A stretch of 64,000 nucleotides of DNA from Phycisphaeraceae bacterium (GTDB taxonomy: Bacteria; Planctomycetota; Phycisphaerae; Phycisphaerales; UBA1924). Every line of letters begins with the position of its first letter. Within the stretch, counting starts at the first letter, position 1. This document shows, one piece after another, positions 1-64,000 of this stretch. A model generated the notes under the pieces. The model ran no database searches. It saw only the letters and a program-made list of their open reading frames with translations, and was not told the DNA's origin. The stretch covers positions 1 through 64,000 of the forward strand of contig JAJTGZ010000009.1 of assembly GCA_021299385.1 (NCBI GenBank), written 5' to 3'. A program made the position numbers and the translations under genes.

Positions 1-3000
1 AGTTGGTCGATGAGTTGGATCGGGTGCAGGGCGGCCCGGCCTGCGCCGTCTTTGATCTGGTGCCGGCAACTGGTGCCGGTGGCGCAGATGGTTTCTTGTG
101 CCCCCGCGGCGCGGGCGATAGGGAGGATGCCGCCGCTGGGCAGGTTGCCGATGGCCATGGAGAGGTCGAACTTCTCGCGGTCGTAGCCAAAGGAGCCGGC
201 CATGCCGCAGCAGCCGGTGTCGGGGGTGCGCAGGTTGGTGCCGAGGATGCGGGAGAGGAGCCTGGAACTGGTGCCCGTGCCCCAGAGTGCTTTCTGGTGG
301 CAGTGGGCGTGCAGGACGACGGGGTGGGGGTTGCTGGCCTGCGCGCGTGCGGCGGCGCTGGCCAGCAGCGTGGCGTTGGGGTGCTTGTCCCAGTGGCGGT
401 CGAGGAAGTCTTCGATCAAATAGCTCTTCTCGGCCAGGCGCTGGCGGAGCGCCAGCGGCGTTTGGCACTTGAGCTCCAGCCAATCGTCCTTGACTGCGCT
501 CAGGCACGATGGTTCGAGGAAGAGGATCGCACAGACGGCGTCGTCCTCGATCAGCGGACGCAGCTGCGCGATGGTGGCGTCGATCATCGCGATCGCGCTG
601 GGCAGGAGGCCGACGCTGATCACGCTGCGCCCACAGCACCCGCCGGCCCAGTTGGAGCCGGGCAGCTCGGCGTGATAGCCGAGTTTTTCCAGGACGCGCT
701 GCGCGGCCAGGCCGATGTGGCTCTCGTTGTACGTCGTAAAACAATCGGCAAAGATCGCCACGCGCGGCGTGTGCGTGCGGGCGTGGCGCGTGGCCCGTGG
801 CCAGAGGGCGTAGAGGCTCTTAGAGAAGGGCGGGAGCGTCCGCCGGGGGTGCAGGCGCATGATCGCGTTGATGACCGCGCGGGCAGAGCGGGTCTTGCCG
901 ATGGCGTTGGCCAGGCCCGGCATGATCGAGCCGAGGCGGTTGAGGATGCGCACGTGCCCGGTTGCGAGCGCGCTGATTGTCGGCCGGGCGCCCTGGCGGT
1001 AGCGCTGTGCCGTGAACTCGGCTTTGAGGCGGGCGATATCGACGTTGCTTGGGCACTCACCCTTGCACGCCTTGCAACTGAGGCAGAGATCGAGGGTCTT
1101 GATAGTCTCGGGGTCGCTCCATGTGGGGCCATTGCCGTCGGCGCTCGACTGGCCTGTGATGGCCAGGCGGAGTGCGTTGCCGCGACCGCGTGTGCTGTGG
1201 CGTTCGTCCATGGTGGCGCGGTAACTGGGGCACATAGTGCCGCCGGACTGCTTTCGGCAGACGCCCGCGCCGTTGCACGCCTGCACGGCATGGTCGAAGC
1301 CGTCCTGATCGTCGTAGGTATAAAACGTCTCGACGTGGGGAACGTGCGGATGCTGGCCGGGCTGCGGCTCGGTGCGCGTGCGCTGCAGGATCGAGTCGAC
1401 GTTGCCGGGTGCGACGATGTTCCCCGGGTTGAGGAGGCCTTTGGGGTCAAAGAGGGCTTTGATTTCGCCGAAGGCCTGCATGAGTTCGGGGCCGTAGAAG
1501 CGTTCGAGGAGCGGTCCGCGGACTTTGCCGTCGCCGTGCTCGCCGGACATGACCCCGCCGCACTCTTTGGCGAGGTCTGCAACCTCGACGGCGATGCGTT
1601 TGAGGGCCTCCATGTCCTTGGGGCTGTGCGGGTCGAGCATCGGGCGGACGTGCAGGACGCCCACGGATGCATGGGCCCAGAACGCGGCACGGGTGCCCTC
1701 GCGCTCAACAATCTGGCGGAAGCGGCGTACAAACTCGCCGAGGCGTTCGGGGGGCACAGCGTTGTCTTCGACGAACGTCAACGGCTTGCGCGCGCCGGGC
1801 AGGGCGTGCAGGAGTGGCTCGCCGGCCTTGCGCAGTTTCCAGGCGTTGGCCATGCCGGGCGCGTCGGTTACGTCGCGGACGGGCGCGCCGGGGAGAGCGG
1901 CCCGCACGCCTGCGAGTTTCTGTGTCAGGGCCTGGGCCGAGGGCTCGTGGTACTCGATATAGAACACCGCCTTGAGGTCCTCGATACGCGCTGAGCCGGG
2001 CAATCGCGGGAAGGCATCGACATACCCCCGGCACTCGATGTTGTTGAGCGCCGCCTCGATCACCACGTCGTCGATCAACTCCACCGCGCTCGGGCCGGTT
2101 GTCAGGATGCCCGGCACCGCGGCAATGGCGTCGTCCACGCTCGCGAAACTCACCAGTGCCAAGCCCTTGGCTGCGGGCACGGGCAGCAGCCGGCACTTGG
2201 CACGGAGCGTAATGGCCAGCGTCCCCTCGCTGCCGCACAGGAGCGGGCAGAGGTCAAGGTCGTGCGGCGTAATCCCCGCGTCGAGTTGCTTGAGGATCAG
2301 GTCCAGGGCATAGCCCGCATTTCGGCGGAGGGTCTTGGGGTAACGCTGACGGATGAGAGGCTCGTAAGCACGCACGATGCGCGTTACGCCGTCGGCGAGT
2401 TTGAGGGCGATCGCATCGGCCCGCCCCGCGCCGGGGCCGAGCGTCAGGCGGTGGCCCGTGGCGGTGGCGCAGTCGATGGCGAGTATCGAATCGACCGTCC
2501 GGCCGTATTTGACCGAGCGCGAACCCGCGGCGTTGTTGCCGATGCACCCGCCGATGGTCGCCTGGGCCGTCGTCGATGGGTCAGGTGGGAAAAACAGGCC
2601 CGTGCCCGAGCGCGTGAGAAGGTTATTGAGTTCATCAAGCGCGACGCCCGCCTCGGCCCAGCAGCTGCCGCCACCCGCACCGGCTTGGATGTCAGAAATC
2701 CCTAGCAGCCCCGCGCTGGCATCGAGCACCACGGCGTGGGCGGTGCACTGGCCCGCTAGGCTCGTCCCTCCGCCACGCGGCAAGATCGCGGCATTGTGCT
2801 CGGCACAGACCTCCACGGCACGCACCATGTCGGCGACGTTGGCCGGGATCACCACACCGATCGGCTGCACCTGATAGATGCTCGCGTCGGTGCTGTAGAG
2901 TTGGCGGTCATGGTGGCCAAACCGGACGCGACCGGCCAGCGACCGGCCCAACGCCTCGGCAAGCCTGGCCGATGTGGGCGAAAGGTCGGCGTCGGCGGTC

Positions 3001-3026
3001 TGGTTGGGCAGGACGGTCAGTTGCAT
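1..3026 (-). CDS. FAD-binding and Fe-S-binding oxidoreductase (YdiJ/GlcD-GlpC type), 3' end cut by window edge
   Basis: This single chain joins an FAD-linked 2-hydroxyacid dehydrogenase half to a GlpC-like iron-sulfur half, as in E. coli YdiJ (about 1018 residues). About 1008 codons are visible, so only a few residues are missing. The FAD half shows PRGGGTSLAGQ near residue 82 and IGGCIGNNAAGS near 162. The Fe-S half shows CNGAGVC...MCPSY near 580 and CLSCKACKGECP near 645, consistent with two 4Fe-4S clusters, and a CCG motif (WAGGCCG) near 792. The ATG at 3024-3026 starts a typical N-terminus. Family members oxidise D-2-hydroxyacids (D-lactate, D-2-hydroxyglutarate) and pass electrons through Fe-S clusters; the actual substrate here is not determined. 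The next feature upstream is a tRNA, so it seems to be transcribed alone. Confidence 0.9.
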   Translation of the reverse strand, partial: MQLTVLPNQTADADLSPTSARLAEALGRSLAGRVRFGHHDRQLYSTDASIYQVQPIGVVIPANVADMVRAVEVCAEHNAAILPRGGGTSLAGQCTAHAVVLDASAGLLGISDIQAGAGGGSCWAEAGVALDELNNLLTRSGTGLFFPPDPSTTAQATIGGCIGNNAAGSRSVKYGRTVDSILAIDCATATGHRLTLGPGAGRADAIALKLADGVTRIVRAYEPLIRQRYPKTLRRNAGYALDLILKQLDAGITPHDLDLCPLLCGSEGTLAITLRAKCRLLPVPAAKGLALVSFASVDDAIAAVPGILTTGPSAVELIDDVVIEAALNNIECRGYVDAFPRLPGSARIEDLKAVFYIEYHEPSAQALTQKLAGVRAALPGAPVRDVTDAPGMANAWKLRKAGEPLLHALPGARKPLTFVEDNAVPPERLGEFVRRFRQIVEREGTRAAFWAHASVGVLHVRPMLDPHSPKDMEALKRIAVEVADLAKECGGVMSGEHGDGKVRGPLLERFYGPELMQAFGEIKALFDPKGLLNPGNIVAPGNVDSILQRTRTEPQPGQHPHVPHVETFYTYDDQDGFDHAVQACNGAGVCRKQSGGTMCPSYRATMDERHSTRGRGNALRLAITGQSSADGNGPTWSDPETIKTLDLCLSCKACKGECPSNVDIARLKAEFTAQRYRQGARPTISALATGHVRILNRLGSIMPGLANAIGKTRSARAVINAIMRLHPRRTLPPFSKSLYALWPRATRHARTHTPRVAIFADCFTTYNESHIGLAAQRVLEKLGYHAELPGSNWAGGCCGRSVISVGLLPSAIAMIDATIAQLRPLIEDDAVCAILFLEPSCLSAVKDDWLELKCQTPLALRQRLAEKSYLIEDFLDRHWDKHPNATLLASAAARAQASNPHPVVLHAHCHQKALWGTGTSSRLLSRILGTNLRTPDTGCCGMAGSFGYDREKFDLSMAIGNLPSGGILPIARAAGAQETICATGTSCRHQIKDGAGRAALHPIQLIDQ

Positions 3027-3530
3027 GGGCTTGCGCGTAAGGGCTAGAGATTGTTGATCGGCTAGGTGCGCGGGGCGGGGCGAATACGGGCCGTTGCGCC
3101 CGGTTGACCTGGCGGGTCGAGCGTCGAATAATCACCGCTCACGAACCGACCGCGACGGACGTTTGCCGGGATTGCCGGCACACCGAGGCACGGTCAGGGG
3201 TGGTGCGACGCGGCGTCGTTCCATCTGAGTTCACCCCGGTGTGGTTGTTCCGCACCGGTCGCCGCGGCCCCCTCTGCCCCCCCACTGCAACGTGGCCCGG
3301 CGCACAGGCCCGCGCGACGCGTGGCCCTTGCTCGGTCTTGTATTGCACAGGAGGCACACCAAACCATCAGGCACGCCGAGCAACGGGCACAATGCCCACG
3401 CCGCGCGACACGACTGCATCACACCACGCCCCGGCGCGCCTAAAACTCACCACCATCAATCCACGCTGCCAGCACCGAGGCCCCGTGCTCGGCTGGTGGC
3501 ACGGGGATCGAATCGTTTCGTTGTAACGAC
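3027..3530. other. Intergenic stretch without recognisable gene
   Basis: About 500 bases lie between the oxidoreductase start and tRNA-Gln. Open frames here have no family resemblance and no ribosome binding site, and look like by-products of GC-rich sequence. No hairpin terminator or strong promoter could be identified. It presumably holds the divergent promoters for the oxidoreductase and for the tRNA. Confidence 0.5.
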
Positions 3531-3601
3531 TGGCCGATGGTGTAACGGTAGCACAGCAGATTTTGGTTCTGCTTGTCCTGGTTCGAATCCAGGTCGGCCA
3601 G
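3531..3601 (+). tRNA. tRNA-Gln (anticodon UUG)
   Basis: The sequence folds as a cloverleaf. The 7-bp acceptor stem TGGCCGA (3531-3537) pairs with TCGGCCA (3594-3600), with G3601 as discriminator. The anticodon stem GCAGA/TCTGC (3556-3560, 3568-3572) encloses the 7-base loop TTTTGGT, which places TTG at positions 34-36. The T-arm carries GGTTCGAATCC. No CCA is encoded directly after the discriminator, so it must be added enzymatically. It lies 84 bases upstream of the glmU-prs fusion, on the same strand. Confidence 0.95.
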
Positions 3602-3685
3602 CTTTCTTTGCCCCCGCTCCCGCCCCTTCAGTTGGCCGTGTTTATCCGCTCGCGTTTGCTGATTGTCTCTGTCTGAGCCACACGC

Positions 3686-5506
3686 ATGCTTGTCTCCCCC
3701 AAACAGCTCGGCAAGCCCCCCGTCGCGGTCATCCTGGCCGCGGGCAAGGGGACGCGCATGAACAGCGACTTGCCCAAGGTCGTCCACGCCGTGGGCGACC
3801 GCCCGATGGTCTGCAACGTCGTCGATGCCTGCCGGGCAGCGGGCGCCAGGAGGATCATCCTGGTCGTCGGGTACAAGCAAGAGGTGGTGCGTGAGGCCGT
3901 CACCCGCCAGGGGCCGGCGTGGGCGCACGGGATCGAGTTTGCGGTGCAACAAGAGCAGCTGGGCACCGGTCACGCGGTGCTGGCGGCCAAGGAGGCCCTG
4001 GCCGATCTGCTGCAAACCCCGCAGCAGCCGTGCTTTGTGCTCGCTGGTGATGGGCCGCTGATCCGTAGCAAGACGCTGCGCACGCTGCTGGACCGGCACA
4101 ACGAGGCCTCGGCCTCCGCCACGCTTGCCACGAGCGTCATCCCCGACCCGACTGGCTACGGCCGGATCGTGCGCGATGACGCCGGGCGCTTTGTGGCGAT
4201 CGTCGAGCACAAAGAGTGCACGCCCGAGCAGCGTGCGTTGCAGGAGGTCAACCCGAGTTACTACTGCTTTGACCTGCACGAACTTTACAAGGGCTTGGCG
4301 CAGGTAGAGCGTAACGGCTCATCGGGTGAGTATTACATCACCGACGTGCCGAGCCTCTTTCTGCGGCAGGGCAAGCGCGTCGAGGTCATCGATGCCGTGC
4401 CCCCGCAGGACGTGCTGAGCATCAACACCCCTGCCCAACTGGCCGAGGTCGACGCGATCTACCGCGCCCAGGTGATCGACGCGCAGCGTGCCAGCCGGGA
4501 TGAGTCGCACTCGCTGCGTGTATTCTCCGGCCGGCGTGCGCTGGAACTGACCAACCGCGTCTGCGCCCACATCGGCGTGCCCATGGGCGTCGCACGCACC
4601 GAGCAGTTCCCCGACGGCGAACTGCTCGTACGCATCGAAGAGGACGTCCGCGGGCGCGACTGCTTTGTCGTCCTGGGCACAAGCCAGCCCGTCAACGACA
4701 ACCTCATCGAGCTGCTTGTCTTTACCGACTGCCTCCGCCGGGCCAGCGCAAAGCGCATCACGGCGGTGATGCCCTACTTCGGATACGCGCGCCAGGACCG
4801 CAAGGACGAGGGGCGCGTGCCAATCACAGCCAAGCTCGTTGCCAACCTCATGGCCGCGGCACGCATCGACCGCGTCATCACCGTTGACCTGCACGCGGCC
4901 CAAATCCAGGGGTTCTTCGATATCCCGCTGGACCACCTCTCCGCCACGCCGGTGTTTTACGACTACTTCATGTCGATGCGGCGTGAACTTGGCGACCTGG
5001 TCATGCTCAGCCCCGATGTCGGCAACGTCAAGGTCGCCGAGAGCTTTGCCAACATGCTCGGGGCGGAACTGGCGATCGTCAACAAACGCCGCATCTCAGG
5101 CTCGGAAGTTGTAACCGATCGGCTCATCGGCAGCGTGAGCAACAAGACGGTGCTGCTCTTTGACGACATGATCGCCACGGGTGGCACCGTGGCCCAGGCC
5201 GCGCAGCTGGCACGCCAGCACGGGGCCAGGCACGTCATCGCCGCGGCCACGCACGGCGTGCTGGCAGGCTCGGCGATCGAGAAACTCGCCGGCCCGGAGA
5301 TCGACCGCATCGTCATCACCAACACCATCCCCAGCAACACCGCCCTGCACCCGGGCGCCGACCCCGTCGCCGACCGCCTCGCACCGCTCCGGCACAAAAT
5401 TGTCGAGCTCGACGTGGCCGACCTGCTCGGCGAGGCGATCCACAGGATCAACAAGAACCTCTCGATCTCTGCTCTGTTTAAGAAAACAGCAGGAGCGAAA
5501 AGGTAA
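3686..5506 (+). CDS. Fused GlmU uridylyltransferase domain and ribose-phosphate pyrophosphokinase
   Basis: One uninterrupted 606-residue frame carries two enzymes. Residues about 12-265 form the GlmU nucleotidyltransferase: LAAGKGTRMNSDLPK near 17, QLGTGHAV near 91, AGDGPLI near 119 (the Asp that binds Mg in GlmU), GYGRIV and the EHK...QEVN segment. This domain makes UDP-GlcNAc from GlcNAc-1-phosphate for peptidoglycan, LPS and nucleotide-sugar synthesis. The left-handed beta-helix acetyltransferase domain of normal GlmU is absent. From about residue 275 to the end is a full PRPP synthetase, with FPDGE, PYFGYARQDRK, DLHAAQIQGFFDIP and the PRPP loop DDMIATGGT, making PRPP for nucleotide, His and Trp synthesis. 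L25/CTC and pth follow, which reproduces the B. subtilis glmU-prs-ctc-pth order. Both halves keep their key motifs, so both are probably active. Confidence 0.93.
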   Translation: MLVSPKQLGKPPVAVILAAGKGTRMNSDLPKVVHAVGDRPMVCNVVDACRAAGARRIILVVGYKQEVVREAVTRQGPAWAHGIEFAVQQEQLGTGHAVLAAKEALADLLQTPQQPCFVLAGDGPLIRSKTLRTLLDRHNEASASATLATSVIPDPTGYGRIVRDDAGRFVAIVEHKECTPEQRALQEVNPSYYCFDLHELYKGLAQVERNGSSGEYYITDVPSLFLRQGKRVEVIDAVPPQDVLSINTPAQLAEVDAIYRAQVIDAQRASRDESHSLRVFSGRRALELTNRVCAHIGVPMGVARTEQFPDGELLVRIEEDVRGRDCFVVLGTSQPVNDNLIELLVFTDCLRRASAKRITAVMPYFGYARQDRKDEGRVPITAKLVANLMAAARIDRVITVDLHAAQIQGFFDIPLDHLSATPVFYDYFMSMRRELGDLVMLSPDVGNVKVAESFANMLGAELAIVNKRRISGSEVVTDRLIGSVSNKTVLLFDDMIATGGTVAQAAQLARQHGARHVIAAATHGVLAGSAIEKLAGPEIDRIVITNTIPSNTALHPGADPVADRLAPLRHKIVELDVADLLGEAIHRINKNLSISALFKKTAGAKR

Positions 5507-5507
5507 G

Positions 5508-5548
5508 GAGAGGCAATCGGGAATAGGCAATGGGCAATAGGCGCGGCC
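5508..5548 (+). repeat. Dispersed AATAGGCAAT-type repeat, copy 1
   Basis: The repeat is built from variations of GGCAAT and GGAATAGG words directly after the glmU-prs stop codon. Its reverse complement matches copy 2 (5635-5670) and copy 3 (44573-44611) closely. Together with copy 2 it forms a long inverted repeat around a roughly 90-base spacer between glmU-prs and rplY, so the transcript could fold here. Confidence 0.75.
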
Positions 5549-5634
5549 GGTTGTGATCTGAGCCGGCGATTGCTCGAAGTCAAAGTCAAACACCAACCAA
5601 CCCAGCACACCAACCCACCACCACCCCAACCCAC

Positions 5635-5670
5635 CGCGCCTATTGCCCATTGCCTATTCCCTATTGCCCT
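5635..5670 (-). repeat. Dispersed AATAGGCAAT-type repeat, copy 2 (inverted)
   Basis: It reads GCGCCTATTGCCCATTGCC and onward, which is the reverse complement of copy 1. It ends about 58 bases before the rplY start codon. Seen directly in the sequence; function unknown. Confidence 0.75.
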
Positions 5671-5727
5671 TCCCCCGATCCCCTTTGCTCACTCCAACCC
5701 CACCCCCCCACTTCGAAAGGACCAACT

Positions 5728-6498
5728 ATGAAAAAAGGCCCCGTAACACTCAAAGCCACCCTCCGCCCCAAGCTCGGCTCGCGCTACGCCAAGCGTGCGC
5801 GTGAGAAGGGCCTGCTGCCCAGCGTTGTCTATGGGCACAAGCTCGACCCCGTCGCCATCGACATCGAGTCGCGCGAGGCCGTCAAGCACTTCATCGCCGG
5901 CGAGAAGGTCTTCACCCTGGACTTCCCAGGCCGGGACAACAGCGACGAGGGGCAGACCGTGCTGCTCAAGGCGTTGCAGTTTGACTACCTGGGCAACAAC
6001 ATCGTGCACGCGGACTTCGCCCGCGTGGACCTCAAAGAACGCGTCCGGACCAAGGTGCACGTGGAACTCAAGGGTGATGCCAAGGGCCTCAAGTCAGCCG
6101 GGGCGATCCTGATCCACCCGACCAACGAGATCATCATCGAGTGCCGGGTTATGGACATCCCCGAGTCGGTAACGATCGACGTGAGCAACCTTGACCTCAA
6201 CGAGGCGATCACGGCCGACAAGGTCGAGCTGCCCACGGCGGACATGAAACTGATCACCGACCCGCACGCGATCATCGCGCAGATCGTCGAGCAGAAGGAG
6301 ATCGTCGTGGCCGAGGCAGCGACCGTCGAGGGTGCCGCGGGCGTTGCGCCAGAGGTCATCGGCGAGAAGGAACGCGCGGAGAAGGCCGCCGCCGCCCCGG
6401 GCGCCAAGCCCGCCGCCGGTGCCGCTGGCAAGCCGGCCGCTGGTGCTGCCGCCAAGCCCGCCGCTGGTGCAGCCGCCAAGCCTGCCGCCAAGAAGTAA
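5728..6498 (+). CDS. rplY: 50S ribosomal protein L25 (general stress protein CTC type)
   Basis: This 256-residue protein matches the two-domain CTC/TL5 form of L25, which binds 5S rRNA in the large subunit. Residues about 1-92 are the 5S-binding beta-barrel, recognised by SRYAKRAREKGLLPSVVYG and the following region. Residues about 95-190 are the C-terminal TL5-like domain, including LIHPTNEIIIECRVMDIPE. The tail beyond residue 200 is an Ala/Pro/Lys/Gly repeat (KPAAGAA units), common as a basic extension in high-GC relatives. The ATG at 5728 is preceded by GAAAGGA at 5714-5720; an earlier in-frame start at 5650 would read through repeat sequence and is not favoured. The gene sits between glmU-prs and pth. 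Confidence 0.95.
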   Translation: MKKGPVTLKATLRPKLGSRYAKRAREKGLLPSVVYGHKLDPVAIDIESREAVKHFIAGEKVFTLDFPGRDNSDEGQTVLLKALQFDYLGNNIVHADFARVDLKERVRTKVHVELKGDAKGLKSAGAILIHPTNEIIIECRVMDIPESVTIDVSNLDLNEAITADKVELPTADMKLITDPHAIIAQIVEQKEIVVAEAATVEGAAGVAPEVIGEKERAEKAAAAPGAKPAAGAAGKPAAGAAAKPAAGAAAKPAAKK

Positions 6499-6509
6499 AC
6501 CACCACACG

Positions 6510-6542
6510 CACCCCCCGGCCCACCGGCCCGGGGGTGTTTTC
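6510..6542 (+). terminator. Rho-independent terminator or attenuator after rplY
   Basis: A GC-rich hairpin (about CACCCCCCGGCC, loop CACC, GGCCCGGGGGTG) is followed by TTTTC. It sits between the rplY stop and the pth start, so pth may be read only partly from the upstream promoter. Confidence 0.7.
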
Positions 6543-6560
6543 GCAACCCCGGCACCACCC

Positions 6561-7178
6561 ATGCACCTGATCGTCGGCCTCGGCAACCCGGGCACGCAGT
6601 ACGAGCGCACCCGACACAACGCCGGGTTCATGGCCATCGACCGCGCCGCACGCGCTTTCGCCCCATCAGGCCCCTGGAGGCAACGCTTTGGCGCCGAGGT
6701 GCTCGAGGCAAGCATCCTCGGCGAGCGGGCGCTGCTCGTCAAGCCGATGCGATTTATGAACTGCTCGGGCCAGGCCGTCGCCGAGGCGCAGGCGTTCTAC
6801 AAGATCGACCGCCACCGCCTGCTCGTTGTCGTCGATGACTATGCGCTACCCCTGGGCCAACTCCGCCTGCGCCAGGCCGGCTCCAGCGGGGGGCACAACG
6901 GCCTACGCGACATCGAACGCGCACTGGGGGACCAGAGCTTCGCTCGCCTACGCCTGGGCATCGACCCCCCACCACCGCAATACGCCGACCCGGCCGACTG
7001 GGTCCTGGCACGCTTCTCAGACGCCGAGATTAAAGCCCTCGACCCCGCACTCGACCGCGTCAAGGACGCTATCGCCACGTTCATCAAACACGGCCTCCCC
7101 CACGCCATGAACCAGTTCAACGCCCCACCACCCACACCCAAACCCAAACCCCCAGCCAACCCCCCGGCCCCCTTTTGA
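6561..7178 (+). CDS. pth: Peptidyl-tRNA hydrolase
   Basis: It hydrolyses the ester bond of peptidyl-tRNAs that drop off ribosomes, recycling tRNA. The 205-residue length suits bacterial Pth. Visible motifs are VGLGNPGTQYERTRHNAGF at the N-terminus (with catalytic His20 in RHNAG), KPMRFMNCSGQAV near residue 60, VVVDDYALPLGQLRL near residue 90 and GSSGGHNGLRDI near 109. The tail is Pro/Lys-rich and probably disordered. It lies immediately downstream of the L25 gene in the widely conserved ctc-pth pair and converges on the kinase gene. Confidence 0.96.
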   Translation: MHLIVGLGNPGTQYERTRHNAGFMAIDRAARAFAPSGPWRQRFGAEVLEASILGERALLVKPMRFMNCSGQAVAEAQAFYKIDRHRLLVVVDDYALPLGQLRLRQAGSSGGHNGLRDIERALGDQSFARLRLGIDPPPPQYADPADWVLARFSDAEIKALDPALDRVKDAIATFIKHGLPHAMNQFNAPPPTPKPKPPANPPAPF

Positions 7179-7215
7179 CCAGTTTTTATTTGACCATCTG
7201 GCCATTTGGCCATTT

Positions 7216-8112
7216 TCACTCCGCCTCCGCCGACACCCGCCTGAAACTCCCGCTCTTTCGCATCTCCCCCTCGGCCAGCAACTTGCCCCGGATCAGGTTC
7301 AGCCGCTCGGCCACATCGTCCATCTCAGGCCGCTTGGCCGGCTCGACCTCCACGCACTCCATAATGAGTTTATCAAACAACTCCGGCACGCGCTCGTTGA
7401 TCTCGATGGGCCGCTTGGGCTTGGGCACCAGGCTGTCGTCCAGCGAGCCGAGCAGCGAGTCGGGCTTGGCCAAGGCCGTGGGGACGTACGCCTTCGTCAG
7501 GCACTGGTACATCGTCGCCCCCAGGTTATAAACGTCCGTCTTGCCCGTGATAGGCCGGCGGTGTACCTGCTCGGGGGCGATGTAGTCGGCCGTCCCCTGT
7601 ATCCGCTTCTTGACGGTGTTAATCGGGCACGACTGACCCAGGTCGATGACCTTGGCGTTCCCCGCCGCGTCAACAACGATGTTGTTCGGCTTCATGTCCG
7701 CGTGCACGAACCCCTTGCCGTGCATGTAGGCGAGCGCCCGCGCAACCTGCTCGAACGTCCATGCCGCGGCCTCGAAGGTCTTGGGCGGCTCGCGCTCCAG
7801 GCTCACGCCGTCAACAAGCTCCATCAACAGCATCATCTCATTGCACGCCGAGAGCAGCCCGGGGCGCTTTTTGATAAGCCGGCCCATCCCGCGCACGCCA
7901 GTATGCCTCAGCTTACTGCCGATGGTGTGCTCGGCCTCGATCTGCTCTAAAAACCGCTCGTCCTTCTCCGTCTCCTTCACCACATGCTTGAGCGCCCAGA
8001 CCTCCTTGGCCTTGGGGTCCTGCACGACATAAATGATCGACTCGGCACCGCGGCCGATCTCGGCCTCGACCCGGAAACCCTCGACGATATCTCCCTTCTT
8101 AAACACGTTCAC
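7216..8112 (-). CDS. Small Ser/Thr protein kinase, non-RD type
   Basis: The 298 residues form a complete eukaryotic-like kinase domain with no membrane segment or sensor domain, so it is probably cytoplasmic. The glycine loop is IGRGAES (about 19-25), the ATP lysine is K42 in WALKHV, the catalytic loop is HADMKPNN (about 137-144) and the Mg loop is DLGQS instead of DFG. GTADYIAPEQV marks the P+1/APE segment. The Arg of the usual HRD is Ala, so activation-loop phosphorylation may not control it in the usual way; the catalytic Asp and Asn remain. It is the last gene of a - strand run; no substrate or phosphatase gene is adjacent. Confidence 0.92.
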   Translation of the reverse strand: MNVFKKGDIVEGFRVEAEIGRGAESIIYVVQDPKAKEVWALKHVVKETEKDERFLEQIEAEHTIGSKLRHTGVRGMGRLIKKRPGLLSACNEMMLLMELVDGVSLEREPPKTFEAAAWTFEQVARALAYMHGKGFVHADMKPNNIVVDAAGNAKVIDLGQSCPINTVKKRIQGTADYIAPEQVHRRPITGKTDVYNLGATMYQCLTKAYVPTALAKPDSLLGSLDDSLVPKPKRPIEINERVPELFDKLIMECVEVEPAKRPEMDDVAERLNLIRGKLLAEGEMRKSGSFRRVSAEAE

Positions 8113-8397
8113 TCATAAATCCTTGACTAACGGCAACGCAGGCCGCGATGTTTCCACCCCAGAGTACCGCCGAACACCGCCCCTATCACAGGCCTACCAG
8201 AACGGCAGCCCGCCAGTATATGAAGCCAAACGCCCCAGATCGGCCCTTCTTTCAACCTTCAAGACTCCAACCGACAGAATCGCCATTCGCACGGGTAAAT
8301 CAGGCGGTTGCGAAACGACCGCAGACGACCAAGATTACCGCGTCCACTATCGTCCCAAAACCCCTATCAATCCAGCCAAACCCATACGACTATGAGA
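8113..8397. other. Intergenic region between kinase and DUF1015 genes
   Basis: About 285 bases are less GC-rich than the neighbours. No gene, hairpin or dispersed repeat was recognised. It presumably contains the kinase promoter on the - strand. Confidence 0.4.
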
Positions 8398-9774
8398 CTA
8401 TGACAATCCAAACATGAACAACCCCGTCGCCAACTTCGGATAAAAGTACGTGCTCTTCTGCGGCATCAGTTCGTTCGCCCCGCACACCTCACGCACGGCC
8501 GTCAGGGGCGTCGGGTCCACGATCACGCCCAACTGCGGCTCAAAGTCAGCCCCCACCCCGCTCTTGCCACCCTCCCCACGCCCGAGCGCATCGACATCCG
8601 CCACCGAGTGCGGGAAGGCCCACTGCACCGGCTGCCCCCCGTTGAGCTTCGCCTGGGCGATCTGCTCGACGATCAGGTGCTGGCAGATCGCCACATCGAG
8701 CGTGCGCCAGGCGTGCGGCTTGTCCGGGAAGGCCCCCTTGAGCGGGTCAGGATCAATCGGCGTGCACAGGTATGCCGTGCCCGTGGCAAAGTCGTAAAGC
8801 CCCAGGACGTTCTTCCCACCCTTCTTGGCCCCGACCTTCATCGCGTGCTCGATGGAGCCGAGGCCGCCGTGCACGGGCGCAAGGTGCAGGTGCCCCTTGC
8901 TGGCGCGCTCAAAGGCGTGCCACGAATACCCCTTGATCCCCGCCAGCACGCGGTGCGTCGGGCCGATGACCAGCCCCGGGTCGTGCAGGCTCACGAGCAT
9001 GAACATACACCGGCGTGCCGGGTGGTCGGCAGGCAACTTCTTTCCACCCGCCTGGAGGTGCTCTAAGTATGTCATAGCCGTGGTATACCGGTGGTGCCCG
9101 TCGGCGATCAGCACGTCCTGCCCCGCTAGGTCGTGCGTCAGGTGCGCCAGTGTCCCCTCATCGTGCACGGCCCACAGCTCGTGCAGGCACCCATCGTCCG
9201 TCGTCCCCACCACCTCCGCCGGGCGAAGGCCCGCGATGTGCGCCACACGCCGGGCAAGGTTGTGGTGCTCGTCGGGCACCAGCCCGAAGATCGGGGAGAT
9301 CTGCATCCCCGTCGCCTGCATCAGCGCCAGCCGGTCCTGCTTGGGGCCTGAGAACGTCTGCTCATGCGGCAAAATCCCGCCACGCCCATCCTTGCCCGGC
9401 CCGAACGGCGCGATATCCAGCGTCGCAACCACCCCCGTCCGCTGGTGCCTCCCCCCGGCATACTCAAACGTCTGCCGGTACACAAACATCACCGGCTCGG
9501 CACGCTTGACAAAGACCCCCTCCTGGAGCTTGGCCCGCAGACGCAGCCCCGCCGAGGCATACTCGATGTCGGGCCCAAGGTCCTTCGCCGGCAGGTGCGG
9601 CAGGTCGATCGCCACGATATTGTCTTCACTCCTGGCCAGCAATCCGTCCTTGCCCGCCTGGTCCAGAATGTCATAAGGCGGGGCGATCAACGCCGAGAGA
9701 TCCGCCGGCGTGCCGGGCTTGGCAGAGACCGCCTGCGCATACTGGACGGGCACAAAGGGATAAATCGTGGGCAT
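8398..9774 (-). CDS. DUF1015 family protein
   Basis: The 458-residue protein begins MPTIYPFVPVQ, followed by ALIAPPYDIL, typical of DUF1015. Further family hallmarks are PHEQTFSGPKQDRLALM near residue 135 and the strongly conserved ADGHHRYTTAMTY near 235. Some archaeal members of this superfamily are ADP-dependent free-serine kinases; the bacterial function is not settled, so none is assigned. The start at 9774 is chosen because the frame upstream of it overlaps the SCO1 gene in another frame and reads as non-protein sequence. It lies in a - strand run downstream of SCO1. Confidence 0.9.
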   Translation of the reverse strand: MPTIYPFVPVQYAQAVSAKPGTPADLSALIAPPYDILDQAGKDGLLARSEDNIVAIDLPHLPAKDLGPDIEYASAGLRLRAKLQEGVFVKRAEPVMFVYRQTFEYAGGRHQRTGVVATLDIAPFGPGKDGRGGILPHEQTFSGPKQDRLALMQATGMQISPIFGLVPDEHHNLARRVAHIAGLRPAEVVGTTDDGCLHELWAVHDEGTLAHLTHDLAGQDVLIADGHHRYTTAMTYLEHLQAGGKKLPADHPARRCMFMLVSLHDPGLVIGPTHRVLAGIKGYSWHAFERASKGHLHLAPVHGGLGSIEHAMKVGAKKGGKNVLGLYDFATGTAYLCTPIDPDPLKGAFPDKPHAWRTLDVAICQHLIVEQIAQAKLNGGQPVQWAFPHSVADVDALGRGEGGKSGVGADFEPQLGVIVDPTPLTAVREVCGANELMPQKSTYFYPKLATGLFMFGLS

Positions 9775-9844
9775 CCCCGAGCATATGACCCCGCCGGGCC
9801 ACCACGCTCGGCAGCCGGTGCTGCTTCCTTCTTCCTTCCCGTTC

Positions 9845-10534
9845 TTACTTCCCCTTGGGCAAAAACTGCCCCGCCGCGTTGAGGGCGTGGTCAAAGAGCT
9901 GCTCGATCTCATCGGGCCGCTGCGAGTTGTACCACCCCAGCGCACGCCGATCTGGGCCGATTAAAAACAGGTTCACCGCATGGTTGATGTTGCTCATCTC
10001 ACCGCCGACGGACGTCTTGATCTTGTCGGCGGGCTGCTCCTCTACGAACTGCATCAGGTCGTTGGCAAAGATCGACCGCGCGATAAACCTCGGCTGACGC
10101 TCCGGCGGCTCGGTCAGGAACAACCAGTTGGCCGTGTCGATCTTGAACCGGTTTTCGATGTACTCCGTCAGCACCGCCGGCGTGTCGTTGCCCGGGTCGA
10201 TGCTCAGGGACAAAAACCGGACCCCCGTCCCCGCCAACCGCTTCTGCAACTTCTGCATCTGCCCGGTCATCACCGGGCACGCCAAGGGGCAGTTGGTGAA
10301 CATGAAGTCCACGATCGTTACCTGCCCGTCCAGCACGCTCTCGGTCCTCGCCTGCCCGGTCTGGTCGATGAGCGCAAAGGGTGGGATCTTCAGCACGGGC
10401 TTCTGCGGCGCAGCGCTCTGGGCCGGGTCGATCGCCGGTGCAGTCGCACGCGAGGCCAGCACCATCATCGCCGCCACGCCGCCAAGCAGGGCGACCAGCG
10501 CCAGCACAAAGACATACTTCATCAAACGGTCCAT
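9845..10534 (-). CDS. SCO1/SenC/PrrC family copper chaperone-like protein
   Basis: This 229-residue membrane-anchored thioredoxin-fold protein has an N-terminal transmembrane helix (about residues 6-27). The copper-binding CPLACP motif follows near residue 82, and a histidine sits in NHAVNLFLIG near residue 190. SCO proteins help assemble the CuA centre of cytochrome c oxidase outside the membrane. The gene follows heme O synthase (ctaB) closely, which fits cytochrome oxidase biogenesis. The ATG at 10534 is chosen because GGGAAGAG precedes it; an in-frame start at 10561 is also possible. Oxidase subunit genes are not in the window. Confidence 0.92.
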   Translation of the reverse strand: MDRLMKYVFVLALVALLGGVAAMMVLASRATAPAIDPAQSAAPQKPVLKIPPFALIDQTGQARTESVLDGQVTIVDFMFTNCPLACPVMTGQMQKLQKRLAGTGVRFLSLSIDPGNDTPAVLTEYIENRFKIDTANWLFLTEPPERQPRFIARSIFANDLMQFVEEQPADKIKTSVGGEMSNINHAVNLFLIGPDRRALGWYNSQRPDEIEQLFDHALNAAGQFLPKGK

Positions 10535-10567
10535 GCACTCTTCCCGGCCATCAAGCCTCAAACAACA

Positions 10568-11602
10568 TCACCAAACCGCACGCACCAGCACCTCAACAAC
10601 CATCGCCACCAGCAGCACCGGCAGGTGGATGATCGAGGCCAAAAACACACGCCGAGCCGCCGGGCGGTGCATCCCGCGCAGCAGACGCAAGCAGAGCACC
10701 AAATACACCACACCCGTAACACCCGCCACCACCCCATACCCAACCCCCAGCACCCCCGGCAGCGCCCACACCGGCAGCAGCGTCGCCGGCACCAGCAACG
10801 CCGAGGTCGCCACGATCGTCAGCCCCGTCCAACGACCCGTCGCGTCGTACCAACTGAGCATCCGGTGCCCCCCCGCGGCGTAATCATCCTTGTACATCCA
10901 CGCGATCGCAAAGAAATGCGGCAACTGCCACACAAACATCAACGCAAACAGCGACCACCCACCGCCGAGCATCAACGGCTCATACCACACCCGCATCACC
11001 GGCGTGCCGACACCCATCGCCGCACACCACCCGATCATCGGCGGCAACGCCCCAGGCACCGCACCAATGAGCGTGTTGATCGGCGTAACCGGCTTGCTCG
11101 GCGTGTAGACGAGCACATAGATCAATATCGTCGCCAGCGACACCAGCGCCGCCGCCGGCCCGCACAACGCCAGCAACAACCCGACGCCCACCACCGAGCA
11201 GAGCACCCCCGCCCCAAACGCCGCCCCGCTCGTCAGCCGGCCCATCGGCAGCGGGCGACTCGCCGTGCGCGGCATCAGGGCATCGCGGGCACACTCCCAC
11301 CACTGGTTCAACGCATTGGCCCCCGCCGCTGACGCCGCCGTGCCCATCAAACACCCCGCACCAACCACCGCAAGCTCCCCCCACCCAAACCCACGCCCAA
11401 ACACCCCGAGCACAAAGCCCACCCCAGCCGTCATCGTTACCAGTTTGGTTATCCTCGGCTTGGCCAGCTCCACGAGCGCCTGCACAAACTCACCGTGCGT
11501 CCGCACAGGCCCCCCCAGCGGCCCAGGCCCAGGCACGGGCACAGGCACAGCCACGGCAAGGGCTTGCTCGCGGGCATCACTCTCAAGCACGGACATGCAC
11601 AA
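10568..11602 (-). CDS. ctaB: Protoheme IX farnesyltransferase (heme O synthase)
   Basis: A UbiA-family prenyltransferase of 344 residues with about eight to nine hydrophobic helices. It adds a farnesyl group to heme B, giving heme O for terminal oxidases. The prenyl-diphosphate/Mg motif is visible as NQWWECARDALMPRTASRPLP near residue 97, and the second loop has YTPSKPVTPINTLIGAVPGA. The N-terminus starts with a Pro/Val/Gly-rich stretch of about 30 residues. It sits upstream of the SCO1-like gene on the same strand with a short gap, a common ctaB-sco arrangement. Confidence 0.95.
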   Translation of the reverse strand: MCMSVLESDAREQALAVAVPVPVPGPGPLGGPVRTHGEFVQALVELAKPRITKLVTMTAGVGFVLGVFGRGFGWGELAVVGAGCLMGTAASAAGANALNQWWECARDALMPRTASRPLPMGRLTSGAAFGAGVLCSVVGVGLLLALCGPAAALVSLATILIYVLVYTPSKPVTPINTLIGAVPGALPPMIGWCAAMGVGTPVMRVWYEPLMLGGGWSLFALMFVWQLPHFFAIAWMYKDDYAAGGHRMLSWYDATGRWTGLTIVATSALLVPATLLPVWALPGVLGVGYGVVAGVTGVVYLVLCLRLLRGMHRPAARRVFLASIIHLPVLLVAMVVEVLVRAVW

Positions 11603-11642
11603 GCATAGGTTCCGCCGGCCGGCGGGTGAAAAACCCCCCGCC

Positions 11643-12806
11643 TCACCGCCCCCCGCTCACGCCACCCATCTTCTTTAGGCGCATCTGCAGGTCGTCCGGG
11701 TTGGGCGAGACGTCCAGTGCCGTACGCACGTGCACCATCTCCTGCTCCACCAGCTCCATCAACGCGTGGTTGAAGTCCTTCATCCCCTGCTGCCTCGCCT
11801 CGGCACCCTTGAGATACTCGCGCAGCTCACCCTCGCGCGCCTCAAGAATGAACTTCTGCACGATCGGGTTGTTGATCAGAATCTCCACCGCCGGGATACG
11901 CGCGATGTTCTCGTGCAGCGTCGGCAGCAACTTCTGGTACACAAACGCCCGCATCTGATACCCGAGCATCTTGCGGATCCCCTCGACCTCCTCGGCCTCA
12001 AACAACCCATAGATTCGGCTGAACGTCTGCGTCGTGCTGCTGGCGTGGATCGTCCCGTAGACAAGGTGCCCCGTCTCGGCCGCGTGCAACGCCGCCTCGA
12101 ACGTCTCCTTGTCGCGCATCTCACCGATGAGCACCACGTCGGGGTTCTCACGAACCAACGCCCTCAACGCGATCTTAAAGTCCGTTACGTCGATGCCGAT
12201 CTCGCGCTGGTTGATCGTCGCCTTCTTGTCCGTCAACAGATACTCGATCGGGTCTTCGATCGTAACGATGTGCACCGCCTTGCGCTCGTTGACATAGTCG
12301 AGCATCGCCGCGATCGTCGTCGTCTTGCCCGAGCCGGTAACACCCGACAGCAGCACCATCCCCTGCGGCTGCAACGCAATCTCACCCATGCTCGGCGGCA
12401 GGTACAGGTCCTCAAACCTCCTGATCTTGCTCGTGATCAACCGCGCCGCCATCGACAACTTCCCACGCGCCTGAAACAGGTTCACGCGGAAACGCGTACC
12501 CGCGTCGTAGTCATACGCAAAGTCCGCCGAACCGTTGCTCCGCAGGTCGTTCATCAACTCGTCGCTGAGGATGTGCTTGGCGATATCCATGAACTCCTCA
12601 CCCGAGACCGGCGTGGTGTCCAGCGGCTTGAGCGCGCCGCGGATACGCAGCTTCGGGGCCATCCCCGACTTCATGATCAGGTCCGACGCGCCCAACTTGA
12701 TACACGCCTCAAGAAACTTCCCAAACCGCGTCTCGTTGGGGTCGTGCTTGCGGTCGGGGTCCAGCGTCGTGTGCTTCGGGGCGGCTGAGTCGTGCTTGTG
12801 GGACAT
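11643..12806 (-). CDS. pilT: PilT/PilU-type twitching motility ATPase
   Basis: This 387-residue secretion-superfamily ATPase drives retraction of type IV pili. It contains KLGASDLIMKSG near residue 38, Walker A GVTGSGKTTT near 155, the Asp box IEDPIEY near 183, Walker B DVVLIGEMRD near 224 and the His box TGHLVYGTIH near 248. It lacks the tetracysteine Zn motif of GspE/PilB, which supports the retraction class. It could be PilU rather than PilT. No pilin assembly genes are adjacent. The type II secretion ATPase of this window (44609-46216) is separate. Confidence 0.93.
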   Translation of the reverse strand: MSHKHDSAAPKHTTLDPDRKHDPNETRFGKFLEACIKLGASDLIMKSGMAPKLRIRGALKPLDTTPVSGEEFMDIAKHILSDELMNDLRSNGSADFAYDYDAGTRFRVNLFQARGKLSMAARLITSKIRRFEDLYLPPSMGEIALQPQGMVLLSGVTGSGKTTTIAAMLDYVNERKAVHIVTIEDPIEYLLTDKKATINQREIGIDVTDFKIALRALVRENPDVVLIGEMRDKETFEAALHAAETGHLVYGTIHASSTTQTFSRIYGLFEAEEVEGIRKMLGYQMRAFVYQKLLPTLHENIARIPAVEILINNPIVQKFILEAREGELREYLKGAEARQQGMKDFNHALMELVEQEMVHVRTALDVSPNPDDLQMRLKKMGGVSGGR

Positions 12807-12938
12807 CTACGTGCTCCAATATGCTCTGGCTAAGCGCTCTACAAAACGCCCCGCCTGATTGCGTCTACAAAAATGCCGAATACATGATAAGGTGCCTTGC
12901 CCACGCAGGCCAAAAACCAAGCCAACGCCGGGCAACCA

Positions 12939-14249
12939 CTACCGATCCGCACCAGACGGCTGCCCGGTTCCACTACCCCCCCCAGGCGGTTGCTGATCCC
13001 CCGGCGGCTGCTTCCCCTCTGGAGGTTGGCCGGCCAGGGGGGGCTGATTCCGGTCGATCGGCCTGTGCAAATCGTCCCCGCGGAACTCGCTGCGCGGAAC
13101 CAGCTTCTGCATCCGCTTCTTCTCCCGCTCCTCCTCCGTCATCGGCCGCCGATTATGGCCCGATTGCTGAGCCTGCTGCTGGCCCTGCTGCTGGCCCTGC
13201 TGCTGCACAGGATTCGCTCCCCGCTTCTGGTTCTGCCCTTGGCCCCGACCCTGCTCGCGCCCCGATTCATCCTTGTTCCTCGGCTTTGCCTGCGGCAACG
13301 CCGGCCCCGCCGGCAACATCGTCAGGTTTTCGATCGGATACGCACCATCCTCCCCCGTTGCGTCCAGCCGCACCAGCACCAACTGCGTCAAGATCTGCGT
13401 ATCAATCACAATCCCCGGCCCATCGGGCGTCTGCACGGGCACCTTCTTCTTGGGCAGGTTCTTCTTGAGCTCCTCGTACGTCGTGTCCTCGTACCGCAAG
13501 CAGCACATCAGCCGGCCGCAACGACCGCTGATCTTCAGCGGGTCCAGCGTCGCCTTCTGCGTCTTGGCGCTCTTCATGCTCACGGGCTTGAGCACCTTGA
13601 GAAACTGCCTGCAGCAGCAGTGCTGCCCGCACCGCTCATAGTCCCCCGTCAGCCTCGCCTCGTCGCGTGCGCCCACCTGGTGCATCTCCACCCGCGCGTG
13701 CAGGTCGTGGGCCAGCTCCATCACCAACGCGCGAAAATCGACCCGCTCCTCAGACAGAAAGTGCACCACCAACCTCTCCCCGCCCAGCACCGCCTCAACA
13801 TCGACGATCTTGATATTCCCCGGCCCCACCCGCTGCTGCGCTCGCCGGGCCGCGGCGACCCACTGCGGCTTCTTGGCCTCCAGCGCCGCCGCCTGGTTCA
13901 TGTCATCGACCGTTGCCACCCGCAAGATGCGCCCGTCAGTGTAGAACGGATAGTCCCGACCCCCGGAGTTCTCAAAGTACCGCAGCATCTCCTGCCTCGA
14001 AACGCTCTTGCCGCACCCGCTGTTCGGGCACGTCGTCGTGAGCATCTCGACGAGCTCGGTCCCCCGGTGCGTCCGCGCAACAAGCTTGCTCCCGCACCCG
14101 GGCTTGGCCTGCCCGTCGTACGGGTACTCCCCGAGCATGCGCATCGCCCCGAAGCGCACGACGATCGTCTTGGGTGGTTGCAACGCCTCATAGGCCTTGC
14201 GGTCGGCTTCCAGATCGGCCTCAAACTGCGGCAAAGGAAAGATGGACAT
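12939..14249 (-). CDS. PSP1 domain protein, RicT/YaaT-like
   Basis: The 436-residue protein carries the PSP1 C-terminal domain with its cysteine signatures RCGQHCCCRQFL near residue 208 and SGRCGRLMCCLRYE near 240. In Bacillus, RicT (YaaT) works with RicA and RicF in an Fe-S complex that supports RNase Y function and phosphorelay. An unusual N-terminal part of about 110 residues has its own cysteines, including CPNSGCGKSVSRQEML. The C-terminal 120 residues are a Gln/Gly/Pro-rich low-complexity tail. No RicA or RicF gene is seen nearby. The family assignment is firm; the role here is inferred. Confidence 0.88.
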   Translation of the reverse strand: MSIFPLPQFEADLEADRKAYEALQPPKTIVVRFGAMRMLGEYPYDGQAKPGCGSKLVARTHRGTELVEMLTTTCPNSGCGKSVSRQEMLRYFENSGGRDYPFYTDGRILRVATVDDMNQAAALEAKKPQWVAAARRAQQRVGPGNIKIVDVEAVLGGERLVVHFLSEERVDFRALVMELAHDLHARVEMHQVGARDEARLTGDYERCGQHCCCRQFLKVLKPVSMKSAKTQKATLDPLKISGRCGRLMCCLRYEDTTYEELKKNLPKKKVPVQTPDGPGIVIDTQILTQLVLVRLDATGEDGAYPIENLTMLPAGPALPQAKPRNKDESGREQGRGQGQNQKRGANPVQQQGQQQGQQQAQQSGHNRRPMTEEEREKKRMQKLVPRSEFRGDDLHRPIDRNQPPLAGQPPEGKQPPGDQQPPGGGSGTGQPSGADR

Positions 14250-14321
14250 CGGTTCTCGCGGGTGGTCTGATCGTTGGTGTGAAGATGTGAAGAGTTGGTA
14301 CGTCCGTCGGCAAAGTCGCTC

Positions 14322-15011
14322 TCAGGGAGGTGTGTTGCTCGCCCCCGTGTCCGCCGGGCCCGCCCCCGGGGCCGTGTGCACCTCCTCCAGCGCAGGCGCA
14401 GTGGTGCGGTGCGCCAGCCCACGCAGGCCCGGCACCTTTGGGATCGCCGGGGTGTTGTTCTCCCCGCGATGACGGGTCGCCTCCTCCCACTGCTCCCAGA
14501 CCTTCCGGTCTGAATAAAGCAGCCAGGGCGTGTGGATGCACCGCGTGATCAAGATCGCCGTAAGGTATGAAGGCAACGCCGTCCACTCCACACGCACACC
14601 CTTGTGCAGCAGCCACCACTGCATCCCCCAGGCAATAAAATAGAGTATTGGCGACAAGCAAAGACGCTGAAACTGGATAATCGTCGCGTCCTTGGCAAAC
14701 GAGATCGGCGGCGGCGCCGCGTCCATCACACGGTCGGCCGCGTTGACCACACGGCCGGCCTTCTTCCACTTCGCCGGCCAGTGGGTCGCCAGCCAGTGCA
14801 GCCCCACCACCAGCACCACGTCAAAGATCATGTCGATCACAAAGGTCAGACCGATCACAAACCACTTGTGCATCCCCTCAAGCAGGTGCCAACTGTTCAA
14901 CAGCCGCAGAACACCCGTCGTCAGAACGATCGCAAACAGACCCGCCAACACGATGTTGACGTTCACATTCACAATCCGGCGGGCATATTGGCGGGCACAC
15001 CACGACAGCAT
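14322..15011 (-). CDS. Predicted inner-membrane protein of unknown function
   Basis: I do not recognise the family. The 229-residue protein has hydrophobic segments at about residues 16-38, 48-75, 113-135 and 143-165, so about four membrane helices. A positively charged loop (PAKWKKAGRVV) lies in the middle, and a hydrophilic Pro/Gly/Ala-rich C-terminal tail begins near residue 180. It lies upstream of the ricT-like gene on the same strand and is divergent from recA. Codon use matches the neighbours. Confidence 0.7.
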   Translation of the reverse strand: MLSWCARQYARRIVNVNVNIVLAGLFAIVLTTGVLRLLNSWHLLEGMHKWFVIGLTFVIDMIFDVVLVVGLHWLATHWPAKWKKAGRVVNAADRVMDAAPPPISFAKDATIIQFQRLCLSPILYFIAWGMQWWLLHKGVRVEWTALPSYLTAILITRCIHTPWLLYSDRKVWEQWEEATRHRGENNTPAIPKVPGLRGLAHRTTAPALEEVHTAPGAGPADTGASNTPP

Positions 15012-15123
15012 CTCCCCGAGTCTAGTGGCCCCACCACCACCGCATCACAAGACCCTCATACCCCCCCAACAACCCATTGGAGTAAGGGTATATGGTAAAA
15101 GTTATCCACACGCGACCCGAACC

Positions 15124-15151
15124 TTGACATCCGTTCGGACTCTGGTATACT
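15124..15151 (+). promoter_or_regulatory. Sigma-70-type promoter for recA
   Basis: A perfect TTGACA -35 box (15124-15129) and TATACT -10 box (15146-15151) are separated by 16 bases. Transcription would begin near 15158, leaving a leader of about 220 bases before the recA ATG. No second good promoter is visible closer to the gene. Confidence 0.8.
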
Positions 15152-15378
15152 CTGAACATGTCAGGCCAACGCCCGGCGCGTCCCTGACCAGGTTTTTCTC
15201 CTCCGCATGTGCCGAGGGGGCCTGATTCGCCGGTACCCGAAGCGCCTGCTTTGGAAGAATGTTCTCGGCCCTGCCCGTGTGCAGCAACAAGGTGCCCCCG
15301 CACCTGAATCTGCGCCCGCGTCAACCGGCTCGTTCTTCCCCCGCAGCCACGCCCGGCAAGTTTGAGAAAGGCTCTGTC

Positions 15379-16638
15379 ATGTCCCGTACCCCCGCTTCGA
15401 ATGGTTCCTCCCCCGCCCCGTCCACTTCCTCCGGTCCCGCCGGGCTTAAGCCCAAGGCACCCGTCGAGGTCAAGGCCGACGCAGGCAAACCAGGCTCAAC
15501 AGCAACTTCCTCCCCCGCCGGCACCGCCGCCGCGGCCGGCACCTCCACACCCACCAAGCCCAGCCAGGCCGCTGCGACCACCCCCGTGAGCAAGGAAAAG
15601 CTCCAGGCCCTTTCGATCGCCGTCGGGCAGATCGAAAAGACCTTCGGCAAAGGCTCCATCATGAAGCTCGACGAGAAGGCCTACCTGGCCATCCCGGGCT
15701 TCAGCACAGGCACCATCTCCCTCGACCTCGCCCTCGGCGGCAAAGGCATCCCACGCGGGCGGATCATCGAGATCTTCGGCCCCGAATCCTCCGGCAAAAC
15801 CACCCTCGCACTCACCGTCGCCGCCAACGCCCAACGCGAAGGGGGCGTCGCAGCCTTCATCGACGCCGAGCACGCACTCGACCCCTCCTGGGCACGCCGG
15901 CTCGGCGTCAACATCGACAACCTCCTCGTCAGCCAGCCCGATAGCGGCGAGCAGGCACTGGAAATCTGCGAGCTGCTCGTACGCTCCAACGCCGTCGACC
16001 TCATCATCGTCGACTCCGTTGCCGCGCTGATCCCCAAGGCCGAGATCGAAGGTGAGATGGGCGAGGCCGTCGTCGGCCTGCACGCACGCCTGATGAGCCA
16101 GGCGATGCGCAAGCTCACCGGCGTCATCGCTCGCACCAACTGCACCGTCATCTTCATCAACCAAATCCGCGAAAAAATCGGCGTCATGTACGGCTCGCCC
16201 GAGACCACCACCGGCGGCCGCGCCCTCAAGTTCTACGCCAGCGTCCGCATCGACATCCGACGCATCGGCGCCATCAAAGAAGGTGAAGAAACCGTCGGCA
16301 ACCGCACACGCGCCAAGGTCGTCAAAAACAAAGTCGCTCCACCCTTCCGCGAGGCCGAGTTTGACATCATGTTCAACGAAGGAATCAGCGGCAGCGGAGA
16401 CCTCATCGACCTGGCCGTCGAAGCCGGCGTCGTCGACAAGTCCGGCGCGTGGTACACCTACGGCGACATGAAACTCGGCCAGGGCCGCGAGAACGCCAAA
16501 CGCGTCATCAAAGACAACGGCGACCTCTTCAAGGAAATCCGCAACAAAACCCTCGCCGCACGCCTAGCCGAGGCCGCCAAAAACGCCAAAGGCAGCATCC
16601 CCATCGCCCCGAGCGCCGACAACGACAGCGAAGACTAA
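15379..16638 (+). CDS. recA: Recombinase RecA with a long N-terminal extension
   Basis: RecA coats single-stranded DNA, drives strand exchange and activates SOS repressors. The core starts near residue 71 ([20 protein letters not shown]). It shows Walker [10 protein letters not shown] near 137, DAEHALDP near 163, Walker B-like [10 protein letters not shown] near 210 and the L2 loop region with [19 protein letters not shown]. The first 70 residues are Ser/Pro/Ala/Thr-rich with no known domain. The ATG at 15379 has GAGAAAGG at 15364-15371. An in-frame GTG at 15589 would give a standard-length RecA but has no clear ribosome binding site. The end SADNDSED is acidic, as in other RecAs. A repeat remnant and a terminator lie downstream. 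Confidence 0.96.
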
Positions 16639-16680
16639 AAACCCCTCACCCAGAACGTTCTGACAGGCAAGGCCAGAGGT
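16638..16680. repeat. Degenerate GC-rich REP-like repeat, copy 2
   Basis: Right after the recA stop, ACCCCTCACCCAGAACGTTC and the following TGACAGG resemble the left arm and centre of the copy at 63655-63702, which has the same AGAACGTTCT palindromic core. The right arm is eroded. Confidence 0.5.
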
Positions 16681-16683
16681 GCG

Positions 16684-16772
16684 ATTGGACAACTGACCAA
16701 ACGACCAAACGACCAAACGGCACATCACCCCTGCACTGTTTGATCACTTGACCACCTGACCATTTGATCAGT
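16684..16772. repeat. GACCAAAC/GATCA-rich imperfect inverted repeat downstream of recA
   Basis: The left side has three tandem ACCAAACG-type words. The right side, read on the other strand, begins with the same AACTGA(C/T)CAAA words, so the two halves can form an imperfect hairpin. Similar TTTGACCA words occur downstream of pth at 7173-7215. Confidence 0.45.
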
Positions 16773-16778
16773 TCCCCA

Positions 16779-16807
16779 CCCGTACGGCCTCTGTGCGGGT
16801 TTTTTTC
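16779..16807 (+). terminator. Rho-independent terminator of recA
   Basis: The stem CCCGTAC/GTGCGGG with loop GGCCTCT is followed by a run of seven T. It stands about 140 bases after the recA stop codon. Confidence 0.8.
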
Positions 16808-16928
16808 ATCCACACCCCGACAACATACACCAAACTACGAAAAAATATCCCCAAACTACGCACAAAATGCGCGATCAATCGAACAGCAAACCTCCCCCGG
16901 TCGAATCTACCCGGCATTATACTCTAGA

Positions 16929-16940
16929 TTCTCTAGAGAA
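16929..16940. promoter_or_regulatory. Perfect 12-bp palindrome upstream of dockerin-tailed gene
   Basis: TTCTCTAGAGAA is a perfect palindrome. It lies six bases downstream of a TATACT box (16918-16923) and about 45 bases before the start codon of the next gene. The position would suit a repressor operator; no -35 box is obvious. The regulator is unknown. Confidence 0.4.
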
Positions 16941-16984
16941 TGTTCGTAACCACCTAACAGTTTGATTATCCGGGAGTCTTGCAG

Positions 16985-19225
16985 ATGTCCATTACGCGCT
17001 GCCGTCTTTCACCCCGCCGTGCACTCACCACCGCCGCGTGGGCCTTGGCCTGCGCCTGCGGCACCACGGCCATGGCCGAGCCGAAGCTCGTGGTGACCAG
17101 CCTCTCCGAAGGTATCTCCGCCGACGGCAACAAGGCCGTCGGGTACCTCTTTGACTACTCCATCCCGGGCTACACGCCCTATGTCTGGCAACGCGGCGTC
17201 GGCTACTCGTCCCTCCCAGGCACCGGCTTCGGCAACGACCCGATCCACGCCTCCGCCGACATCACCACCTTCGCCACAGGCCTGCCCAACACGAGCAACT
17301 GGGGGAACCTCAACTGCTTCACCGGATATGACCCCGACACAGGCGCACCCAACCCCCAAATCACCCCGTGCCTGATCCCCAACATCGCACACCGCTACAC
17401 CACCGCCACAGGCTGGGTCAACACCGGCTCGCTCCCGAGATTCCAAGACCCCGACACTGGCCGCTTCTTCGGCGGCACACGCTGCGACTTCACCATCAAC
17501 TCCGCCAACGACCTCTCCGGCGACGGCAACACCATCGTCGGCGGCGCATACTCCTCCCCGCTCACCTCCTCCTCAGGCGGCCCCTCCAGCGGCCTCTGCA
17601 CCGACTTCTACGCCTTCAAGTACGTCGCCTCCACCGCCACATTCACCCAACTGCCCATCCAGCCCGACTCCACAGGCTCCAGGGCCGACTCCGTCAGCAA
17701 CGACGGCTCCGTCATCGTCGGCCATGACAGCGACGAGACCGTGGGCCGGCGCACCTGCGTCTGGACCAACAACGTCCAAACCCTCATCGACCCCCTCTCG
17801 GGCAGTTTCTCCAGCTCCATCGTCAACGGCGCGGGCAACGCCATCGCGGGCGTCGTCAACCCAGCGTTCGCGCTGCCGACCTTCGGCATCGAAGACATGC
17901 AACTCGTCAAGTGGACCCGTCAGCCCAACAACTCCTGGACACCCACCGCACTCGGCAGGCCCGTAGACTACAACGACGGCACCGAGATCAAGCCTCTGTC
18001 TGTGTGGTTCGTCACGGCCATCAGCGACGACGGGAACACCATCGTCGGCAACGCTCAGTATGGGTTCAGTTTCTGGGACAGGGTCAGCCGGCCCTTCATC
18101 TGGAGCCCCACGATCAACGCCGGCGTCCCGCTGGACTTTGCCACCTACCTCGCACAGACCGCTCCCACCAGCCCCATCGTACAGGGTGATATCAGCATCG
18201 TCCGCATCGACGGCATGTCCGCCGACGGAAATGCCATCGCCGTGACCTTCTCCAACACCCGCAACACCTGCACACCCCCCGAAGCGAGCCTCAACACCGG
18301 CGACCGCGGGATCATCTATCTCGACGGCACCAGCGTCCCGGGCGAGGCACCCACCATCGCCCTGCCGCCACGCGACTACGTCTCCACCCAATACACCAGC
18401 CTCGGCGTCGCCCTCAACGTTGCCGCCTCGGGCACCTTCCCCATGACCTACACCTGGCAGCGTGAAGACCCCAACAACCCAGGCCAGTGGCTCGGCCTCA
18501 CCGAAGCCTGCGCAGGCTTCACCTTCGGCGGCGAGTGGGACTTTGAAGGCGTCAACAAAAACCAGCTCCGCATCGGGCAGGCAACCTGCGGCAACAACCG
18601 CGGAGGCAACTACCGCGTCATCGTCTCCAACGCCTTCGGCAGCGCAACAAGCACACCCGCCGCCGTCACCTTCGCGCAGGGCACACTCATCACACAGCAG
18701 CCCCAGAACGTCACCGTCTGCAACGCCAGCAGCGGGTCCACCAACGCCGTCGCCATCTCAAACTCCTCCGACCTCGTCCAGCAGTGGGAGATCGCCAGCA
18801 GCGCAACGCCGACGGACTTCGTCCCACTCTTTGACGGCGACAACATCCTTGCCGGCGGTCAGACCGTGCGTATCTTCGGCGCCAGCGGGCAGTTCATCTC
18901 GCTGACCCCGAGCCTCGAAAGCCAGGCCGGCACCTACCTGCTCCGCTGCCAGATCCTCAGCCCCTGCGGCGATGCAACCAGCGACACCGTTACGCTCACG
19001 ATCAACTTCTGCCGCTGCGGCGCCTCGGACGTCGCCGGCCCGGGCCAGTCCGTCGGCCCCGATGCCGAGCTGACGGCCGACGACATCATCGTCTTCCTCA
19101 ACTGGTTCTTTGCCGGCGACTTCCGCGCCGATGTCTCCGGCCCAGGCCAGAGCACACAGCCCGACTACGACTTCACCGCCGACGACATCATCGTCTTCCT
19201 CAACCGCTTCTTCGCCGGGTGCTGA
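16985..19225 (+). CDS. Secreted HAF-repeat and Ig-like protein with C-terminal GC-type dockerin-like repeats
   Basis: The 746-residue protein starts with a signal peptide (RR near the start, cleavage likely after AMA near residue 31). The middle holds repeats of the form (S/D)xDGNxIVG, for example GISADGNKAVGY, NDLSGDGNTIVGG, VSNDGSVIVGH and AISDDGNTIVG, like the HAF extracellular repeat family. Two Ig-like segments follow, with a TYTWQRED element near 485. The C-terminus carries two copies of a dockerin-like Ca-binding motif, (S)DV(A/S)GPGQS...LTADDIIVFLN(W/R)FFAG, and ends Gly-Cys. This tail type is known from planctomycete exported proteins and probably anchors or sorts the protein. Ligand and function are unknown. 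A second protein with the same tail is at 22888. Confidence 0.85.
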   Translation: MSITRCRLSPRRALTTAAWALACACGTTAMAEPKLVVTSLSEGISADGNKAVGYLFDYSIPGYTPYVWQRGVGYSSLPGTGFGNDPIHASADITTFATGLPNTSNWGNLNCFTGYDPDTGAPNPQITPCLIPNIAHRYTTATGWVNTGSLPRFQDPDTGRFFGGTRCDFTINSANDLSGDGNTIVGGAYSSPLTSSSGGPSSGLCTDFYAFKYVASTATFTQLPIQPDSTGSRADSVSNDGSVIVGHDSDETVGRRTCVWTNNVQTLIDPLSGSFSSSIVNGAGNAIAGVVNPAFALPTFGIEDMQLVKWTRQPNNSWTPTALGRPVDYNDGTEIKPLSVWFVTAISDDGNTIVGNAQYGFSFWDRVSRPFIWSPTINAGVPLDFATYLAQTAPTSPIVQGDISIVRIDGMSADGNAIAVTFSNTRNTCTPPEASLNTGDRGIIYLDGTSVPGEAPTIALPPRDYVSTQYTSLGVALNVAASGTFPMTYTWQREDPNNPGQWLGLTEACAGFTFGGEWDFEGVNKNQLRIGQATCGNNRGGNYRVIVSNAFGSATSTPAAVTFAQGTLITQQPQNVTVCNASSGSTNAVAISNSSDLVQQWEIASSATPTDFVPLFDGDNILAGGQTVRIFGASGQFISLTPSLESQAGTYLLRCQILSPCGDATSDTVTLTINFCRCGASDVAGPGQSVGPDAELTADDIIVFLNWFFAGDFRADVSGPGQSTQPDYDFTADDIIVFLNRFFAGC
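19030..19225 (+). repeat. Dockerin-like tail coding repeat, copy 1
   Basis: This segment and 23969-24168 encode nearly the same 65 residues and share long identical DNA tracts, for example GCCGACGACATCATCGTCTT followed by CCTCAAC. Each copy itself contains two internal repeats. Seen directly. Confidence 0.8.
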
Positions 19226-19273
19226 TCCACACAAGAGACCCCCGCCCGGCACCAGCCGAGGGGCTTGATACGA

Positions 19274-19306
19274 GAAAAAAAGCCCCCGCCATCGGCGGGG
19301 GCTTTT
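19274..19306. terminator. Bidirectional terminator
   Basis: The hairpin AGCCCCCGCC-ATC-GGCGGGGGCT has a run of A on the left and TTTT on the right. It serves the + strand dockerin-tailed gene and the convergent PEP-CTERM-like gene. Confidence 0.85.
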
Positions 19307-19340
19307 CATTTCACTGCGATCTCATTGCCACAGCGATCAA

Positions 19341-20360
19341 TCAGCGCGAACGCCGACGCCGGCCCATCGCCAGCACGCCCAGGCCCAGCACCGCGGCAGC
19401 CCCGGGTGCGGGGATGACCACGACGCCGATCTGGCTCGAAACGCCGTTCTCATCGCCGAAGAAAAGCCGCTGCGTGCTCGGGTCCCACGCCAACGCCTCG
19501 ATGTTCTGCAAGAGCCCCGACGCCGCGTTGCCCGTCGGCAGCGCCGTTGACGACAGGAGCGTCCCCGTCAGCGAATAGACGTTCAGCAGGTTCGAGTCCC
19601 CGGCAAACTCGGGGCTGACGGCCACCAGCAGCAGGTCCTGGCTCTGCCCGAACCAGAACGCCTCACTAGCCGGCAGGAAGAGCAGACCCTTGCTCTGGTT
19701 GGGAAGGTTGAACGTCCCGGGCAGGGCCGTCGTCCCGTCCGCAGCCGAGACAAAGCGAATCTGGTTCGCGCCACCCGTGCCGTCGATGAACGCAAAGCGG
19801 TCGCTCGCGGCCGACGAGCCCGGCACAAACGCGATGTCATCGCTGTTGATCGGGTAGTTGCCGATGGTGTTGCTCGTCGTGGCTGTCGCCGTGTCCAGCG
19901 ACGTCAGGATGCGGCCCGTGGGGGAGGCAAAGCCGTCAACGGCGACCAAAGTGGGCTGCATGCCGGCGAACGCACCGTACCCAACGCCACGCGTGTTGAC
20001 CGTGATCCCCTCAGGCCCGACCGGGCGCGCCCCGGCCGCGCCGTTGACGACCGTGAACTGCCCGACAGCCACCGGCGTGCTCGCCAGGTTGCCCCCGATG
20101 TAACGGGCGATATACCCGTTGCTCTCAGACGGCGACGCGAGCGAACCCGCATCGCCCGAGACATACAGGTCGCCGTTGTACCACGTCATCCCCTCAGGCT
20201 CCAGGCGCGGGCCTGACGGCTGCAGGTCGCTGGCCACGCGGTAGATGCTGATGCTCCGGTTGGCACCAAAGAGCGTCGCGTTGACGGTGTTGTTGAGCGT
20301 ACCAGCCGATGCCGAGGCTGCAAGCCCGGCAAGAGCACACAAAGAAACGATAGACTTCAT
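19341..20360 (-). CDS. Exported beta-propeller-like protein with PEP-CTERM-like sorting tail
   Basis: The 339-residue protein has a clear signal peptide (KSIVSLCALAGLAASASA). Its body resembles the esterase-like/phytase-type beta-propeller fold, with LEPEGMTWYNGDLYVSGD near residue 53 and FVPGSSAASDRFAFIDG near 182. The C-terminus VVIPAPGAAAVLGLGVLAM followed by GRRRRSR is a PEP-CTERM-like signal: a short motif, one hydrophobic helix and a basic end, the substrate type for exosortase. The start at 20360 has GGAGGAG just upstream. The same-strand gene upstream is the phytase. No exosortase gene is in the window; no substrate can be named. Confidence 0.8.
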   Translation of the reverse strand: MKSIVSLCALAGLAASASAGTLNNTVNATLFGANRSISIYRVASDLQPSGPRLEPEGMTWYNGDLYVSGDAGSLASPSESNGYIARYIGGNLASTPVAVGQFTVVNGAAGARPVGPEGITVNTRGVGYGAFAGMQPTLVAVDGFASPTGRILTSLDTATATTSNTIGNYPINSDDIAFVPGSSAASDRFAFIDGTGGANQIRFVSAADGTTALPGTFNLPNQSKGLLFLPASEAFWFGQSQDLLLVAVSPEFAGDSNLLNVYSLTGTLLSSTALPTGNAASGLLQNIEALAWDPSTQRLFFGDENGVSSQIGVVVIPAPGAAAVLGLGVLAMGRRRRSR

Positions 20361-20514
20361 AGGAATCTCCTCCTTCTTATCTCTCTGAACAAACCGTGGC
20401 AACAGCACCACGATTCATACCCTACCCCCTCATCAGGGCGGGTGCCATCCATCGAACAACAAGAAACCGTGAAAACTGCCGAAAAAACTCGCCATCACCC
20501 CGGCCACGGGCCTG

Positions 20515-21735
20515 CTAAGGGCGTGAAACTGGGGAAGTTGGAGAAGCCCCACCCACGCCCATACCCCCGGCACCCCCGGCAGGCTTCACACCCACGCCGC
20601 TGTTCAGCGACAGGGCCTCTTCAACGAGCCGCCAATCGGCGACCTTAAAGTTCTGCATCGACCCGTTGTTGTCGTCCTGGACCACGATCGCACCCCTCGG
20701 AAACGCCGGGCCAAGGGGCGCGCTGGTTACAGTCACCCCGTCCGTATGAGTAACAGGGTCCAAACCATTGGGCCCAGCAAACGACAGCCTAAACGACCCT
20801 ACATAAACGCCCGTCTCCCGGCTGTACACCGCGTACCGGTCCTCCCCCTGGCACGACACAACAATCCACCCCGACCGGCCCGGACCCTCCCAGATCGATA
20901 CCCCCTCCACATCACGGGCAAGGTTCCCTCCATCCTTCCCGCCCAGCGGCCCGCGGACCACGTCCACAAGCGTCCGGGCCGGGCCTTCTTCAGTATGCCC
21001 ATACCCCGGCAGCGGGTAACGCCAAAGCCCCACGCACTCCTCACCAATATACAACCACCCGTTGGCCGTGTCCGCCACGCAACCCTCAACCTGCGTGCCG
21101 ACGTGGAATGAACTGACAACCGCCGTAGACCATGCACCCGCGTTCCCCTGCGCTAGCCGGTAAATACGCACCGCCCCGGTCTTGTCATTGACCACAACGT
21201 GCGGCAACCCCGTGGCCGAGTCAAGGTACGCGCACACCCCGTAAACCTCCTTCAAATCCGTGTCAAACGGCCCACCCGGCAGCACGCTCAGCACGCCCGT
21301 CGCACGATCGACCAGATACGCGGCCAACAGATCACCCGTCCGGTTGCTGGCAAAGACCATGTCCACCGTGCCCGGTGCGGGCACCGAAGCCGGCACGTTG
21401 TGCAGCACATCCACATTGTTCATACGCCCATCAAGGAGCGACTGCACCTGCACCCCGCCAAGCGTGTAGACGTGCAGCCCCGCCTTCTTATCGGTGCCGA
21501 TGATCAGCGACCGCGCCGGGTCGGCTGCATTAACCCAGACGGCAGGATCATCCGCGGCATCACCCTCCTTGGCGATCGGGGTCGTCTCCACCTGGCACTG
21601 CACCACCGGCCAAGGGTTCTGTTCGGCAAACACACCGACCCCCAAGCCAGCAACAACCATCAAAGCCCATACCACCACCCCCGCACTGCCAGGACGGATC
21701 GGTAACAACAGACTGCCGCAATCACACTTTATCAT
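20515..21735 (-). CDS. Beta-propeller phytase (3-phytase), exported
   Basis: This 406-residue protein fits the BPP phytase family, which removes phosphate from inositol hexakisphosphate using Ca ions. Visible hallmarks are EGDAADDPAVWVN near residue 56, GTDKKAGLHVY near 77, NNVDV near 102, KEVYGVC near 157, GCVADTANGWLYIGEE near 211, DVEGVSIW near 270 and IVVQDDNN near 355. The N-terminus has a hydrophobic segment (about 17-36) ending near FAEQ, so it is exported. A low-complexity Gly/Pro tail closes it. The start is taken as the ATG at 21735; a TTG lies five codons upstream. It is divergent from the pseudopilin-like gene. Confidence 0.9.
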   Translation of the reverse strand: MIKCDCGSLLLPIRPGSAGVVVWALMVVAGLGVGVFAEQNPWPVVQCQVETTPIAKEGDAADDPAVWVNAADPARSLIIGTDKKAGLHVYTLGGVQVQSLLDGRMNNVDVLHNVPASVPAPGTVDMVFASNRTGDLLAAYLVDRATGVLSVLPGGPFDTDLKEVYGVCAYLDSATGLPHVVVNDKTGAVRIYRLAQGNAGAWSTAVVSSFHVGTQVEGCVADTANGWLYIGEECVGLWRYPLPGYGHTEEGPARTLVDVVRGPLGGKDGGNLARDVEGVSIWEGPGRSGWIVVSCQGEDRYAVYSRETGVYVGSFRLSFAGPNGLDPVTHTDGVTVTSAPLGPAFPRGAIVVQDDNNGSMQNFKVADWRLVEEALSLNSGVGVKPAGGAGGMGVGGASPTSPVSRP

Positions 21736-21832
21736 CTCCGAGTATTGCAACCCGACCAGAAGGCTGGCACCCTTGGTGTAATCTTCAAGAAATCTTTACT
21801 CCCCCCCCAGGCACACCTTGGCATAATGAACG

Positions 21833-22825
21833 ATGCTGCGCAGACGATCCAGCCACCACACCCATGCCGGGTGCCCACGGGCCTTCACGCTCATCGAGCT
21901 TCTCGTCGTCATCGCCATCATTGCCCTGCTGATCTCGATCCTCCTGCCCGCCCTTGCCTCTGCACGCGATACCGCGCAAACAACCAAGTGCGCCAGCAAC
22001 CTCCGCCAACTCGGCGTCGCCGCCATGGCCTACGCCAACGACGCCAAGGGCTACCTCAGCAGCGGCGCGTGGGACAACCGCTCCCCACGCAGCTGGGGCG
22101 CAATGGACAAGGCAGGCTGGGTCGCCGATAGCGTCATCGGCGGCTACTCCGTGCCGGGCCAAATCCTCTGCCCGACCTCCCCGGCCAGGGGTTCTGAATC
22201 GTGGAACTCCTCCAAGGTCCGCGGCCCAGACGCCTACCGCCTCATCACCGAGCAAGAGCAGGCACAACTCATCAAGCAGGGGTACAACTCCAACTACACC
22301 CAGTCCTGGTTCATGGCCTACACGGACCCCAAAGCCGTCCAGGTCCTCAACAACCCCAAAGACATCAATACCACCAAAGGCCCACTGCGCGAGTCCGCCC
22401 TTGGCAACGCCCCAAGCTCCATCGTCCCCCTCCTCGGCGACACCAAGGCCGAGCTCCTGGACACCAACAACTCCCTCGTCATCGAGAACGTCGAGTACGT
22501 GGGCGCAAAGACCTGCAGCGACGGCCCCACCGCAGCACGCACGCCATCGGGCCAGAACGTTAGCGGCAGGCAGGTCTACCTCGACTTCGGCACCGCCCAC
22601 GGCCGCGGCGGAAACATCACCGTCGGGCAGGTCAGGCACAACCGCACACTCGCAAACTTCGTCTTCGCCGACGGCTCCGTCAACGGCATCAAAGACGACG
22701 GCAAACGCGACGGCGTCTTCGACTCCACCGTCGGCTCCAAAAACGGGTGGGTCGTACGCATCTACGACGACCTCGAAGGAAAAATCTACGGCGGGTGGCT
22801 CACCTACCCAGGACTCAACTGGTAA
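21833..22825 (+). CDS. Type II secretion pseudopilin-like protein with large C-terminal domain (DUF1559-like)
   Basis: The 330-residue protein starts with a basic leader and the prepilin motif [24 protein letters not shown], cleaved before Phe by prepilin peptidase. After the long N-terminal helix ([22 protein letters not shown]) comes a large extracellular domain. Near the end [15 protein letters not shown] resembles the H-X9-DG region of the planctomycete DUF1559/SBP_bac_10 family. Such proteins occur in many copies in planctomycetes and are thought to be exported through type II secretion or pilus-like machinery. The function of this copy is unknown. It is followed at 22888 by the dockerin-tailed gene, suggesting co-transcription. 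Confidence 0.85.
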
Positions 22826-22887
22826 CTGTTCCCTGTGTCAGTAAACAACATTGCCCGCATCAATCCCGGGCCGAGGAGAACCTATCT

Positions 22888-24168
22888 ATGAACCTGTTCA
22901 CACGCGGCGTAATCGCTCTGCTCTGGACGGCTGGAACCTGCGGCACCACCGCCATCGCACAAAACTCCATCACCATCTTCGGGCAGCCCTACCGCGTCCA
23001 GCGGTTCAACTACTCCGACCAGATCAAGTTCCCAGGCGTCACCTTCCCCGCAGACAACGTCGCCATCTTTGAGTCTGAAGGCCTCGCGTACATCGGCAAC
23101 AACAAACTCATCATGAGCGCCGATGATGTCGCCGACGTCTTCATCGGCGAACCCGACAACTGGTTCATCGAGGTCAACATCCTCACCAGCGGGGGCAACA
23201 TCACCGGCCTGCAATACTCCCGCACACTCGCCGTTGTCGATGCCGCCACACAGGGCTACGACCCCAACCCAGGCGGCCTCGCGATCAACACCAGCAACAC
23301 CGGCCTGGGCGCAGGCGGGAACCTCGTCGTCAGCGGCAACGATGGGTACCTCTACGCCTATGGCATCAGCGGCCCAACCAGCGGCCAACTCCTCCAGACC
23401 TCAGGCGACCTCCCCTGCCCAACCCCGGCCGGGTGCAGCCTCGATATCAGCATCCAGAACTTCAACGCCGAGGACCTCACCTTCGTCCCCCCACTGGGCA
23501 CAAGACCACCCGCCTTCTACGTCATCAACCAGGACCTCGGCGGGCTGGATATCGCCGGCGTTGAACGCTGGTCCACCGCCGGCACGCTCCTGAGCACCTT
23601 CGCCGTCGGCGGGACCGTCGCCCCGAGCCTCGAGGGCGCAGTCGCCAAGGGGATCGCCTACATCCCCGACTCACCCAAACTCCCCGCCCTCCTGCGCAGG
23701 CCAGACGGGATCATCCTCATCTCCTTCGACCGCTCCTTCCCCGCACTGCAGGCCTTTGATATCAATGGGAACCTCATAGCCACAGAAATCCTTACCTTCA
23801 ACGGGCGGCCCAACGGCGCACCGCGTTTGGATATGTCCGGCTGCTCCCTGCGCATGCACATCGAGAGCCTCGCCGCGGACCCCGCCACGGGCAGGTTGTT
23901 CCTCTCCAACCAGGGCAACTTCCTTTCGTGCAACTACATGTGGATACTGAGCCCCTCGTGCGGGCTATCCGACGTCGCCGGGCCGGGTCAGTCCCTCGGC
24001 TCAGACGGGCAGCTCACGGCCGACGACATCATCGTCTTCCTCAACTGGTTCTTCGCCAGCGACGCCCGCGCCGACGTCGCCGGCCCAGGCCAGAACACCA
24101 CGCCCGACACGCAGTTCACCGCCGACGACATCATCGTCTTCCTCAACCGCTTCTTCGCCGGGTGCTGA
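22888..24168 (+). CDS. Exported protein with C-terminal GC-type dockerin-like repeats
   Basis: The 426-residue protein starts with a signal peptide (cleavage likely after TAIAQ near residue 25) and has GAGGAGAA as ribosome binding site at 22873-22880. The body looks like a beta-propeller: repeated VAIFESEGLAYIGNNKL-, GGLAINTSNTGLG- and ESLAADPATGRLFLSN-type strands, with several lone cysteines. The C-terminal 65 residues hold two dockerin-like repeats with ELTADDIIVFLNWFFA-type helices and end AGC, almost identical to the protein at 16985-19225. It lacks HAF repeats. Function is unknown; the tail predicts surface sorting. Confidence 0.85.
   Translation: MNLFTRGVIALLWTAGTCGTTAIAQNSITIFGQPYRVQRFNYSDQIKFPGVTFPADNVAIFESEGLAYIGNNKLIMSADDVADVFIGEPDNWFIEVNILTSGGNITGLQYSRTLAVVDAATQGYDPNPGGLAINTSNTGLGAGGNLVVSGNDGYLYAYGISGPTSGQLLQTSGDLPCPTPAGCSLDISIQNFNAEDLTFVPPLGTRPPAFYVINQDLGGLDIAGVERWSTAGTLLSTFAVGGTVAPSLEGAVAKGIAYIPDSPKLPALLRRPDGIILISFDRSFPALQAFDINGNLIATEILTFNGRPNGAPRLDMSGCSLRMHIESLAADPATGRLFLSNQGNFLSCNYMWILSPSCGLSDVAGPGQSLGSDGQLTADDIIVFLNWFFASDARADVAGPGQNTTPDTQFTADDIIVFLNRFFAGC
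23969..24168 (+). repeat. Dockerin-like tail coding repeat, copy 2
   Basis: Direct repeat of 19030-19225, in the same orientation, also ending in TTCGCCGGGTGCTGATC. It could allow recombination between the two exported-protein genes. Confidence 0.8.
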
Positions 24169-24210
24169 TCGACTCAACGCCCCGGCAAGACATCTTGGAC
24201 ACACCAACTC

Positions 24211-24243
24211 CCGGCCCCGCACACGCGGGGCCGGTTTGTTTTT
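24211..24243 (+). terminator. Rho-independent terminator
   Basis: A perfect 10-bp stem CCGGCCCCGC/GCGGGGCCGG with loop ACAC is followed by TTTGTTTTT. It ends the pseudopilin-dockerin transcript. Confidence 0.9.
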
Positions 24244-24463
24244 GGCCGGCTCTGACCCGCGAGCATCCCCACGAGAGTGCGATCAAAAATGGAGATGCAC
24301 CACGATGGCCCACAAGCCACACGGCAGGGTCGGGTGGACATCTGGACCCTCGCGGAGTCGGGCTTGCCACAGGGGCTTCTAGGCCCCGCCGTGGGGATCG
24401 CGCAACGAGACGGATATTGCGCGCCACGCCGCCGCAGACCTTTGGCCTGCGAATGATCGGTGC

Positions 24464-25813
24464 ATGCTCAGGGAAGCGAACTTTGACGGCCTCGTGGGCC
24501 CGACGCACAACTACGCCGGGCTGAGCCTGGGCAATGTTGCCAGCGCCAAGCATGCGGGGCGAGTGTCAAACCCGCGTGCCGCGGCGTTGCAGGGGTTGGC
24601 CAAGATGCGGGCACTGATGGAGCTGGGTCTGGTGCAGGGCATCCTGCCGCCACAGGAACGCCCGGACACGTCTACGCCCCGGCTGCTGGGCTTTGCGGGC
24701 AGCGATGCGCAGGTGATCAGGTCGATGGCCAAACGCTCGCCGTTGCTGCTGGCGCAGGTCAGTAGTGCCAGCAGCATGTGGTCGGCCAACGCCGCGACTG
24801 TAACGCCAAGTGTCGATGCCGACGACGGGCGCGTGCACCTGACGCCGGCGAACCTCAAGAGCATGCTGCACCGATCGATCGAGCCGGCGACAACGGCCCG
24901 TGTGCTCCGTGCGGTCTTCCCTGGCAGCAAACACTTTGTTGTCCACGAACCGCTGCCGGCGTGCGACGCGCTCGGGGACGAAGGGGCGGCCAACCACACG
25001 CGCCTCTACGACGCCACCAATCCCGCACGCCCCGGGCCCGGCGTGCACCTGTTTGTCTATGGCACGCACCACGCCGACCGGCGTACACCCCGGCCCGCCA
25101 AGTTCCCCGCCAGGCAGACACGCGAGGCAAGCGAGGCCGTGGCGAGGCTGCACGGGATCGACCCAGAGCGGTGCGTCTTTGCCCAGCAGAACCCCGGGGC
25201 GATCGATGCGGGCGCGTTCCACAATGATGTAGTCTGCGTCGGCAACGCCGGGGTGCTGTTGTATCACGAGATGGCCTTCCTGCAGGAGGCCAAGGTGCTC
25301 GGGCAGCTGCGCAGGCTGCTGGGCAAGGCCTTCAAACCCGTGCGCGTCTCGAGCAAGGACGTGCCGATCAAGACGGCGGTGCGGACGTACCTCTTCAACT
25401 CGCAGCTGGTAACTCTCGAGGGCGGCGAGATGCTCCTGGTCGCGCCGACGCAGACGCGCGACAACCTGCGCACCAGGCGAGTTGTGCGGTCGCTCTTTGG
25501 TGGCGATAAGGGGAGCCTGGGGACGCACCTGTATATGGACGTGCGCGAGAGCATGCACAACGGCGGGGGCCCGGCGTGCCTGCGCCTGCGCGTGCCGATG
25601 ACCGATGCGCAGCTGGCCGCCGTCGCGCCGGGGTGCATCTGCACGCCGGGACAGTTAGACAAGTTGGAGGATTGGGTCGGCCGGCATTACCGCCAGCGGC
25701 TGGTGCCAGCGGATTTGGCGGACCCGAAGTTGCTAGAGGAGTCGCGCGGTGCGCTGGCGGAACTGACCAAGATTCTGGGCATCGGCAGGGTCTATCGGTT
25801 TCAGGGCCGGTGA
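24464..25813 (+). CDS. astB: N-succinylarginine dihydrolase
   Basis: The 449-residue protein matches AstB, which hydrolyses N2-succinylarginine to succinylornithine, CO2 and ammonia in the arginine succinyltransferase pathway. It starts with NFDGLVGPTHNYAGLSLGN, a family hallmark. The catalytic residues are in place: Glu in DEGAANHTR near 172, His in AFHNDVV near 251 and Cys in GGGPACLRLRV near 368. Other ast genes (A, C, D, E) are not next to it. The gene overlaps the stop of the convergent gene by 13 bases. Whether a full succinyltransferase pathway exists elsewhere cannot be told. Confidence 0.94.
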   Translation: MLREANFDGLVGPTHNYAGLSLGNVASAKHAGRVSNPRAAALQGLAKMRALMELGLVQGILPPQERPDTSTPRLLGFAGSDAQVIRSMAKRSPLLLAQVSSASSMWSANAATVTPSVDADDGRVHLTPANLKSMLHRSIEPATTARVLRAVFPGSKHFVVHEPLPACDALGDEGAANHTRLYDATNPARPGPGVHLFVYGTHHADRRTPRPAKFPARQTREASEAVARLHGIDPERCVFAQQNPGAIDAGAFHNDVVCVGNAGVLLYHEMAFLQEAKVLGQLRRLLGKAFKPVRVSSKDVPIKTAVRTYLFNSQLVTLEGGEMLLVAPTQTRDNLRTRRVVRSLFGGDKGSLGTHLYMDVRESMHNGGGPACLRLRVPMTDAQLAAVAPGCICTPGQLDKLEDWVGRHYRQRLVPADLADPKLLEESRGALAELTKILGIGRVYRFQGR

Positions 25814-26388
25814 GGCTGGGGCGCGCCCTGGCCGCGGAGGGCGAGGATGAGCTCGACCTTGCCGACGTGCGTGCGCAGGCGCTGGGCGATCTGCACGGGC
25901 GTGAGGCCCTCGTCGGCGAGGGTGAAGATCGCGGCGGTGGATTCGCTCATCGGCTCCTGGGCTTGGCCTGGGCGCTCGGCCCGGCGTGCGGGTGTGGTTG
26001 GGCCTGGCGCGGCCTGGGCTTGGCGGAGTTGTTCGAGGCGGTCGTCGGCCTGCTCGATGAGGCGCTCCAGGCGGTCGGCGCGGGCATCGAGTTGAGCGGC
26101 GATCTCGCCGGCGAGTTGTTGCAGCTCAGCGTGCTCGTGGGCCTGGGCACGGGGGGCGCCACGGGGGGCGCGCGATTTGGTGCCGGGCTGCGAACGCCGG
26201 ACGATCAGCACAAGCACGGCCAGGACGATCAACCCGACGGCTACAAGCGAGGTTGCCAGCAGCGAGGGAGGGGAGATCGACGGGGAACTCGATGGGCCGA
26301 ACAGGGGCGTTGCCGAGTCGCGCGTGGAGCCTGCAAGTGGCCCCTGGGTGGGGTTGGTCTGGGGCGGGTTGGTGGTGGTCCCCTGCAC
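25801..26388 (-). CDS. Small membrane protein with coiled coil and C-terminal HTH-like region
   Basis: About 195 residues. A Pro/Ser/Thr-rich N-terminus precedes one transmembrane helix (LLATSLVAVGLIVLAVLVLI, about 43-62), then a basic stretch, then a charged coiled coil (LAGEIAAQLDARADRLERLI, about 88-120). The C-terminal part TLADEGLTPVQIAQRLRTHVGKVELILAL looks like the helix-turn-helix element found in DUF2802/DUF6115-type proteins. The start is uncertain: GTG codons at 26388 and 26403 are both possible. It converges on astB and is divergent from tilS. Function unknown. Confidence 0.65.
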   Translation of the reverse strand: MQGTTTNPPQTNPTQGPLAGSTRDSATPLFGPSSSPSISPPSLLATSLVAVGLIVLAVLVLIVRRSQPGTKSRAPRGAPRAQAHEHAELQQLAGEIAAQLDARADRLERLIEQADDRLEQLRQAQAAPGPTTPARRAERPGQAQEPMSESTAAIFTLADEGLTPVQIAQRLRTHVGKVELILALRGQGAPQPHRP

Positions 26389-26415
26389 GGGCAAGGCTAG
26401 CACCGGCGATAGGAT

Positions 26416-27495
26416 GTGCGTGTGAAAGCGGGCACGGCTGCAGCACGGGCATCGGGAGGGTTGAGGAACCCCACCCCTGCCCCTCCCCTTGGGGGAGGGG
26501 TTCTGAGGCAGGCGTTGCGGCGAGACCGGGGGGTGGTGGAGATTGTGCGGGCGTACCGGCGTTTGACAACGCCCGAGCGGTCGGCGCGGGCGGGGGCGGG
26601 TGCGCCGGTTTTGGTGGCGCTCAGTGGTGGTGCGGATTCGTCGGCGTTGCTGCTGGCGCTGTGGTCGGCCAGGGTGCCGGTTGTGGCCGGGCATGTGCTG
26701 CATGATCTGCGGACGGCGGCCGAGGCGCGTGCGGATCGTGGTGCGTGCGTGGCGTTGTGCGCCCGGCTGGGTGTGCCGTTGCTGCATGCGCGAGTGAAGG
26801 TGAAGGGGCGGGTGGGAAATGCGGAGGGGAACGCGCGGGCGTTGCGGTATGCCGCGCTGGCGCGGCTGGCGCGGAAGGCGGGTGTGGCGTGGATCGCGAC
26901 GGGGCACCACGGGCACGACCAGCTCGAGACGGTGCTGCTGGCGCTCTTGCGCGGCTCTGGGCCGCGTGGGTTGGCGGGCATTGCGCCGTCGAGGGGCGTG
27001 GGCAAGGGAGTGCGTGTGATCCGCCCGATGCTGGGCGTGTCGCCGGGGGATGCCAGGCGGGTGTGTGCGGAGGCGGGCGTGCGGTGGTGTGAGGATGCGA
27101 GCAACGCGGATGTGGGGCTGCGGCGGAACCGGATTCGTGCCGGGGTGCTGCAGGAGCTGCTGGCGATCAAGCCCGACGCGGCCGAGCGGGCGGTGCAGGC
27201 GGGTGAGTTGCTGCGTGAGGCCGAGCGGGTGGTGCGGCGGCGTGCGGGTGTGGTGTCGCGGCGTGGGGCGGGCGCGAAGTGGTCGCGTGCGGGCCTGGCG
27301 CGGGAGAGGCCGATTGTCATCGGCGCGGTTCTGGGCGCGGCGGCGAAGGCTTTGAGCGGGCGGGTTGTGCCGCAGCGGGTGCTGATGGCGGCGGCGCGGG
27401 TGATCCGATCGGACTGCACGGACCCGAAGAGGTTCAGCGGCGGCGGGTGCGTGATCGAGGTTCGCAGCGGGACTGTGGGCGTGGTGCGAGCGTGA
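26416..27495 (+). CDS. tilS: tRNA(Ile)-lysidine synthase
   Basis: TilS converts C34 of tRNA-Ile(CAU) to lysidine so that AUA is read as Ile. The PP-loop motif VALSGGADSSALLLAL lies near residue 67, and TGHHGHDQLETVLLALLRGSG near 165 is the second family signature; RPMLGVS and NADVGLRRNRIR follow. The start is unclear. GTG at 26416 or 26422 (AGGA at 26411-26414) would place the GC-rich repeat at 26464-26506 inside the coding frame as residues about 17-31. A GTG at 26533 would exclude it and still leave the whole PP-loop domain. The substrate-binding C-terminal domain is short. It converges with the AsmA-like gene, five bases away. Confidence 0.9.
   Translation: MRVKAGTAAARASGGLRNPTPAPPLGGGVLRQALRRDRGVVEIVRAYRRLTTPERSARAGAGAPVLVALSGGADSSALLLALWSARVPVVAGHVLHDLRTAAEARADRGACVALCARLGVPLLHARVKVKGRVGNAEGNARALRYAALARLARKAGVAWIATGHHGHDQLETVLLALLRGSGPRGLAGIAPSRGVGKGVRVIRPMLGVSPGDARRVCAEAGVRWCEDASNADVGLRRNRIRAGVLQELLAIKPDAAERAVQAGELLREAERVVRRRAGVVSRRGAGAKWSRAGLARERPIVIGAVLGAAAKALSGRVVPQRVLMAAARVIRSDCTDPKRFSGGGCVIEVRSGTVGVVRA
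26464..26506 (+). repeat. GC-rich REP-like repeat, copy 1 (at the 5' end of tilS)
   Basis: It contains AACCCCACCCCTGCCCCTCC, then CC TT GGGGGAGGGGTT: the same arms as at 33587-33625, 44501-44543 and 63655-63702. The palindromic arms can form a strong hairpin. The frame remains open through it. Confidence 0.85.
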
Positions 27496-27500
27496 ATCTG

Positions 27501-30500
27501 TTACGGCTCGGGGGATAGTGGGTGTGTGGTGATGGCTTGCTGGCGGCGTGCGATGGCCGCGTCGCGTTGGTTTTCGTAGCGGCGCAGGTCGAGTGTGGGG
27601 ATGAGGGGGTTGCTGTCGTGCGCGCCGACGAGGGTGGCCATGAATCGGCGGGTGCTGCGGAGGGGGTTGATAGTGAATCTGAGGTCGTTGATGGTGCCGG
27701 TGATGCTGGTGGTAACGATCTCGTCGCGGAAGCCCTCGAAGATGGCGGTGAGCAGGGGGAGCCTGACTCTTGATCGGCTGTTGAACGAGAGGCTGAGGTT
27801 CCCGTCGGGCAGGGCGATGGTGCCCGTGCCGATCATGGCCAGCGACGGCGAGAGGAGCACGGCGTGGTCGACGCCGATGGTCTGGCCCTGGATGTGAAAG
27901 TCGGTGGCGGCGAAGTCGAACTGCTCGTCGGTGGGGAGGTTGAGGTTGGAGATTTGCATCAGCCCGACGACGATGGGGAGGTTGATGATGGTGCTGCCGC
28001 CGGCGACGGTGGCGGAGCCTCGCCCGATGAGGGCGCTGGGTTGATCGGGTGTGCCCGAGAGGGAGAGGTCGAGTGTGAGTGTGCCGCGGGTGTAGTTGGG
28101 CCTTGCATCTGCGGTGTCGTTGGGGGTGTCGTCGGCGGTGTTGTCGGGTGGGGATGGGGAGGGATTTGCGCCTGTTCGGAGGAGTTCGGCGCGGAGGTCC
28201 AGGAAGCTCAGCCCCGCGGCGGTGAGCCAGATTTGGTAGGTGCGGCCGTCGGTTGTGGTTTGGGGGTCGATGCCGAGGTTGGCTTGGGCGTGGACGCGAC
28301 CGCCATAGGCCCAGGCGGAGGCGTTATCGATGCGGAGGGTGGTGTTGGGGAGGCCGAGTGTGAGGTCGGCGTCGATGCCTGCGAGGAGGAGGCCCTGGAT
28401 GCGTGCCCTTGCGGCGGCGATGCGGATGGTGCCTGCGGGGCCGGTGGGTGCGGAGTGGAGCTTGAGCGTGGCGTTGCCGGTTGCGTTGGTGATTTTGAGG
28501 CCGCGGTCGAGGTTGAGTCGGGTGAAGTCGATGCGGCCGGCGAGGGACCAGTTGAGGTTGCCGGTGTCGGGCTGGTTGAGTTCGAGGGTGAGGGCTTGTG
28601 TGGTGATGGGGTCGTCGGTGGTGATGTTGCTTTTGGTGATGAGGTTTTCGATCGCGGGTGGGAGTATGGAGGCCAGTGAGGGTGGTAGGCCGGTGGTTTC
28701 GAGGGTGAGTGTGGTGGAGGCTTGCCAGGAGGGATCGCCCGGAGCGTTGCCACCTGCGGACCAGGTGCCGACGGTGGTGAGTTGCCAGTTGTCGCCGACG
28801 ATGGTGAGTTGATCGATGAGCCCTGCGGGTGGTTGGCCTGCGTTGAGGTCTTGGAGTGTGACCTCGCCTGAGATGGTGGGGAGTTGGTAGCGTTTGTCGT
28901 CGAGGGTGAGGGAGAGTTGTCGGGGGCGGAGGGCGATGGAGGTTTGGTTGCCCGTGGCGTTTGGGCGTGGCGTGATGGAGACCTCGGCATCGAAGTCGCC
29001 GGCCGGGGCGGCGCGGGCGTAGAAGTCGGCGACGCGTGGCGGGGCGTAGTGGGTGAGGAGTTCTTTGACCAGTGGGGACTCAAAGCGTGCGTCGCGGAGG
29101 AGGAGGTTGACCGGCTCGATGACGCGCTGGGGTGTGCCGGGGTTGTCGGGGGTCGGTTCGACGGCCAGGGCGACGGTGCCGGTGAGTTGGGCGGTGGCGA
29201 GTGGCTGGCCGTTGAGGCGGATGTCGGCGCGGAGGTTTTGCAGGTCGATGCGGACGGGTTCGGGGCCGCAGATGGGGGCTTGGACGAGGATGCTGCCGAG
29301 TGCGTTGCTTGTGTCGATGCGGATGTTGTCGGCCAGGGCGGAGAGGGATTGGGGGTTGAAGATGCGTGCCCGCACTGAGCCTTGGGGGTTGGCGTCGTCT
29401 TCTTGTGCGATGGAGATATCCGCATCGATGCGCCCGGCGGGCTGGCGGGGTTTGCGGATCTTGGAGATGGCGTCGGCGGTGCCGTCGGAGAAGGGGCGGA
29501 TGATGTGCTCGAGGGCGAGGGAGGTTTCGATATCGCGGAGCGTGAAGTCGAGCCGGCCGGCGACAGGTGGGCGGCCTTTGCCGATCCACCAGTTGTTCCC
29601 GGGTCGGAGGGTGATGGTGGAGGGTGTTGCTGGTGGTTGGTCAGTGGCGGGGACGAAGATGCCGGTGAGTTGGTTGAAGGTGATGCGGTCGTCGGTGATG
29701 GCGACCTGCCCGGCGATGTTGGTGAGTTTGGCGGGGGTGCCGGTTGCCTGGTGGTGGTGCTGGGGCTGGCTGGTGAGGTTGTTGAAAGAGAGGTTGACGA
29801 GTGTGGAGGTTGGGCCGTCGGGGGGTGTGGTGAGGGTGAGCGTGGCGTCGATGGGGCCTGAGATGTTCATGGCCGAGAGGAGCAGTCGCGGGTCGGCGTT
29901 GGTTTGCTGTGGGCCGGCCTTGTGGGGGATGGCCTGTATGAGCAGGGGTGAAACGGGCAGGGCGTGGAAGGAGGCGGCGACGTTGGGGTCGTATGTCCAC
30001 TGGCCGGTGGAGGGTTCACGGCGGATATCGACGCGGGCGTCGAGATCGATGAGGCCACCTTCTGGCCCTTGCAGGCCGTTGCCCTTGATCTCGGCGGCGG
30101 TGTCGGTGATGCGGAGGGCGAGGTGGTCGGCGCGGGCGGGCAAGGGGAAGAACTTGCTGATGATCGTTGCGCCGGCGAAGCCGACGAGGATCTCTTGGCG
30201 TGTGGGCTGCTCGAGGCCGAAGTCGCTGCGGATGCGGACGGAGATGGCGTCGATGGTGCCGCCGAAGTCGATGGCGGGTGCGGCGAGTCGGCGGGCGAGG
30301 TCAGCGCGGCGGGTGAGGGCGTTGCCGTCGGGGGGTTGGTCGCTGGCGGTGAGTTGTGCGTCCAAAGAGTGGAGTTCTTGCGTGTAGCGTTCGGTGGCCT
30401 CTTGGTTGCGGATCAGCCCCTCGTTGAGCAGGCGGTTGTAGATGGGCTTAGAAAAGATGGCGTCGGCGAGTGCGGCGGCCTTGCTGCGTTTGATGGCATC

Positions 30501-31991
30501 GATGAGGTAGTCGTCCATGGGGACGTCGGTGCAGGTAACGTTGATTTCCAGGCGGGCGTCGCTGGTTGGGGGCGCGAGGGTTCCCTCTGCGAAGAGGCGT
30601 GCGCCGGTTGGGCCTCTGCCGGTGATGCCGAGGATGCTGACCTTGTCTTCGTCGAAGGTGATGGCACCTGCGAGGTCGCTGATGGTGTATGGGAACTGGT
30701 CAAAGGCGGCGACGCCCTGGCGGAAGATGATGGTGCCGCCGATGGAGGTGTCGGCCGGTGTGCCGTTGGTCTCTGGCCTTGGTCGGTTGATCTGGATGCG
30801 TGCGTCGATGACGGCGGTGGGGCCGCTGAAGCGTTCGAAGTTTGCCAGCACGATGGCGGGTGCGAACCAGAGGATGCGTGGGTCTTTCTCGAGTTTGAGG
30901 TGCTCGGCGGTGATGGTGGCCTGGTAGGCGGAGTTGAGGTCCAGTCCCTGGCTGTTGATGCGGACGCGTGCTGGGAGGTCTTCGAAGGAGCCTGTGAGGT
31001 CGGCCTGGAGTCCTTTGCCTGGGCCGGCGGTGGTGATGCAGAGGGTGCCTGTTACGCCGTCCATGCGGGGGTTGCGTGAGCCGGTGATCTCGCGTCGGCC
31101 TGCGGGTACGGGGACGTTGAGTGAGACGTCGTTGAGAGTGAGTGTGGTCTGGACGCCCAGGACGCGTCCGAAGCGGAGTTGCATGCGTGCGATCTGCCCG
31201 CGGAGTCGGAGGATTTCCCAGACGTCGCGCATGATGGAGGGGACGCGTTCTGGCCCCCATCGTGCGAGCTGGAGGCTGCCGGCGTCGATGACGCCCTCAG
31301 CGCGTGCGAGGTCGAGTGTGCCGTTGACGGTGATGGGTGTGTTGCCGCCGAGGGGGTCTTCGGCGCGGAGTGTGAGCATGTACTGGTCGGGTTGGGGGAG
31401 CGGTGATATCCAGCCGTGGGCGTTGAGGGAGGCGAGCGTGGTGAGGTTCTGCGCTGCGAACTCGCCGAGGATGATCTGGCCCGCTTCGATCTGGATGCGT
31501 GGTACGCGCATCTGGCCTGTGCCGCCGGCGGGTATGCCGAGGGCGGCGATGTTCATGGTGTTGTTGGTCGTGTCGATGGCGACGCGGACGACGGGTCGTT
31601 TGAGGGTGACGCCGCGCGGCGCGACGACGCCGGCGGCCCAGGCGGACCAGTCCAGGTCGACGACGATGGCGTCGGCGTTGAAGAGGCGGCCGGGGTCGCC
31701 TGGGATGGTGGGGACGCGGAGCTGGGGGTTGTCGATGATCAACTGCCCGTTGAGTTTGAGGCTGACCCAGGTGGAGGTGAACTCGCCGCCGGTGGCTTGG
31801 CTGATGGCTCGCTTGAGGAGGTAGCGGGGGACGGGGCCTTGCGTGAGGATGAGGATCACCGCCGGGAGCAGGCAGAGGAGCACGAAGCAGACGCGCACGG
31901 TGCGACGGAAACGGCGGTAGAACTTTCCAGGGCGTTTGAGGACCGCGGCGGCGGCGTCCAAGACGGGCTGTGGGAGGTGCGGGGCGGACAT
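27501..31991 (-). CDS. Giant AsmA-like membrane-anchored protein
   Basis: The 1496-residue protein has one N-terminal membrane helix (about 34-54, VCFVLLCLLPAVILIL) followed by a very long, mostly beta-rich exported part. Repeating patterns such as I(D/N)...GxxxL and repeated SLxLDxSGTPDQP-type segments resemble the AsmA/TamB/DUF3971 superfamily, whose members form hydrophobic grooves thought to move lipids between membranes. The C-terminal region has NLPIVVGLMQISNLNLP and the typical DFAATDFHIQGQTIGVD segment, as in AsmA C-terminal domains. The start is taken at 31991; an in-frame start lies eight codons upstream. It is divergent from radA. Lipid transport is an inference from the family. 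Confidence 0.75.
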   Translation of the reverse strand: MSAPHLPQPVLDAAAAVLKRPGKFYRRFRRTVRVCFVLLCLLPAVILILTQGPVPRYLLKRAISQATGGEFTSTWVSLKLNGQLIIDNPQLRVPTIPGDPGRLFNADAIVVDLDWSAWAAGVVAPRGVTLKRPVVRVAIDTTNNTMNIAALGIPAGGTGQMRVPRIQIEAGQIILGEFAAQNLTTLASLNAHGWISPLPQPDQYMLTLRAEDPLGGNTPITVNGTLDLARAEGVIDAGSLQLARWGPERVPSIMRDVWEILRLRGQIARMQLRFGRVLGVQTTLTLNDVSLNVPVPAGRREITGSRNPRMDGVTGTLCITTAGPGKGLQADLTGSFEDLPARVRINSQGLDLNSAYQATITAEHLKLEKDPRILWFAPAIVLANFERFSGPTAVIDARIQINRPRPETNGTPADTSIGGTIIFRQGVAAFDQFPYTISDLAGAITFDEDKVSILGITGRGPTGARLFAEGTLAPPTSDARLEINVTCTDVPMDDYLIDAIKRSKAAALADAIFSKPIYNRLLNEGLIRNQEATERYTQELHSLDAQLTASDQPPDGNALTRRADLARRLAAPAIDFGGTIDAISVRIRSDFGLEQPTRQEILVGFAGATIISKFFPLPARADHLALRITDTAAEIKGNGLQGPEGGLIDLDARVDIRREPSTGQWTYDPNVAASFHALPVSPLLIQAIPHKAGPQQTNADPRLLLSAMNISGPIDATLTLTTPPDGPTSTLVNLSFNNLTSQPQHHHQATGTPAKLTNIAGQVAITDDRITFNQLTGIFVPATDQPPATPSTITLRPGNNWWIGKGRPPVAGRLDFTLRDIETSLALEHIIRPFSDGTADAISKIRKPRQPAGRIDADISIAQEDDANPQGSVRARIFNPQSLSALADNIRIDTSNALGSILVQAPICGPEPVRIDLQNLRADIRLNGQPLATAQLTGTVALAVEPTPDNPGTPQRVIEPVNLLLRDARFESPLVKELLTHYAPPRVADFYARAAPAGDFDAEVSITPRPNATGNQTSIALRPRQLSLTLDDKRYQLPTISGEVTLQDLNAGQPPAGLIDQLTIVGDNWQLTTVGTWSAGGNAPGDPSWQASTTLTLETTGLPPSLASILPPAIENLITKSNITTDDPITTQALTLELNQPDTGNLNWSLAGRIDFTRLNLDRGLKITNATGNATLKLHSAPTGPAGTIRIAAARARIQGLLLAGIDADLTLGLPNTTLRIDNASAWAYGGRVHAQANLGIDPQTTTDGRTYQIWLTAAGLSFLDLRAELLRTGANPSPSPPDNTADDTPNDTADARPNYTRGTLTLDLSLSGTPDQPSALIGRGSATVAGGSTIINLPIVVGLMQISNLNLPTDEQFDFAATDFHIQGQTIGVDHAVLLSPSLAMIGTGTIALPDGNLSLSFNSRSRVRLPLLTAIFEGFRDEIVTTSITGTINDLRFTINPLRSTRRFMATLVGAHDSNPLIPTLDLRRYENQRDAAIARRQQAITTHPLSPEP

Positions 31992-32064
31992 CGTGGGGTA
32001 AAAACCTGCCAACAAGCGTAGAGATCAACGTGCCCCGGGGCTGGGCGGGCGTTATGCTGTGGGC

Positions 32065-33507
32065 GTGGCAAAGAGCAAGCAGGTTTTCGCGTGTTCGGCG
32101 TGCGGGGGGGTGCAGACCAAGTGGCTGGGCAAGTGCCCCGACTGCGGGGCGTGGGACGCGCTGGTGGCCGAGCGCCTTGAGAGCAAGGCCAAGGCCGACC
32201 CGCGCGGCTCGGCGGTGCAGCAGTGGACGCAGGAGCAGGGTGGGCAGGGGCAGGTCAACCGGGCTGTATCGGTTACGGACATTGACCCCAAGGGCGGAGC
32301 ACTTGCACGGCGGATTGTTACGGGGATGGGGGAACTGGACCGTGTGCTGGGCGGGGGGATCGTGCCAGGCTCGGCGGTGCTGGTTGGCGGTGACCCTGGG
32401 ATCGGCAAGAGCACGCTGCTGTTGCAGGCGGCGGGCGCGCTGACAAAGGGTGGGCACAGGGTGCTGTATGTTTCCAGTGAGGAGTCAGCCGAGCAGGTGC
32501 ATATGCGGGCGGCGAGGTTGGGTGTGAGCGGGCAGGGTGAGTTGTTTGTGCTCAGTGATACGAGCCTGGAGCGGATTGGTGAGCAGGCGGCACGGGTGTT
32601 GGGTGAGCAGGTGGAGGGTGGGACGGGCAAGCCGGGGGTGCTGATTATTGATTCGGTGCAGATGGTGTATAACCCGGCGGTGGAGGCGTTCCCCGGGTCG
32701 CTGACGCAGTTGCGGCGTTGCACGGCTGAGCTGGTGTTTATGGCCAAGGCGACGGGTGCGGCGGTGCTGATGGTGGGGCATGTTACCAAGGACGGGATAC
32801 TGGCCGGGCCAAGGATGCTTGAGCATCTTGTTGATGCGGTGGTTTACTTTGAGGGGGACCGGTACCACTCGCACCGGATCGTGCGGGCGGTGAAGAACCG
32901 GTTTGGGAGCACGCTGGAGCTGGGGCTCTTTGAGATGACCGGGGAAGGTCTGCGGGAGGCTCCGCACGGGGTGCTGATCGCGGCGGCGGGTGCGGAGGGG
33001 CCGCCGAGGGCGGGCACGGTGGTCTGCCCGGTGCTAACGGGGACGCGCACGCTGCTGGTCGAGTTACAGGCCCTGACGGCGACGGGGTTCCCTGGTGCGG
33101 TCAAGCGGAAGAGTTCGGGTGTGGACGCCTCGCGGCTGAGCATGCTCATCGCGGTGCTGGAGCAGCACGGGGGTCTGCGGCTGGCGGATCGGGATGTGTT
33201 TGCCAGCGCGGTGGGTGGGATCAAGGTGGGTGAGCCGGCGGCGGATTTGGCGATGCTGCTGGCGATAGCCGGGGCGCATTACAAGAAAGCGGTGCCGGCG
33301 CGGACGTGCGCGGTCGGTGAGGTTGGGCTGGGTGGTGAGGTGCGCGCGGTGGCGCAGCTGGAGCAGCGGTTGACGGAGGCGGCCCGGCTGGGGTTCACAG
33401 GGGTGATTGTGCCCAAGGGCAAGGGGAAGATGGTGGTGCCTGGGGGGGTGAAGATTGAGTTGATGGGTGTGGGGAGTGTGAACGAGGCGATTGGGTTGCT
33501 GGGGTAG
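32065..33507 (+). CDS. radA: DNA repair protein RadA (Sms)
   Basis: RadA is a RecA-like helicase that processes recombination branches. The 480-residue protein has an N-terminal C4 zinc finger (CSACGG...CPDCGAWD, residues 9-29). Walker A GGDPGIGKSTLL lies near 110 and the RadA-specific KNRFGS near 277. A Lon-protease-like domain follows with ALTATGFPGAVKRKSSGVDASRL; the catalytic Ser/Lys pair is not used for proteolysis in this family. A GTG at 32065 gives the typical N-terminus; a GTG two codons upstream is an alternative. The gene is divergent from the AsmA-like gene and convergent with the secretion operon. Confidence 0.95.
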   Translation: MAKSKQVFACSACGGVQTKWLGKCPDCGAWDALVAERLESKAKADPRGSAVQQWTQEQGGQGQVNRAVSVTDIDPKGGALARRIVTGMGELDRVLGGGIVPGSAVLVGGDPGIGKSTLLLQAAGALTKGGHRVLYVSSEESAEQVHMRAARLGVSGQGELFVLSDTSLERIGEQAARVLGEQVEGGTGKPGVLIIDSVQMVYNPAVEAFPGSLTQLRRCTAELVFMAKATGAAVLMVGHVTKDGILAGPRMLEHLVDAVVYFEGDRYHSHRIVRAVKNRFGSTLELGLFEMTGEGLREAPHGVLIAAAGAEGPPRAGTVVCPVLTGTRTLLVELQALTATGFPGAVKRKSSGVDASRLSMLIAVLEQHGGLRLADRDVFASAVGGIKVGEPAADLAMLLAIAGAHYKKAVPARTCAVGEVGLGGEVRAVAQLEQRLTEAARLGFTGVIVPKGKGKMVVPGGVKIELMGVGSVNEAIGLLG

Positions 33508-33527
33508 GTCGGCTCTCCGAGCCGACC
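33507..33527 (+). repeat. GGTCGGCTC perfect hairpin after radA
   Basis: GGTCGGCTC, loop TCC, GAGCCGACC overlaps the end of radA. It can form a strong RNA stem but lacks a clean T run. It looks like a short mobile palindrome; only one copy is present here. Confidence 0.6.
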
Positions 33528-33586
33528 GTCTTGGGCTTGGTTGGGGCTTAGGGGTGGGCTGTTGTATTGAATCTTTTGTGCATGTC

Positions 33587-33625
33587 AACCCCACCCCTGC
33601 CCCTCCCCTCGGGGGAGGGGTTTGA
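33587..33625 (+). repeat. GC-rich REP-like repeat, copy 3
   Basis: It contains CAACCCCACCCCTGCCCCTC, then CCCTCGGGGGAGGGGTTTG, nearly identical to copy 1. It lies between the convergent radA and gspD ends, where its hairpin may also act as a transcription barrier. Confidence 0.85.
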
Positions 33626-33648
33626 TACCGAGAGAGCGGGGGATGGGG

Positions 33649-36252
33649 TCAAGGGGGTGTCTGCTCTTGGGGTGTTGTTGTGGGTGTTGTTGTGGGTGAT
33701 GTTGTGGGTGATGGTTCTGGGGTCTGATCTGGTTTGGGTTGTGTGGGTGCGAGTTCGCCGCGGAGTTGGTTGAGGCGGTCGCGTGGGGCCTGGTTGACGT
33801 TGGTGAGTTCTTTGCCGTTGAGGACGACGACGGGTGTGATGAAGGCGATGAGTTCGGTGTTGGTTGTTGAGCGTTCGGTGCTGGTGAAGAGTGGGCCGAT
33901 GAGTGGGATGTCGCCGAGGAGGGGGATTTTCCGTTTGATGTCGGAGTCTTCGGCACGCATGATGCCGGAGATGACGACGGTCTGCCCGTCGCCGACGATG
34001 AGCTGGGTGGTGGTCTCTCGTCGGTCGATGATGAAGCCGCCGAAGAGGGTTTGCTGGGGCTGTATGCTTGCGAGTTCGAGGTTGACCTTGAGGTCGACGT
34101 CTCGTTCGGGTGTGATGCGTGGTCGGACGCGGAGGTTGATGCCGACGGCGCGGTAATCGAAGCTCTGGACGAGGTTGCCGCTGGTGCTCTGTTCGGAGTC
34201 TGTGATGAAGGGGATGTCTTGGCCGTCGAAGAAGGTGGCCTCTTGGTTGTCGCCGGTGAAGATGCGTGGCTCGGAGAGGATTTTGACTTTTTGTTTTTCG
34301 CTCAGTGCCTGGAGGAGTGCGTTGAGGTTGATGCCGACGTTGAGGACGCTGGTGTCAAAGAGGCCGGGGAAGATATTGTTCTTGCTGGCGTCGAGGTCGT
34401 TGGAGACGCCGATGGCGTTGTCGATCCTGCTGGGGTTGATGGCGGCGCTGGAGAAGCGGATGCCCAGCGAGAGGGCGTCGTCGGTCGAGATCTCGGCGAT
34501 GATGGCGGAGATGAGCACCTGCCGGCCTGGTTTGTCCAGGCGTGCGATGAGCTCGGCGATGGAGGCGCGGTACTCCAGTGGGGCCAGGACCAGGACGCTG
34601 TTGCTCTTGGCGATGGGGACGATGCGGGCCTTGGCGACGAGGTTGGATGCCCCGAAGTTGTCGGTGGCTGGTCGGGAGCGTTGCCACCAGAAGCTGAGCA
34701 CGTCGGTGGGGGTGTCGCGTGCGAAGGTGTTGGTGTCAAACTGAGCGCCTGTGCTGGCGGCGAAGGGTGAGGCTTGGGAGGTGTTGCTGGAGAGGTCGGT
34801 GCTGACGCGGCGGATTTGTGCGAAGGTGCCGTCCTGGGCGAGGAGGGCGTTGAGTTGCTCGGCGAGGTCCTCGGCCTGGACGTGCTTGAGTTCGATGACG
34901 TCGGGCAGGCCGGAGGTCATGGGGCGGTCCAGCGAGGCGATGATGCGCTCGATGACCTGGATGTTGTCTGAGGAGGTGCCGACGACGATGAGTCGCCCGG
35001 CCTCTGGCACGGCCTGGAAGGTGAACTGGCCTGCGAGCCGTCCGGCGGTCTGGCGCGCGCCGCCCCCTGTGGTGCCGGTGCCGAAGAGGCCTTCGAGGAC
35101 GATGCGGATTTTGATTGGATCGGTGTATTTGAGGTCAAAGACGCGGGGAGTGACGACCTCTGCGGGGAGGGGTTTATCCCATTCATTTTCGACGTTGTCG
35201 CGGATGGATTTGAGGATGGCCGACTCAGCCAGGACGGTAACGGCGTTCTGCTGGAGGTTGGCGGTAACGCGGAGGATGGAGGAGACGGGCGTGGCTTGTG
35301 CGCGCGCGCCGGAGCCCCCTTCGTTGGGGTTGAGGCCGCCAGCACCGCCGCCGGCACCACCGCCGGCGGCGGGGCGGTTGCCTTGCTGCTGGGGTCGTCC
35401 TTGGCCACCACCCTGGCCACCGCCGGCCTGGTTGCTGCCAGCGTTTGTGCGTGTGGAGCGTGTGGAGGCATCGCCGTAGAGCTCGCGGATGAACCCGGCG
35501 ACGCTCTCGGCGTCGGCAAAGCGGAGTTGGAAGGTTTCGCTGCGTGGGAGGTCTGGCGGTGGCCTGTCCAGGGCGATGATGGTGCGCTCGATGCGTTGGA
35601 GGATGGCGACGGGGGCGGTAACGATGACCTGGGAACTGTCGGCGTCGGCGATGATTTTGTTGGCGTTGTCGGGGAGGCTGGTTTTGACGATCTCGGCGAC
35701 GTTGGGCGCGCTGGCGTGCTTGAGGCTGAAGACTTTTTGCACGATCGCGCCCAGGTCGGTGCGGTCGAGGGTGCTGTTGCCCGGGCCGACGACGGGGACG
35801 GGCTGGCGGTCGATGTCGGCCTGGTCGCGCAGGAGGATGAAGTCGGGGTTTTCGATAACGGCGACGCCGGCCTGCTGGAGGGCGAAGAAGAGCATGTCGA
35901 GGGCGGCCTTGCGGGGGATGGGCTTGTCGTTGATGACGGAGATTCGCCGGGCGAGGATTTCTTGCTGGGGGATGATGACCTTGCCGGTGCTCTCGGCGAT
36001 GAAGGGGATAACCTGCTCGACGGTCGCTTTAGGAAAGGCGAGGACGGTCTCTTGGTTGTCGATGATGCGACGGCCGAGGGCGTCGGTTATTTCGGGTGGG
36101 CGGGGTGCGGGTGCTGGGGCGGCGGGGGCTGGCTCAGGTGCGGGTGGCGCTGGGGGGACTTGCTGGGCGATGACGGAGCAGGCGAGGCCCGCGGAGAGGA
36201 CCAGGGCGATGACGGCTCGGGTCGGTTGCAGTGTTGAAGGTGCTTTGTTCAC
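33649..36252 (-). CDS. gspD: Type II secretion outer-membrane secretin
   Basis: The 867-residue protein forms the ring channel of the outer membrane. A signal peptide (about 1-29, ending VIAQ) and an Ala/Pro linker precede the periplasmic N-domains (VEQVIPFIAEST, then repeated NANKIIADADSSQVIVTAP-type and DLAEQLNALLAQDG-type segments). The C-terminal secretin domain carries RPRITPERDVDLKVNLE and the signature IPLLGDIPLIGPLFTSTER. A Gly/Gln/Asn-rich insert lies near residues 270-315. The GTG start at 36252 has GGAG upstream; the frame upstream of it is not protein-like. It is the last gene of the secretion run, 40 bases after the C-like gene. Confidence 0.93.
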   Translation of the reverse strand: MNKAPSTLQPTRAVIALVLSAGLACSVIAQQVPPAPPAPEPAPAAPAPAPRPPEITDALGRRIIDNQETVLAFPKATVEQVIPFIAESTGKVIIPQQEILARRISVINDKPIPRKAALDMLFFALQQAGVAVIENPDFILLRDQADIDRQPVPVVGPGNSTLDRTDLGAIVQKVFSLKHASAPNVAEIVKTSLPDNANKIIADADSSQVIVTAPVAILQRIERTIIALDRPPPDLPRSETFQLRFADAESVAGFIRELYGDASTRSTRTNAGSNQAGGGQGGGQGRPQQQGNRPAAGGGAGGGAGGLNPNEGGSGARAQATPVSSILRVTANLQQNAVTVLAESAILKSIRDNVENEWDKPLPAEVVTPRVFDLKYTDPIKIRIVLEGLFGTGTTGGGARQTAGRLAGQFTFQAVPEAGRLIVVGTSSDNIQVIERIIASLDRPMTSGLPDVIELKHVQAEDLAEQLNALLAQDGTFAQIRRVSTDLSSNTSQASPFAASTGAQFDTNTFARDTPTDVLSFWWQRSRPATDNFGASNLVAKARIVPIAKSNSVLVLAPLEYRASIAELIARLDKPGRQVLISAIIAEISTDDALSLGIRFSSAAINPSRIDNAIGVSNDLDASKNNIFPGLFDTSVLNVGINLNALLQALSEKQKVKILSEPRIFTGDNQEATFFDGQDIPFITDSEQSTSGNLVQSFDYRAVGINLRVRPRITPERDVDLKVNLELASIQPQQTLFGGFIIDRRETTTQLIVGDGQTVVISGIMRAEDSDIKRKIPLLGDIPLIGPLFTSTERSTTNTELIAFITPVVVLNGKELTNVNQAPRDRLNQLRGELAPTQPKPDQTPEPSPTTSPTTTPTTTPQEQTPP

Positions 36253-36292
36253 GTTGACTCCACAGGAGGGGTCGCGCGGGCGACAGATGGGT

Positions 36293-36904
36293 CTATTGAG
36301 CCGGGGGTGGTGTGGTTGGTTCGTGCGTGGTTGGTGCGGGGTTGAGTTTGAAGAGTGTGTCGCGTGGGGCAGGGGTTTGGTTGAAGTTGACTGGCCTGCG
36401 TTCGAGGAGGGGGACGTCGTACTCGCCTCCCGACCAGCGGAGGCGGACGCTCCAGGGAGCGTCAAGGGAGACGACCTCGACGGCACCTTTGGTCTGCCCG
36501 ACGGCGATGCGTGCGCCATCGGCGAAGAAGACCTGCCCGCCCGCGACGCCGACGAGTGCGGGGCCGGCGTACTTGGCAGGCACTTTGGGCTTGGGTGGCT
36601 CGACGGGGCGAGGGGGGGCAAAGGGGGAGCGGAGTTCGAGTGTGCGCCCCGCGCTGGCGAGTTGCTCGGTGAAGGCGGAGCGTTTGGCGGCGATGTCCTT
36701 GTCGCTCAGCGGCTCGACGGGCGTGGCCCGGGGCTGGCGCATGGGGGCTGTTGCCGACCAGGACATGGAGATCAGGGAGATGAGCGTAAAGAGGATGACA
36801 ACCACGGCGAGGAGGCCAAGGAGCGTGCGGGTTGTTGTGCGTGCGCCGGTGCTGGGGATCGGCGCGGGGGTTGGGTTTGGGGTGGAGGTTGGGCCAGAGG
36901 TCAT
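36293..36904 (-). CDS. GspC/PilP-like type II secretion inner-membrane protein
   Basis: The 203-residue protein has a Pro/Thr-rich cytoplasmic N-terminus, one transmembrane helix (TLLGLLAVVVILFTLISLIS, about 29-48) and a periplasmic part. The segment YAGPALVGVAGGQVFFADGARIAVGQTKGAVEVVSLDAPWSVRLRW has the short beta layout of the GspC homology region or PilP, which docks the secretin onto the inner-membrane platform. Its start overlaps the gspM stop by ATGA and gspD follows. The position just before gspD supports the C role; similarity alone is weak. Confidence 0.6.
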   Translation of the reverse strand: MTSGPTSTPNPTPAPIPSTGARTTTRTLLGLLAVVVILFTLISLISMSWSATAPMRQPRATPVEPLSDKDIAAKRSAFTEQLASAGRTLELRSPFAPPRPVEPPKPKVPAKYAGPALVGVAGGQVFFADGARIAVGQTKGAVEVVSLDAPWSVRLRWSGGEYDVPLLERRPVNFNQTPAPRDTLFKLNPAPTTHEPTTPPPAQ

Positions 36905-37500
36905 TTGCTGGCCTCCCTTGAGAGGACCCATGTAACGGGCAGGAGCGTAACGCTGAGCAGGCCGGGGTCGTCCTTGCCCGTGGCGGGGGTGGAGATTTTT
37001 TGCACGCGGAGTTGGGAGATGGCGTGGACCTCCGGTGCGTTTTCGAGGTCTTTGAGGACGGCGACGAGTTGGGGTGTGTCGCAGTCGATGACGAACTCGA
37101 TGCCGACTTGTTCGAGGCGCTGGCCGTTCCATTCGGGGTTGCCGGGGATGGGTGCGTTGGGTCGTTCGGTGCGGCGTTTGATGGTGACGTCGTGGTCGCG
37201 TGCGAGGCGGTCGACGCGGCGGTTGAGTGTGCCGAGGGGATCGCCGCCGGGGGTGGGCGGGTTGGGCAGGCCTGTGGCCAGGAGGCCGCGTTCGATGAGG
37301 TTGCCGGCCTGGGAGCGTTCTTGCGCTAGTTTGGCCTGTGCGTCGAGGATGGACTGGAGGCGGTCGGCCCTGGTGCTCACGCCGGCGGCGTGGGCGAGGA
37401 GTGGCTCGACGAGGGCGAAGTAGCCGACGAGGACGGCAACGAACCAGATGAGCCACTGCCCGGCACGGGGAAGGGCCTTGTAGCGTTCGCGGAGGTTCAT
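36901..37500 (-). CDS. gspM: GspM/PilO-like type II secretion protein
   Basis: The 199-residue bitopic protein starts MNLRERYKALPRAGQ. A transmembrane helix (about 15-32) is followed by a coiled coil (STRADRLQSILDAQAKLAQE) and a ferredoxin-like domain ending in VTLLPVTWVLSREASK. GspM/PilO members have this layout and pair with GspL/PilN. It overlaps the upstream gspL stop and the downstream C-like start, each by the ATGA pattern. Confidence 0.72.
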   Translation of the reverse strand: MNLRERYKALPRAGQWLIWFVAVLVGYFALVEPLLAHAAGVSTRADRLQSILDAQAKLAQERSQAGNLIERGLLATGLPNPPTPGGDPLGTLNRRVDRLARDHDVTIKRRTERPNAPIPGNPEWNGQRLEQVGIEFVIDCDTPQLVAVLKDLENAPEVHAISQLRVQKISTPATGKDDPGLLSVTLLPVTWVLSREASK

Positions 37501-39257
37501 TGGGCGCCTCCGGTTGCTGGTTCGTTCTGGGATTTGAGTTCGTCGATGCGGCGTTGGAGTTGCTCGACCTCGGCGGTGAGGCGCTGGCGGGTGGGTTCGT
37601 CGATGGTCTGATTTTGGGACCAGCCGCGCCGGCGTGCCCATTGGATGCGGGCTTGGGAGAGGGTCAACTTCGAGAGTTCTGATTCTGACAGTGGTGCGGG
37701 CGCCTCGGCGCGGCTGGGCGATGGGGCTGTGGGGGTGGCCGGCGTCTCGGCGGCGCGCGGGCGGCGTGCCGACGGGCGCTCGCTTGATGGGGCGGGCGCG
37801 AGTGCCGGCGGCGCGGGTGTTTCTGGCGTTGCTTGTGCGCCGGGCTGTTCTGTTGTGGGCGTGCTCTTGCCGGCGCGCTGGACGCTGGCCAGCGCGTCGG
37901 CGACCTTGGCGGTGATGGTGAAGCGCACGGCCTGCGCGCCCTCGGCGACGGGGGCTTGCTGGGGCATGGCGACGTCGGCGAGGGCGCGGTCGGCAACGAG
38001 GGTGGCACGCCACTGGTTGACGACCTCGGCACTCGGCGCTGTGCCCGTGATGCTCATCGGGCGGCCCTGGTCGAGCGTCAGCGTCTCGATGAGCACGCCC
38101 TCGGGCATGCCGGCGGTGATGTGCGAGGCCAGGTGGAGCACGGGCCAGCGGCGTTCGCGCAAGAGCGTGAGCATCTGCTGCTGGTCAACGGCCTTGCCGA
38201 AGGCCGTGGTGTCGGGTGCGGCCTGCCCGGCGCGGCGTTCGAGAGCCCAGAGGCGGAGGTGCTGGGCAGCGACATACGCGCCGAGCAGAAGGATGCAGCA
38301 GGCGGCAACGGCGACGCCGAGCCGGCGCGGCGTGCCGAGGCGGTCGGCCTGCCCGAGTGCGGGGGTTCGGCGTGCGATGGGGGCGTCGTAGAGCATCGCG
38401 AGCAGGGGGCGTTCGTCGGGCTGGGCTTGCAGGGCGAAGACCGCTGCGCCGAGGGGGATGGCAAAGTCGGCGAGTTTGCCGGGCGGGAGGCCGGGGACGT
38501 CGGCGGGGTCGTCGCTGAGCGAGAGAGTGCCCAGGGTTTGCAGCTTCAGGGGCATCTCAAGGAGTTCGGCGGTCTCGCCGGCGGCGGAAGTGATGGCGTG
38601 GGACCATGCTTGGGCGTCGGCGGGTGCGTCGCGGACGACGCGCACGGCGACTGGGCCTTCGTTGCTGGATCGGCATGCCGCGATCGTGAATAGGCCGGTG
38701 GTGGCGTCGGCATCGATGAGCAGGCCACCTTGCGGCAGCAATACGCGCAGGGCACCGAGCAGGGCGATGGGTGCAGGGAGGTAAAGGGCGTTGGTTACGG
38801 TGCCGGGGAGTTTGGTCGGGCTTTGGCCTGACCAGCCGATGGCGACGACGCTGCGTGCGGCGGCGTGGCGGAGGACGCCTGCGCTGCGGCGGTGGGCGGG
38901 GATGGTCTCGGGCAGCTGCGACTCGGCCAGGAGGGCGAGGGCGGCGGCGATCTGCTCCGCGCCGCCGGCGAGTTGCACGCCTGGGTTGATGGGGCGGATG
39001 ATCGCGGCCTGCGGGGGCAGGACGATAATCGTCTGCTCCCCGGCTAGGCGTGTGGCCAGTTGAGAAACCTCGCCGGCGGGCATGGTGGCGGCGTCGAGGA
39101 CGCGCACGCCCAGGGGGGTGGCCTGCACGCAGATGCCGTGGGCGAGTTGGCCACGGAGATAGATCGCGGCGACGCGTGTGGCCTTGCGCGCGGGGGTGCC
39201 CGGCGTGGCGGGGCCGTTGGGCTGGGTGGGGGCGGGTTGTGCGGGGAGCCGGCTCAT
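37497..39257 (-). CDS. gspL: GspL-like (PilM/PilN-type) type II secretion protein
   Basis: The 586-residue protein has an actin-like cytoplasmic part (VAAIYLRGQLAHGICVQATP near residue 30, GGLLIDADATTGLFTIAACR near 180), one membrane helix (LGVAVAACCILLLGAYVAA, about 305-325) and a periplasmic PilN-like part. Beyond about residue 460 is a Pro/Ala/Ser-rich low-complexity stretch, then a closing coiled coil (RLTAEVEQLQRRIDELKSQ). GspL links the ATPase GspE to the inner-membrane platform. The long low-complexity C-terminal extension is unusual. Stop and start overlap with the neighbours by ATGA. Confidence 0.75.
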   Translation of the reverse strand: MSRLPAQPAPTQPNGPATPGTPARKATRVAAIYLRGQLAHGICVQATPLGVRVLDAATMPAGEVSQLATRLAGEQTIIVLPPQAAIIRPINPGVQLAGGAEQIAAALALLAESQLPETIPAHRRSAGVLRHAAARSVVAIGWSGQSPTKLPGTVTNALYLPAPIALLGALRVLLPQGGLLIDADATTGLFTIAACRSSNEGPVAVRVVRDAPADAQAWSHAITSAAGETAELLEMPLKLQTLGTLSLSDDPADVPGLPPGKLADFAIPLGAAVFALQAQPDERPLLAMLYDAPIARRTPALGQADRLGTPRRLGVAVAACCILLLGAYVAAQHLRLWALERRAGQAAPDTTAFGKAVDQQQMLTLLRERRWPVLHLASHITAGMPEGVLIETLTLDQGRPMSITGTAPSAEVVNQWRATLVADRALADVAMPQQAPVAEGAQAVRFTITAKVADALASVQRAGKSTPTTEQPGAQATPETPAPPALAPAPSSERPSARRPRAAETPATPTAPSPSRAEAPAPLSESELSKLTLSQARIQWARRRGWSQNQTIDEPTRQRLTAEVEQLQRRIDELKSQNEPATGGAQ

Positions 39258-40639
39258 CGGATGACGATACTCCGTATGACAACCGGGTCGGTGGAGCGGT
39301 CGAGTTCGACGGTCATCTCAACTTCCAGGCCCGAGATTTCGTCCTTGCCCCGGCTGGTGAGGGTGAAAACGTTAGACCGCACGTCGAAGACGCGCCAGAG
39401 GGAGGCGACGGTGGTGGCGTTGAAGCCGGGGACGTCCAGGAGGTCGAGCAGGGAGGTGATGTCGCCGGACATTTGGTCGCGGTAGAGCAGGAGGGCGTCG
39501 CGGGCGGTGGGTGTGAGGGCGGCGATGTACTCGAAGGTCTGTGCGTCGGCGGTGTTGATGTTCAGTTTGCCTGGGGTGAGTTGGGTGGGGTCGCCGAGCT
39601 GGGTTTGATCGACGAGGGCTTTGAGTTGGTCGCGTGTGAGGTCTGGCACGGCGACGGTGCGCTGCTGCTGGTTGCGCCCGCCCTGGTTGGGGCGTTGGGG
39701 TCTGCCGGCGGGGGGTGTGAGGGTGAGTTGCCCGTTGCGCTGGAGGGTCTGGGCCATGGTCGAGAGGTTTGTGGAGATGAAGTCTTCGAGCCTGCCGCTG
39801 GCGGCTTGGATTTGTGCGATGATGGTCTGGGCCTGCTGGTCGGTGATGCCCAAGGCCTGGACGAGTTCGGTGCTTGCCGCGGCGGTGAGGTCAATCTTCT
39901 CGGCCCCGAGGGAAGAGAGTCCACCTGAGACGGAGGAGGCGGTGATGAGGTTGCTCCACCCGGCATCGAGGGTGCCGTCGGCGTTGTCGGGTGGCCAGCT
40001 GGCGTTGCCGTCGTTTTCGTTGGGGTCGAGGATGCTGTTGAGGTTCCAGTCTTCGCCGCGGAGGAGGAGTGGATCAACGCCACGGATGAGTTCGAGCTCG
40101 CCAAGGGAGCGGACGGGCCCGTTGCGGGGTTTGTAGGGGGAGGGGAGGGAGGCGTAAGCCTCGGCCTCGGCACCGCCTGTGCGGGTGTCGTCGTCGGTAT
40201 CGATCCAGTCGAGGATGGCGTTTGCGGCTTCGTCGCTCATGCCGGGCAGGAGGATGAGGTCGTCGTAGGTCATGAGGTTGATGTTGATTTTGCTGTGCGC
40301 ATCGGTGGGGCCGGGCAGTTGGCCGGTGGGTGTGGTTGAGAAGAGGGTGAAGGTGGCTTGTTTGAGGGTTGCATCGGAGACGGTCTGGAGGTCTTTGAGG
40401 AGGCTGGTTGCGCCGAGGGGTTGTGCCTGCTCCCACTCTGATTGCAGGCGAGCGATGGTGGCCTCGACGCCGGCGCGTGCGGCCCAGTGTGCCCGGACGC
40501 GTGCGAGGGCCTCGCGCCCGGCGGAGGCCTGGTGCGAGGCGACGAGTTGCAGCCCGGCGAGGGCAAGCGCGGCGATGGCGACGGCCCAGAGGACCAGCGC
40601 GGTGGCGAAGCCACGATGGGCGCGGGGTGTGGCTCTCAT
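39254..40639 (-). CDS. gspK: Type II secretion minor pseudopilin GspK
   Basis: The 461-residue protein is the tip pseudopilin. Its N-terminus HRGFATALVLWAVAIAALAL is a prepilin-like helix, cleaved after Gly, and lacks the Glu at mature position 5, as is normal for GspK. Two helix-hairpin-helix-like stretches occur: SKININLMTYDDLILLPGMSDEAANAILDWID near 112 and the KLNINTADAQTFEYIAALT region near 350. These match the GspK alpha domain. It overlaps gspJ upstream and gspL downstream by ATGA. The length is somewhat above the usual 320-350 residues because of inserted acidic and Gln-rich loops. Confidence 0.85.
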   Translation of the reverse strand: MRATPRAHRGFATALVLWAVAIAALALAGLQLVASHQASAGREALARVRAHWAARAGVEATIARLQSEWEQAQPLGATSLLKDLQTVSDATLKQATFTLFSTTPTGQLPGPTDAHSKININLMTYDDLILLPGMSDEAANAILDWIDTDDDTRTGGAEAEAYASLPSPYKPRNGPVRSLGELELIRGVDPLLLRGEDWNLNSILDPNENDGNASWPPDNADGTLDAGWSNLITASSVSGGLSSLGAEKIDLTAAASTELVQALGITDQQAQTIIAQIQAASGRLEDFISTNLSTMAQTLQRNGQLTLTPPAGRPQRPNQGGRNQQQRTVAVPDLTRDQLKALVDQTQLGDPTQLTPGKLNINTADAQTFEYIAALTPTARDALLLYRDQMSGDITSLLDLLDVPGFNATTVASLWRVFDVRSNVFTLTSRGKDEISGLEVEMTVELDRSTDPVVIRSIVIR

Positions 40640-41625
40640 GGCCTGCCCCCCCCACCACCGCCGCCGGGGCCGGGGCCGCCGGGTGGTGGACCGCCTGGGG
40701 GACGTTCGCCGGGGCCTTGGCCAGGACCTTGACCAGGACCTTGACCTGGGCCACGGCCCGGTCCTTGGCCTGGGCCTTGGCCTGGGCCTCGACCATCACC
40801 TGGGCGTGGTGGGCCGCCGGGCTGGCCGTTGGGTTGGCCGCCGCCTGCGCCTGGGCGGGTGGTGGTGGTTGTGGTCCCTGTGCCGGTGCTTGGTGTGGTT
40901 GGGTTCTGCTGGTTTTGTTGCTGCTGGATCGGCTCCGGCGCGGCGGCGAGGCCCGTGGGCATCGGTGTGCGGTCGATGGCGACGACGGCGCGTGCCGAGC
41001 GGACGACCTGGGCGCCGACGCTGTCGAGGCGATCAGCCGAGGCGGTGATGGTGATGCGTACGGCCAGCGGGAGGCCCTGCACGTCGGAGTCCCAGTCTTG
41101 CGTCCAGGCCTGCCCGTCGAAGGCCTCGGCCTTGAGGGCGACGACGCCGGGGACGACGGGGCCGGCGACGCCGCCGGCGTCGATGTACTCGTCGGGGAAG
41201 GGGTCCTCACGGCGCCAGAGGGCGGGCGTGTTGGCCTCGGTGCGGATGCGGTATTGCACCTCGTGGACGGGGCCTTCGTTCTCCTCGCCCTGGACGCGCA
41301 CGGCACGCTCGCTGCGCGAGAGCATGAGCAGGTCGCCGCGAGTGTCAGGCCCGGCCGGGCCGGGGGTGAGGCGGAGGAGGGAGCCTTGCGCGTCGCTGTC
41401 GCGGACGAGCATCGAGAGGTCGCGTGCGATGGATTGTGCGGCGGACTTGGCCCGCTGGCTGGCCTCGGCACGAGCCTCGGCAGCCGAGCGGGTGCGCACG
41501 CTGCGCGAGATGACCAGGGCGATGCTGGCAGAGATGATCCCGACGAGGATCGTGGCGACGATGACCTCAACGACGGTGAAGGCTGCCGCGTTTCGCGCAA
41601 GTATGTGATGGGTGGGTGTTCTCAC
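40636..41625 (-). CDS. gspJ: Type II secretion minor pseudopilin GspJ-like, with Gly-Pro-Gln repeat tail
   Basis: The 329-residue protein has a prepilin N-terminus (AAFTVVEVIVATILVGIISA) and a helical stretch with ARAEASQRAKSAAQSIARDL, as in GspJ. The globular part ends near residue 230. The last 100 residues are low complexity: Gln/Asn/Thr runs, then tandem GPGQ units (about eight, including GPGR and GPGE variants) and a poly-Gly end. The tail is not typical of GspJ and may be disordered or extend from the pseudopilus. Assignment rests on operon position between I and K. Confidence 0.75.
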   Translation of the reverse strand: MRTPTHHILARNAAAFTVVEVIVATILVGIISASIALVISRSVRTRSAAEARAEASQRAKSAAQSIARDLSMLVRDSDAQGSLLRLTPGPAGPDTRGDLLMLSRSERAVRVQGEENEGPVHEVQYRIRTEANTPALWRREDPFPDEYIDAGGVAGPVVPGVVALKAEAFDGQAWTQDWDSDVQGLPLAVRITITASADRLDSVGAQVVRSARAVVAIDRTPMPTGLAAAPEPIQQQQNQQNPTTPSTGTGTTTTTTRPGAGGGQPNGQPGGPPRPGDGRGPGQGPGQGPGRGPGQGPGQGPGQGPGERPPGGPPPGGPGPGGGGGGGRP

Positions 41626-42161
41626 GGCCTTGCCCCCCCGCCGGCTGTGCCGGTTCCTGTGCTGCCCGTTGAGGATGGTGGGGTGGTTGTCGGTGTCGGT
41701 GCCGGGTTGGCGCGGTCGATAGTTGAGTCTGGTACGCGGTCGAGTTGGTTAACGGGTGTGCTGCGCGAGGCGAGGAGTGTTTGGACAGTTGCGCTCTGCG
41801 GGCGGCCGGCGCTCTGCCAGGTGATTGTTACCTGCACGCGGAAGGGGTTGATGGCGCCACCCTCGGTGATGTCGAGTTTGTAGTTGTAGTTCTCGAACGG
41901 GGCATCGCACGCTCCGCTGATCGGGAAGGACTTGGCGTAGTCGTCGGCACCCTGGGCGAGGACGAGTTGGAGTTGTTCGTCGGCGAGCATCGCGGCGGTG
42001 GCGAGTTCCTCACCCTGGCGCTGGCTGGCGACGGCCTGCCCGCTCAGCGAGAGGATGACCGAGAGCGAGACGCCCAGGATGATGACCGCCGCGAGGGCGT
42101 CGATGAGGGCGACGCCGGGACGGGTGTTTGCACGGGGGCGCGGTGTGTGCGGGTTTACCAC
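41622..42161 (-). CDS. gspI: Type II secretion minor pseudopilin GspI-like
   Basis: The 179-residue protein has a short leader and a prepilin helix (PGVALIDALAAVIILGVSLSVI). It continues with ELATAAMLADEQLQLVLAQG, close to the GspI pattern of a helix followed by a small beta sheet. The C-terminal 40 residues are Pro/Thr/Gly-rich. The start codon is GTG at 42161, so the gene overlaps the end of gspH by seven bases; the stop overlaps gspJ by ATGA. Confidence 0.72.
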   Translation of the reverse strand: MVNPHTPRPRANTRPGVALIDALAAVIILGVSLSVILSLSGQAVASQRQGEELATAAMLADEQLQLVLAQGADDYAKSFPISGACDAPFENYNYKLDITEGGAINPFRVQVTITWQSAGRPQSATVQTLLASRSTPVNQLDRVPDSTIDRANPAPTPTTTPPSSTGSTGTGTAGGGARP

Positions 42162-42751
42162 GGGTCGGCCCTCCGCCCGGTGGCGTCGAGGTCAATGGCC
42201 GAGGTTTGGGCGGGCTGCGGGGGCTGGTCGTAGGCGAGTGGTCGCAGTTGCGCCGCCAGCGTGCCGGGGAGGAGGTCGATCTGCCAAGCCTGGGCCTTGC
42301 CCGGTGCGTCTTGCAGTGTGCGGAGTACCAGCGTGATGGTGGGGCGAGCGCGGGCCTGGGGCAGTTCGATGCGCCAGTTGGCCGTGGGAACCTGCGGCTG
42401 CCCCTGGGCGAGCGCCTCGCGGACCTCGACTAGCCCGAGGCGCACGGGGCGGACCAGCGGTGCGGGGAGCCAGGCGGGCGTGCCGGCCTTCTCTTGGAGT
42501 TCGAGCAGGCGGAGCTCTCGGCGGGATTGGTCGTAGCCCAGCGCGAGCGACCGGCTGCCCGCCGCGTCGCGCTGGGCGGCGGCGGTGAGCAGCGAACGCA
42601 CGCCCTGGGCCTCGACCTCCGACTGCCGGCCGGCCATGCCAAGCAACCTTGGCACAACGATCAGCCCGAGCAGCCCGATGATGATCACCACCACGATCAC
42701 CTCAGCGATCGTGAAGGCACCGAGCACAAACTGGCCACGCACACGCATCAT
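42155..42751 (-). CDS. gspH: Type II secretion minor pseudopilin GspH-like
   Basis: The 198-residue protein begins MMRVRGQFVLGAFTIAEVIVVVIIIGLLG, a prepilin helix with Glu at the fifth mature position. The rest is a small beta-rich domain with LALGYDQSRRELRLLELQ. The start is placed at 42751 because the frame further upstream reads through the CACTCATC tandem repeat (42762-42829), giving an implausible charged peptide. It is separated from gspG by that repeat and overlaps gspI at its end. Confidence 0.75.
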   Translation of the reverse strand: MMRVRGQFVLGAFTIAEVIVVVIIIGLLGLIVVPRLLGMAGRQSEVEAQGVRSLLTAAAQRDAAGSRSLALGYDQSRRELRLLELQEKAGTPAWLPAPLVRPVRLGLVEVREALAQGQPQVPTANWRIELPQARARPTITLVLRTLQDAPGKAQAWQIDLLPGTLAAQLRPLAYDQPPQPAQTSAIDLDATGRRADPW

Positions 42752-42761
42752 GCTGTCTCTT

Positions 42762-42829
42762 GCATCACTACTCGCCACTCGCCACTCATCACTCATCACT
42801 CGTCGCTCATCACTCGCCACTGGCCACTC
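42762..42829. repeat. CACTCATC/CACTCGCC tandem repeat between gspG and gspH
   Basis: About nine imperfect 7-8 base units (CACTCATC, CACTCGCC, CGTCGCTC and similar) fill nearly the whole gspG-gspH gap. Units are shorter and more irregular than in CRISPR arrays and have no spacers. Confidence 0.8.
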
Positions 42830-43282
42830 TTAGGGCTTGACGATGTCGGCGGCGTCCCCATCCCCGCCGGGCTTGCTGTCGGCGCCGTAACTGACGATGT
42901 CAAAGTCGGCGTTGCGTTTGCCGGGCAGGACGAGGATGTACTCATGGCCCCAGGGGTCCAGGAGTTGATCGCGGTTTTTGAGGTAGGGGCCTTTCCACTT
43001 GTCGTCGGTGATGTTGGATGGGCGTTCCATGAGGAACGAGGCGAGGTCGCTGCCGGGCGGGGGCTGGCCACAGTCGGCCATGAAGGCCTCGACGGCCGTG
43101 GCGATGGCGTTGGCGTTGGCGCCCGCGGCGGTGCTGCGGGCCTGCCCGACGCGGTTGGTGAGCCTCGGGACGATGATCGCCGCGAGCACGCCGATGATGA
43201 TGACCACGACGATGATCTCGGCGATAGTAAAGCCGGCCCGGCGTGCGGGGGTGATGGTTTGGATCCGCTGTGTGTGTTTCAT
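42830..43282 (-). CDS. gspG: Type II secretion major pseudopilin
   Basis: The 150-residue protein has the prepilin motif AGFTIAEIIVVVIIIGVLAAIIVPRL, cleaved before Phe, and the Asp/Gly-rich C-terminal pattern of GspG. DPWGHEYILVLPGKRNADFDIVSYGADSKPGGDGDAADI closely follows the calcium-binding loop of known GspG. It forms the pseudopilus shaft. The ATG overlaps the gspF stop by four bases. Confidence 0.95.
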   Translation of the reverse strand: MKHTQRIQTITPARRAGFTIAEIIVVVIIIGVLAAIIVPRLTNRVGQARSTAAGANANAIATAVEAFMADCGQPPPGSDLASFLMERPSNITDDKWKGPYLKNRDQLLDPWGHEYILVLPGKRNADFDIVSYGADSKPGGDGDAADIVKP

Positions 43283-44484
43283 GTTGGTCCTCCGATTGCG
43301 TTCTGCATCTCGAGCATGGCCAAGAGAATGGCCGCGACGACAAACCCGACGATCAACGCTCCGATGACGATCAACGCCGGCTCGATGGCGCGGGCGAAGA
43401 GCTGGACGCGCACGGCCGTGCGCTCTTCCAGGGCAGTTGTCGCCTGGCGGAGCAGTTGTGGCAAGCGCCCGCTGCGTTCGCCCAGGGCAACGATCTGGAC
43501 GAGCAGCGGCGGGAAGAAGCCGGTTTTTTCAAGTGGCTCGGCGATGGTTTTGCCACCGGCGACCTCCTCGGCGACCGAGCCGACGGCACGGCGCATCGCC
43601 AGGTTGCTGACGGTGCCGGCAGAGAGGCGCAGCGCCCCGAGCACCGGAAGCCCGGCGTTGATGAGCGTGCCGAAGGTGCGGGCGAAGCGGGCGACAAGCG
43701 CCTCGGTGAGCATCGGGCCGAGCAGGGGGGTTTTCAGCGCGATGCCGTCGATCATCTCGCGCGTGCGGGGGTTGGCACGCATGCGGCCCCACTGGATCAC
43801 AAGCCCGACGATCGCCAGGCCGATGGCCCACCAATACGCGCCGACAAAGTCGGCAAAGCCCTTGACCACACGCGTGGGCCACGGGAGTGTGATGTTGCTC
43901 TCTTGCAACGGCTTGAGGACGGCAGGGACGATCACGGTGGCCGTGACCGTAACGGCGATGAGGATGAGGAGGCCGAGGAACGCGGGGTAGACCGTCGCGC
44001 CGATGATCGCACGGCGCATGGCCAAGCTTTTGTCGAGCAGCTCGGCGTTCTGCTCGAGGACCTCGGCGAGTTTACCCGACGACTCGCCGGCCTTTATGAG
44101 GTTGCACGTCAGTTCGTCAAAGGGCCTACCCCAGGATCGGCAGGCCTCGGCCAGGGGTGAGCCGTGCTCGACTTTCTCGATGAGGTGCTCGAGCATGCGC
44201 AGTTGCGCACCCCCTTTGCGTTGGCGGGCCTTGGCGAGGGTGCGGAGCGCGGCCATCAGTGGGAGCCCGGCCTGGAGCGCCGTGCCGAGTTCACGGATGA
44301 ACCCGGCCAGGTCGGCAAGGGATATCTTCCCCCGACGTGAGCCGCCCGCGGCACGCCGACTGGAGACCTCCGTTAGCGACGCCGGGGCGACGCCACGCTG
44401 GACCAGCGAGCGGAGCGCGGCAGAGCGATCGCTCGCCTCGATCGTCGCGGTCGTGCCGCCGGTGTTGTAGGAGAAGGTGGGCAT
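43279..44484 (-). CDS. gspF: Type II secretion inner-membrane platform protein
   Basis: The 401-residue protein has two T2SSF domains. The N-terminal part starts with MPTFSYNTGG and RRGKISLADLAGFIRELGTALQAGLPL; the second repeat includes RFARTFGTLINAGLPVLGALRL. Three membrane helices lie near residues 165-190, 215-235 and 370-395. GspF connects the ATPase to the pseudopilus base. It is separated from gspE by a 124-base gap holding two dispersed repeats. Confidence 0.95.
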   Translation of the reverse strand: MPTFSYNTGGTTATIEASDRSAALRSLVQRGVAPASLTEVSSRRAAGGSRRGKISLADLAGFIRELGTALQAGLPLMAALRTLAKARQRKGGAQLRMLEHLIEKVEHGSPLAEACRSWGRPFDELTCNLIKAGESSGKLAEVLEQNAELLDKSLAMRRAIIGATVYPAFLGLLILIAVTVTATVIVPAVLKPLQESNITLPWPTRVVKGFADFVGAYWWAIGLAIVGLVIQWGRMRANPRTREMIDGIALKTPLLGPMLTEALVARFARTFGTLINAGLPVLGALRLSAGTVSNLAMRRAVGSVAEEVAGGKTIAEPLEKTGFFPPLLVQIVALGERSGRLPQLLRQATTALEERTAVRVQLFARAIEPALIVIGALIVGFVVAAILLAMLEMQNAIGGPT

Positions 44485-44500
44485 ATGTCATCAACTATTC

Positions 44501-44543
44501 TTCAACCCCTCCCCCGAGGGGAGGGGCAGGGGTGGGGCCTGTT
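44501..44543 (-). repeat. GC-rich REP-like repeat, copy 4
   Basis: TTCAACCCCTCCCCCGAGGG, then GAGGGGCAGGGGTGGGGCCTG: the family in the orientation opposite to copies 1 and 3. It lies in the gspE-gspF gap and could weaken read-through or stabilise RNA ends. Confidence 0.85.
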
Positions 44544-44572
44544 TGACCAAAAACCCGACAACAACCAAAACC

Positions 44573-44611
44573 CGCGCCGATTGCCGATTGCCTATTCCCG
44601 ATTGCCTCTCA
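44573..44611 (-). repeat. Dispersed AATAGGCAAT-type repeat, copy 3
   Basis: GCGCCGATTGCCGATTGCC, then TATTCCCGATTGCCTCTC. It matches the reverse complement of copy 1 (5508-5548) at all but a few positions. It touches the end of gspE. Confidence 0.8.
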
Positions 44612-46216
44612 CATCCCCCCAACATCCTGGGTTGCCCGCAGCACTTCATCAACGGTTGTCTGCCCGGTGGAGGCCTTGAGCAGCCCATCGCCGCGCATCG
44701 TCAGGTAGCCCGGTGGGGCGACGGCCAGGAGTTCGGGCGTGCTGGTTTTGCCGGCGGTGATAGCCGTACGCATCTCCGGCGAGAGTGTGAGCAGTTCATA
44801 GAAGCCGATCCTGCCGCGGAAGCCGGTCTGGTCGCACTTGTCGCACCCAGCGCCGATGCTGGCGAGCATGCCTGGGAAGAGGTTGCGCTCAGCCGGGGCG
44901 ATGCGGTGCTGGCTGGCCTCGGGGATCATCGCCTGGCGTGTGCAGTGGGGGCAGAGCCGCCGGCCGAGGCGTTGAGCGAGGATTCCTTCGAGCACGCTGG
45001 CGAGCAGGAAGGGCTCGATGTGCATGTCCAGCAGCCGGCTGATGGCGCTGGCGGCGTCGTTGGTGTGCAGGGTGCTGAAGATCAGGTGCCCGGTCAGCGC
45101 GGCGCGCACGGCGATCTCGGCCGTCTCGGCGTCGCGGACCTCCCCGACCATCACGACGTCGGGGTCTTGCCGCAAAATCGCGCGCAAACCCGTGGCGAAC
45201 GTCAACCCGCGGTCGGGGTTGACGGGGATCTGGTTGATGCCCGAGAGTTCATACTCCACCGGGTCTTCGATCGTGATGATCTTGAGGCTCGGGTCATAGA
45301 GCTTGCTCAGCGCGGCATAGAGCGTCGTCGTTTTGCCGCTGCCCGTCGGGCCTGTAACAAGCACCATCCCGTGCGGGAGGTCGATGAGGCGGTCCATCTC
45401 CTTGCGGTGTGCCGCGCTCATGCCCAGGCTGGCCAGGTCCAGGGCGATGGACTGCTTGTCGAGGATGCGCATGACGACGCTCTCGCCATAGATCGTCGGC
45501 ACGGTGCTGACGCGGATATCGACCTTGCGGCCCTCGAACCGCAGCGTGATGTGCCCGTCCTGGGGGACGTAGCGCTCGGCGATGTCCATACCCGCCATGA
45601 TCTTGATGCGGCTGGTGATCGCCGCCTGCAACGCCTTGGGCGGGCTGGTCTGCGCCTTGAGCAGCCCGTCGACGCGGTACTTGACGCTCAGCTGCTTGTC
45701 GAACGGCTCGACGTGCACGTCGCTGGCGCGCGAGCGGACCGACTCGAGGATGATCAGGTTGACCAGGTTGATCACCGTCGGCTCCTCGGCCATGCGGTGG
45801 ATGTCCTGCGCGTCGACGGCGTGCATGTTGCTCAGCAGGTCGTCCTCGGCGGAATCGCCGCGCAGGCGCTCGGCCATCGCCGCGGCTGTTGCGCCGTAGC
45901 TTGAGCGCAACAGGTCCGACAGCAGCCCCGCTTCGAGCTTGAATCGGCGTACGGGCAGGCCGCCCGAGACGCTGATCTCGTCGGCCGCGCCGGCGTCGGC
46001 GGGCTGGACCATCGCCACGTGCAGCCGGCCGTTCTCTATGGCGAACGGCACCGCACGCAGGCGCGACGCCTGCTCAGCGCTGATGAGCCGAGCGGCCTTC
46101 TCGTCGACGGAAGGCTTGTCGGGCAGTTCACCCCAGCGCACCGAGCCGCCGAGGGTTACCGCTGTGGTCCCATCGGCGTTGGTGGTCGAAGCGACTGCGG
46201 CGAGGGCATCGGTCAT
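44609..46216 (-). CDS. gspE: Type II secretion ATPase
   Basis: The 535-residue protein powers pseudopilus growth. N-terminal T2SSE domain (VPFAIENGRLHVAMVQPADAGA near residue 56), then EEPTVINLVNLIILESVRSRASDVHVEP near 143, Walker A GPTGSGKTTTLYAAL near 289, Asp box ITIEDPVEYEL, Walker B DVVMVGEVRD near 354 and His box TGHLIFSTLHTND near 376. The Zn tetracysteine of GspE/PilB is present as CPHC...CDKC near 425-465. First gene of the secretion run. The upstream promoter was not identified. Confidence 0.95.
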   Translation of the reverse strand: MTDALAAVASTTNADGTTAVTLGGSVRWGELPDKPSVDEKAARLISAEQASRLRAVPFAIENGRLHVAMVQPADAGAADEISVSGGLPVRRFKLEAGLLSDLLRSSYGATAAAMAERLRGDSAEDDLLSNMHAVDAQDIHRMAEEPTVINLVNLIILESVRSRASDVHVEPFDKQLSVKYRVDGLLKAQTSPPKALQAAITSRIKIMAGMDIAERYVPQDGHITLRFEGRKVDIRVSTVPTIYGESVVMRILDKQSIALDLASLGMSAAHRKEMDRLIDLPHGMVLVTGPTGSGKTTTLYAALSKLYDPSLKIITIEDPVEYELSGINQIPVNPDRGLTFATGLRAILRQDPDVVMVGEVRDAETAEIAVRAALTGHLIFSTLHTNDAASAISRLLDMHIEPFLLASVLEGILAQRLGRRLCPHCTRQAMIPEASQHRIAPAERNLFPGMLASIGAGCDKCDQTGFRGRIGFYELLTLSPEMRTAITAGKTSTPELLAVAPPGYLTMRGDGLLKASTGQTTVDEVLRATQDVGGM

Positions 46217-46293
46217 GGTTGGGAGTCTATGGGTTGCGGACGGTCAAGGCTCTGAAACAATGCCCCCGAAAGCACAAACGCACCCGGGCGAGT

Positions 46294-47676
46294 TCACCCT
46301 TGCTTGGGCGCAGGCTCGGGGGCCGGTGCCGGGGGGTTGGCCGGGTTGCGGCGCCGGCGTGGGCGGTCGCCGGTGCCATTGGGGTTGGCCGGCTGGTCCC
46401 CACCTGCGCCTGGGCCGGCACCGGCACCGCCGCGGCGTTGGCCTGGGCCGTCGGGGTTGTTCTGCTCGGGGAGTTTGGCGATCTGCTCCGGGGTCAGGAC
46501 GCCCTTGAGTTTCTCGAGGGTTGTCCAGTCGAGCGTTTCGCGGGCGGTGCGCAGCTCGGCCATCGCGGGGCTTTGGTTCCAACCGCCGCCGGGGCCACCA
46601 CCGGGGCCACCACCGCCCCCACCGGGCATCATGCGGGCGGCCGTCATGGTCATCTCGTTTTCTTCAATCGCTTTTTCTGCGCGGGCGTTGAGGGCCTCGC
46701 CGTCGCGCGTATAGGTCTCGCCGAGGGCGATGATCGCCTCACGCTGATCGGGCTGGAGGTCGGCCAGGTCCATCGCGGCGTCGATGGCCTGCTGCGGGTA
46801 GTGCGTGCGGTAGATGCGTGGGAAGCTCTCGCGCTTGAACTGTGCGTTGAACTTGGCCCGCATGTCGTCGGGGAGGAGGCCCTCGACCTGCCGGGCGTAC
46901 TTGCGGTTGATGTCGCGGACGCGTGCGCTCGCCTGGCGTGTTTCTGTCAGCATCTCTTCCATTTTGGCCGTGTCGCCGCTGCGGAAGGCCTCGCCGGCGT
47001 TCTCCATCATCTTGGCCTGTGCCTCATTGCGTTTGACCAGGTCGCGGTCGAGCTCGGCGGCGTAGGCCTCGAGCACCGGCTGAACGTCGGCCTTCTTCTC
47101 CGCCGGCAAGTTGAGCGCGTCAACAAGGCGGACGACATCGACGCGTTCGCCCGAGAGCATCCCCTGCGCGAGCGTTTCACGCCGGCGCATCTGCTCGACG
47201 CCCGGCCAGTACGACTGTTGCCCTGGGTTGAGCAGCGTCTGTACGTCGGCGAGGACCTGCTTTTCCCACTGTTGGCGGTAGGTGCGGAAGGCGTCCATCT
47301 TGGGCCGTGCGTCCTGGAAGATCGTCCAATCCCGGCTCTCGCGGAACTGCTCGCGAAGGTCGTCGATCATCTTCCGCTGCGCCTCGGCCTTCTTCTGATA
47401 CTCGGGAAGGTACCCGTCAAGCAACGCCTTGGCCGCCTCGGCCTGGTCGGGTGTGAAGTTGACGGCCTTGCCGATGCGGGCGAGGTCCTCACTGCTCAGC
47501 GGCGCATCGGTGCTGAACATCGCGCCCATCCCACCCATCATCATCCGGCCGCCGCCACCACCACCGGGCTGGGCAGCAGCGACGCCCGTGCCGAGCGCGA
47601 GAACCCCAACGCCGAGCGGGAGACAAAGGGACGAGCAGACCACAAGGCGGGCAAGGATTGAGCGGGCGGTGCGCAT
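46294..47676 (-). CDS. Exported helical protein with Gly/Pro-rich tail, family uncertain
   Basis: I do not recognise a firm family. The 460-residue protein has a signal peptide (cleavage likely after GVAAAQ near residue 34) and GGAGAT just upstream of the ATG at 47676. The middle is highly helical and charged, with repeated Q/E/K/R-rich helices (for example QAEAAKALLDGYLPEYQKKAEAQR and TEEMLTETRQASARVRD-like stretches) reminiscent of periplasmic Spy/LTxxQ helical proteins. LTPEQIAKLPEQ near residue 400 also recalls the LTxxQ motif. Gly-rich stretches lie near residues 36-46 and 345-360, and the C-terminus is Pro/Arg/Gly-rich. It stands between the lipoprotein hydrolase and gspE on the same strand. 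Confidence 0.6.
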   Translation of the reverse strand: MRTARSILARLVVCSSLCLPLGVGVLALGTGVAAAQPGGGGGGRMMMGGMGAMFSTDAPLSSEDLARIGKAVNFTPDQAEAAKALLDGYLPEYQKKAEAQRKMIDDLREQFRESRDWTIFQDARPKMDAFRTYRQQWEKQVLADVQTLLNPGQQSYWPGVEQMRRRETLAQGMLSGERVDVVRLVDALNLPAEKKADVQPVLEAYAAELDRDLVKRNEAQAKMMENAGEAFRSGDTAKMEEMLTETRQASARVRDINRKYARQVEGLLPDDMRAKFNAQFKRESFPRIYRTHYPQQAIDAAMDLADLQPDQREAIIALGETYTRDGEALNARAEKAIEENEMTMTAARMMPGGGGGGPGGGPGGGWNQSPAMAELRTARETLDWTTLEKLKGVLTPEQIAKLPEQNNPDGPGQRRGGAGAGPGAGGDQPANPNGTGDRPRRRRNPANPPAPAPEPAPKQG

Positions 47677-47785
47677 AGAACATCTCCTGATGGGGTGCAT
47701 CGTACACGAAGCACAACGCACCTGCCCCCCTGTTATTGCCTAGCCCCTCGCTGGTTGAGCATTTTCTGCACATTCCCAACCCGGG

Positions 47786-49342
47786 CTATGGACCCTCGAT
47801 CGGCACTTCAGCCGGGGGTGCCAGGGCCGTGTTGAGCCAGTTGAGGATGTTGGAGGTCTTCCCGCCGAGTGTGAAGAACAACCACTCGTGGCCCCCTGAG
47901 ACGACCCACCGCTCGGGCATGCCCAGGGACTGCCAGAGTTCCTCACCCGTCGCCGCGGGCACGGCCCGGTCGGTGCTGGCGTGGATCAGCAGCGTCGGGA
48001 TGCCTTGCAGACGGGGCGTCAGGTTCGCCGAGTCAAGCGGCGCGGCGGCGCGATAGGCGGCTAGGAGTTCGTCGACACGCTCAGGTGGTGCTTTGGCCCG
48101 GGGTGTTGCGCTCTCGCCCATCTGGCCCGGCGTGGGCTGGGGGTCTGTAAATCCCATCCAGGTGATTTTCAGGGCATCGATCCAGTCGGTGTAGTTGCTT
48201 GTCATAAGGATGCGCAGGTAATCAACACCCCCGCCGATGAAGACCAGTGCGTTCCACGCTGAGGGGTCGCGTGCCACGACCGTCGGCAGCACCATCGCCC
48301 CGCCGCTCATGCCCAGGCCCGCACGGGGCAGGCCCACCAGCGCGGGGCGCTCCTGGAGCACATACGCCGAGGCGGCCTCGACGGCGTACGCGCACTCGGC
48401 GGCGCGGTCGGTCAGTTCCCCGGCGATCTCCGCGGCCACAACCAAGAGGTCCCCCGTCAGCGGCACAGCAAAGGTCGTGCGCTCCGTGAAGCGCGACGGG
48501 TGGGCCATCATCCGCAGCACGGCATAGCCGCTCTGACGCAGACGCTTGACCAGCCCGGTGATCTGCTCTTGCGGCGTGCCAAACATCCCCGGCAGGACGA
48601 CGACGAGGCCCTTGGGCGCGATCGCGTTGATCGGCGTGCCGTCGTCTTGCCAACCCTCGGCGGGGTCGTAGTAGAAGAACGCCGTGCGCTCGATGCGGGC
48701 CTGCTGGTGGCCCGTCTTTGGATCGATCATCGGCGTGCGGAGCGAAACAAACTCAAAGGCAAGGTTCGCCCGCCCGGCGCGGGGCGTCGGCACATCCAGC
48801 CGATGGGCCGGGTCGCTCGGGCGGACAACAAACGCCCCCGAACCCTCGCCGAGCACCGCAACACCCTCGGCCAGCCCGCGCTCGGCACGCAGGGGAGGGA
48901 GGATGCGGCCGTGGAGATCCTGCTCCATCTTTTTGCGGGCCGTGCTGCCGGGGCTAGTAACCAAACGCATGCTCTGAACGGGGACCGCAAGGGGGAGTAT
49001 CGCGCCCATCGGTTTCCACGGCTGGCCACTGCCCGCACGCGCAAGGCCCGCGAGCGTGGCCGGCGACAACCCCGATTGCAACTCCATACGCGCCGGCCAG
49101 GGGAGGTCTGCAGCCGCTGGTGCCGCAGGCGCCTGCGCTACTGACGCCGGCGGCGCATCGAGTGGCTCGCTGCCCTTGGGCGTGGTGCTGGCCGGCTGGA
49201 TCTGCATGCTCTGCCCGCACGCCGACAGCACCACGAGCACCAAGAGAGCGCACACGCTTGGCAGACCAAGGCGCAGCGCATGCCGTGCGCCGGTGCGATT
49301 GGCCCTGCGTATGCCGACGGCGTTGGGATGAGAGTGTGTCAT
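47786..49342 (-). CDS. Lipoprotein alpha/beta-hydrolase
   Basis: The 518-residue protein has a lipobox (VLVVLSACGQS, lipidated Cys near residue 42) and then a Pro/Ala/Ser linker. The catalytic half starts near residue 240 (KGLVVVLPGMFGTPQEQ). The nucleophile elbow GMSGGAM near 351, the acid in HASTDRAVP near 473 and the base in SGGHEWLF near 491 suggest an intact Ser-Asp-His triad. Substrate unknown; esterase or peptidase activity is possible. The ATG overlaps the stop of the upstream FIST gene by four bases, so the two are translated together. Confidence 0.8.
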   Translation of the reverse strand: MTHSHPNAVGIRRANRTGARHALRLGLPSVCALLVLVVLSACGQSMQIQPASTTPKGSEPLDAPPASVAQAPAAPAAADLPWPARMELQSGLSPATLAGLARAGSGQPWKPMGAILPLAVPVQSMRLVTSPGSTARKKMEQDLHGRILPPLRAERGLAEGVAVLGEGSGAFVVRPSDPAHRLDVPTPRAGRANLAFEFVSLRTPMIDPKTGHQQARIERTAFFYYDPAEGWQDDGTPINAIAPKGLVVVLPGMFGTPQEQITGLVKRLRQSGYAVLRMMAHPSRFTERTTFAVPLTGDLLVVAAEIAGELTDRAAECAYAVEAASAYVLQERPALVGLPRAGLGMSGGAMVLPTVVARDPSAWNALVFIGGGVDYLRILMTSNYTDWIDALKITWMGFTDPQPTPGQMGESATPRAKAPPERVDELLAAYRAAAPLDSANLTPRLQGIPTLLIHASTDRAVPAATGEELWQSLGMPERWVVSGGHEWLFFTLGGKTSNILNWLNTALAPPAEVPIEGP

Positions 49343-50664
49343 CTGAAAAAGACCGCGCTGGCCGTCTGCGTGTGCAAAAACACCTCGTCGCCGATGGGGC
49401 CGATCTCCCCGGCGGCAAAGAACCCCGCCAGCGGCACCCTCGGCCACGCCTGCACCGCCGAGCCGGCCTTTGCCCGCACCTCCCCCGGCACGGGGTCGTT
49501 GAAGGCGTGCTGGATCAGCGAGGCGTCGTGGTGCGGGTGCGGGAACAGCCGCGTGCCCCGGCCGTTGCAGGTAAACAGCAGCGCACCGATCGGCTTGTCG
49601 TGGATCGCCTGCGCGTCCATGAGCATCGCCAGGTCCTCGCGCGCGGTCGCCGCGTCGCGGACGTGGAAGCGAACCGTCTGCCCGACGCGCACAGGCTCGG
49701 CGATCGCGATCGCCTTGTCCTGCTTCATCACCCCCACGACCCCGCGCAACAGATAATCGCTCCGACCAAAGTGGTCTTTGTACTCGTTGATCACGCGCCC
49801 GAGCAGCAGCCCCGTGGAGATCTGCTTGCGGTCGGATTCGCTGCTCGCCTCGATGAGCTCGTGCAGCACGTCCATCGCCGGCCGGCCGCCGAGGGTGCGG
49901 ATGAACTGCCCCCGGCTGCTGGTAACGACCATGTTCTCGCCGATGGGCCTGCACCCCTGGCTCACCACGCTGTCGGCACGGATGTTCCCGCCGAGCGAAA
50001 CGCCCACAAACCCCGAACTCAAAAGCTTGCCGTCGACGAGCATCGTGTTTCCGCCGGGCCGGCCGCTCGCCGAGGCCAGACCCCCGGCGATCACGCCCCG
50101 CCGATGCTCACCCGTGCCAGGCGACGCGAGCGCCCGCGCACGCGCGAGCGTCCCCAGCACCGGGCCGATGGGCGTTGTAAACGGATCAGCCAGCAGGATC
50201 GTGCACCGGTGCCCAGGCACGATCCCCACCGTGCGCGCAACCCCGGCCAGATCGCTGTTGACGCTCAGGCCGCCACCATCACCGCCGCTTCCACCGGCCG
50301 GCTCTTCAAGCCCAAAGCTCATCGGCAGATCATCGCTGCTAAAAGTTGTAACCGTAACCCCCGGCAGCACGCACCCGAGCACCGCGATACCCGCCGAGGC
50401 CTCGACCTCCGTGTTCCCCGAGACAACCCCCTCACCGGCGACGGCCAGGACGTGCCGGGGCGCCAGCCGGGCGCACAGCGTCCGCTCGATCTCCGGCAGC
50501 GCACGCGAGTGGTGCTGGCTGACAAACACAATCAACAAATCCGGCGAAGACCGCACCCCCCGCTGAGCAAACCCAGCCGAGAGCGACTCGGCAACCTCCG
50601 ACGCGGCGTGCTCGCTGTGCCGTTCGCACGAGAGCGCATCGACCATCGCAGGTCGTGTGGCCAC
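49339..50664 (-). CDS. FIST domain protein (FIST-N and FIST-C)
   Basis: The 441-residue protein matches FIST, a predicted sensory domain that binds small ligands such as amino acids and normally sits in front of histidine kinases or GGDEF proteins. The FIST-N part shows SPDLLIVFVSQHHS near residue 40 and GVIAGGLASASGR near 190; the FIST-C part shows ISTGLLLGRVINEY near 285 and ALLFTCNGRGTRLFP near 360, ending in AGFFAAGEIGPIGDEVFLHTQTAS. No output domain is attached. The start is GTG at 50664, seven bases after AAGGG. It is followed by the lipoprotein hydrolase with an ATGA overlap, so a joint role is likely. Confidence 0.88.
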   Translation of the reverse strand: MATRPAMVDALSCERHSEHAASEVAESLSAGFAQRGVRSSPDLLIVFVSQHHSRALPEIERTLCARLAPRHVLAVAGEGVVSGNTEVEASAGIAVLGCVLPGVTVTTFSSDDLPMSFGLEEPAGGSGGDGGGLSVNSDLAGVARTVGIVPGHRCTILLADPFTTPIGPVLGTLARARALASPGTGEHRRGVIAGGLASASGRPGGNTMLVDGKLLSSGFVGVSLGGNIRADSVVSQGCRPIGENMVVTSSRGQFIRTLGGRPAMDVLHELIEASSESDRKQISTGLLLGRVINEYKDHFGRSDYLLRGVVGVMKQDKAIAIAEPVRVGQTVRFHVRDAATAREDLAMLMDAQAIHDKPIGALLFTCNGRGTRLFPHPHHDASLIQHAFNDPVPGEVRAKAGSAVQAWPRVPLAGFFAAGEIGPIGDEVFLHTQTASAVFFR

Positions 50665-50710
50665 GGGCAACCAACCCTTAATCAACTACTTGGCGAGGGT
50701 TGTTTGTGCA

Positions 50711-51946
50711 CTACGGCTTTCCCGGCTCAGGGACAGTCTTCTTGTCCGGCGGCGGCAGGGGTGGGCTGGGCAAAGGGTTGCGAAGGGTGGGGTCTTTGTA
50801 GGTCTCGCGGGTATCGTTCAGTTTTATATCCAGATGCGTATCAACCGGCGTAGGAGGGCTGATGATATCTTCTAACTCCACCTTTGGGAACATCTTGCTG
50901 AACGCAGCGGGCAATGTGCTCCAGTCCACCGTAATAGTGCCGGGTTGCCCTGCAACGACCGTTACCGTCGGTGCAACCGACTCAGGGATCGGAGTTCCCG
51001 AAGCGATGAGGGAGACAACCTTTGGGCGGCGTGCGTGCACTAGGATACGGTATGGACCTGGTGGAAGCCGCAATGTCTGCCCCGGCTGGGAGGTCGGCGA
51101 GAAAAATGCCTGACCGGGGTAGCGTCTAAGGTTTCGAAACGTGCGGCTCTGGACGTCCAGTACGTCAGCGGCCAGTGGTTCGTTGGCGAGTTCGGGCGGT
51201 ACATTCACTGCGGAGATCTGAAGTTCCGGCCACTCAGGCAACTGTCGTTGGTCAACGGTGATTGTTCCCCAATCAGAAGTGCCTGATGAAGAATCGAGGA
51301 TTACAAAGGCAGCATCGATCCTTGCAGACCCAAATCTGAGGAGAAGCGGGAGCGTTAGCCTCCTCGGAAGCCCTTCAATTTTCCATCGCCCGTTTGGCTC
51401 CTCAACAGGTTTCACCACTATCACTTCCTCGGGCACCGACCAATCCACCTTGTCAACCTGAAGCAGTAGTGGGCGACTCTGCTCTGCTTCGTTGACGATC
51501 ACTACACCTGACACGGTCGAGCTTTGCTCCAAGCGTATGGTTACCACTACAGGCTCGGCGGACGGTAGGGTAACGTAGCCCGAAGAGAGATAAAAACGCC
51601 TTGCAGTGGTTGACCATATCTGCTCGGCGGTCGCTCGTTCGATAGGGGACAGGTCTACATGACGAAGATCTAAATTCAACACCCAATTGTGAGGACCCGC
51701 TGCTGGCACGGGGATCGATACCTCAAACGAACCGTCCAAGCCTGTCGACGCACGAAAACGCGCCGCAGAAGGGCCGAAAAGATCAAGTCCCATCGGGAGA
51801 TTACTAACCGGCACGCCATCAAAGTTAATTACAGTACAACGAAACCGCGCCTGCGGCACCGGCTCCTGCCCTTGCACCACCCGGGCCGGGAGCAACGCCA
51901 GCACAATCAACACGAGGAACGCATGCAGGATTATCTTTGTGGTCAT
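50711..51946 (-). CDS. Secreted protein of unknown function
   Basis: I do not recognise the family. The 411-residue protein has a clear signal peptide (TTKIILHAFLVLIVLALLPARVVQ, cleavage near residue 26). The body is beta-rich, starting with a carboxypeptidase-regulatory-like strand pattern (CTVINFDGVPVSNLPMGL...STGLDGSFEVSIPV). Similar patterns recur (VSGVVIVNE near 145). The end is Pro/Lys-rich. Base composition is less GC-rich than the flanking genes, which may hint at a different history. It lies between a small membrane protein and the FIST gene on the same strand. Confidence 0.65.
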   Translation of the reverse strand: MTTKIILHAFLVLIVLALLPARVVQGQEPVPQARFRCTVINFDGVPVSNLPMGLDLFGPSAARFRASTGLDGSFEVSIPVPAAGPHNWVLNLDLRHVDLSPIERATAEQIWSTTARRFYLSSGYVTLPSAEPVVVTIRLEQSSTVSGVVIVNEAEQSRPLLLQVDKVDWSVPEEVIVVKPVEEPNGRWKIEGLPRRLTLPLLLRFGSARIDAAFVILDSSSGTSDWGTITVDQRQLPEWPELQISAVNVPPELANEPLAADVLDVQSRTFRNLRRYPGQAFFSPTSQPGQTLRLPPGPYRILVHARRPKVVSLIASGTPIPESVAPTVTVVAGQPGTITVDWSTLPAAFSKMFPKVELEDIISPPTPVDTHLDIKLNDTRETYKDPTLRNPLPSPPLPPPDKKTVPEPGKP

Positions 51947-51999
51947 GGCGGGCTTCTATCCGGGTCGTAGGTGCTGCGATTAAAAGGAGAAGCAGCCGG

Positions 52000-52410
52000 T
52001 TATGCAGTCGTGCTGGGTTCGGCAGTCTGAGATCGAACCAACGGCCGTGAACCCTCGGGGGGTGCCGGTAGGCGGTTGAACAGACTGCTGAGCACAATCG
52101 CAAACGCCGGGATGCACGCCAGCGAGGCCTGGGCAAGGAAGGTACCGACGATCCTCCAGCCGCTGACACGGGTAATCACGCCAGCAGCATCGACCTCATG
52201 CCAGACGAACACCGGGAGTTGCATCCCAACGCCCACCACAAGCCCGACGGCCTTGGCGACCAAGAACACCACAACGATGCCGAGGTACACCCCTAGCAGA
52301 CGCGTGCGCATTGCAGGAGCTCGCCCTCTGGACAGTGCAACAAGGACCAGCACCGCCGAGAACGCCACGACGACATGAAGACCGCCGGAACCAATGGACA
52401 TAAGCAGCAA
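52000..52410 (-). CDS. Small membrane protein, probably with a frameshifted 5' end
   Basis: The 136-residue frame encodes three hydrophobic helices (about 8-27, 37-62 and 88-110), with no recognised family. The TTG at 52410 and ATG at 52401 have no good ribosome binding site. Just upstream, in another frame, ATG 52508 follows GGAG and encodes about 30 residues with a further helix (RVVATVHLVLAVTHLA). Joining the two frames near 52420-52440 would give a plausible four-helix protein of about 165 residues. A one-base deletion, a sequencing error or a decayed gene would explain this. The frame between is open. Confidence 0.5.
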   Translation of the reverse strand: MLLMSIGSGGLHVVVAFSAVLVLVALSRGRAPAMRTRLLGVYLGIVVVFLVAKAVGLVVGVGMQLPVFVWHEVDAAGVITRVSGWRIVGTFLAQASLACIPAFAIVLSSLFNRLPAPPEGSRPLVRSQTAEPSTTA

Positions 52411-52508
52411 AGCCTGCTGGCCAGGTGTGTCACCGCAAGCACCAGGTGCACCGTTGCCACCACACGCAGGAACGACGCACGAGAGCCAGTGGGAGAGAGA
52501 AGATTCAT
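52293..52508 (-). pseudogene. Possible 5' fragment of the small membrane protein gene (alternative frame)
   Basis: The frame starts MNLLSPTGSRASF with GGAG eight bases upstream, encodes a hydrophobic helix, then turns into Cys/Arg/Ser-rich sequence where it overlaps the other frame at 52000-52410. The first 30 residues look real and the rest does not, which is why a frameshift is proposed. Confidence 0.35.
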
Positions 52509-52553
52509 CGCCTGATCTCCAGGGACTGTTGCAAGATAAGGAATCTTAGCCAC

Positions 52554-54899
52554 TCACCCCTTCTTCCCCCGCCCACCCAACCTCGCCCGCACCTGCGCCA
52601 CCAGCCCCGCACCCTGCGCCTGTTCTTGGGCCGACAGTTCGCGCCCGCCGAAGCGGGCCTGGTAATAGAGCATGCTCGCGTCCGCCGCGGCACCCCCGGC
52701 CGTCGCGTCGCTGGCCGACACGGCCTTGCTCGCGTGCCGAAGCGGGGGCGTCCACGCCGGCTTTTCTAGCCCCGCTCGGCGCAGTTCCGCCAGCAAGTCG
52801 GCGTAGAACCGCGTCGATGTTGTTACCCTCGCCCCATCCCCCCGGCGGGTCCAGTTGGTCAGCAGCCTGCCCAGCCACCCCGGCGAGCGCGCGCCCACAG
52901 CACCCATAAACCACACCAGCGCACGCACCAGCCACCGCACCCCCCACCGCAGCGCGACAAAGCCCAGTGCAATGAGCACCAGCAGCACAAAGACGACCAC
53001 CGCCGCGCCGAGGGCAACGCTGTCGGGCAGCCACCGCCGGATCTCCTGCTGGGCGCGGTCGACGCGCTGCTGAAAGCGGACGAGGCCCTCCCCCCGGCTT
53101 TGCACGTTGGCCAGCATGTCCAGCTTGATCCCCGACTCATACGCCACAACGTTGTCCAGCCACGAAAACTCGATCGCCTCCCACGCCTGCCTGGCCCTTG
53201 CCCACGGCGACCGCGACGCCCGGCGTGCGCTCTGGAGCTGTGCCGGGGGCGTCGGGTCGAATGTCTCCCACCGTCCGGGCTCTAGCCGCACCTCGACCCA
53301 TGCGTGCGCATCGCTCTGGCGAACGACCAGGTGCCCGGAGATGTCGTTGAACTCCGCCGCGGCATAGCCGGTGATGACCCGCGCCGGCACGCCGAGGCTT
53401 TGCAGCATCGCCGTCATCGCCGAGGCGAAATACTCGCAGTGCCCCCCCCTGATCGTCGTCAGGAAATACTCCAGCGGATCGACGCCCGCCGGCGGGGCGA
53501 CCTGCTCGAGTGTGTACCCAAACTCCTGGCGCAGGTGGTTGCTGATCGCGCTGGCCAGCCGGCGGACCTCCCCAGGCTCACCCTCGATGCCGAGTGATTC
53601 AACAGGCACGCCCGCCTCCCCGGCCAGACGAAGTGCCAACTCCCGCACGGCTGGGGGGAAGACCGACGCGTCCTGCTCGGGCCACGGCACCGGCACCGCC
53701 TCGCGATAGTCGCTCACCGCCAACACGCTGTAACTCATACGCCCACCACGCCAATCCGCAAACGCCAGCCCCGTCCCCGGCATGAACCGCACACCCGCCG
53801 GCCCACCGGCCGACAACGGCCCCCGGAACTGCACGGCCCGGTACGGAGCAAACATCGGCGACGTGCTCCCCGCACGCGGGTTGCGCACCGTGATCTCAAC
53901 GACCCTGCTCACCCGGCCCGCGCTCGCCTCGCCCGTGCGCACGCCCCCGAGCCCCTCGATCGGCCGGAACGCCGGGTCGCTCAGGTCGTGCGCCGGCGCG
54001 GACCACTCGCCACGCTTGGGGTCGTACGTCGTCAGCACGCTCCCACGCAGATAGAGCGGCCCGGACAGCTCGGCCACCCTGCTCCCGGCCTGGTCCTTGA
54101 TCGTCGCGTCCAGCACCACCTCCGATGACTGGCTGATCAACCCGCTCTCACCGAGGCGGATGCTCTCGCTAAAACCCACCTGCTTGCCGGCGCTCTGGGC
54201 CGTTTGCCCCAGCGCACCGGCGACGAGCTGCTGCGTCAGGTTCCGCGGCGCAACGGCAAAGACCACACCACCCAGCACGCACGCGCCGAGCGTGCACCCG
54301 AGCGCTACAACCACCGCTCTTCTATCCGTTCGCCCAACCTCCCACGCCTGGTTGAGCGCGGGCAGCGCACGCGCATCGCCCGCCGCCGCCGCCTGCCCCA
54401 CCGCCCGGTCCCGCCCGGCGTGCACCTGCAGCAGCACCGCCGAGGTGATCGCCATCGGCATCATCAGCAGCAGGGCCAGCCCAAGGGCCAGGCTCTGGCC
54501 CGTCAGCAGGGCACCGATGGTTACAAAGCAGGCCAGCCCGAGCAGTTGCATCTCGTCGTTGATCCGCCTCCGGTCGAGCATTTTGACGAGCGTCACCAGC
54601 GTCAGAAAATCCGCCAGGCGCGTGATGGCCGCATCGTCGTCGAGCACCAGCACAAACCGCAGCACCAGGTGCACCATCGCCGCAAGGACCATCAGGTTGA
54701 GCACCCACCTGGGCACCAGCCGACCACCACCACCGAGCTGCCGGCGCACCAACACCAGCGACAACGCCGAGACCACAAGAGCCAACAGCATCATCCCCGG
54801 CTTCTCCGCAGCCACGGCATAGCCGAGCGCCGACAGCAACGCCGTCAGCGTCAGACAGACACGCAACCTCCACCGGCTGACAACGTCCGTCCCGCTCAT
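52554..54899 (-). CDS. TgpA-type membrane transglutaminase-like protein
   Basis: The 781-residue protein begins with a hydrophobic TgpA_N region of about six helices (residues 10-215). An exported part follows and carries the transglutaminase core. The catalytic triad is visible: Cys in GGHCEYFASAM near 480, His in QSDAHAWVEV near 525 and Asp in FDPTPPA near 543. A C-terminal membrane helix (about 625-650) is followed by a cytoplasmic DUF4129-like tail. Family members act on peptide or protein glutamines outside the membrane or as thiol proteases. The start overlaps the DUF58 stop by ATGA. Confidence 0.9.
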   Translation of the reverse strand: MSGTDVVSRWRLRVCLTLTALLSALGYAVAAEKPGMMLLALVVSALSLVLVRRQLGGGGRLVPRWVLNLMVLAAMVHLVLRFVLVLDDDAAITRLADFLTLVTLVKMLDRRRINDEMQLLGLACFVTIGALLTGQSLALGLALLLMMPMAITSAVLLQVHAGRDRAVGQAAAAGDARALPALNQAWEVGRTDRRAVVVALGCTLGACVLGGVVFAVAPRNLTQQLVAGALGQTAQSAGKQVGFSESIRLGESGLISQSSEVVLDATIKDQAGSRVAELSGPLYLRGSVLTTYDPKRGEWSAPAHDLSDPAFRPIEGLGGVRTGEASAGRVSRVVEITVRNPRAGSTSPMFAPYRAVQFRGPLSAGGPAGVRFMPGTGLAFADWRGGRMSYSVLAVSDYREAVPVPWPEQDASVFPPAVRELALRLAGEAGVPVESLGIEGEPGEVRRLASAISNHLRQEFGYTLEQVAPPAGVDPLEYFLTTIRGGHCEYFASAMTAMLQSLGVPARVITGYAAAEFNDISGHLVVRQSDAHAWVEVRLEPGRWETFDPTPPAQLQSARRASRSPWARARQAWEAIEFSWLDNVVAYESGIKLDMLANVQSRGEGLVRFQQRVDRAQQEIRRWLPDSVALGAAVVVFVLLVLIALGFVALRWGVRWLVRALVWFMGAVGARSPGWLGRLLTNWTRRGDGARVTTSTRFYADLLAELRRAGLEKPAWTPPLRHASKAVSASDATAGGAAADASMLYYQARFGGRELSAQEQAQGAGLVAQVRARLGGRGKKG

Positions 54900-56050
54900 G
54901 CCCCGGCCCTCCCCGCCGGCACCTCGGGCACACGCACCACGTCCCCCACCACGCGCCAACCCTTGGCATCGATGTCGATGATCACGTCCGCCGACCCCAG
55001 CCGCGACAGCAGGCCGCCCTGCCGATGCCCACCCTGCTCGCCGGGGATACGCACGGCCTGACCACCAACGTCGCCCCGCACCGGTAGCAGCGCCAGTTCA
55101 TTGACCAGCGCCGCCGACCGCCCCGCCTGCCCGCCCGGCGGCGCGTCCAGCCCCCGGCCCCAACCCGTGCTGATCGACAACCCCACTCGCATGCTCTGCC
55201 GAACCCCCGCACGCAAAAAACCCGCGGCCTGCCCGATCGCACGCTCAACAACCTCCGCCGAGTCCCCATCTTCTAACCGCAACCGCACCCAGAGTTTCCT
55301 GGCCGTGCCCGTCGCCCCCTGCTTGACGCGCAGTTCACCCCGCCCCAGCCGTGCCGAGGCCTTCCACGCGACGATCTTCGCAGGGTCCCCGGGCGCATAA
55401 TCGCGCAGCCCGACGTGCTCGTGCCCCTCGCGTCCGACGACGCGCCCAGCCTGCCCCCCACTGCTCCGCCCCGCCCGCCCGCGCACGGCATCCGCATCAA
55501 TCTCCATCGACGCCGGCTGGATGATCACGCTCGTCGGCGCCTCGTGCCAGAGTGTTTTCTTGATGATCCCAAACGGGAACGTCGTCGCCGCGCCATACCC
55601 GCCGAAGGCCAGCAGCCCGCGCCCCCGCGGCCGCACCACCGCCTCGACAACCACGCTCGACCGCGCCGGCACATGCAGCACCTCCGCACGCACCGGCGCA
55701 TCGAGCACGCACCGGTGCGTGCCGGGCCTTGCCGATGTATCGACCATCTCGATGATGCTCACGCCCATGACGGGCATGAACCGCGAGGTGTTCTTGACGG
55801 TGTACCGCACACGCAGCACCTCCCCGGCAACGCCTGGCTGGATCACCTCCCGCCTCACTCGCAACGCCATCATCATCGTCCCGCTGACAACGCCCGAGAC
55901 CAGCAGCAGCCCCAGCGCCAGCCCGAAAAGCCAGTAGAGCAGGTTGTTGTTCGCGTTGAACGCCCCCACGGCCACCAGCACGACGACGAACGTATAAACC
56001 ACAAACACGCCGTGTACGGGGTACCGCCGTTTGATCTTCACCTGGTCCAT
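54896..56050 (-). CDS. DUF58 family membrane protein
   Basis: The 384-residue protein has two N-terminal membrane helices (about 14-33 and 39-62). A beta-rich segment follows, then the DUF58 hallmark GLRDYAPGDPAKIVAWKASARLG near residue 215. DUF58 proteins resemble VWA domains and are usually encoded next to MoxR ATPases and transglutaminases, forming a membrane module tied to cell-envelope or metal-related functions. Here the transglutaminase gene follows with an ATGA overlap, but the expected MoxR gene does not precede it. Confidence 0.9.
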   Translation of the reverse strand: MDQVKIKRRYPVHGVFVVYTFVVVLVAVGAFNANNNLLYWLFGLALGLLLVSGVVSGTMMMALRVRREVIQPGVAGEVLRVRYTVKNTSRFMPVMGVSIIEMVDTSARPGTHRCVLDAPVRAEVLHVPARSSVVVEAVVRPRGRGLLAFGGYGAATTFPFGIIKKTLWHEAPTSVIIQPASMEIDADAVRGRAGRSSGGQAGRVVGREGHEHVGLRDYAPGDPAKIVAWKASARLGRGELRVKQGATGTARKLWVRLRLEDGDSAEVVERAIGQAAGFLRAGVRQSMRVGLSISTGWGRGLDAPPGGQAGRSAALVNELALLPVRGDVGGQAVRIPGEQGGHRQGGLLSRLGSADVIIDIDAKGWRVVGDVVRVPEVPAGRAGA

Positions 56051-56076
56051 GCGTTCCTAGCAGCAGCCCGCGGTCT

Positions 56077-56694
56077 TTACGCACCCGGGGCATAGACGGG
56101 TTCATTGCCCGCCTTCCACTTGATGTTGCAACCCATGCTCGGCAACTGCTCCCCCGGCACCGCTCGCCCCGCCAGCACCGCGTCGAGCGCCGCACGCAGG
56201 CTCGCGCCCGTAACCGGGATGCTCCCCGCGGCACCCTGCCCAGGCCGGCTGTCATCCAGTTGCCCGCGATAGACCAGCCGGCGATCCTTATCGAAAAGGA
56301 AAAAATCCGGCGTGCACGCCGCCTGGTACGCCATCGCGACCTCCTGCGACTGGTCGTACAAGTACGCGAACGTGTACCCCGCCTCCGCCGCCTCGCTGGC
56401 CATTAACGCCGGTCCATCGGCCGGGTAAGCCTGCGCGTCGTTGCTGCTGATACCCACGACCCCAACGCCCCGCGCGATGTAGTCCCGCCCCAGCCGGGCC
56501 AACTCCCCACGCACATGCTTGACGAACGGGCAGTGGTTGCAGATGAACATCACCAGCAGCGCAGGCGCCCCGGCAAAGTCCCCGAGCCGAACAATCTTCC
56601 CCAGGCCATTCCCATCGGGCTTTGTAACATCAGGCAGCGCAAAGCCCGGCGCAGCCATCCCAAGTTCGGGCATCGTCGAGAGTGTTCGTGCCAT
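56077..56694 (-). CDS. Thioredoxin-like redoxin (AhpC/TSA-related)
   Basis: The 205-residue cytoplasmic protein (no signal peptide) has a thioredoxin fold. The redox motif sits in VMFICNHCPFVKHVRGEL near residue 55, typical of a small family of redoxin domain proteins with a CxxC active site. GVVGISSNDAQAYPADGP near 80 and the CTPDFFLFD segment near 140 also fit. Such proteins reduce disulfides or peroxides; the partner is unknown. The start at 56694 is the first ATG with a sensible N-terminus. Confidence 0.88.
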   Translation of the reverse strand: MARTLSTMPELGMAAPGFALPDVTKPDGNGLGKIVRLGDFAGAPALLVMFICNHCPFVKHVRGELARLGRDYIARGVGVVGISSNDAQAYPADGPALMASEAAEAGYTFAYLYDQSQEVAMAYQAACTPDFFLFDKDRRLVYRGQLDDSRPGQGAAGSIPVTGASLRAALDAVLAGRAVPGEQLPSMGCNIKWKAGNEPVYAPGA

Positions 56695-56739
56695 GCCCCG
56701 ATGATAGTTCACGCCCTGGGCACACGAATTCGACAACCC

Positions 56740-57738
56740 CTACGCCGGCATCAGGTCAAACCAACCCTTGTCGTTGCGTTTGACGGAAAAGAACGGGTGC
56801 CCAGGCTCATGGTCAAGCATCAACACCCACCCGCGCTCGGCTGCCTCCTCCAGCAGCCACGTCCGCGAGATCATGCTCGTGTAAGGCTCCACGTCATACC
56901 CCAGCGAATACGCCTGCCCCACATGCCACGCCGTCGGCAGCACGTCGGGCGTGAAGACCACCGTCCGACCCTTCTCATCGGTAAACAGCACCCCCTGCTG
57001 CCCCCACGTGTGCCCAGGAACCAAAAACACAAACACCCCCGGCAGCACCTCACTCTGCCGAGCCTCCTGCGGGATCATCGGCGCCACCCCACGCTGGGGC
57101 ACGCTCCCGACACCAAACGGCGGCAACGACTCAACCAGCACCAGCCGGTCGGCCCCCACACCCTGATACGGCAGCAAATGATCCCCAAAGTACGTCCGCG
57201 TCATCACGCTGTTGTTCGCCAGCGCATCGGCCCACTCACGCCGCTGCACGAATACCTTCGCGTTCGGGAACGTGATCTTCACCCCATGCTCCCCACGGGG
57301 CGCACCAAAGCTCGACGCAGCCCCATGCCAATCGGCAGTTTCACCCGCCCGGCACAGCCGAGTCAGCCCCCCGGCATGGTCAAAGTGCAGATGACTCACC
57401 ACCACCGCCCCCACATCCTCCGCCCGGCAACCCACCTGGTGCAACGCGCTGTGCACGCTCTTGTCCTCCAGCGCAAACAACTCCCGGCTCTTCTCATCAA
57501 GCTTGTCCCCCACACCCGCCTCAATGAGCACCAACTTCGGCGACGCCAGCACGCCCCCCGCCGGCGGCTCGTCGATACGCTCAAGCAGCAGGCAGTTCTG
57601 CTGCAACCCCACACGGTTGCGATCATCCACACGCACCGAACGCGACCAGACAACCCGCGGGATCAGCCCGAACATGCTCCCGGCATCCAGCCGAAACTCA
57701 CCCGCACGCAGCAGTGTTGTCCGATATCGAGTGCTCAT
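56740..57738 (-). CDS. MBL-fold metallo-hydrolase
   Basis: The 332-residue protein has the metallo-beta-lactamase motif SHLHFDHAGG near residue 113, the further metal ligands VPGHTWGQQGVLF near 240 and FTPDVLPTAWH near 262, and LMLDHEPGHPFFS near 308. The set indicates a binuclear Zn or Fe site. No signal peptide is present. Substrates in this family range from lactones to thioesters; the closest class cannot be resolved here. It is followed by the redoxin gene on the same strand. Confidence 0.9.
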   Translation of the reverse strand: MSTRYRTTLLRAGEFRLDAGSMFGLIPRVVWSRSVRVDDRNRVGLQQNCLLLERIDEPPAGGVLASPKLVLIEAGVGDKLDEKSRELFALEDKSVHSALHQVGCRAEDVGAVVVSHLHFDHAGGLTRLCRAGETADWHGAASSFGAPRGEHGVKITFPNAKVFVQRREWADALANNSVMTRTYFGDHLLPYQGVGADRLVLVESLPPFGVGSVPQRGVAPMIPQEARQSEVLPGVFVFLVPGHTWGQQGVLFTDEKGRTVVFTPDVLPTAWHVGQAYSLGYDVEPYTSMISRTWLLEEAAERGWVLMLDHEPGHPFFSVKRNDKGWFDLMPA

Positions 57739-57768
57739 GCCCCGAGCGTAGAACGCCTAACGCGGGGA

Positions 57769-58827
57769 TCACTTCCCCGGTTCTTTCGCACCAGGTTCCT
57801 TCCCGCCCGGCCCCTTCTCACCCCACCCGGCGATCTTGGTCCGCACCTTCATCACCTTGCCCCCCGACGCCGTGATCAGCAGCGTCTTGCCGTCGGCGCC
57901 ACCAAACGCCAGGTTCGTCGCCGAGATATCCAGCCGGGCCAACGGCTTGCCCTCCGCCGAGAGCACCCAGATACCCCCAGGCCCGGTCGTATAAATGTTC
58001 CCATCCTTATCCACACGCAACCCATCGGCACCACCCTTAGCCGGGCGCTGGTAGAGCGCCGCAAGGTACTTCAGGTCCGCCAACTGCACAGGCTCGCCCA
58101 GTGAACCATCCTGCGCCACCGCCAGGCGCATCACCGCACCCTCGCCAAACTCGCTGACGTACAGCGTCCGCCCATCGGGGGATAACGCCAGCCCGTTGGG
58201 CAACTTCATCTTCGCCCCCAGGATCAACTGCCCCTCGGGCGTGATCCTCCACACGGCAGCAAAGTCCAGCTCCAAATCCGCTTCCTTTGTAATCAACGCC
58301 GGGTCCGTGAAGTAGATCGACCCGTCCGGCGCGATCACCACGTCGTTGGGCCCATTGAGCCGCTTGCCGTCAAACTTCTCGGCCAGCACACGCCGCGACC
58401 ACGCCTGCCCCTCACCGTCGGCCGTTCGGCGCGTAACGCAACGCCCCTGCACCTCCGCCAGCACCAACCTCCCAAGAGGGTCCCGCGCCAGCCCGATCGC
58501 CTTCCCGCTCGGCTCAAACCAGACCTCCGGCTTAGCCCCCCCCTGGTCCATCAACTTATAAACCGCACCACCCTCGCTCTTGAGCACGCAGAACGCAAAG
58601 TGCCCACCCCCACCCCCCTTGATCCAACACGGCCCCTCCACAAACCCCAAACCCTCGGCCACCAACGCCGGCTCACCCTCAAAGTACGCCGAGTTGTCCA
58701 ACGCCGGGATCAACGCGACCTTCTCCGCCGGCGCACCCGGCTTCCCCGGCACCCCAGGCTGCGCACCCATCGCAGCAGGCACCCCGGCCAATACGCCAAC
58801 CAACATCAACGCAATCTGCTTGTTCAT
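57769..58827 (-). CDS. SMP-30/gluconolactonase/LRE-like exported protein
   Basis: The 352-residue protein has a signal peptide (NKQIALMLVGVLAGVPAAMGAQ) and a six-bladed beta-propeller of the SMP-30 type. Hallmarks are FVEGPCW near residue 64, RLNGPNDVVIAPDGSIYFTDP near 155, LPNGLALSPDGRTLYVSEF near 208 and GADGLRVDKDGNIYTTGPGGIWV near 270. The family hydrolyses lactones with a divalent metal; Asn and Asp ligands lie in these motifs. The C-terminal 20 residues are a Gly/Lys/Glu/Pro tail. It may act on sugar lactones outside the cytoplasm. Confidence 0.9.
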   Translation of the reverse strand: MNKQIALMLVGVLAGVPAAMGAQPGVPGKPGAPAEKVALIPALDNSAYFEGEPALVAEGLGFVEGPCWIKGGGGGHFAFCVLKSEGGAVYKLMDQGGAKPEVWFEPSGKAIGLARDPLGRLVLAEVQGRCVTRRTADGEGQAWSRRVLAEKFDGKRLNGPNDVVIAPDGSIYFTDPALITKEADLELDFAAVWRITPEGQLILGAKMKLPNGLALSPDGRTLYVSEFGEGAVMRLAVAQDGSLGEPVQLADLKYLAALYQRPAKGGADGLRVDKDGNIYTTGPGGIWVLSAEGKPLARLDISATNLAFGGADGKTLLITASGGKVMKVRTKIAGWGEKGPGGKEPGAKEPGK

Positions 58828-58835
58828 CCCCAACT

Positions 58836-59249
58836 CTACTCGCGACCACCAGGCTCCATCCCCTTGGTATTCCACTTGCCAACCCGCGAATCAAAGAACA
58901 GCGACAGATACCCGTCCGGCGCACCAAGAACCTCGAGCACAAACCCGCCCTCATCAACCCGGTAACTCCACCTCCTCAGACCAGCCGTCGGCAAGGGAAC
59001 AACCCCCGGCAACTCCTCCAGCCCCACCGGCCAGCGCCCGTTGGCCTCCTTGAACGCCTCGATACGCCCCACCACGCCCGCGCCGATCCGCTGGCTCTCG
59101 ACCAGCCGGTGCGTTGCCCAACCCCTCGGCGACATCTCCCACGCTGTATACGCAAACAGCACACCCACAAACACAAGCACAAGCACAAACGCCCGAAAGA
59201 GCAGCCGTTGCCACACAGGCTTTGTTGGCTTGGTTGCCGGCTCTGTCAT
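58836..59249 (-). CDS. Small membrane-anchored protein of unknown function
   Basis: The 137-residue protein has a single N-terminal membrane helix (LLFRAFVLVLVFVGVLFAYTAW, about 16-37) and an external domain of about 95 residues. RIEAFKEANGRWPVGLEELPG near residue 62 resembles the short domain following the helix in pilin-like or DUF4878-like exported proteins, but no family is firmly recognised. GGGAG lies upstream of the ATG at 59249. It precedes the SMP-30 gene, with a gap of only eight bases. Confidence 0.7.
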   Translation of the reverse strand: MTEPATKPTKPVWQRLLFRAFVLVLVFVGVLFAYTAWEMSPRGWATHRLVESQRIGAGVVGRIEAFKEANGRWPVGLEELPGVVPLPTAGLRRWSYRVDEGGFVLEVLGAPDGYLSLFFDSRVGKWNTKGMEPGGRE

Positions 59250-59287
59250 CACCACTCCCGCACCACCGCCCAGATCTCTACAGTGTT

Positions 59288-60796
59288 TTATATCTTATAC
59301 ATCGGCCGCAACTTCCCCTCCAGATAACGCATAAACGGCTCGGGCGTCAACGGCCTGCCCGTAACAAGCCTGCACAACTCCCCCGCACGGTACCGCCTGC
59401 CGTGCGCGTGCACCTTGCCCCGCAGCCACCCCAGCAGCGACGAAAACTCTCCCCGCGCAATCTCCCCCTCCAGCCCGGGCAAATCCTTATGAATCTGCTC
59501 CCAGAACTGCCCCGCATACAAGTTCCCCAGCGTGTATGTCGGGAAGTACCCGATCAACCCACAACTCCAGTGCACGTCCTGCAAGCACCCGCGCCGATTG
59601 TCGGGCACCTCCAGCCCAAAGAGCACCTTGAACCTCTTATCCCATTCCCCCGGCAAATCCTTGACCGCCAGCGCCCCGCTCACCAAGTCGCGCTCAAGCC
59701 CAAACCGAAGCATCACATGCAGGTTGTACGTCGCCTCATCCGCCTCCACACGGATAAACGACCGCTGCACACGGTTGACAGCACCATACACCCCCTCGAC
59801 CGTCGCCCCATCGAACACCGGCCCAAAGTGCCGCTTGGCCACCGGCAGCGCCCACCCCCAAAAGACCCTAGACCTACCAACAAAGTTCTCCCACATACGG
59901 CTCTGGCTCTCGTGCACACCCAAGCTCACCGCATCACCCAAAGGCTCACCAAAGTGCTCCCCCTTGGGCAACCCCTGCTCATACAAACCGTGCCCCGCCT
60001 CGTGCATCGTGCTGCTCAGCGGCTCCAAACAACTCGTCGTCCCGTACCGCGTCGTCAAACGCGTGTCCCCAGGCCCGATCCCCGAGCAGAATGGGTGCGT
60101 CGTCGTGTCCAGCCTCCCCGTTCCAAGGTCAAAGCCGATCCCCCTCAGCACCTCCAGCCCAAAGGCGTGCTGCCGCTCATTGGGCACATCCATCCCCGCA
60201 AGCACGTCCACAGGCTGGTGCTTGGAACCAACCAACTCGGCAACAAACCCGCTCAGCCGCCCCTGCAACGGCGTAAAAATCCCCCCGATCTCCGCCCCCG
60301 TCATCCCAGGCTCATACTCATCCAAAAGCGCGTCGTACAACTCCCCACCACCCCCATACAAACCCGCCTTCGTCCGCATCAACCCCAGCACCTTCTCCAG
60401 CCACGGCGAAAACGCCCCAAAGTCATCCTTCTCCCGCGCCAACTTCCACGCCTCCTGCGCCAGGCTCGTCGTCCGAGCGATCTCGGCAACCAACTCCCCG
60501 GGCAACTTCGTTGCCAGGTCATAGTCCCGCCGCATCTCGCGTATGTTCGCCGCCACCGCGGGGTCCGACAGCAGGGCCTTGTCCCCCTCGCACTCTGCGA
60601 TCAGATCGCCGACCTGCTTGCTCGTCCGCTTCTCGTGCGCCATCGCCGCGATCATCCCCTGCTGCTCAGACCGAAACGCCGCTCCCCCGTGCGGCATGTA
60701 CGTCTCCTGGTCCCACCCCAGCAGGCTCCCGAGCGAACCAAGTGTCCCAGCCTGGCGATGCAAACCCCGAAGCTGTGCGTATGCGTTGTTGGCCAT
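59288..60796 (-). CDS. Carboxypeptidase M32 (Taq type)
   Basis: The 502-residue protein is a thermostable-type metallocarboxypeptidase. The Zn motif HEAGH lies near residue 265 (STMHEAGHGLYEQG), followed by the third ligand Glu in GVHESQSRMWEN near 295. Other M32 hallmarks are LGWDQETYMP near 26, TTHPFCSGIGPGDTRLTTRY near 235 and GCLQDVHWSCGLIGYFPTYTLGNLYAGQ near 405. It removes C-terminal residues from peptides in the cytoplasm. The start at 60796 is chosen because the upstream frame is not conserved-looking and overlaps the phosphorylase leader. Confidence 0.94.
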   Translation of the reverse strand: MANNAYAQLRGLHRQAGTLGSLGSLLGWDQETYMPHGGAAFRSEQQGMIAAMAHEKRTSKQVGDLIAECEGDKALLSDPAVAANIREMRRDYDLATKLPGELVAEIARTTSLAQEAWKLAREKDDFGAFSPWLEKVLGLMRTKAGLYGGGGELYDALLDEYEPGMTGAEIGGIFTPLQGRLSGFVAELVGSKHQPVDVLAGMDVPNERQHAFGLEVLRGIGFDLGTGRLDTTTHPFCSGIGPGDTRLTTRYGTTSCLEPLSSTMHEAGHGLYEQGLPKGEHFGEPLGDAVSLGVHESQSRMWENFVGRSRVFWGWALPVAKRHFGPVFDGATVEGVYGAVNRVQRSFIRVEADEATYNLHVMLRFGLERDLVSGALAVKDLPGEWDKRFKVLFGLEVPDNRRGCLQDVHWSCGLIGYFPTYTLGNLYAGQFWEQIHKDLPGLEGEIARGEFSSLLGWLRGKVHAHGRRYRAGELCRLVTGRPLTPEPFMRYLEGKLRPMYKI

Positions 60797-60991
60797 GATC
60801 CCCGAGCATAGTGCCGGCGGGCACCCGCTGAAGCCCCCCACCTCTCGGCCCGATACACACCCAGACATCGCCCCACCCCAACAACGCGCTGATAACACAC
60901 CCCGGACCTGCGACCCCGATCCCGATAGACTCCCACAAGCCGCGCCAGGCCCCCGCGCGGCGGGTGCAGACCGAACCACCGAGGACCAACC

Positions 60992-63649
60992 ATGAGCAAC
61001 ACGCCGCACATCTCCCTGAGCCCCAGCCAGGCACGCATCCAGAGCTTCCGCGTCGTCCCCTCCCTGCCCGATCCCCTCCGCCCACTGCTCGAAATCGCCC
61101 AGAACCTCTGGTGGACGTGGAACCACACTGCCGTCGCTCTCTTCTCGCGCCTAGACCGTGAACTCTGGGAATCCATCGGGCACAACCCCATCAAGTTCCT
61201 CGGCTCGATCGCCCAAGAAAAACTCGACCGCGCCGCCGCCGACCGCAGCTACCTCCACGCCGTCGCCGCCGTCCACGCACAACTCGCCGAGCACCTCGCC
61301 CCGCGCACCTGGTTCGGCCAGGCCCCCGCCACCAAAGCCGGCACCGACAAACCCTTCAAGGTCGCCTACTTCTGCGCCGAGTTCGGCATCACCGAGTGCT
61401 TCCAAATCTACTCCGGCGGCCTCGGCGGCCTCGCCGGCGACCACCTCAAAAGCTCCGCCGAGATGGCCATCCCACTCATCGCCGTCGGCCTCCTCTACCG
61501 CAACGGCTACTTCCACCAATACCTCAACCCCGACGGCTACCAGCAGGAGGTCTACCCCGACATCGACGCGCCCAACCAGCCCGTCCAACGCGTCATCGAC
61601 CCCAAAACCGGCGCACAAATCAAAATCCGCGTCGACCTCCCCGGCCGATCCGTCGCCGTCTGCATCTGGCGCGCAGACGTCGGCCGCGTCCCGCTCTACC
61701 TCCTGGACACCAACCTCCCAGAGAACGCACGACCCGACCGGGATATCACCAAAAACCTCTACGGCGGGGACATGGAAACCCGCATCAAGCAAGAGGTCGT
61801 CCTCGGCATCGGGGGCGTCAAAGCCCTTGCCGCCCTCGGCGAAGACCCCACCGTCTTCCACATCAACGAAGGCCACGCCGCCCTGCTCGCCCTCGAACGC
61901 ATCACACGCCTGCGCGAAAAAACCGGCCTGAGCTTCGACCAGGTCCGCGAGGCCGTCGCCGCCGGGCAGGTCTTCACCACGCACACTCCCGTACCCGCCG
62001 GCATCGACCGCTTCCCGCCACGCCTGATCGAAGAATACTTCTCCGCCATGCTCCCAGGCCTCGGGCTGGACCTCGAAGGCCTCCTCGCCCTCGGCCGCGA
62101 GAACACCGCCGACAAAAACGAGTTCTTCAGCATGGCCGTACTGGCCCTGCGCACCAGCCGCTTCTGCAACGGCGTATCCGAACTGCACGGCGCAGTCTCA
62201 CGGGGCATGTGGAAGCACATGTGGCCAGGCGTACCCGAACAAGAAGTCCCCATCGGGCACGTAACCAACGGCGTACACATCCGCTCCTGGCTCAGCTCCG
62301 ACATGACCAAACTCTTCGACCGCTACATGGGCGACAAGTGGCGCACCGACCCGCAAGAGCCCGCCACCTGGAAGCCCATCGACGAAATCCCCGACGCCGA
62401 GCTCTGGGCCGTCCACAGCCGCCGCCGTGAAAAACTCGTCAGCTGGTGCCGACGCAAAATCCGCCAGCAGCTCATCGCCCGCGGCGCAGGCACACTCGAA
62501 GTCGAACGCGCCGCTTCCGCACTCGACGCCTCCACCTTCACCATCGGCTTTGCACGCCGATTCGCAACCTACAAACGCGGCACCCTCCTGTTCCGCGACG
62601 AAGGACGACTCCTCTCGATCCTCCGCGACGCCAAAATGCCCGTCCAGCTCATCATCTCTGGCAAAAGCCACCCCGCCGACGGCGGCGGCAAGGCCCTCAT
62701 CCGCGACATCATCGACTTCATACGCACCCACAACATGCAGCACCGCATCGTCTTCCTCGAAGACTACGACATGAACATCTGCCGACGCATGGCCCAGGGC
62801 TGCGACATCTGGCTCAACACCCCCATCCGCGGCCTCGAAGCCTCCGGCACCTCCGGCATGAAGGCCAGCATGAACGGGTGCATACACACCTCCATCCTCG
62901 ACGGGTGGTGGGCCGAGGGCTTCGACCCCGAATCAGGCTTCGGCATCGGCCGTGGCGAAAGCTACGACGACTCCCAACGCGACGCCATGGACGACATCGA
63001 AAGCCGCGCACTCTACCAGACCCTCCAGAGCCAGATCGTCCCCGAGTTCTACGACCGCGACGAGGCCAACCTCCCACGCAAGTGGATCGCACGCATGAAA
63101 CGCTGCATCAAGGCCAACGCCCCACGCTTCAACACACACCGCATGCTCCGCGACTACGCCACCGGCAGCTACATCCCCGCCCACTCCTTCGCCACACGAC
63201 TCAACGCCGACAAACTCCAAGCCGCCAAGGGCCTCGCCGACCACACCGACCGATACCGCCACTGCTGGCACCAAATCCAAGTCCAGCACGTCGCCAGCCA
63301 ACTCGACACCCCCGGCCACGTCCCCGTCCGCTCCCTCGTCCGCGTAACCGCCCACGTCCACCTCGGCGAACTCACACCCGACGAAGTGCAGGTCCAACTC
63401 TACCACGGCCCACTCAACGCCCTCGGCGAGATGACCGCCGGCACACCCATCACCATGCAGCACCAAAAACAAACCAAAGACGCCGACCACCTCTTCCTCG
63501 GCTCCTTCGCCCCCACCAACTCCGGCCAGCACGGCTACTCCGTCCGCGTCATCCCACACGACGACCGCCTCGTCACCCCCTTCCTCCCAGGCCTCATCAC
63601 CTGGGACAACCTCGCCACCATCCCCGCCGAACAACTCGCCACGGCATGA
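60992..63649 (+). CDS. glgP: Alpha-glucan phosphorylase (GT35, DUF3417 type)
   Basis: The 885-residue protein degrades or adjusts glycogen-like glucans, releasing glucose-1-phosphate. The N-terminal DUF3417 region (RPLLEIAQNLWWTWNHTAVALFSRLD, residues 30-55) marks the long bacterial/archaeal class. Catalytic features follow: YFCAEFGITECFQIYSGGLGGLAGDHLKSS near 130, NEGHAALL near 294, THTPVPAGID near 331, and the PLP-binding segment near EASGTSGMKASMNG (about 616). The conserved GTSNMK is GTSGMK here. A C-terminal beta-like domain begins near 770. No glycogen synthesis genes are in the window. It is divergent from the carboxypeptidase gene. Confidence 0.94.
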   Translation: MSNTPHISLSPSQARIQSFRVVPSLPDPLRPLLEIAQNLWWTWNHTAVALFSRLDRELWESIGHNPIKFLGSIAQEKLDRAAADRSYLHAVAAVHAQLAEHLAPRTWFGQAPATKAGTDKPFKVAYFCAEFGITECFQIYSGGLGGLAGDHLKSSAEMAIPLIAVGLLYRNGYFHQYLNPDGYQQEVYPDIDAPNQPVQRVIDPKTGAQIKIRVDLPGRSVAVCIWRADVGRVPLYLLDTNLPENARPDRDITKNLYGGDMETRIKQEVVLGIGGVKALAALGEDPTVFHINEGHAALLALERITRLREKTGLSFDQVREAVAAGQVFTTHTPVPAGIDRFPPRLIEEYFSAMLPGLGLDLEGLLALGRENTADKNEFFSMAVLALRTSRFCNGVSELHGAVSRGMWKHMWPGVPEQEVPIGHVTNGVHIRSWLSSDMTKLFDRYMGDKWRTDPQEPATWKPIDEIPDAELWAVHSRRREKLVSWCRRKIRQQLIARGAGTLEVERAASALDASTFTIGFARRFATYKRGTLLFRDEGRLLSILRDAKMPVQLIISGKSHPADGGGKALIRDIIDFIRTHNMQHRIVFLEDYDMNICRRMAQGCDIWLNTPIRGLEASGTSGMKASMNGCIHTSILDGWWAEGFDPESGFGIGRGESYDDSQRDAMDDIESRALYQTLQSQIVPEFYDRDEANLPRKWIARMKRCIKANAPRFNTHRMLRDYATGSYIPAHSFATRLNADKLQAAKGLADHTDRYRHCWHQIQVQHVASQLDTPGHVPVRSLVRVTAHVHLGELTPDEVQVQLYHGPLNALGEMTAGTPITMQHQKQTKDADHLFLGSFAPTNSGQHGYSVRVIPHDDRLVTPFLPGLITWDNLATIPAEQLATA

Positions 63650-63654
63650 TATAT

Positions 63655-63702
63655 AACCCCTCCCCCAGAACGTTCTGGCGGGGAGGGGCAGGGGTGGGGT
63701 TG
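63655..63702 (+). repeat. GC-rich REP-like repeat, copy 5
   Basis: AACCCCTCCCCCAGAACGTT, then CTGGCGGGGAGGGGCAGGGGTGGGGTTGG. It differs from copies 1, 3 and 4 by a palindromic AGAACGTTCT insert in the hairpin centre, the same core seen in the degenerate copy after recA. It follows glgP within six bases of the stop. Confidence 0.85.
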
Positions 63703-63729
63703 GCAAGTTCTATAAATGCAATAGATTTT

Positions 63730-63838
63730 TTCACCACACAGGCACCGAGGCACCGAGGCACCGAGAAATCTGGTATGTGTAGAAAGTTTTGCCTCCAACC
63801 CCGTCTCTTCTCTGTGCCTTAGTGCCTCTGTGGTAAAC
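63730..63838. repeat. GGCACCGAGGCACC-type inverted repeat
   Basis: The left arm (63730-63768) is TTCACCACACAGGCACCGAGG then CACCGAGGCACCGAGAAA; the right arm (63803-63838) reads, on the other strand, TTTACCACAGAGGCACTAAGGCACAGAGAA. They form a long imperfect hairpin with a spacer of about 35 bases. The elements resemble dispersed repeats found in various planctomycetes and other bacteria (recalled, not searched). Confidence 0.75.
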
Positions 63839-63889
63839 CGCCTTTGCAGCGCGTTGAACACCCACCACGCTACACTCGCGCAGGCAGAC

Positions 63890-64000
63890 ATGCCCAACCG
63901 CGTACACATCTCATCGGCACTCCTCGCACTCCTGATCGCGTGCCTCTGCCTCCCCGCCTGCACCGCCGCCCCCCTCGCCCGCCCAGCAATCCTCGGCGCC
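63890..64000 (+). CDS. Start of a lipoprotein gene (cut by window edge)
   Basis: Only 37 codons are visible: MPNRVHISSALLALLIACLCLPACTAAPLARPAILGA. The hydrophobic segment and the LPAC lipobox (Cys near residue 24) predict an outer- or inner-membrane lipoprotein. The ribosome binding site is weak (GCAGG). The product cannot be named from this fragment. Confidence 0.6.
   Translation, partial: MPNRVHISSALLALLIACLCLPACTAAPLARPAILGA

Follow-up and report, generated by a model that had tools for sequence, protein, structure and literature searches.

How have the uridylyltransferase of GlmU and a complete phosphoribosyl pyrophosphate (PRPP) synthetase, Prs, come to be encoded by a single reading frame, and does the joined protein do more than its parts? 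The question is raised by a Phycisphaeraceae bacterium (order Phycisphaerales; contig JAJTGZ010000009.1), of which a stretch of 64,000 nt, here called the window, was analysed. No description of a GlmU-Prs fusion was found in the literature searched; PMC8756737, a paper returned by that search, concerns nitrite reductase.

The fused gene and its product

The frame runs without interruption from the ATG at 3686 to the TAA at 5504–5506 (Table 1), and Pfam places NTP_transferase at residues 14–232 of the product, Pribosyltran_N at 278–392 (E 1.9e-47) and Pribosyl_synth at 480–599. The presence of both of the latter domains, together with an NCBIfam ribose-phosphate diphosphokinase match over residues 274–599 that scores 378 bits against a curated cut-off of 297, identifies the C-terminal part as a class I PRPP synthetase. 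The motifs YFGYARQDRK, DLHAAQIQGFFDIP, the KRR loop and DDMIATGGT are all intact in an alignment with Bacillus subtilis Prs, and the metal-binding, flexible-loop and PRPP-loop motifs are present when the Burkholderia enzyme is also included. The NCBIfam GlmU models match with their N-terminal half only, at residues 14–265. For the bifunctional GlmU model TIGR01173, positions 3–242 of 452 are covered (226.7 against a cut-off of 366.85), and the N-terminal uridylyltransferase domain is present with its motifs, which in an alignment with Streptococcus pneumoniae GlmU are GKGTRM..DLPKV, QLGTGHA, AGD (D122, equivalent to D102), GYGR, VEHK and N247 (equivalent to N227). The profile search did not detect the C-terminal left-handed beta-helix acetyltransferase domain of that family in the fusion. 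Hence, the open frame, the domain searches and the alignments agree with an earlier note on this DNA, which had described a GlmU uridylyltransferase and a full Prs in one frame with both sets of motifs intact.

Table 1. Features of the fusion locus in the window
Feature	Position	Strand	Basis
tRNA-Gln (anticodon TTG), immediately preceding the fusion gene	3531..3602	+	ARAGORN
glmU-prs fusion gene, 606 aa	3686..5506	+	Single open frame; Pfam and NCBIfam domains; frame repeated in two congeneric genomes
GlcNAc-1-phosphate uridylyltransferase domain, GlmU type, residues 14–265, without left-handed beta-helix	3725..4480	+	TIGR01173; PDB GlmU alignments
Junction, predicted single helix, residues 249–276, continuing directly into the first strand of Prs	4430..4513	+	AlphaFold2
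Class I PRPP synthetase domain, residues 275–606	4508..5503	+	NCBIfam PRK01259 over cut-off; PDB 3dah and 1dkr; Foldseek
rplY, ribosomal protein L25/Ctc	5725..6498	+	Pfam PF01386, PF14693
pth, peptidyl-tRNA hydrolase	6561..7178	+	Pfam PF01195

In the genome that contains the window (95 % complete), neither a second prs nor a second canonical GlmU was found and, as the fusion is thus the sole source of both, both domains probably must work. Pairwise dN/dS among the three congeneric fused genes is 0.14–0.24 in both domains, and the fused frame is under purifying selection. The N-terminal domain is predicted to form UDP-GlcNAc from UTP and GlcNAc-1-phosphate and the C-terminal domain to form PRPP from ATP and ribose-5-phosphate; for these uncultured organisms, both activities are most likely present, as judged from sequence.

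An AlphaFold2 model of the fusion consists of two well-predicted domains (mean pLDDT 86.7, pTM 0.66), and Foldseek searches with it returned Prs and GlmU structures, including the Prs of B. subtilis and Escherichia coli. Class I Prs is a hexamer, and the fusion is probably built on a Prs-type hexamer that carries six uridylyltransferase domains. The junction of an independent fusion from genus g16 (L154) was modelled as a broken helix and a low-confidence loop, again with a pTM of 0.66. At this value the relative orientation of the domains is not fixed in either model and, because the linkers of the two origins differ, no shared interface is evident.

The assembly that contains the window is a draft in 111 contigs, and the earlier note had allowed that the joined frame might be an artefact of assembly. 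An assembly or sequencing error is, in our estimation, vanishingly improbable, because the junction recurs in an identical arrangement in two independent assemblies from the same genus (L002 and L004; 83–84 % protein identity), a fused relative from another genus (G417, also L003) lies within a one-contig chromosome, and the junction evolves as coding sequence does.

Gene neighbourhood

Pfam confirmed L25 and Pth downstream of the fusion and, with them, the Bacillus-like order glmU-prs-ctc-pth that had been recognized in the earlier note. The block tRNA-Gln(TTG) - glmU - prs - rplY - pth is common to fused and split loci, and the tRNA gene was found upstream of glmU-prs in all 24 of the Phycisphaerales loci scanned, fused and split alike. 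The same scan did not find it near L006 or L008, labelled Pirellulaceae and Planctomycetota, respectively.

Between the fusion gene and rplY lies an inverted repeat of 47 nt (5507–5553 and 5627–5673, 89 % complementary, 73 nt apart). Its core, CCTATTGCCCATTGCC, also occurs at 44577–44606 with up to 2 mismatches allowed (6 matches against 0.03 expected), and the repeat may be a small repeat element.

Distribution of fused and split forms

The systematic part of the survey for fusions lay within the Planctomycetota. The same architecture was indeed found in other planctomycete genomes, as the earlier note had proposed to check, but in the order it is confined to 8 of the 400 genomes sampled, which belong to three genera (three in the window's genus, two in g268 and three in g16) of a single family, that of the window. 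Within the window's genus, the remaining genome of the four, G299 (L011), has separate glmU and prs genes. The earlier note had regarded two separate genes in close relatives as evidence against the fusion; such a relative exists, yet the fusion stands and is recent and local. In seven genomes (G183, G276, G312, G313, G315, G316 and G428) the two domains lie in one frame and are split by a single TAA or TAG, and in G654 a TGA lies within the joined match of both domains.

Long open frames upstream of prs were considered as additional fusions and rejected, as the regions themselves proved to be GC-rich open frames in which glmU either occupied a different frame or was cut off from prs by a stop. 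One contig labelled Chitinophaga pinensis (L063) carries a near-identical copy of the Phycisphaerales glmU-prs locus, and hence this record is probably mislabelled or contaminated.

Could the split relatives also make a joined product, by readthrough or frameshifting, so that fused and split forms differ little? The seven genomes with both domains in frame across a single stop are what this would predict, and one fused gene (L003:4001-5776) retains the old prs ATG and a Shine-Dalgarno-like AGGGAGG internally and may, therefore, also make Prs alone, so that both forms could come from one locus. Against this, prs in the in-frame split cases starts 3–18 nt past the stop, as ordinary neighbours do, and no conserved readthrough context was seen in them, and we consider such an equivalence very unlikely.

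Ancestral overlap and route to fusion

Of the 121 distinct split loci, 88 have glmU and prs overlapping by 4 nt (66 ATGA, 16 GTGA and 6 TTGA) and six by 1 nt, and translational coupling usually takes the form of such overlaps (PMC10666635). In these overlapping relatives glmU is short and encodes the uridylyltransferase alone, and prs is in a different frame, so that fusion requires an indel that changes the frame. The earlier derivation of the fusion from adjacent genes is consistent with this, but its simple loss of a stop codon is, given the 88 loci that overlap out of frame, less likely than an indel at the overlap that shifted the frame.

The ancestor would have been a translationally coupled pair, in which a short uridylyltransferase-only glmU overlapped prs by 4 nt (ATGA) within the tRNA-Gln to pth block. 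An indel there, in the window's genus, would have united the frames and removed both the stop and the internal start; near the junction in this genus, no start codon inside the frame was found to have a suitably spaced Shine-Dalgarno-like site. With both removed, Prs would now be produced solely as the C-terminal portion of the joined protein, in a fixed 1 : 1 ratio. Other genera of the family appear to have gone through an equivalent step independently.

The number of such events was estimated from trees built on both domains together. Every bootstrap tree requires four changes to account for the fused state, and the starred branches alone force three. The fused genes do not form one clade in the bootstrap trees, and a tree in which they do was rejected by the AU test at a moderate p-AU of 0.017. 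Split relatives adjoin two of the fused lineages, G299 that of the window's genus and G428, with its in-frame stop, that of G416. The fusion thus probably arose three or four times, as far as these trees indicate, the exact count hanging on weak branches. Several separate fusions in one family can be accounted for by the fixed gene order and the usual 4-nt overlap.

The acetyltransferase step

The loss of the acetyltransferase domain had been attributed to the fusion itself in the earlier note. That attribution fails, as every genome sampled from the order already has a uridylyltransferase-only GlmU. In a phylum-wide sample of 195 genomes, 20 of them from the window's order, 87 have a full-length GlmU, and all 20 from the order fall below the cut-off for it; among the matches listed, the reach ends at about position 255 of 452. 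With regard to the missing ACETYLTRANSFERASE, we infer that the acetyl step had already passed to a different protein when the first fusion occurred.

The protein most likely to have taken on this putative role is a separate alternative GlmU, TIGR03991 (alt_bact_glmU, a family with the status 'hypothetical equivalog'). The gene in the window's genome (G000:C33:24918-26129, L129) reaches 280 bits, above the cut-off of 225, and includes a beta-helix part. TIGR03991 is over the cut-off in 73 of the 195 genomes and, within the order, accompanies the short GlmU in every genome of the sample (over the cut-off in 19 of 20, the remaining one being interrupted by a contig end). It was found in 1 of the 79 listed genomes with full-length GlmU versus 72 of the 116 others, a comparison group that contains eight further full-length-GlmU genomes (Fisher p 3e-21, uncorrected for relatedness). 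Across the phylum, TIGR03991 and full-length GlmU are nearly mutually exclusive. LpxA, LpxD and a NeuD-like protein were dropped as candidates for the acetyltransferase in favour of TIGR03991, as was CysE, the last judged by eye only. GlmS is present in the window's genome, and the best GlmM match, a GlmM-like mutase, is below the family cut-off.

Given its annotation as a bifunctional enzyme and its presence alongside the short GlmU in every genome of the order in the phylum sample, TIGR03991 might make all of the UDP-GlcNAc, leaving the N-terminal domain of the fusion to act on another sugar-1-phosphate or as an accessory to Prs. This seems unlikely, since the domain scores 247 bits with GlmU models versus 66 with RmlA and its GlmU-specific motifs are intact, and transposon data from Planctopirus limnophila indicate that, in the GlmU of this planctomycete, the nucleotidyltransferase domain alone is essential (PMC10632474). 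The findings suggest instead that the roles of canonical GlmU are divided in this order, with UDP-GlcNAc formation falling to one gene and acetylation probably to a GlmU that looks unrelated, a division which could explain the single essential domain in Planctopirus.

Does the fusion couple two pathways?

Taken together, the evidence favours, with a probability of roughly 0.8, a bifunctional protein in which the chemistry of both enzymes is unchanged and their ratio is 1 : 1, derived from an ancestor with a 4-nt overlap by fusion that occurred repeatedly, with acetylation most likely performed by TIGR03991. It had been proposed in the earlier note that the fusion couples the synthesis of envelope precursors to that of nucleotides, and selection for such coupling, via channelling or shared regulation, might be read from the repeated fusion within one family and from the occurrence of glmU beside prs in distant bacteria. 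This is doubtful. The two reactions have no intermediate in common, which rules out direct channelling, most relatives have kept separate genes, and the linkers are unlike, a continuous helix in the window and a broken one in L154. Furthermore, where genes overlap by 4 nt, a single indel can easily fuse them by accident, and repetition of the fusion needs no selection.

A more speculative possibility, to which we give similarly little weight, is an order-wide complex of short GlmU and Prs, with the Prs hexamer serving as scaffold of the uridylyltransferase in place of the lost beta-helix trimer. Both overlap and fusion would then reflect selection for co-translational assembly at 1 : 1, and UDP-GlcNAc formation might come under control that responds to ADP and phosphate. 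Gene overlaps are enriched among the subunits of complexes (PMC10666635). The bifunctional fusion offers a natural experiment, with the same enzyme pair fused repeatedly in one family and split sisters available down to the level of genus, and the system can be used to test whether overlapping genes are a sign of co-assembling products, the view put forward in PMC10666635, or only ease fusion.

Comparison with known systems

The fusion combines known enzymes in a new architecture and stands out for having arisen repeatedly. With bacterial GlmU (TIGR01173) it shares the uridylyltransferase domain, its motifs and its place beside prs, but the C-terminal partner is Prs instead of the beta-helix acetyltransferase domain. 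The class I Prs (PRK01259/TIGR01251) is likewise a complete enzyme with all motifs, though its N-terminus, free in the known enzymes, is here joined to a nucleotidyltransferase. TIGR03991, the probable partner of the fusion for the acetyltransferase step, belongs to a non-canonical family, and its gene is unlinked and lies outside the fusion. In Bacillus, glmU, prs, ctc and pth are separate genes in that order. In Listeria, glmU-prs has been described as an operon (PMC8307235). The gene order of these clusters is that of the fusion locus, but in them the genes are separate and GlmU is of full length, whereas in the window the genes are joined and GlmU is short.
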